Shown: in pieces, positions 1-22,349 of the stretch | How the letters are laid out: every line of letters starts with the position of its first letter | Position numbering within the stretch: position 1 is the stretch's first letter | Virus record (IMG/VR): IMGVR_UViG_3300000553_000365 | Coordinates: 1 to 22,349 of that record | Source of the DNA: a virus | Direction: 5' to 3' (one strand) | DNA length: 22,349 bases | Position numbers and translations under genes: made by a program | Notes under the pieces: model-generated | Database searches by the model: none | What the model saw: the letters and a program-made list of their open reading frames with translations, nothing else | What the model was told of the DNA's origin: nothing

Positions 1-2
1 AA

Positions 3-179
3 ACAGTAGCAGAAGAAGCACAATCACTTGTATATGGTGACCGTGAGAAAGACTACGGTAAGACATCAGATAACTTTGCTGACATTGCTAAAGGTTGGGA
101 AGTAATCTTTAAAACAAAGATCACATCGGAACAAGTTGGTTTAGCAATGGGCTGGTTAAAAATATGCCAAGCCAACTAG
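3..179 (+). CDS. DUF6378-like phage protein, 5' end outside window, stopped by TAG
   Basis: The open frame from base 3 gives 58 residues with the YGDREKDYGK and SDNFADIAKGW pattern and the LAMGWLKICQAN segment seen in DUF6378-like phage proteins, a helical family of unknown function. The frame stops at a TAG at 177-179, in the middle of the domain. The next 26 codons in the same frame still look like the end of the family (KRDSIVDCIGYML), so the stop cuts a conserved domain. Either this is a recent nonsense mutation or the amber codon is read through or recoded. The start lies outside the window. Family assignment rests on remembered motifs. Confidence 0.6.
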   Translation, partial: TVAEEAQSLVYGDREKDYGKTSDNFADIAKGWEVIFKTKITSEQVGLAMGWLKICQAN

Positions 180-260
180 GATAATTGTGAAAAAAGAGAC
201 TCGATAGTTGATTGCATTGGTTATATGCTCTGTATAGAAAAAATCAAAAAAGGTTTATAA
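180..260 (+). pseudogene. C-terminal tail of the DUF6378-like protein beyond the amber codon
   Basis: In the same frame as the upstream gene, 26 codons follow the TAG and end at TAA 258-260. They encode KRDSIVDCIGYMLCIEKIKKG, matching the usual family ending in which a (K/D)DS-VD-GY segment closes the domain. There is no start codon of its own near the TAG, so it is either the remnant left by a nonsense mutation or the readthrough extension. Confidence 0.5.
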
Positions 261-290
261 ATTTTTACTCACAATCAAAAATTCAAAAAC

Positions 291-635
291 ATGAGACTAA
301 AAAGAAACAAAGTAGGAGGAATCCTCGTTATGGCAGGTACTGCAATTATGGGCACAGTTTATAGTCCTGTACCAAAACCTCGAGCCAGCCGGGAATTTAT
401 TAGTCAGGTTTATGCAAGACCAACCGGCCAACAAAGATGGATTGCATCTGAAGCTCGTAAAAAAGAAATTCTTATGAATCTTCAGAATGCAAGAAGAGAT
501 GTTAGGGTAAAAGCTGCAACATTTTATATTGACAGAAATACTAAAGTGACAGGTATTACTGCTAAGGAAAAACTTATTGTTCATAGTATGAAGCTGATGT
601 CACAAATAGCTGACTGCAAAAATTGTAAAGCATGA
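291..635 (+). CDS. Small basic protein with N-terminal hydrophobic segment
   Basis: The product has 114 residues and is not a family I recognise. The basic start (MRLKRNK) is followed by a hydrophobic stretch at about residues 8-25 (GGILVMAGTAIMGTVY), which could be a signal peptide or a single membrane anchor; there is no lipobox cysteine. The remainder is basic and mostly helical, with two cysteines near the C-terminus (CKNC). The ATG follows an A-rich leader, the usual context of starts in this window. The stop overlaps the next gene by four bases (ATGA), so the two are probably translated together. Confidence 0.65.
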   Translation: MRLKRNKVGGILVMAGTAIMGTVYSPVPKPRASREFISQVYARPTGQQRWIASEARKKEILMNLQNARRDVRVKAATFYIDRNTKVTGITAKEKLIVHSMKLMSQIADCKNCKA

Positions 636-868
636 AGACGAATTTTATTATCAACGGGAAGATACAACTGGTATTAGTACCATCAAATGACCGGGAAAAA
701 GAACTGTTAAAGGAGCTGTGTCAACAACCTGTAGACTTGCAAATGTTTACTAAGCTACAGGTAGGTTTAGATAGCTTTGCAGATGCAATAATTGTAACAA
801 CTTCTGCCCCTAAACAAGAAAAGAAACCTGAGATAATTATAGAAGATGAAGATGTAACTTTTAAATAA
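632..868 (+). CDS. Small protein of unknown function
   Basis: The product has 78 residues. The N-terminal part (about residues 1-60) alternates short beta-like and helical segments. The tail from about residue 60 is a lysine-rich stretch followed by an acidic end (IIEDEDVTFK), a layout common in phage proteins that bind other proteins or nucleic acids. I recognise no family. It overlaps the preceding stop codon (ATGA) and ends in tandem TAA codons eight bases before the polymerase start, so it may be co-transcribed with polymerase. Confidence 0.65.
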   Translation: MKTNFIINGKIQLVLVPSNDREKELLKELCQQPVDLQMFTKLQVGLDSFADAIIVTTSAPKQEKKPEIIIEDEDVTFK

Positions 869-875
869 ATAGTTT

Positions 876-1887
876 ATGAATACTAACGACCTGAAAGTAG
901 AAATTTGTGACATAGAAACATATTTTTGTATGTTTCTTTACTGTGGTTATGATCCTCAACAAGACAAAAAGTTTGAGTTTGAGATATCTTTCAGGAAGAA
1001 TGAGATAGATGGTCTTGTCAAGCATTTGTTAGAGTATGATAGAGATTTTCTGATTACCTATAATGGTGTACACTTTGACGGACAAGTGTTACAGCACATA
1101 ATTGATAATCATGAAGATTGGACACATTATACCTGGAGACAAGTGCTTGATGAGATCTTCTATTTTGCACAAAAAACAATTGATGATAGAAACTATGATT
1201 TACCACCAAAATATAAAGAATACTACCTTAGTTTCAAGCAAATTGATTTGTTCCTTCTACTTCATTTTAATAATGATGCTAAGAGAACGTCCTTAAAGTG
1301 GACAGAGTTTTCATTGGATGGTGATATTGAAGAATTACCAATAGATTTCAGAAAAGAGGAGTTAACTTCTGAAGAGATAGATGAAGTAATAGCTTACTGT
1401 TATAATGATGTATTTGCTACTTACAACCTGTATAAAGCATGTACTGGTGATACTGATCATCCTGATTATAAAGGTAAGAACAAAGTACAGCTTCGTCTTG
1501 ATCTGATTGATGAGTACAAGTTACCGCATACAGCTATTAACTGGAATGATGTAAAAATTGGTACAGAGCTCAATAAAAAATCTTATCTCAGTCTATCAAA
1601 GTTAAATGAAGATCAGCTATACAAAAAGGTAAAAGAGAGAAAAACCAAAACTGGTTTCTGTTTTAAAGATTGTTACCCTGATTACATGAAATTTCAAACA
1701 AAGCAATTTCAAGATTTTTTCAAAGATGTAGGCAATGTAAAAATCAATCTTAATGAGAAACAAGAGTTTCCACTTATTCAAAATGGTACAACTTTTATGT
1801 TTGCTAAAGGTGGCTGTCATTCACAAGACAAGCCTAAAAAAATACATATACCTGAAGGTCATATTCTTATTTCTGCAGACGTTGGGT
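876..1887 (+). CDS. Family B DNA polymerase, exon 1 (exonuclease domain to motif A)
   Basis: First exon of the phage replicative polymerase. It encodes residues 1-337 plus the first base of codon 338. The 3'-5' proofreading domain is complete: Exo I D12-I-E14, Exo II Y62-N-G-V-H-F-D68, Exo III Y174 to D178 (YCYND). The exon ends inside palm motif A (D335-V-G-S-M-Y-P), the metal-binding site. Without splicing the frame runs into the intron and stops at 1908-1910, giving a protein with no polymerase domain. Joined to 2826-3883 the product is 689 residues, shorter than RB69-type PolB and longer than phi29 polymerase. The exon boundary is set by the P1 helix of the intron and restores the motif exactly. 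Confidence 0.93.
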
Positions 1888-2825
1888 TAAGGACAATATG
1901 GCCCAACTAAAATTCCTTAAATTGACTGGAATAGCTTTAGAGCCTTGTACACTCCCTGTAGCAGTAATGACTACAGTATAGTAAAAGAGATAAGGATTAG
2001 CCAATCAGCAGCCAAGCATCCACAGGGTCGGATGAAGGTTCAGAGACTAAACAGGGAAAGTTTCAAAAAAGTTCTTTGAATGTGTTGGATATATCCATCT
2101 AACTTTATTAAATTTGCATTATGAAATTATTTAGAAGCAGAGATTTAAGAAAGTCGGGTATATATGTAATTAGGAATACCAAAAACGGTAAAGTTTATGT
2201 CGGTAAGGCATTATGTATCTATAGGAGAATTAATGATCATGTAACTGCTCTGAATAAGAAATTAAGAGATAGGGAGAATGATCACCTGATACGTGCCTGG
2301 CATAAATACGGTCGAGACTCATTTGAATATTTTGTAGCAGAATATACAGAAGTTTCTGTAATGGCAGAAAAGGAGCTGTATTGGATGAAGCATTTAGACT
2401 CGCTAAATCCAAAATTTGGTTATAATAAAAGAGAAGATTCATCTACAGGTTTAATTGTAAGTAATGATACTCGTGAGAAACTTAGAACTGCTCAAATCAA
2501 AAGATTTCAGGACCCTGAAGAACGAAAGAAATGTTCACATGATTTCTGGAAAAATAATCCAAATAAATTAAAAGAAATGAGTGTGAATTTATCAAAATCT
2601 CGTTCGAGATACCTAATACATCAATTATCAAAAGATGGTGATTTAATTAAAACTTGGAATACCATGCTTGAAATATTGACAGAAAATCCAACATACAAAA
2701 GAGGTCCGATATACGGAGCTTGTTCAGGTAAAAAACCTACAGCTTATGGATATTTATGGACTCAGGAACTAAAAGAAATTATGATATAGTCCGATCTTAC
2801 TGGAGACAGTAAGCTAACATAAATG
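1888..2825 (+). ncRNA. Group I self-splicing intron in the polymerase gene, with homing endonuclease ORF
   Basis: 938-nt intron. P1: exon bases 1881-1887 (GTTGGGT) pair with 1901-1907 (GCCCAAC) over seven pairs, with the canonical U-G at the splice site (1887 with 1901). The core contains the conserved CAATCAGCAGCCAAGC (2002-2017) and the P7 strand in GGTTCAGAGACTA (GACTA 2045-2049), which pairs with TAGTC at 2787-2791. P9 is a 7-bp stem with a GAGA tetraloop (2796-2813). The last intron base is G2825, as expected for omega-G. Removing 1888-2825 joins T to CA and restores DVGSMYPNII in frame. The endonuclease ORF occupies the P8 side, between the two P7 strands. Confidence 0.93.
2121..2789 (+). 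CDS. GIY-YIG homing endonuclease encoded in the group I intron
   Basis: Site-specific endonuclease expected to cut intron-less polymerase alleles and so spread the intron. The 222-residue product has the GIY-YIG domain at about residues 12-95: G13-I-Y15, Y26-V-G28, an arginine pair at 35-36 and the catalytic glutamate region AEKELYW (E85 the likely metal ligand). A NUMOD3-like DNA-binding stretch (TREKLRTAQIKRFQDPEERKK) follows. From about residue 180 there is a NUMOD1-like module (LSKDGDLIKTW, IYGACSGKK, AYGYLW). All key residues are present, so it looks functional. Its TAG stop is also part of the 3' strand of P7, so coding sequence and ribozyme core overlap by a few bases. Confidence 0.93.
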   Translation: MKLFRSRDLRKSGIYVIRNTKNGKVYVGKALCIYRRINDHVTALNKKLRDRENDHLIRAWHKYGRDSFEYFVAEYTEVSVMAEKELYWMKHLDSLNPKFGYNKREDSSTGLIVSNDTREKLRTAQIKRFQDPEERKKCSHDFWKNNPNKLKEMSVNLSKSRSRYLIHQLSKDGDLIKTWNTMLEILTENPTYKRGPIYGACSGKKPTAYGYLWTQELKEIMI

Positions 2826-3883
2826 CAATGTATCCAAATATTATTCGTAAAAGGGGTATTTATCCAGTACATCTTGGTCCTAAATGGAATGAAGCATATG
2901 TATTGAATATCTCTAAGCGACTTGAGGCCAAAAAGAAATTTAAAGAAACAGGTGATAAGAAATATGACAATTTTCAAGAAACCTATAAATTGATACTTAA
3001 TGGTTCTTTTGGTAAACTTGGTGATACTTATGATTGGCAGTATGATGCTTTTGCCGGCATGAAAGTTACTATAGGTGGTCAGATAGATCTATTTATGCTC
3101 ATTGAAGATTTTTGCATAGCTGGTTTTAAGATTACTTCTGCTAATACAGATGGTATGGAATGTCTTGTACCAGTAGACAGAATACAAGAGTATTATGAGA
3201 TATGTAAAGACTGGGAAGCAGAAGTTGGTAATGATGTATTGGGCAACCTTGAGTACGTAGAGTATGAGATGTTTGCTCAAACTTCAGTAAACGATTACAT
3301 AGCTGTCAAGAAAGCTGATTGGATGTGGAAAGATGACAAGTTTCAAGCTGTTCCAATTAATAAATCTATTGAAGCAAGAACAAAGAAAAAGGGTGATTTC
3401 CTGACAAGTTATGAGCTGTATAAGAATAAGAGCAAATGTATTATTCCAATAGCATTGGAGAAGTACTTCACTCAAGGTATTGTTGTAGCAGATACTATCA
3501 AAAATCACCGTAACATCTTTGACTTTTGTATAGCAAAAAAGGCATCCAGAGATTACTTCTATCGTCAGGTAGATAGAAAGATAGGTACTGTAACTGATCT
3601 AAACAAAATGATACGTTACTATTGCTCTAAAGGTAAAGGTGAAAAGCTTTATAAAATCAAGAAAGCTTCTTCTGATAAGACTGGCCCGGAAACATCTACT
3701 TGTGAATCAAAAAGTAATCAGCAAGTATTGTTTAACAGACCTTTCAAATTACAGAATTGGGAAGATTATGGAATTGATTATCAGTTTTATATAGACCAGG
3801 CATATGTCATAATTGACAAGATAGAGCCAGAAAAAGTTATTCAAAGAAAAGCAAAAGAAAACGGTCAATTTAGTTTGTTTTAA
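2826..3883 (+). CDS. Family B DNA polymerase, exon 2 (palm, fingers, thumb)
   Basis: Second exon, encoding residues 338-689 of the spliced protein. It opens with the rest of motif A (S338-M-Y-P-N-I-I). Motif B follows at K392-L-I-L-N396-G-S-F-G and motif C at A443-N-T-D446-G. Motif C is usually YxDTDS: here the first aspartate is asparagine while the metal-binding second aspartate is kept, a variant I associate with some phage PolB proteins. The C-terminal 200 residues would form the thumb and are lysine-rich. The frame needs the upstream CA of exon 2 to complete codon 338; the ATG at 2828 is internal, not a start. A 10-bp palindrome ACTTGCAAGT follows the stop at 3884-3893. Confidence 0.93.
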
Positions 3884-3938
3884 ACTTGCAAGTACCGGTT
3901 ATTTATTGTAAATTCGTAACCCTTTTCAAATACACAAA

Positions 3939-4415
3939 ATGTCAGTAACACTACCTCAATTTAATAACATTAAGGAGTTCTTACAGAGCAATCCTGATGG
4001 TGGTTACGAGGACTGGCACAAACAATACAGACCAGTTCGACAGAAGAAGGCAGAAGACGATTACCCTGAAGCGTTTCAAGAGTGGTGGTGTACATATCCG
4101 GCAAGTATGAACTTCTTATTTAAAGGCAGGAAGTTTACCGGTACCAGAGGTTTGAGAGACAAGAAAGAAGAAACCTTCAAAGCATATAAAGAAGCAAAGA
4201 AAGCTGCAGGATTTACAGACGAAGATATGCTCTACTGCCTCAAGGTAGAAATAGAGTTGAGGAAAGTAGCTAGTTACAACCATAAAGACCCTAAGTACAA
4301 TGACTTTCAATACATGAAAGCAACCGTTGCTTATCTTAATGGTGGTAAGTTTAAGTATTACAAAGATGAGGAGTTAAAGGAGCTTTCAGATGATATAGAA
4401 TCAAACAGTGCATAA
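3939..4415 (+). CDS. Probable replication accessory protein / helicase loader
   Basis: The 158-residue product resembles the C-terminal region of phage replication proteins: an aromatic EAFQEWWCTYP-like segment (about residues 46-56), a basic stretch, then FQYMKATVAYLNGGKF near residues 125-140. In related phage proteins a W-K-YP segment followed by a short helical unit ending in FxYMK-ATxLNxG is typical. Position supports a loader role: it lies between polymerase and the DnaB-like helicase, and its stop is two bases before the helicase ATG. There is no ATPase motif, so if it loads the helicase it does so without ATP. Function is inferred from context and motif resemblance. Confidence 0.55.
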   Translation: MSVTLPQFNNIKEFLQSNPDGGYEDWHKQYRPVRQKKAEDDYPEAFQEWWCTYPASMNFLFKGRKFTGTRGLRDKKEETFKAYKEAKKAAGFTDEDMLYCLKVEIELRKVASYNHKDPKYNDFQYMKATVAYLNGGKFKYYKDEELKELSDDIESNSA

Positions 4416-4416
4416 T

Positions 4417-5529
4417 ATGACTTTATCAGAACAATTACATAAGGAGATTGAGAATGGCAGAAATGGCAAAGCTGGTATTATACCTGTAGAGTATAATAGA
4501 GTTGGTGATTATATTGAGATTGCCAAGAATACTACTTATGTTGTTGGTGGTGAGACTTCTGCGGGTAAATCTACATTGGCCCAGGATATGTTTATGATCC
4601 GTCCTATTGAGTGGTATCTAAAGAACAAGAATGATGACATCAAATTGTCTATTATCCTATTCGGCATGGAGCGTAAAATGTACCAATATAGTGCAAGGTG
4701 GTTAGCAAGAAAGATATTTACAGAACAGGGCATTCCTATTCCTCCAAAGAAAGTATTAAGTAGGCATAAGAATTTTAAAATGACCGACCAGGAATATATG
4801 CTGGTAAAGGAACACTATAAAATACTTGATGAATGGGAAAAGGATAATCTTCTTGTTGCATTTGAAGGTAGTAAGAATCCTTCTGGTATATCAATGTACC
4901 TTGAGCAGTTTGCAAGAAAGCATGGAACTATTATAGATAAGGATAAGAATGACAAATCAATGGAAAACATATTGGCAGGTAGACAGTATGTACCAAATCA
5001 TCCTAATCATATTGTCCTTGTAATAGTTGACCATATTGGTATACTTTCACCTGAGAAAGATTTAGATAAATCTAAAGGTCAAATAGATAAGTTCAGCAAA
5101 GTAATGAGGGAAGCTCGTGATGTTTATGGTTTCTCTCCAGTTATTGTACAACAGTTAAACAGAAGTTTATCAGATGTTACAAGATTAAAACTTGGTGATC
5201 TTGCTCCAAAACTAAGTGACTTTGCTGATTCATCTCAGACACAACATGATGCAGATGTAGTACTTGCTTTATTTGAGCCGTACAGACATATAGTAGGTGA
5301 CCTTGATGGGCATAAAGAAAATGGTTATGCACTAAAAGGTTTTAGAGATGAACATTTCAAAACTTACTACAGATCATTACACATTTTAAAAAACTCCTTT
5401 GGTACAAGTGGTGTACAGTTTCCTATGGCATTGCATCCGGAGTATGGAATATTTGCAACACTCCCTCGCATAAAAGAAACTAAGGATACTATATATGAAC
5501 AAGTAACATCAGGAGCTTATTTTCTCTAA
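4417..5529 (+). CDS. DnaB-like replicative helicase (RecA-fold ATPase domain)
   Basis: Hexameric 5'-3' fork helicase of the DnaB/T7 gp4 helicase superfamily. The 370-residue product has Walker A at G45-E-T-S-A-G-K51-S and Walker B ending at D205 (VLVIVDHIG). It then carries a VIVQQLNR segment and the LSDFADSSQTQHDADVVLAL motif with its conserved SSQ(x)n-DAD pattern, and a final arginine-rich region. The usual DnaB N-terminal domain is absent, so this is essentially the motor domain with a short linker. I chose ATG 4417 over the in-frame GTG 4408, which overlaps the upstream gene. The neighbours are a probable loader and the recombination ATPase/SSB pair. Confidence 0.88.
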   Translation: MTLSEQLHKEIENGRNGKAGIIPVEYNRVGDYIEIAKNTTYVVGGETSAGKSTLAQDMFMIRPIEWYLKNKNDDIKLSIILFGMERKMYQYSARWLARKIFTEQGIPIPPKKVLSRHKNFKMTDQEYMLVKEHYKILDEWEKDNLLVAFEGSKNPSGISMYLEQFARKHGTIIDKDKNDKSMENILAGRQYVPNHPNHIVLVIVDHIGILSPEKDLDKSKGQIDKFSKVMREARDVYGFSPVIVQQLNRSLSDVTRLKLGDLAPKLSDFADSSQTQHDADVVLALFEPYRHIVGDLDGHKENGYALKGFRDEHFKTYYRSLHILKNSFGTSGVQFPMALHPEYGIFATLPRIKETKDTIYEQVTSGAYFL

Positions 5530-5548
5530 CAATAAAAAACAAAACAAA

Positions 5549-5710
5549 ATGGATTACAAAGAAGAGAGAAGAGTAAGTGAAGCTGTTGATACAATAGAAT
5601 GGCTTAAAGATAGGGTAGAAGAACTTGAAGCAGAAAATGAAAAACTTAATCAGTTAAATGATGGCCTTGAGTACCAAATAGGTGTACTTAGAGGTACAGA
5701 ACAACCGTAA
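5549..5710 (+). CDS. Small coiled-coil protein
   Basis: Short gene of 53 residues between helicase and the Sak4-like ATPase. The ATG follows an A-rich leader (AACAAAACAAA) like other starts here, and the frame is open to TAA 5708-5710. Residues about 10-45 form an amphipathic helix with heptad leucines (WLKDRVEELEAENEKLNQL), a clear coiled-coil or leucine-zipper pattern that suggests a dimer. No domain is recognised. It fills the gap between two real genes neatly with no other candidate in that space. Confidence 0.72.
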   Translation: MDYKEERRVSEAVDTIEWLKDRVEELEAENEKLNQLNDGLEYQIGVLRGTEQP

Positions 5711-5727
5711 CCAATTAATCAATTCAT

Positions 5728-6438
5728 ATGAGTACAAAAGAAGGTGTAGAGCAGAAACAAGCATCTACATTAAACAGAACATTTTTTAGTAAAATAGCTA
5801 TTGTTGGACCAAGTGGTACCGGTAAAAGTTATTTAGCTAAAACAGTAGACAGAGAAACTACTGGGTATATTAATATGGAGAGGAAACCTCTTCCATTTAA
5901 AGAAGGTGGACCGTTCAAGCATATGGGTATGCCAAAGAACTGGTCATCATTCAAAGCTAATCTTGAAAAGTATGGAGCAGATTCTACCATTACGCAAATA
6001 ATTATTGATAGTCAAACAATGGCTTTCAATAGTCTTAATAAGGAAATGTCTGTAAACTTTACAGGCTTTGATATCTACAGGAATTACAATCGCCAAGTGT
6101 ATGAGTACATTGAGATCCTTAAGAATATTGAGAAGGATATCATTGTGTTCTCACATGATGAATGGTTAAAAGTAGAAGGTGAGGGTAAAAAGAGAATGAT
6201 GTCAGTACACGGCAAGGAGTTCGAGTCAAAATTAGAGCAACATTTTACAACAATTCTTTATACGGGTACTAGAATAAAAGATGGTAAACCACAGTATTTC
6301 TTACGAACATTTGAACAAGATACTACAACAAAAGTACCTGAAGGCATGTTCCCGGATAAAAATGGTGAAAACTTTTTAGAAATACCCAATGATGGTAAAT
6401 ACATTTTTGACTGTACAAAATCTTATTATACAGTCTAA
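5728..6438 (+). CDS. Sak4-like RecA-fold ATPase (AAA_24), single-strand annealing/recombination
   Basis: Phage P-loop ATPase of the AAA_24 (PF13479) type, the family that includes the Sak4 recombinases. The 236-residue product has Walker A at G27-P-S-G-T-G-K33-S and Walker B at IIIDSQ (D94), followed by IIVFSHDEW, a sensor-like segment. The family is single-domain, about 220-250 residues, so this is full length. Sak4 proteins act with a cognate SSB in annealing or strand exchange, and the next gene here is the SSB, which favours a recombination role over a generic nucleotide-binding role. A distinct RecA lies at 20238. Confidence 0.8.
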   Translation: MSTKEGVEQKQASTLNRTFFSKIAIVGPSGTGKSYLAKTVDRETTGYINMERKPLPFKEGGPFKHMGMPKNWSSFKANLEKYGADSTITQIIIDSQTMAFNSLNKEMSVNFTGFDIYRNYNRQVYEYIEILKNIEKDIIVFSHDEWLKVEGEGKKRMMSVHGKEFESKLEQHFTTILYTGTRIKDGKPQYFLRTFEQDTTTKVPEGMFPDKNGENFLEIPNDGKYIFDCTKSYYTV

Positions 6439-6474
6439 TCAATTTTTAGAAACAAAAACAATTAAAAACAAGTT

Positions 6475-7392
6475 ATGGAATTACACAAGAGTACAGGTAC
6501 CGGCAAGAAAGATCTATATACCGGTATTGCAAGCATGAGAGTTATTGCTGTTAATCCTACAAAGGAAGAGATGGCAGAAATGTTAGGTTATGACCTGAAG
6601 GAAGATGCAAAAGATCAGGTTTATGAAGGTAAGACAGAGAAAGGTGACGATTTTGTTACCCTTAGTTTTTGGTTGGAAGCAGATACTCCAGAAAAGCAGA
6701 AATTCAACACTCGTTTCCGTTTAGTAAATAAACCTGTAGTGTCTGAGGGTAGTGGCAAGAAGCAGTGGGTAAACCAGGTAGCAGGTTCTACATGGGTAGA
6801 TAGTGAAGAGAATTTACCTAGTTGGTTTACAGACTTCCGTGATAAGAATGGTAGTCTTATTACTAAAGATGATGATGGTGAGCTTACTGGTAAGAGGAAA
6901 GTACGTGAAGCAATACAAGGTGAAGCTAATCTTTATAACTTCCTACGCTCATGGTTTGGTAAAGTAAGTTTCTTCTCTGAAAGAACTAACATACTGTTAG
7001 ACATCAATAAGATGTTCAGAAACTTTGACAAGTTTGTAGATAATGAGTTTCGTTCTCAGTTGAGGGCAGGTGATGATGCAATGACAACTAATGTAGTAGC
7101 TCTTGCTTATGTCTACATTTCTGAGAAAGATGGTGAAACCAAAATGTACCAAAATCTGTATGGTGAGTTTTTGGGGCAGTGGCAGATGAAGAAAGTAAGT
7201 TTTGCTTTGTCTACAAATAACTGGGAACTGGACAAAGGTCTAAAGAAGTGGAAAGAGCAGCTTGAAGGTAAGCATGGTTGTGATGGTGCTTTTACACTTA
7301 CAATGTTGCAACCATTTGATCCTAATAACTATCAACAAGCAAGTAATGAAGTAGTTAATACTACTACAACTGCTGATGATATAGATTTCTAA
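6475..7392 (+). CDS. Single-stranded DNA-binding protein with acidic C-terminal tip
   Basis: Product of 305 residues, about the length of T4 gp32. The central region is aromatic and basic (FRLVNKP, FLRSWFGKVSFF, NKMFRNFDKFVD). The C-terminus is a threonine-rich linker ending in DDIDF, the same kind of acidic-hydrophobic tip by which SSBs recruit partners. No cysteine cluster for a gp32-type zinc site is evident. It follows the Sak4-like ATPase, the expected partner arrangement, and is followed by a terminator, so it closes the replisome operon. The SSB assignment rests on tip, length and context; the OB fold is inferred. Confidence 0.75.
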   Translation: MELHKSTGTGKKDLYTGIASMRVIAVNPTKEEMAEMLGYDLKEDAKDQVYEGKTEKGDDFVTLSFWLEADTPEKQKFNTRFRLVNKPVVSEGSGKKQWVNQVAGSTWVDSEENLPSWFTDFRDKNGSLITKDDDGELTGKRKVREAIQGEANLYNFLRSWFGKVSFFSERTNILLDINKMFRNFDKFVDNEFRSQLRAGDDAMTTNVVALAYVYISEKDGETKMYQNLYGEFLGQWQMKKVSFALSTNNWELDKGLKKWKEQLEGKHGCDGAFTLTMLQPFDPNNYQQASNEVVNTTTTADDIDF

Positions 7393-7411
7393 ATCCCAGA
7401 GTTCACAACAC

Positions 7412-7442
7412 ATAGGAGAGGTGTAAAAGCCTCTCCTATTTT
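7412..7442 (+). terminator. Rho-independent terminator after the SSB gene
   Basis: A perfect 10-bp stem, ATAGGAGAGG (7412-7421) with CCTCTCCTAT (7430-7439), an 8-nt loop and a T run, lies 20 bases after the SSB stop. It ends the replisome transcript; the next gene starts only 13 bases later. Confidence 0.85.
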
Positions 7443-7454
7443 AAATTAAAAGAA

Positions 7455-8039
7455 ATGAAAAAGTTAATATATATCCTTGGTGACAATTCAATAATAGAAG
7501 AAGAAACAGGAGATGTTGTGATGTATGGTGATGATGTTACACCTGAAGTATTATCTAATGTTGTAAACATGTACAATCAAGGTAAAAACATAACTGAGAT
7601 AGACCAATATCTTCTTGACGAACAATTGTGTACGCAGGATGAAAGAGAGTTTATTATAGAAAATATCAACAATTACATAAGTATGGAAAACCAAAATCAG
7701 AACAACCAGTTCCCAAACAACCTAGATCAGGTAACACCTGAAGCAACAGAAGTAAGTACAGTAATGGCAGGAACTTTTCTTAATCCAGAACCTGTTAAAA
7801 AGAAGAATTATCAACGTAGAATGACAGATGGTAAATCACCTGTGTTCAAACCTCAAAGCACTGATGACTTCATCAAGGTAATGCAGGAAAAGATCGAGAT
7901 GGCCAGGATGCTGGATGCAGTAGTCCTGCCAGAAATACCGGGCTCTATGACTAAAGGTAACCGTGACATCATGGTAGAGTTCCAAAAAGAACATGCAGCC
8001 ATGGTAGTTAAGTACATGCAGAAGATCCAACAGGCATAA
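7455..8039 (+). CDS. Protein of unknown function with N/Q-rich linker
   Basis: The 194-residue product has three regions. Residues 1-75 are acidic with MKKLIYILGDNS at the start. Residues about 76-100 are an asparagine/glutamine-rich linker. Residues about 120-194 are a helical, methionine-rich segment (MQEKIEMARMLDAV, MTKGNRDIMVEFQKEHAAMVVKYMQKI). No family is recognised. It is the first gene after a terminator, so it probably has its own promoter. Its stop is followed directly by the next ATG (TAATATG). Confidence 0.7.
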   Translation: MKKLIYILGDNSIIEEETGDVVMYGDDVTPEVLSNVVNMYNQGKNITEIDQYLLDEQLCTQDEREFIIENINNYISMENQNQNNQFPNNLDQVTPEATEVSTVMAGTFLNPEPVKKKNYQRRMTDGKSPVFKPQSTDDFIKVMQEKIEMARMLDAVVLPEIPGSMTKGNRDIMVEFQKEHAAMVVKYMQKIQQA

Positions 8040-8040
8040 T

Positions 8041-8214
8041 ATGCAGCTAACAAAAGAACAATATGATCAGATGGCTCGGGAAATAACCTGGGCCTCTGTT
8101 TCTGTATGGGATAATGAGCTACTAGGTTGTGAAGATGGCATCAAACTTGATGACCTCTGGCCAATATTGGACAAGTACTTAAATGTAGAAGAAGATGGTA
8201 AAATATCTGATTGA
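8041..8214 (+). CDS. Small acidic protein of unknown function
   Basis: 57-residue frame from ATG 8041 to TGA 8212-8214, starting one base after the previous stop and overlapping the next gene by 20 bases. It has a helical start (MQLTKEQYDQMAREI), a tryptophan-bearing middle and a LDDLWPILDKYLN segment. The clean fit between neighbours supports a real gene; no function can be given. Confidence 0.65.
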   Translation: MQLTKEQYDQMAREITWASVSVWDNELLGCEDGIKLDDLWPILDKYLNVEEDGKISD

Positions 8215-8632
8215 AGTAGAAGTTGATGAGGATAAACTCCGTAGATCAAAAGGCATAGATGTAGGAGAAGAAAATGAGTATGAGGAAAGTATAGAGAGTC
8301 TTATTCTTGGTGAAATGGGTTGGGTTGATGATTCAGGTATTTATGTCAGAAAAATAAGAGAGATATCTGCAAAAGAAGATATTAAAACAGTATGGGATTT
8401 TGTAACTGCTTATTTTCCTAACTATTACAATAGTGATTTGATTGCTCTTGCTAATGATTTACAAAAAATAATTGACGAAGAAGCAGAGTCAGAAAGTGAT
8501 GCTCATAATTATTTTGTCAATGAATGTAATGAGAATATGGTAACAGCAAAAGAGCACTATGAAGAAACCCATCGAAGAATCTATGAAATGGCTATTGGTG
8601 GATATTTACAATCACTAAAAAATAACGGTTAA
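8195..8632 (+). CDS. Acidic protein of unknown function
   Basis: The 145-residue product begins with a beta-like segment (MVKYLIEVEVDED), continues with ILGEMGWVDDSGIYV, a pattern seen in small phage proteins with a short N-terminal alpha/beta unit, and ends in a helical acidic half (KIIDEEAESESDAH, ENMVTAKEHYEETHRRIYEM). It is markedly acidic. Start and stop overlap both neighbours (the stop shares its last A with the next ATG, TAATG), so translation is probably coupled. Family unknown. Confidence 0.68.
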   Translation: MVKYLIEVEVDEDKLRRSKGIDVGEENEYEESIESLILGEMGWVDDSGIYVRKIREISAKEDIKTVWDFVTAYFPNYYNSDLIALANDLQKIIDEEAESESDAHNYFVNECNENMVTAKEHYEETHRRIYEMAIGGYLQSLKNNG

Positions 8633-8904
8633 TGAAAGTATATCATGAAATAGATGTTGATGGTTTGAGCACAATTCTTGCAGAAGAAGCATGGAAAGAA
8701 GAAACAGCTAATACTACAGATGAAGACCTGTATGACATAGTTGCTGATAGTTCAGGTGAAGTTAAGAAAGAAGTAAAAGGTTTTTGGGCAAATGAGTTCT
8801 TTAATTTAAAGGAAACTTATCTTTATCTAATTGCACAGTATAAAAAACCGGAAGATGGAATTAGCAAAGAAAGAGGAGTTGATCAGCAAGGAGTTTCTAT
8901 TTAG
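8632..8904 (+). CDS. Small acidic protein upstream of primase
   Basis: 90-residue product overlapping the upstream gene by one base (TAATG) and the primase gene by 50 bases. It is helical and acidic, with FWANEFFNLKETYLYLIAQYKKPED near the C-terminal half. It ends in tandem TAG TAG codons. No family is recognised; it may be translationally coupled to primase. Confidence 0.65.
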   Translation: MKVYHEIDVDGLSTILAEEAWKEETANTTDEDLYDIVADSSGEVKKEVKGFWANEFFNLKETYLYLIAQYKKPEDGISKERGVDQQGVSI

Positions 8905-9835
8905 TAGAATTTCTGATTATGATGTTTACAAATATTACATTGGTGATTTTACTATTGGACAAGTAAGAAAGAGTCCGTTTCGTAAAGATAATAATCCTTC
9001 TTTTAGTATCTATATGAAAAATGGTAAACTGCAACATAATGACTTTGCAGATGACCGGTATAGAGGTGATTGTATTGATCTTGTACAGCAGTTGTTTAAC
9101 CTTGATACAAAGAAAGCAACACAAAAGATTGCCAAGGATTTTGGCATAGCTGAAGGGAAGGATGAGTCGGCAAGAATAACATCTCAGTACACTAAGCCAT
9201 TTATAGACCAAAAAAGACACTCATTTATCCAGGTAAGTACAAGAGCCTGGAAAAAAGATGATGCTGCTTATTGGACACAGTTTGGTATCAGTAAAGAGCA
9301 ATTAAAAGCTGAGGAAGTATACCCATTAAAGGAGGTATTTATTAACCGTAAAAAAGTACGTACTGATAAAGATGAACTTTTTTATGCTTACCGATATGAA
9401 GAAGGATTTAAGATATACTTTCCTAATAGACCTAAAGGTGAAAGATGGTTTAGCAATATACCATTGACAAAAGTGGAGAATATAAAAATTCTTGATGAAT
9501 ACAATCCTTCAGTAGTTCTTTTGACAAAAAGCAAAAAGGACCGTTTGGTTTTATCAAAGTATTTTCCTTATGTACTTAATGTACAAAACGAAACGAGATC
9601 ATGCTTTACACCAGGGTTTGTAGAAAAATTGAAGGACAGAATTGTCTGGATCAATTATGATAGTGATGAAGCGGGTGTAAAGAATTGCATAAGAATAACA
9701 ACAGAGTTTGGTTACAGGTATATTAATGTACCTAAAGTGTATTTAGAAGAAGGTATTAAGGACTTCGCAGATTTATTTCGTGCTCATGGTGAAGAAGCAG
9801 TAATTAATTCATTAAAAGAAAAAGGACTTTTATGA
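8855..9835 (+). CDS. DnaG-like DNA primase without zinc-binding cysteines
   Basis: Synthesises RNA primers at the phage fork. The 326-residue product begins with a region equivalent to the CHC2 zinc module (SPFRKDNNPSFSIY, about residues 41-54; YRGDCIDLVQQLF), but the cysteine/histidine ligands are missing. A TOPRIM domain follows: LLTKSKKDR (T224-K-S226), a VQNET segment, and NYDSDEAG with D269, D271 and G274, the metal-binding DxD. I chose ATG 8855 over the in-frame TTG at 8831 because an ATG gives a complete domain with less overlap. The last four bases (ATGA) contain the next start. Confidence 0.82.
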   Translation: MELAKKEELISKEFLFSRISDYDVYKYYIGDFTIGQVRKSPFRKDNNPSFSIYMKNGKLQHNDFADDRYRGDCIDLVQQLFNLDTKKATQKIAKDFGIAEGKDESARITSQYTKPFIDQKRHSFIQVSTRAWKKDDAAYWTQFGISKEQLKAEEVYPLKEVFINRKKVRTDKDELFYAYRYEEGFKIYFPNRPKGERWFSNIPLTKVENIKILDEYNPSVVLLTKSKKDRLVLSKYFPYVLNVQNETRSCFTPGFVEKLKDRIVWINYDSDEAGVKNCIRITTEFGYRYINVPKVYLEEGIKDFADLFRAHGEEAVINSLKEKGLL

Positions 9836-10059
9836 TAAAATATAGAGGTATAGAATATCCTACTAGAGAGTTGGATATGGGAGAACCGGAAGGAATTGTA
9901 ACATTTGCTCCAACTGCATTGCAAGATCAATTTCTTGACATGGAGGAAGTAAGAGATGATGCAGTACATCTTGATGAACAGATATTCTTTTATCTTAACA
10001 AAAAAGAGTGGGATATGGACGATCAAACATTAATAACTTATTTAAAACCAACCCTATAA
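9832..10059 (+). CDS. Small conserved phage protein of unknown function
   Basis: 75-residue product starting inside the primase stop (ATGA) and ending on the next start (TAATG). It has the pattern MIKYRGIEYPTRELDM, then an acidic, aromatic second half (HLDEQIFFYLNKKEWDMDDQTLITYL). I recall similar small proteins, with a K-Y-G-EYPTR start and an acidic tail, from other gut and Bacteroides phages, of unknown role. This recollection is not a database result. Confidence 0.68.
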   Translation: MIKYRGIEYPTRELDMGEPEGIVTFAPTALQDQFLDMEEVRDDAVHLDEQIFFYLNKKEWDMDDQTLITYLKPTL

Positions 10060-10241
10060 TGGAAAAGAAGAAGTATAACCTTGGATACAACAGGTACATG
10101 AATCAAGTAATTGTTTACAGCACTCCCCAAGATGCTGAAAGAGGTGGTGGTTGGTGGAAAGTAATTGAAACATATACTTTAGAAGAAGCTAAAAGACAAT
10201 TACTTATAGAATATAGAGAAGCTCACACAGAAAACGAATAG
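10059..10241 (+). CDS. Small protein of unknown function
   Basis: 60-residue product. I chose ATG 10059, which overlaps the previous stop by one base (TAATG), over an in-frame ATG at 10008 inside the upstream gene. The sequence has a beta-like central part (NQVIVYS, GGGWWKVIETYTLEEAKRQLL) and a helical end. The VYS-xxDAERGGGWWKVIETYTLEEAK arrangement looks like a compact alpha/beta fold. Family unknown. Confidence 0.62.
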   Translation: MEKKKYNLGYNRYMNQVIVYSTPQDAERGGGWWKVIETYTLEEAKRQLLIEYREAHTENE

Positions 10242-10243
10242 TT

Positions 10244-10477
10244 ATGGCAACGTATGATATTACTTGGAGTATCACTGAAGAAGTTGATGATGATAATTTT
10301 TCTTCAGAAGAAGAGAAAATGATAGCTGCTGTACAACAGGCTTTTTCACGTTTACAAGCACATGGTAATGATTGGTTCTGGAAAGTAGCAAACCAGAAAA
10401 CAAAACAGGAATTTGAAATAGACTTTGAATTTGCTACATCTGATCAAGGTCCTGAAATAATTCAAACAAAATTGTGA
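10244..10477 (+). CDS. Small acidic protein of unknown function
   Basis: 77-residue product with beta-like start (MATYDITWSITEEVDDD), a helix (EEEKMIAAVQQAFSRL) and a final beta-like acidic part (FEIDFEFATSDQGPEII). It starts two bases after the previous stop and its TGA overlaps the next ATG (TGATG). No family is recognised. Confidence 0.62.
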   Translation: MATYDITWSITEEVDDDNFSSEEEKMIAAVQQAFSRLQAHGNDWFWKVANQKTKQEFEIDFEFATSDQGPEIIQTKL

Positions 10478-10737
10478 TGGGAAAGTTTTTACCGATAAGA
10501 GTAACAGTTAACGATGAGAAGAATAAAGTCGTTAACATAGAGAATAAAGATGGTAGAGTCTGGATTAGAGTAGGGGACAAGAATACCGGCGTTGATATCT
10601 GCATTGCACAATCAGATGATGGTCTTGGTTTAGCCATTGATGCCTGGGATGCAAAAACATGTGAGCAGCATTTAGGAACAATGGCTGTATGGTTTGACGA
10701 TATAAATCAAGAGGAGGAAACAGAAGATGTACAGTGA
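10477..10737 (+). CDS. Small protein of unknown function, predicted beta-rich
   Basis: 86-residue product starting in the upstream TGATG; the GTG three bases earlier is less likely. Beta-like strands alternate through FLPIRVTVNDEKNKVVNIENK, then GVDICIAQSDDGLGLAIDAWD and an acidic tail. It overlaps the next gene by 11 bases. I recognise no family. Confidence 0.62.
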   Translation: MGKFLPIRVTVNDEKNKVVNIENKDGRVWIRVGDKNTGVDICIAQSDDGLGLAIDAWDAKTCEQHLGTMAVWFDDINQEEETEDVQ

Positions 10738-11080
10738 TTTGAAAGAGAGAATAGATGAAATTTATGTTCGTTTTACAGAAGAATTACCTGATCCTACATC
10801 AGTCTGTCTTTTTATGAAAGACATTCAAATAATTATTGATGAGTACGAGCAGAAGTTTAAGGGGTGCGTTTGTTGGTCTGCAGAGGACTTTATTACAAGG
10901 GCTCAAGAAAGATTCGGTTTTACTGATTACAAGGAAGATGATGCACAAGCTGACCTTGAGGAGATGATAGATAATCATGATTGTAACTATGGTATTACCT
11001 GGGATACACTTGATTACTATATAGAAAGAAGGTTGCCCGATGATTGGGAAATTCCTGAAGAAAATGATGATGACCTATGA
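10727..11080 (+). CDS. Acidic protein of unknown function
   Basis: 117-residue, strongly acidic product. The N-terminal half is helical (DLKERIDEIYVRFTEEL, DIQIIIDEYEQKF). A CVCW pair of cysteines lies near residues 46-49, and the C-terminus is very acidic (EIPEENDDDL). It shares four bases (ATGA) with the next gene. High acidity and small size resemble DNA-mimic or protein-inhibitor proteins of phages, but there is no sequence evidence for a target. Confidence 0.65.
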   Translation: MYSDLKERIDEIYVRFTEELPDPTSVCLFMKDIQIIIDEYEQKFKGCVCWSAEDFITRAQERFGFTDYKEDDAQADLEEMIDNHDCNYGITWDTLDYYIERRLPDDWEIPEENDDDL

Positions 11081-11298
11081 GTTTTTACGGAGATGATAAG
11101 CACAATGAGAATATGGAAATATTTGAGGAAGATAGTGAAGATAAGTTTGCAGTAGATATTCCTCATGTAGGTAGAATAGATAGTGGTGAATGGACAAATT
11201 TAGCAACATTCAAAACTAAAGAAGAAGCCATTAAATGGGCAATGGAGAAGTTGGGAGCAGATTCTGAAGGACGTATCTGCGTAATTAGTTCATTTTAA
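11077..11298 (+). CDS. Small acidic protein of unknown function
   Basis: 73-residue product: acidic N-terminal half (MEIFEEDSEDKFAVDI), then WTNLATFKTKEEAIKWAMEKLGAD, a beta-hairpin and helix pattern. That second part, with a TFKTKEEAIKWAxEKLG segment, is common in small phage proteins. It is the last gene of the 7455-11298 set before the DUF932-like gene, which begins 12 bases after its stop. Confidence 0.65.
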   Translation: MSFYGDDKHNENMEIFEEDSEDKFAVDIPHVGRIDSGEWTNLATFKTKEEAIKWAMEKLGADSEGRICVISSF

Positions 11299-11310
11299 TA
11301 AATAAAAAGT

Positions 11311-11636
11311 ATGGAAAACAATATAGCAATAAATGCAATAGCTGATGTACAATCAACTAAGGAGTTTTTAAAAGCAGTACCAGTACCTGCAATAACGAGC
11401 TACTATAAACCAATCTCACATAGTCAACTAATGGACTTGACATTAGAGAGCATAGATAAGTGTGGATTCTTATTAAGAAGTGAGCATTATACCCAAAATG
11501 CAGGTGGTATGAAAGCTAATGGTAAATACCATCTTGATTACGGCAATGATCCAGATATGTCAATAATGATAGCATGGCAGAATAGCTATAATAAGACATT
11601 GAGTATGAAGTTTGCAATTGGGGGCCACGTTTTCAT
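11311..11636 (+). CDS. DUF932-like protein, exon 1
   Basis: First exon (326 nt, residues 1-108 plus two bases of codon 109) of a DUF932-family protein, a family of unknown function common in phages and plasmids. Typical features are the IAWQNSYNKTLSMKFAIGGHVFI segment with the N-S-x-x-K-S pattern and the beta-rich hydrophobic stretch. Without splicing the frame would end at the TGA 11638-11640, giving a truncated protein. The exon end is set by the P1 helix of the intron. Spliced length is 248 residues. Confidence 0.8.
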
Positions 11637-11932
11637 TTGATTTGCAAGTGACCTTATACAGTAATGTATATTGAATAACCCTGTTAATTGCTGGAAACCT
11701 AAATCGAGAGATATGGCAATCAGCATCCAAGCCTTGTACAATAACAAGGAAGGTTCAGAGACTATCGAAACTACAACTGAAATATGTTGGAAAGGAGTAG
11801 AGTACGCTTCAAGTGAAGTGGAAATGCAGGGGATCCAGAAATGGATCGTGATATAGTCCGATCTTAATAGAAATATTAAGCTATTGTGTAAACCACAATG
11901 CCTTATGAATAACGAACATAAGGAAACTAAAG
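11637..11932 (+). ncRNA. ORF-less group I intron in the DUF932-like gene
   Basis: 296-nt intron. P1: bases 11633-11639 (TCATTTG) pair with 11645-11651 (CAAGTGA), seven pairs with the U-G at 11636/11648, exactly at the splice site. The core has CAATCAGCATCCAAGC (11718-11733) and GGTTCAGAGACTA, whose P7 strand GACTA (11760-11764) pairs with TAGTC 11854-11858. P9 is a 7-bp stem with a GAAA tetraloop (11863-11880), followed by hairpins near 11883-11899 and 11901-11923. The last base is G11932. Joining 11636 to 11933 gives GHVFICENGMVKGD in frame. There is no credible ORF inside. Confidence 0.9.
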
Positions 11933-12353
11933 TTGCGAAAATGGAATGGTGAAAGGGGATATTGGTGCATTTAAAAGCAAACATCAGGGAGATATACAGG
12001 TTGTAACACCTAAAATCCTTACTGAGTATATCTGCAATGCAGGAGAGACTTTTGAGAAGATGGTTATAGAGAAGAAGAGGATGATGGAGATAGAAGTAAG
12101 CAAGAAGACTACTGCAGAGCTATTGGGAAGGATGTATATTGAAGAAGGTATCATTACCAGTACACAGTTGAATATAATTAAGAATGAGTTAAAAACTCCT
12201 ACTTTTAATTATGGTCATCCTGATAGTTTGTGGGAGTTGTATAATTATACAACTTTCTCGCTTAAGAGTGCAAATCCTACATTTTGGTTACAGCAGCAAA
12301 TTGATAACCACCAATTCTTTACACAGGAATATGGTATAGCAGAAACAGTATAA
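11933..12353 (+). CDS. DUF932-like protein, exon 2
   Basis: Second exon (421 nt) completing codon 109 and continuing to residue 248. It opens with the conserved CENGMVKGDIGAFKSKHQGD segment; in DUF932 proteins a V-C-x-N-(G/L) and a K-H-x-G/T follow the hydrophobic strand, matching this. The rest is helical (EMIEKKRMMEIEVSKKT, LLGRMYIEEGII) and ends with a TFWLQQQIDNHQFF-like region. The ATG at 11946 is internal. A terminator follows 15 bases after the stop. Function is unknown; some relatives occur beside recombination genes. Confidence 0.8.
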
Positions 12354-12368
12354 TTATTATTAACTTAT

Positions 12369-12402
12369 AAATAGGGGAATTAATTGTTCCCCTATTTTAT
12401 TT
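12369..12402 (+). terminator. Rho-independent terminator after the DUF932-like gene
   Basis: Perfect 11-bp stem AAATAGGGGAA (12369-12379) with TTCCCCTATTT (12387-12397), 7-nt loop, then TATTT. It ends the 11311-12353 transcript. The following 110 bases before the next gene hold no recognisable element. Confidence 0.85.
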
Positions 12403-12512
12403 AAAACAAAGCAGAATACCCGGGAGCTCGTAGTTCAGATACAACCTATAGTAGATAAGGTAAATTGTCTGATTACTAATGAAAACAAATGTGTAGATAA
12501 ATTATAAATATT

Positions 12513-13358
12513 ATGCAAGTAACAGATAAGATTCGGTCACAAATGGGTTCTTGGGTTGAACTTTTTACACCATTTATTCAATCAGAACAATGGGATAAAA
12601 TCTTTACTACGTTGAAGACCTTGAGCATGAACAAGAGGATAGTTATCCCAAAGTCATCGGACGTGTTTAAGTCTTTTGAGTTATGTGATAGACATAAAGT
12701 GAAAGCTGTAATCATACTCATGGATCCGTATCCTTCTACTACAAAAGAAGGAGAAATTATAGCAGATGGTGTACCAATGTCTTGTAAAGGTAAGAGCAGA
12801 TTACAACCAACACTGGAACAGTGGTATGGTGGCATAGAAGAAGATTGTGGCGGTACAGGTGAATCAGTTATAGGTTTTATCCCAGATATGGATAGAAGCG
12901 GTGATATTGATTTCCTGCTTACTGAAGAAGGTGTACTATTATTAAACAGTTGTTTAACTTGTGAGTTAAATAAACCTGGCTCACATGTCGAATTATGGAC
13001 ACCTTTTATGAAATTCTTTATTGAGGAAATAGTGAGTAATTACTATAAAGGTTTACCTATAGTATTGTGTGGTGCACAAGCACAGAAGCTGGAAAAGTTT
13101 ATCAATCCAATGTTACACTATGTAAAAAAGATTGAGCACCCGGTAGCTGCCAGTTACAGCAATAGAGTATGGGATCATCAAAGTGTATTTAAATGGATTA
13201 ACAATATTTTATCAGCCAATAATGGTGCAGATTATGTTATCCGTTGGTACAGAACTGTAGAAGAATGTAAAACACAATGCGAAAAACCAAAATTATTGAA
13301 CACAAACAAGGAACCACTGAAAAGTGCAGAGGAGTTGCAATTACCTTGGAAGGATTAG
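12513..13358 (+). CDS. Uracil-DNA glycosylase (family 1-like)
   Basis: Removes uracil from DNA by base excision. In the 281-residue product the water-activating loop reads M70-D71-P-Y-P74 where UNG has QDPYH: the catalytic aspartate is kept, while the preceding glutamine is methionine and the final histidine is proline. The uracil-binding motif LLLNSCLT (N145) is intact. The leucine loop reads H209-P-V-A-A where UNG has HPSPLS, so the catalytic histidine is kept. GSHVELWTPF matches the SH-x-GW-x-F segment. The C-terminal 50 residues extend beyond the usual core. The ATG follows an AT-rich leader, and a terminator precedes it upstream. Confidence 0.85.
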   Translation: MQVTDKIRSQMGSWVELFTPFIQSEQWDKIFTTLKTLSMNKRIVIPKSSDVFKSFELCDRHKVKAVIILMDPYPSTTKEGEIIADGVPMSCKGKSRLQPTLEQWYGGIEEDCGGTGESVIGFIPDMDRSGDIDFLLTEEGVLLLNSCLTCELNKPGSHVELWTPFMKFFIEEIVSNYYKGLPIVLCGAQAQKLEKFINPMLHYVKKIEHPVAASYSNRVWDHQSVFKWINNILSANNGADYVIRWYRTVEECKTQCEKPKLLNTNKEPLKSAEELQLPWKD

Positions 13359-13480
13359 AACATCTTCCGGAGAAACAGTTAGATAAACTAATAAAAGAAG
13401 AACCCTATATGACTATCAAGGATTATAGGGTTTTTCTATTAGAACTTAATAACATTAAAAAATCAACAGAAAATGAGTAA
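13277..13480 (+). CDS. Possible small protein overlapping the end of the UDG gene
   Basis: 67-residue frame that begins 82 bases inside the glycosylase gene and ends eight bases into the next one. Past the UDG stop it reads like a helical protein (LPEKQLDKLIKEEPYM, YRVFLLELNNIKK). Against it: the large overlap, and a strong terminator-like hairpin (13396-13437) inside the frame. A shorter form could start at ATG 13409. It is listed as uncertain. Confidence 0.35.
   Translation: MRKTKIIEHKQGTTEKCRGVAITLEGLEHLPEKQLDKLIKEEPYMTIKDYRVFLLELNNIKKSTENE
13396..13437 (+). terminator. Terminator-like hairpin after UDG
   Basis: A 9-bp perfect stem AACCCTATA (13401-13409) with TATAGGGTT (13424-13432) extends through a G-T pair and A-T pairs to 14 bp (13396-13409 with 13424-13437). 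The loop is 14 nt and the 3' arm ends in TTTTTCT. It lies 38 bases after the UDG stop, and the following 30 bases look like a normal A-rich leader to the next ATG, so a transcription end after UDG is plausible. Confidence 0.55.
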
Positions 13481-13688
13481 AAAATTGTATCAAATTGTAG
13501 ATCCAGATGGTGAACCAATGGGATTAATTTATACAACAGCAGATGAAGATGTTGTAAAATCTACATGGGAAGAAATTTATTCTCAAGATGAACCAGACGA
13601 TAGTTCTTATGCAGATATGCTGGAAGAAAAACTTTCTGAAAACTACGAAACAGAGAGAATATTTATTGAAGAAACAATTTATCCATAA
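13473..13688 (+). CDS. Small acidic protein of unknown function
   Basis: 71-residue product. It begins with a beta-like motif (LYQIVDPDGEPMGLIYTTADEDV) resembling small phage proteins that carry a D-x-x-GE-PxGxIYTT start, then an acidic helical part (WEEIYSQDEPDD, MLEEKLSENYETERIF). The start follows an A-rich leader; the stop overlaps the next ATG by one base (TAATG). Confidence 0.65.
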   Translation: MSKKLYQIVDPDGEPMGLIYTTADEDVVKSTWEEIYSQDEPDDSSYADMLEEKLSENYETERIFIEETIYP

Positions 13689-14146
13689 TGGAACAGAAAA
13701 AAATGATCATTGATGACTTTGAAAAGAAGTATACACTGGTAAAAAACCACCTTGATAAGCATGCATCTTTTGATGGGTGTATGTTTGAGACACATGGTGA
13801 AGAACTTGAGTATGTACTTGAACAAGTAAAAGGAAATAAAGTATGGACAGTTATTGATTGTAGTGGTTGGTATGGTATAACAGCAGGTTATCACTGGGTA
13901 AATCGTTTAGGATATTTAATTACCGAAGAAAGTTGGATGGATGATAGTGAAGAATATGTTATATCTAATGAAGGACCAGTAAATGATTGGTTTTTTGATC
14001 TTAGTGTAGAAGAGCAGAAAAGTTTGTTTCCTGATTTAAAAATAGATGATTGCAAAGACCTTGAGGATCAGCTTGAAGATGCATGGCATGACAACTGTGT
14101 TGATGAGAAAGAAGAAATTATGGAAAAATTTAAAACCGATAAATAA
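13688..14146 (+). CDS. Acidic protein of unknown function
   Basis: 152-residue product. Middle part about residues 50-95 is aromatic: VWTVIDCSGWYGITAGYHWVNRLGYLITEESW. A segment with YHxVNRLGYLITEESW is found in several small phage proteins I recall, of unknown function. The C-terminal 50 residues are strongly acidic (LKIDDCKDLEDQLEDAW). It starts on the previous stop and ends on the next ATG (both TAATG), so it sits in a tightly coupled run. Confidence 0.66.
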   Translation: MEQKKMIIDDFEKKYTLVKNHLDKHASFDGCMFETHGEELEYVLEQVKGNKVWTVIDCSGWYGITAGYHWVNRLGYLITEESWMDDSEEYVISNEGPVNDWFFDLSVEEQKSLFPDLKIDDCKDLEDQLEDAWHDNCVDEKEEIMEKFKTDK

Positions 14147-14307
14147 TGAAACAAGAAATCGAAAAGAAGATCAAGTATTGGACAGCACAAGAAAGAAAGT
14201 TTATGAAGTTGTTTATACAAGATAACAAAAGATCTACCAGAGATCAGGTAATCAAGATACAAGAAAGATTAGCAGTTTACGAAGAGATCTTAACATTAAT
14301 AAAATAG
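14146..14307 (+). CDS. Small basic helical protein
   Basis: 53-residue frame from ATG 14146 (overlapping the upstream TAA by one base) to TAG 14305-14307, two bases before the next start. It is basic, rich in lysine and arginine, with helical patterns KQEIEKKIKYWTAQERKFM and DQVIKIQERLAVYEEILTL. The precise junctions with both neighbours support a real gene; role unknown. Confidence 0.68.
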   Translation: MKQEIEKKIKYWTAQERKFMKLFIQDNKRSTRDQVIKIQERLAVYEEILTLIK

Positions 14308-14309
14308 TT

Positions 14310-15023
14310 ATGAGCCAGGATACAGAAGAGTACAAAGGATATACAATCAACATAGATTATGATGAAGATCCAATGAATCCACGTATTGATTGCGATAATG
14401 CTGCTGTAATGGTATGTTGGCATAGAAGGTATAATCTTGGTGATTTGCAAAATAGCCGTCCCATAAGCAATAAGTACGAAGAGTCAATTGATTTGTTATA
14501 TGAGTTGGCAGGTGTTGATAGAAATGAATACCAAGAGCAGGAGCATGAGAAAACTGGTACATGGGATGATATGACTAGAGATCAGCTTTTTAAATTAATA
14601 GAAGAAAAGGGAACAATTATAAGTTCCCTCTATCTCTATGATCATAGTGGTATTACTATCTCTATGGGTTCTTTTGGTTGTCCGTGGGATTCTGGCCAGA
14701 TTGGTTATATATACATGACCAAAGAAAGTATCGAGAAAGAAGGATGGACACCTGAACAAGCAATGAAATACATGGAAGGTGAGGTAGAAGTTTATGACAA
14801 CTATCTTACAGGTGAAGTGTATAGATTTGAAATTGAAGATTCAGATGGCAATGAAATAGAATCTTGCTCTGGTTGGTATGGGGATGATGGAAAAGAAGAC
14901 ATGATCAAAGAGTGTAAAAGCATAATTGATCATCAAGCAGAAAAGAAACATAAGAGAGATTTATTGTTAGGCATTCAAATAGAATTAGCATTATGGGCAC
15001 AGAAACAAAAACAAAAAGAGTAA
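14310..15023 (+). CDS. Conserved phage protein of unknown function
   Basis: 237-residue product, with two halves. Residues about 1-80: acidic N-terminal part (GYTINIDYDEDPMNPR, DNAAVMVCWHRRYNLGD). Residues about 95-200: the conserved core SSLYLYDHSGITISMGSFGCPWDSGQIGYIYM, then a helical unit with EVEVYDNYLTGEVYRFEIED and SCSGWYGDDG. I recall this core, with its DHSGI-S, CPWDSGQ-G and DxYLTG(E/D)V segments, from many phages and plasmids, always without an assigned role. A 7-bp hairpin AGGGAAC/GTTCCCT (14608-14629) lies in the coding region and may be chance. Confidence 0.72.
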   Translation: MSQDTEEYKGYTINIDYDEDPMNPRIDCDNAAVMVCWHRRYNLGDLQNSRPISNKYEESIDLLYELAGVDRNEYQEQEHEKTGTWDDMTRDQLFKLIEEKGTIISSLYLYDHSGITISMGSFGCPWDSGQIGYIYMTKESIEKEGWTPEQAMKYMEGEVEVYDNYLTGEVYRFEIEDSDGNEIESCSGWYGDDGKEDMIKECKSIIDHQAEKKHKRDLLLGIQIELALWAQKQKQKE

Positions 15024-15997
15024 AGAAGGTATTTAGCAACATGTATGATATTGCACACATCTTTGCTAATGAACCAGGTAGAGATTGTAAGTTTGGTAAT
15101 GGGTTTGTAGAAAATGATGTTATATATAGTTATAATTATCACTTTCCTATAGCTAAAAGATATATAGATAAGAAAGGTAAGGTAACTATCTTCTTTACAT
15201 TAGATACTTATAGTAACACAACTGCAAAGCATATTAGAAATGTAAGTGCTGCTACTATACAGCTTGATAGACTGTATATGTATAATGTACCTAGATATGA
15301 TGAAACTAATCATGGTAATAACATTAGCTATTGGATAGGTAAGATAAAAGAGTGTCTACAAAAAGCATCTAAAGCAAGAGAAAATAAAAGTTGGATAATA
15401 TCTGAAGCACATGGTCATGTACAAAAGTTACAGAAGTACATGGAGTTCTTTAAACTTAAAGCAGATAAAGAAATAAAGAAAGTTGTAGCTGATGCTTTAG
15501 ATGATAAATGGCAGAGAGAAATAGAGGAGTACAACAAGAAGAAAGCAGAGAAAGAAGCTGATCCTTTTATAGAAGAGAAAAGGGAAAAAGCAAGGTTAGC
15601 AAGGGAAAAAGCTGAACTCAAGAAAAATGCAGAACAAATAGTAAAGTGGAGAAACTTTGAAGTTAATTCCCCTTACCTGGAAGTAAGTAAAAGAATGAGA
15701 TGGAGCAGTACATACAGAAACCTACCAGATCTTCTTAGATACGACCCTATGAAAGAAAGGGTGCAAACATCACAAAGAGTTGAGATACCGGTAGAAGCAG
15801 CTAAGAAATTCTACAGATACATACAGGTAATTCTTGCTAAAGGTGGATGTAACTCAGAAGAATGCTGTAACTATAAACTGCTTGATACGTACAATGTAAC
15901 AGAGATAACTGAGGAACATATCAAAGTGGGTTGTCACACCATTAAGATGGATGAGGTACATAACATGGCTAGAAGTCTTGAGTGGATTAACTGGTAA
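14993..15997 (+). CDS. Conserved phage protein with central charged helix
   Basis: 334-residue product starting 31 bases inside the upstream gene. The N-terminal 100 residues carry a pattern known from many phage proteins of unknown role: AHIFANEPGRDCKFGNG, VIYSYNYHFPIAKRY, FFTLDTYSNTTAKHI. A long charged helix spans about residues 165-215 (KKKAEKEADPFIEEKREKA). The C-terminal 80 residues include V-IP, CNYKLLDTYNV, and a VGCHTIKMDEV ending. Both ends match the same conserved family in my memory, so the gene looks complete. An alternative ATG exists at 15041. Confidence 0.74.
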   Translation: MGTETKTKRVKKVFSNMYDIAHIFANEPGRDCKFGNGFVENDVIYSYNYHFPIAKRYIDKKGKVTIFFTLDTYSNTTAKHIRNVSAATIQLDRLYMYNVPRYDETNHGNNISYWIGKIKECLQKASKARENKSWIISEAHGHVQKLQKYMEFFKLKADKEIKKVVADALDDKWQREIEEYNKKKAEKEADPFIEEKREKARLAREKAELKKNAEQIVKWRNFEVNSPYLEVSKRMRWSSTYRNLPDLLRYDPMKERVQTSQRVEIPVEAAKKFYRYIQVILAKGGCNSEECCNYKLLDTYNVTEITEEHIKVGCHTIKMDEVHNMARSLEWINW

Positions 15998-16010
15998 TCT
16001 GTTCAAAAAC

Positions 16011-16172
16011 TGACTGCTTATAAATTCTTTGAAACCTATACCCACAAAGGGTTTCAGACTAAAAACGTATACTACACTATATTGGTAGCACTACCTACCG
16101 CAAGAGTGTTTAGTACACCAATAGCCTGAAAACCAATACAGACAAGGGTTTCAAAGGATTTATAGTATGTCA
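16011..16172 (+). ncRNA. Candidate structured RNA or cruciform, 162 nt
   Basis: This is the centre of the 214-base non-coding stretch 15998-16211. The outer stem pairs 16018-16036 with 16147-16165 over 19 unbroken pairs (17 Watson-Crick, 2 G-T). After an internal loop TGAC (16011-16014) pairs with GTCA (16169-16172). Nested inside are 16050-16057 with 16126-16134 (8 bp, one bulge), 16080-16086 with 16117-16123 (7 bp) and 16087-16092 with 16105-16110 (6 bp), whose loop holds CGCAAG, a possible GNRA cap. There is no U-tract, so it is not a terminator. It could be a regulatory RNA, an origin, or a leader of the RepL-like gene. It does not match a class I recognise. Confidence 0.5.
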
Positions 16173-16176
16173 GAAA

Positions 16177-16213
16177 ATGTACAAAAATACAGAACATAAA
16201 TATGTACAAAAAT
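16177..16213 (+). repeat. Direct repeat at the start of the RepL-like gene
   Basis: ATGTACAAAAAT occurs twice, at 16177-16188 and 16202-16213, the second overlapping the start codon at 16212. A partial third copy (TTTGTACAAAAT) lies inside the gene near 16252. Spaced repeats over the start suggest an operator or a binding site of the encoded winged-helix protein. Confidence 0.45.
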
Positions 16214-16757
16214 GGATGAAAAGTTGGTTAATATAGAAGAATGTGGTAAATTTGTACAAAATCTGACAGAAATGAGTAGGAAATTACCACCAATAGATGA
16301 GAGTAAGTTAGTTACCAATCCTTTTGCACAAGAACTGATAGTAGAAGCTACTAAAGTAATGGATGAAGGGATCCTAATAAAAGATGAGGATGGTGTAATG
16401 CTACCTGCTCACCATTTTGTAGAAAGACAAAAAGCTACAAAGTTATACCACTATCCAGGAAGCAAGGAAAAAGCAATGGAGTTGTCATCTGGTGCACTTA
16501 GAATGCTTGTATACATGGCATACACAATGGAGGGATCTAAAGACTGGTTAAGGGTAACACCAGAGACATACCAAAAGAAGTCAGAGAAGGGTAGTAGAAA
16601 TACGTACAAAAGAGCTATTGATGAGTTGATAACACAGGGTTACATTACTCCCACTATTTACAAGTATACTTATTGGGTAAATCCAATACTAATGTTTGCC
16701 GGCAGTAGAATAAAAAAGTATCCTACTAAAGTAAAAGTTAAAAACATAAAAGATTAA
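16212..16757 (+). CDS. RepL-like winged-helix protein, possible replication initiator
   Basis: 181-residue product resembling the plasmid RepL family of replication initiators, also found in crAss-like phages. The C-terminal half (about residues 90-170) is a winged-helix layout: SSGALRMLVYMAYTM, a WLRVTPETYQKK segment, recognition helix NTYKRAIDELITQGYI, and a wing ending in YWVNPILMFAGSRIKKYP. The YWVNP(x)4-5AG-R end is typical of RepL-type proteins. The N-terminal 80 residues are helical and acidic. It follows the structured non-coding element, and an ATGTACAAAAAT repeat covers its start. It could equally be a transcription regulator; initiator is an inference. Confidence 0.65.
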   Translation: MDEKLVNIEECGKFVQNLTEMSRKLPPIDESKLVTNPFAQELIVEATKVMDEGILIKDEDGVMLPAHHFVERQKATKLYHYPGSKEKAMELSSGALRMLVYMAYTMEGSKDWLRVTPETYQKKSEKGSRNTYKRAIDELITQGYITPTIYKYTYWVNPILMFAGSRIKKYPTKVKVKNIKD

Positions 16758-16762
16758 AGCTA

Positions 16763-17029
16763 ATGATAAGCAATAAAAAGAAGTTAGCATTATTAGAACT
16801 CCCTGAAACAAAGGGAGTTCTATTTGATGCTTTAGTTACTTTTGTAGGAGAAGCAAGAGGTGAAGAAGTTGATGAGATACACCTGGCAAATATGGCAGAA
16901 GCTATAATGGTCTCTTTAAAGAGACAGTATCAACCTATAGTACAAAGTAATCCTAAGCAAATTGATCTTGAGGATAGCATAGAGGAAATAAAATCACACC
17001 CTGATTATGAAAAATATAAAGGATGGTAA
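16763..17029 (+). CDS. Small protein of unknown function
   Basis: 88-residue product, five bases after the RepL-like stop. It is helical: LLELPETKGVLFDALVTF, EIHLANMAEAIMVSLKRQ, LEDSIEEIKSHPDYEKY. An 11-bp hairpin (16794-16822) and a 16-bp palindrome (16910-16925) lie in its coding sequence. If the hairpin were a terminator, the true start could be ATG 16892, leaving 45 residues. I recognise no family. Confidence 0.58.
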   Translation: MISNKKKLALLELPETKGVLFDALVTFVGEARGEEVDEIHLANMAEAIMVSLKRQYQPIVQSNPKQIDLEDSIEEIKSHPDYEKYKGW

Positions 17030-17062
17030 AGAATTTACAAATGATAAATAGACTTAATTAAA

Positions 17063-17314
17063 ATGCAACAGAACAAAATAACAACAGCTATTGCTGTAGA
17101 GTATCTATCAAAAGCTCTGAAAGAAGACCCGGGATATTGGGAATCATGGAAAGCAAATATTGCAATGTGTATTTATGATCAATATGTAAAAGAGATACCA
17201 AAATCTTTAGAAGAAGTATCTCACTACGATATAATACAAATTGCAAACACAGGAGCAGATAACTTTCTTAAATTGTTAACAGCAGAAAAAACAACAGAGA
17301 GTGAGCAAAGCTAA
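17063..17314 (+). CDS. Small conserved phage protein of unknown function
   Basis: 83-residue product. Residues about 10-35 read AVEYLSKALKEDPGYWESWKANIAMCIYD, a pattern I recall from many phage proteins, in which A-xYL-xAL-xDP-YxWxWxxNIA is followed by an AANxxA-F-L segment; here that is IANTGADNFLKLL near the C-terminus. The role is unknown. It overlaps the next gene by 14 bases. Confidence 0.66.
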   Translation: MQQNKITTAIAVEYLSKALKEDPGYWESWKANIAMCIYDQYVKEIPKSLEEVSHYDIIQIANTGADNFLKLLTAEKTTESEQS

Positions 17315-17909
17315 AAAAGAACAGCAGTATTATAACGGAATACAAATTGATAGTATTGAGGAACAAATGGCTGTTATGTACTTTGAGGAGCTTATAGAAG
17401 CTGGATATGTAAAAAGTATAGAAAGAGCTGAGACATTTTTATTATCTGAAAAAGTGCAAAATAAATACACTCAGTTAGTAGAAATGAAAACAAAAATCAA
17501 ACAAGTTGAAAAGAATCAGGTACTTCTTGAAGAACATGTTTATACTCCTGAGTTTAAAGTTAATTGGACAGAAAAAGCATTGTATATTCTTATGACTAAC
17601 ATGGGACAATACAATACAAAAATTACCCAGCCTTTTATGGGAAACTATTCTGATTTAGATAATTTAACCTCTTACATAGAAGTAAAACCAAACTTTGATC
17701 ATCACAATATGACAAGGTTGTTTAAGATTAACCAAAAGTGGATGTATCAAGAGCACAGTAAATTTGTAAATCTGGTACAACCTCATAAACTTTTTGAGGA
17801 AACATTCACTCCAACTGCTTATTTAAAAACTGCTACCGGTAAGCAAAGAGTAATTCATTGGAAGGTGAGAACATTAGAAGAATATTTAGACACTTTAACA
17901 AATCAATAA
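17301..17909 (+). CDS. PD-(D/E)XK-like nuclease (DUF1064/Holliday-junction-resolvase-like)
   Basis: 202-residue product. The N-terminal part (YYNGIQIDSIEEQMAVMYFEELIEAGYVKSI) has the layout of DUF1064-type phage nucleases: a V-D-S-EE start followed by an alpha-helix and an I-x-L/V-x-x unit. P83-E84 (YTPEFKVNW) and E127-V-K129 (YIEVKP) fit the PE...ExK catalytic motif. It might resolve junctions or cut replication intermediates. The start is GTG 17301: the first downstream ATG would remove the conserved YNGIQIDS segment. Nuclease activity is inferred from motif spacing only. Confidence 0.55.
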   Translation: MSKAKKEQQYYNGIQIDSIEEQMAVMYFEELIEAGYVKSIERAETFLLSEKVQNKYTQLVEMKTKIKQVEKNQVLLEEHVYTPEFKVNWTEKALYILMTNMGQYNTKITQPFMGNYSDLDNLTSYIEVKPNFDHHNMTRLFKINQKWMYQEHSKFVNLVQPHKLFEETFTPTAYLKTATGKQRVIHWKVRTLEEYLDTLTNQ

Positions 17910-18289
17910 TGAAAAAACAGATAGCAGACATCAAAGCATTTCAAACAGCATTTGAATGCAATGTGCTCCCGGTACCAACAATGCCGGCAAAACCAATTCA
18001 ACATCTTCGTGAAAGACTACTACAAGAAGAGCTTGATGAATTAAAAGTAGCAAATATTGATGGTGATATTGTAGAAGTAGCAGATGCTTTGATTGATATC
18101 ATGTATGTACTGTTAGGTACGGCATGTGAATACGGTCTTATAGACAAAATGGAAGAGATGTGGGATCTGGTACACGCATCTAACATGAGTAAACTGGACG
18201 AGAATGGAAGACCTATTCGTAGGGAGGACGGTAAAATAATAAAGCCTCCTACTTATGTAAAGGTAGATCTTAAACCTCTTTTCTTATAA
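17909..18289 (+). CDS. MazG-like / PRA-PH-type NTP pyrophosphatase
   Basis: All-alpha pyrophosphatase that hydrolyses nucleotides such as dNTPs to monophosphates. I chose ATG 17909, sharing one base with the upstream stop, over an upstream in-frame ATG at 17858. The 126-residue product has the metal-binding helices EExxE at E40-E41-L-D-E44 and E56-V-A-D59-A-L-I-D63, with DIMYVLLGTACEYGL between helices. The C-terminal HASNMSKLDENGRP, GKIIKP and Y-K-VDL segments follow the pattern of phage homologues. All catalytic positions are present. It likely adjusts the nucleotide pool during phage growth. Confidence 0.85.
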   Translation: MKKQIADIKAFQTAFECNVLPVPTMPAKPIQHLRERLLQEELDELKVANIDGDIVEVADALIDIMYVLLGTACEYGLIDKMEEMWDLVHASNMSKLDENGRPIRREDGKIIKPPTYVKVDLKPLFL

Positions 18290-18349
18290 AGGTGGTAAAG
18301 TTATAGAATAGATATAGTGGAATAAGCCACTGGTAAGGCTTTGAGTACT

Positions 18350-18456
18350 AAATAACTATCTCTCAAAATAGTTAAAGGGTGTCTACAGAATAGTTAGGTA
18401 CATTCTTAACTATTTTCAGGGATAGTTATTTTATTTTTACCATCTCTCAAAATAGT
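18350..18456 (+). repeat. 26-bp inverted repeat with 15-nt iteron-like repeats, candidate origin or operator
   Basis: This is the core of the 255-base non-coding stretch 18290-18544. Arm 18350-18375 pairs with 18406-18431 across 26 positions with one C-C mismatch (18364/18417) and one G-T pair; the loop is 30 nt. ATCTCTCAAAATAGT occurs exactly twice as direct repeat (18358-18372 and 18442-18456), and an inverted copy with two changes lies in the 3' arm. The hexamer AACTAT or its complement occurs five times. Before it, small alternative hairpins (18316-18331 or 18324-18341) are visible. After it, TAGTACC occurs twice (about 18478 and 18516). It resembles iteron and inverted-repeat arrays at replication origins, or an autoregulated operator. 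Confidence 0.55.
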
Positions 18457-18544
18457 ACAAACATAAAAATAATAGTGTAGTACCGTAAATAAAATGTGCT
18501 AATAAGAATATAAATTAGTACCTTAGCGTAAAATATATACACTA

Positions 18545-19084
18545 ATGGACAGGAAACCGTTTTTAAAACAAATAAGAGTGGATAATGTAGATGCAATAAC
18601 TAAACATGGTGAACATTATACAGCACAAAAAAAGTTTCAAATAGTAGAGGAAGACAATGCTAAATTTTTACTGATGTTTCACCATATATCAGCATTCATG
18701 AATGGTTTAGATAGTCTTGTTGATGTTAAACTAATGAATTGGATATCTGACAATATGAATTACAATGACAGTATCATAATGCTAGATAAGTACTATAAAC
18801 AGAAAGCAGCAGAGTATGTAGGATTTAGCTATTCAGCAGTTGAAAAATCAATTAGTTCTTTAACAGCAAAAGGGTTTTTAGTTAAGCACAACTGCAAAAG
18901 ATGTGCAAGGTATCATGTAAACCCATCTTATATATGGTATGGAGATAAAGCTGTAAGAGATGGTAAATTAAAATTTGTATTGGAACTAATGCAATACCAA
19001 GATCTTCCAGATAGAGAACAAGAAATATTAGATGACATAGAAAGAGCATCTGAACATTACAAAAACCAACAAAAAAGTAAATAA
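18545..19084 (+). CDS. Second RepL-like winged-helix protein
   Basis: 179-residue product with a RepL-like winged-helix core at about residues 45-145: LLMFHHISAFM, a VDVKLMNWIS segment, a basic recognition helix region (YSAVEKSISSLTAKGFLVKH) and a wing ending RYHVNPSYIWYGDK. A pair of cysteines (CKRC) sits in the wing. It shares the wHTH layout and HVNP/WVNP-type end with the protein at 16212 but is otherwise divergent. It follows the inverted repeat/iteron region, which could be its binding site. It starts at ATG 18545 and its stop overlaps the next gene by one base (TAATG). A regulator of its own promoter is the alternative. Confidence 0.62.
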   Translation: MDRKPFLKQIRVDNVDAITKHGEHYTAQKKFQIVEEDNAKFLLMFHHISAFMNGLDSLVDVKLMNWISDNMNYNDSIIMLDKYYKQKAAEYVGFSYSAVEKSISSLTAKGFLVKHNCKRCARYHVNPSYIWYGDKAVRDGKLKFVLELMQYQDLPDREQEILDDIERASEHYKNQQKSK

Positions 19085-20169
19085 TGGAACTACAAGCAAG
19101 AGTAGAGAGTACACAGTTATCTGAGAAACAATATCGTGGTTTAAAAGATAGATTGTCATATAGTTCTATAAAGCTATTTGATAATGATAGAAAAAGATTT
19201 TTTCACGAAGCTATTCTTGGAGAACCAAGAAAAGAAACAGAATCAGCATCTACCTTGATGGGTAGTCTGGTGCATTGTTTATTGGCAGGGCAACCATTTG
19301 ATGAAAAATTTCATATGATCAGCGTGGTCGAACCTAAAGGTCAACTAAAAGAGTTGGTTGATGCATTGTTTAGACGTACTCTTAAAAGTATGGTTGATGG
19401 TGTAGTTACTGAGAAGTTTGAGATATTGTTTACAGATGCAGTGCAAGAAGTAAAGTATGATGTTACCGGTAAAGAAGTAGCATTTAAAGGCAAAGACCTT
19501 GATAAGATAGTAGGTATGTTTGAGGGTGATGCTGAGATTTATTATAAAGAGTTACTGCAGACTATAGGTAAATCAGTAGTAACTGTAAACCTTGTTACAA
19601 AAGCAGAGCAGATAGTACAAAAGCTACAGGGACATTCCTATACGTACCAGTATGCAAATGCTCGTAGTGCTCAAGGTATTGATGTATTTAATGAACTAAC
19701 TATTCTTTTCGAGATAGATAGTGTACCGTACAAGTCAATGCTTGACAAGGTAATTGTTAACCATGATGCAAAAACTATTGAATTACTTGACTGGAAGACA
19801 TCATGGGACAATGAGGAGCCACAAAGAGCATATCTGAAATTTGGATATTATCTGCAAGCTCCATTGTATGACTATGCATTAAGTCAATGGGCAAAAGAAC
19901 ATGGCCTGGAAAATTACACAATTGTACCAATGAAGTACATTTTCTGTGATACATCAGGTTTTGCTGATCCTGTAGTTCTTGGATTATCTCAAGATGATCT
20001 GATTGCCGGCTGGAATGGTTTCAAACTTAGGGGCTATGAATACAGAGGTTTGAAAGAGTTGATGAGTGACATTGCCTGGCACGTTGATACGGGCAATTGG
20101 GCAACTTCAAAGACAATTTATGATGCTAAAGGTTATATACAATTAGCATTAAATTACGAAGAGAAATAG
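19084..20169 (+). CDS. RecE-like/DUF3799 PD-(D/E)XK exonuclease
   Basis: 361-residue nuclease of the PDDEXK_1/DUF3799 group, which includes the RecE/exonuclease VIII-type phage enzymes. Motifs: LSYSSIKLF at the N-terminus, G60-S-L-V-H64 (motif I helix with metal-binding His), D221 in MLDKVIV and D236-W-K238 in ELLDWKTS, then YYLQAPLYDYAL, the Q-x(3)Y helix of the family. All catalytic residues are present. It probably makes 3' single-stranded ends for recombination with the neighbouring RecA. It starts on the upstream stop (TAATG) and ends at a TAG before a terminator. Confidence 0.82.
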   Translation: MELQARVESTQLSEKQYRGLKDRLSYSSIKLFDNDRKRFFHEAILGEPRKETESASTLMGSLVHCLLAGQPFDEKFHMISVVEPKGQLKELVDALFRRTLKSMVDGVVTEKFEILFTDAVQEVKYDVTGKEVAFKGKDLDKIVGMFEGDAEIYYKELLQTIGKSVVTVNLVTKAEQIVQKLQGHSYTYQYANARSAQGIDVFNELTILFEIDSVPYKSMLDKVIVNHDAKTIELLDWKTSWDNEEPQRAYLKFGYYLQAPLYDYALSQWAKEHGLENYTIVPMKYIFCDTSGFADPVVLGLSQDDLIAGWNGFKLRGYEYRGLKELMSDIAWHVDTGNWATSKTIYDAKGYIQLALNYEEK

Positions 20170-20186
20170 ATATTAAATAACTTGGA

Positions 20187-20230
20187 AAAAGGGACATTTT
20201 AAGGTAACTTAGATGTCCCTTTTAAATTTT
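20187..20230 (+). terminator. Rho-independent terminator before recA
   Basis: 11-bp stem AAAAGGGACAT (20187-20197) with ATGTCCCTTTT (20213-20223), extended inside by TAAG/CTTA with a GTAA tetraloop (20200-20211) and followed by T-rich AAATTTT. It ends the 18545-20169 transcript; recA starts eight bases after it. Confidence 0.82.
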
Positions 20231-20237
20231 AAAAACA

Positions 20238-21227
20238 ATGGCAAAAGCAACTAAGCAAGAAAATCCTGAACAGGATAAGTATGCAGAAACAATTAAAAAA
20301 TTAGAAGCTCGATATGGAATTGGGACTATCATTCATGGTAAAGATGTAAAAGAAGATCTTGAAGTAGTAACAACTGGTTCAATAAGTCTTGATATTGCTA
20401 CAGGTCTTGGTGGTAATCCAGTTGGTAAATTAATTGAGATATTTGGTCCAGAGAGTTCGGGAAAATCAACTTTATGTTTGCACATGACTTCAGGTTTTCA
20501 AAAATTAGATGGTGAGTGTTTATTAGTAGATTATGAACATTCATATGATAAAACATATGCTACGGCACTTGGTGTAGATGTAGATAGACTTACCATTATA
20601 CAGCCAGATTGTATGGAAGATGGTTATAATATCATTGAGACTTTGATTAGAACAGGTAAGGTAAGATTTGTAATTATTGATTCGCATACTGCAGGTTTAC
20701 CAAAAGTAGTTATTGCAGGTGAAGTAGGAGATGCAACAGTTGCTGCACAAGCTCGTATTAATAGTGTTGCACTTGGTAAAATTAAACCATTACTAAAACC
20801 AAACCGTTGTACAATGGTAGGTGTATCACAACTCAGATCTGCTATTGGTAGTCAACATGGTGGAGATAAGCCATCAGGTGGAAATGCATGGAAATTCTAT
20901 AGTGATATTCGTTATAAGGTATGGAAAAGTAATGACATAGAAAAAGAAATGAATAAAACTACAGTAGATGTTATAAAAAATAAATGTTCTTGCCCATTTG
21001 GTAAGGCTGAGTTCAATATCAACTGGGGTACCGGTGTAGATCGTCAAAAAGAACTAATTGACTTTGCATGTGAATTTGATCTTATAAAGGTAGGTGGTTC
21101 ATGGTTTACTGTAGGTGAAACTAAATTCCAAGGTATGGATAAAGTAAAACAGTTCTTAATAGATAATCCTGATTATGCTACAGATCTTGAAACACAAGTA
21201 ATGGAAAAAATAAAAGGAGGCAAGTAA
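20238..21227 (+). CDS. recA: RecA-like recombinase
   Basis: Strand-exchange recombinase. The 329-residue product has Walker A G70-P-E-S-S-G-K76-S-T, equivalent to GPESSGKTT of bacterial RecA, and a LLVDYEHSYD Walker B-like segment. VGVSQLRSAIG (L1) and SGGNAWKFYSDIRYKVWK (L2 region) match the conserved RecA DNA-binding loops. The usual acidic C-terminal tail is missing: the protein ends in a basic MEKIKGGK. Length fits phage RecA/UvsX. With the PD-(D/E)XK exonuclease upstream it forms a recombination pair. The TAA overlaps the next ATG. Confidence 0.92.
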   Translation: MAKATKQENPEQDKYAETIKKLEARYGIGTIIHGKDVKEDLEVVTTGSISLDIATGLGGNPVGKLIEIFGPESSGKSTLCLHMTSGFQKLDGECLLVDYEHSYDKTYATALGVDVDRLTIIQPDCMEDGYNIIETLIRTGKVRFVIIDSHTAGLPKVVIAGEVGDATVAAQARINSVALGKIKPLLKPNRCTMVGVSQLRSAIGSQHGGDKPSGGNAWKFYSDIRYKVWKSNDIEKEMNKTTVDVIKNKCSCPFGKAEFNINWGTGVDRQKELIDFACEFDLIKVGGSWFTVGETKFQGMDKVKQFLIDNPDYATDLETQVMEKIKGGK

Positions 21228-21670
21228 TGGCAGAAGAGCATGAGAAGAAAAAGAAGGAGTCAAGACTCAGTGGTCTCTATGCTCAACGACATAAATTGAA
21301 TGAAAGACTTGTGAAGTTGGGTAAGGACAAAGATAAAATCGAGTCTGAGATTAAGAATACAAATGAAAAGCTTGTAGGAGTTAACAAGGGCATAGAATAC
21401 CTTGAGGGAAGAGAGATTTTGTTGACAACTCACTTTATTGCCAGGTATACACAACGAATAGGACCGGCGACTGAAGATGAAATGAGAGAGCGTATTTTGA
21501 CCCCACAGCTTTTGAATATGATCCGTACACTGGGTAATGGCACGTATCCGGTAGAGGAATTTATGGTAAGAGTTGAGGATAATAAATTGATTACAATTTA
21601 TCGAAATGAGACAAAAGAAAATAAAACACAACGTACTAGAGTCAATATGAAAAAAATCAAGAAATGGTAG
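21227..21670 (+). CDS. Coiled-coil protein with C-terminal small domain
   Basis: 147-residue product. Residues about 10-65 are a charged coiled coil (AQRHKLNERLVKLGKDKDKIESEIKN). From about residue 68 there is a separate domain: LTTHFIARYTQRIGPATEDEMRERI, a VEEFMVRVEDNKLITIYRN beta unit and a basic end. The (A/F)xRYxQR(I/F)... LITIY(R) arrangement recalls small DUF4258/RelE-like folds, but this is only a resemblance. It shares its first base with the recA stop. The TAG stop is in frame with the next gene, with no other stop between them. Confidence 0.68.
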   Translation: MAEEHEKKKKESRLSGLYAQRHKLNERLVKLGKDKDKIESEIKNTNEKLVGVNKGIEYLEGREILLTTHFIARYTQRIGPATEDEMRERILTPQLLNMIRTLGNGTYPVEEFMVRVEDNKLITIYRNETKENKTQRTRVNMKKIKKW

Positions 21671-21688
21671 ACATTAATAAATCAAAAT

Positions 21689-22189
21689 ATGTATGAGTTT
21701 ACCGGAAAAATAATCAAAGTAACACCTATTGTAAATGTTACAGGTAAGTTTAAAGAAAAGTGCACATTTATTGTTGAAGACGGTACTAAGAAAATTGCAT
21801 TTGTTCTATTTGATGATTCAATTTACACAATTCTTAAACCTCTGGAAATAGGAGATCAAGTAAAAGTAACATTTAATGTAAAATCATTAGAGTTTTCTGG
21901 ATCATGGGTTACAAATTGTTATCCTATTAAAGTTGAGAAAATAACAAATAATTCTAATAGCAATAACAATAGTAGCAATAACAATTCAAATAATTGGAGA
22001 AGTAAAGCAAACGCAAAAAATGCCAGTTTAAAAAATCCTTACTTTCCATTATTTACCTCTAAAGAAGCAGGTAAAAGAATTTATAGAGAATTGTGTAAAA
22101 AACATCATCCTGATGTACCAGGTGGTAGTCATGAAAAAATGCAAGAAATTAATAAATATTATGACATGTTTAGTAAACTACACAAATGA
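21689..22189 (+). CDS. DUF3127 OB-fold fused to a J-domain
   Basis: 166-residue product with two domains. Residues 1-88 match DUF3127 (PF11325): YEFTGKIIKVTPI, KCTFIVEDG, GDQVKVTFNVKSLEF, a small OB-type nucleic-acid-binding fold common in Bacteroidota. A linker of mostly asparagine and serine covers about residues 89-115. Residues about 123-166 are a J-domain core: YRELCKKHHPDVPGGS with the HPD triad at 140-142 and EKMQEINKYYDMFSKL as the following helix. The J part is short, with helix I reduced. The HPD motif means it should stimulate DnaK ATPase, so it may recruit host chaperone to DNA complexes. This domain fusion is unfamiliar to me. Confidence 0.78.
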   Translation: MYEFTGKIIKVTPIVNVTGKFKEKCTFIVEDGTKKIAFVLFDDSIYTILKPLEIGDQVKVTFNVKSLEFSGSWVTNCYPIKVEKITNNSNSNNNSSNNNSNNWRSKANAKNASLKNPYFPLFTSKEAGKRIYRELCKKHHPDVPGGSHEKMQEINKYYDMFSKLHK

Positions 22190-22349
22190 AACGAACACCT
22201 TTAAAACGTAAGCCGGGACCAATAGGTAAACCAAATAAAATAAAAAGAAAACCACCAACTGCAGAAAAGTTGGAAGCTGATAGGAAGCAAAGTGAAAAAG
22301 ACAGAGAGTTCTACAATAAGATTTGGCAGAGCAGACCACACAGATGTGT
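22186..22349 (+). CDS. Partial gene, N-terminus of a possible HNH/NinG-like protein
   Basis: Open frame from ATG 22186, overlapping the previous stop by four bases (ATGA), running off the window edge after 54 codons. It is strongly basic with MKRTPLKRK repeats (KRTPLKRK, KPGPIGK, KIKRK), then a helix (ADRKQSEKDREFYNKIW) and SRPHRC at the edge. In phage NinG/HNH-type proteins a basic PLKRK start and an EFYxxIWxSRPHxC(E)xCG zinc module follow in this order, so a DNA-binding nuclease or recombination factor is likely. The zinc module is outside the window. Confidence 0.6.
   Translation, partial: MKRTPLKRKPGPIGKPNKIKRKPPTAEKLEADRKQSEKDREFYNKIWQSRPHRC

Follow-up and report, generated by a model that had tools for sequence, protein, structure and literature searches.

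The locus described here raises the question of what a compact set of repeats is doing between a mazG-type gene and a gene of the RepL family in a large phage. The window, by which we mean the whole stretch of 22,349 nucleotides that was analysed, is a 99.98% identical part of a 108-kb contig (IMG/VR 3300021130_000224), and the repeats lie within a 255-bp intergenic gap (18290-18544, + strand), where they are followed by a stretch of about 73% A+T. No DNA or protein matches of this region to named phages were found. An earlier, sequence-only reading had described iteron-like repeats directly upstream of the protein encoded at 18545, and this position is confirmed, the array lying 107-191 bp before the RepL-family gene. 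On the comparisons given below, we consider it probable that the array is the cognate binding array of RepL, and serves as an iteron-type replication origin or control region.

The most conspicuous feature of the gap is a long inverted repeat (18350-18431, no strand assigned) with 26-nt arms (18350-18375 and 18406-18431) around a 30-nt loop. Its score of 20 compares with a best score of 13 among 300 dinucleotide shuffles, and no other inverted repeat in the 108-kb contig scores 13, making it the strongest of the contig. The stem length of 26 positions given earlier holds, but not its single mismatch: 24 of the 26 positions form Watson-Crick pairs, and one of the two DNA mismatches pairs as G.U in RNA, which accounts for the lower count. 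The sequence ATCTCTCAAAATAGT is indeed present exactly twice (18358-18372 and 18442-18456) and once as an imperfect inverted copy (13 of 15 positions, 18409-18423), and the five claimed AACTAT/ATAGTT hexamers are there, at 18354, 18368, 18390, 18408 and 18422, a count reached by no shuffle of the intergenic region. A set of 20-bp units is a more apt description of the element than an inverted repeat. Unit U1 (AACTATCTCTCAAAATAGTT, 18354-18373, + strand) has 6-bp dyad arms (dyad p about 0.03). The weak unit U2 (18376-18395, + strand) agrees with it at 10 of 20 positions, sharing AATAGTTA at a step of 22 bp, so that the right half of U1 is repeated directly at that distance (shuffle p = 0.019). 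The inverted unit U3 (18408-18427, - strand), which is identical to U1 at 18 of 20 positions, forms the long stem with it, and U4 (18438-18457, + strand), identical at 17 of 20, follows 84 bp past U1. The combination of direct and inverted copies in U1, U3 and U4 has a shuffle p of 0.01, and the inverted repeat one below 0.01. The related strain G003 has T in place of C at 18441, by which U4 regains its dyad arm and comes closer to U1; as a single event, this is weak evidence. No further copy of the unit motif within 4 mismatches was found in the 108 kb. Searched against 2.9 million viral contigs, the exact 20-mer had 5 matches outside the phage group (L014 and L017-L020), which we rejected as copies of the element because their context, while mutually similar, is unrelated to this one.

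Such a structure could also be a transcription terminator ending the mazG transcript, or some other RNA structure, with the repeats arising by chance or duplication, and we regard this explanation as decidedly improbable. The RNA fold is strong (z = -5.1, with a core stem of -31.7 kcal/mol), and a U-rich stretch follows the stem on the + strand (GATAGTTATTT followed by TATTTTTA), so the lack of a long U-tract, cited earlier against a simple terminator, is no reason to set one aside. However, the stem is A+T-rich and its loop is 30 nt long, unlike an intrinsic terminator, and a scan for such terminators (a G+C-rich stem with a short loop, then a T run) gave no + strand site here. A terminator also leaves unexplained the presence of U4 beyond the U-rich stretch. 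As for other RNA elements, an Rfam covariance search of the window gave no match at the array, its only match being a group I intron elsewhere.

That intron (RF00028, 81 bits) lies at 11627-11880. At the intron's 3' end, just past 11889, the related strains G002 and G003 are longer by about 1,026 bases, perhaps an intron-borne endonuclease gene that is missing in the window. The DNA polymerase gene (876-3883) is also split, its two open reading frames matching adjoining positions 51-357 and 359-660 of phrog_1252, with a GIY-YIG endonuclease frame (2121-2789) between them; this interruption is likely a mobile intron. The part of it that was compared (1850-2900) gave no alignment to G002 or G003.

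The protein downstream of the array (18545-19084, + strand) is clearly a member of the RepL family, as the sequence-only reading had proposed, matching PF05732 over residues 29-163 with 35.6 bits against a cut-off of 20.3. A structure model of modest confidence predicts a winged helix in the middle of the protein, around residues 58-125, and we propose that it is the cognate initiator. The claim that the phage has two RepL-like proteins is borne out for this one; the supposed first (16212-16757) resembles the family weakly at best, having no Pfam RepL match and only a short alignment to the RepL profile (E = 0.002, probability 14%). Its single-sequence structure model (pLDDT 36) is unusable, and it is absent from the relatives examined. 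The gap before this gene (15998-16211) also has an extended, imperfect stem, in which AAGGGTTTCA occurs twice and TGAAACC in inverted form, and no 22-bp repeats were found in it. Because the phage encodes replication functions of its own (polymerase, DnaB-type helicase and RecA-like recombinase), it need not depend on RepL, a point against the preferred reading. The cassette, if it is an origin, may be a secondary or plasmid-mode one.

Comparison with relatives shows that the array and repL were gained or lost together as one separate cassette. In relatives whose exonuclease is about 57-68% identical to that of this phage (L012/L042, L041, L043 and L044), mazG and the exonuclease gene are directly adjacent, with no gap, array or hairpin between them, and a search of their contigs gave no RepL gene. 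This joint absence favours the iteron reading. It also counts against a terminator, since relatives with the same mazG gene and no repL lack the hairpin, and the linkage to repL is left unexplained. The same cassette-free relatives have an open reading frame of about 180-200 amino acids between exonuclease and recA (L012 5323-5919, L041 6456-6992, L043 6450-7019, L044 6450-7055) that is absent from the window. Among closer strains, the intergenic region is 100% (G002) and 98.8% (G003) conserved. We set this aside as proof of function, as the region lies within a mosaic tract: next to a cassette that hardly differs, the 5' half of mazG or recA is diverged. Because the near-identical tract also covers the 3' half of mazG, whose 5' half is strongly different in G002, the conservation is better read as probable recent recombination than as proof of constraint. 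With only three variable sites among the strains, the element offers too few for RNA covariation. Identity of the RecA-like gene (20238-21227) drops to 67% in G002 and 79% in G003, against 96-100% for some of its neighbours, suggesting that it was replaced or is fast-evolving. The mosaic tract would suit an element with no function of its own, part of a recently acquired cassette that is preserved only by its place in a recent recombination tract. We give this very little credence, as RepL genes elsewhere have arrays of the same kind with unrelated sequences, which implies selection on the layout.

The evidence on layout comes from a survey of other RepL loci. The first other phage locus found (L037, contig 3300050132_000248) is unrelated in sequence and has the same arrangement upstream, with TTTATAGCGTAGAT present twice at a 22-bp step and once inverted. 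Dulem virus 41, with an annotated RepL, has the same kind of array upstream of that gene, and so do the tiny plasmids pOM1, pRGI00989 and pRGI00710, in which repL is the only recognisable replication gene. Eleven further RepL plasmid loci were then fetched and all loci scored. The 22-bp step stands out, direct repeats scoring at least 9 in 14 of 20 RepL loci, followed by steps of 44 and 66 bp. Direct repeats of 21 or 22 bp with a score of at least 11 were present in 16 of 22 RepL loci, compared to 2 of 434 regions upstream of other open reading frames, where the controls are from phage contigs only, the first RepL loci had been inspected by eye before scoring, and some plasmid arrays are related to each other (L076, L078-L080), so that the 22 loci represent fewer independent cases. 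The 22 include two phage loci, L101 and L102 (RepL by Pfam), that were added once the rule had been set, and both fit. Three more loci (L057, L068 and pSG3) have repeats at 42-44 bp. Three RepL genes were found in bacterial genomes, and the two examined (L103 and L104, replicon status unclear) have 24/25-bp repeats. The common layout is thus one of direct repeats with a period of 21-22 bp, usually with an inverted copy, in sequence unrelated to that of the window. Dyad symmetry is significant in some loci only, and we do not claim it as a universal mark of RepL units.

The survey strengthens the earlier proposal of iteron-like repeats upstream of an initiator, in that arrays precede most RepL genes, often with this period. 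The window's own array, with direct and inverted copies at the customary distance from repL, is significant in that respect and otherwise less typical. Its best spacing below 60 bp is 22 bp, with a score of 8, under the threshold of 11 used for the other loci, and its strong features are the inverted pair U1/U3 and the direct pair 84 bp apart. Because the 22-bp repeat is weak and these pairs dominate, the array appears to be a variant of the RepL layout rather than a textbook case.

Since plasmids with no recognisable replication gene besides repL have such arrays, an array found with RepL is most simply its site of action, as origin iterons, operator, or both. The main rival to an origin is that the array is an operator only, and that RepL is an autoregulated transcription factor instead of a replication initiator, which we judge possible but unlikely. 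Sites of 20 bp with dyad ends, in both orientations and upstream of a winged-helix gene, would suit an operator, as would the best fold matches of RepL, all weak, which are MarR-type regulators. However, four phage relatives have a perfect Bacteroidota-type promoter (TTTG-N19/20-TAnnTTTG, with a background of 0.6% per 300 nt) between array and start codon, which places the array tens of bases ahead of the promoter with no overlap; none was found before the window's repL. An operator must also contend with the retention of the array in plasmids of 2.3-3.1 kb that have no other recognisable replication gene. The promoter that follows the array in the four relatives argues for action at the DNA level, upstream of transcription. 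So does the persistence of repeats without a strong hairpin at L102, pMB7536 and pB771, which also speaks against a terminator.

Nucleotide skew gives the origin reading mixed support. A change of GC skew at the element had been suggested as a check on origin activity, and there is none: cumulative skew is monotonic through 18.3-18.6 kb, and in this phage (G001) the turning points are about 6 kb and over 30 kb distant, an absence of origin signal that suits an operator. The RepL locus is likewise far from the skew minimum in a distant relative (G007). In Dulem virus 41, a complete circle, and in contig G013, the distance from RepL to the minimum is at most about 2.5 kb, which indirectly supports origin activity. 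Neither result is decisive, because skew in these phages also follows gene direction.

Taking replication initiation as the preferred reading, the putative 20-bp sites U1, weak U2, inverted U3 and U4, followed by A+T-rich DNA, would be the cognate array for RepL, a winged-helix protein that is probably dimeric. Bound RepL would then load the replication machinery, with replication starting close by, and may in addition govern copy number and regulate itself. Array and repL together would form a self-contained replicon-like cassette that was inserted between mazG and the exonuclease gene in this phage lineage.

RepL plasmids are commonly classed among the rolling-circle replicons (PMC10135026), and a 1.27-kb Campylobacter RepL plasmid was reported without tandem iterons (PMC11389370). 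Two repL copies are reported in p-crAssphage (PMC10136315), which has been suggested to be a phage-plasmid (PMC11652158). A search of the accessible literature, older subscription papers excepted, gave no account of the cis sites of RepL. A broader generalisation, offered tentatively and as less probable than the reading of this locus, is that RepL-family initiators in general have private, fast-changing upstream arrays with a period of 21-22 bp, and that large phages acquire repL-plus-array cassettes as a second, plasmid-mode origin beside the replication proteins they already encode, and so could also live as phage-plasmids. Because plasmids and phages share the layout, the place at which RepL acts can be tested directly and cheaply, and the layout is relevant to the question of whether large phages with a repL gene are able to persist as plasmids.

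Among known systems, the RepL plasmid replicons (PF05732, rep10 or pSN2-type, such as pOM1, pRGI00710 and E. coli pB771_2310) resemble the window in that a repeat array precedes repL by about 60-220 bp, in A+T-rich DNA and often with an inverted copy. Their arrays are mostly tandem 22-bp repeats, whereas in the window the inverted pair dominates and the 22-bp pair is weak, and its cassette resides in a large phage with other replication genes. Other large phages also bear RepL (Dulem virus 41, PP511520, and IMG/VR contigs 3300005683_000016 and 3300050132_000248), and an upstream array of direct and inverted repeats is common to the window and the Dulem, L068 and L037 loci. The window differs in that its RepL is not at the skew minimum, as it is (or nearly so) in Dulem virus 41 and G013, and in that its cassette separates two otherwise tightly spaced genes, mazG and that of the exonuclease. 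Classical iteron plasmids (RepA/RepB theta replicons), in which the initiator gene follows direct repeats of about 20-22 bp and an inverted copy (operator-iteron pairs), have the same arrangement as the window, with an initiator of a different family from RepL.
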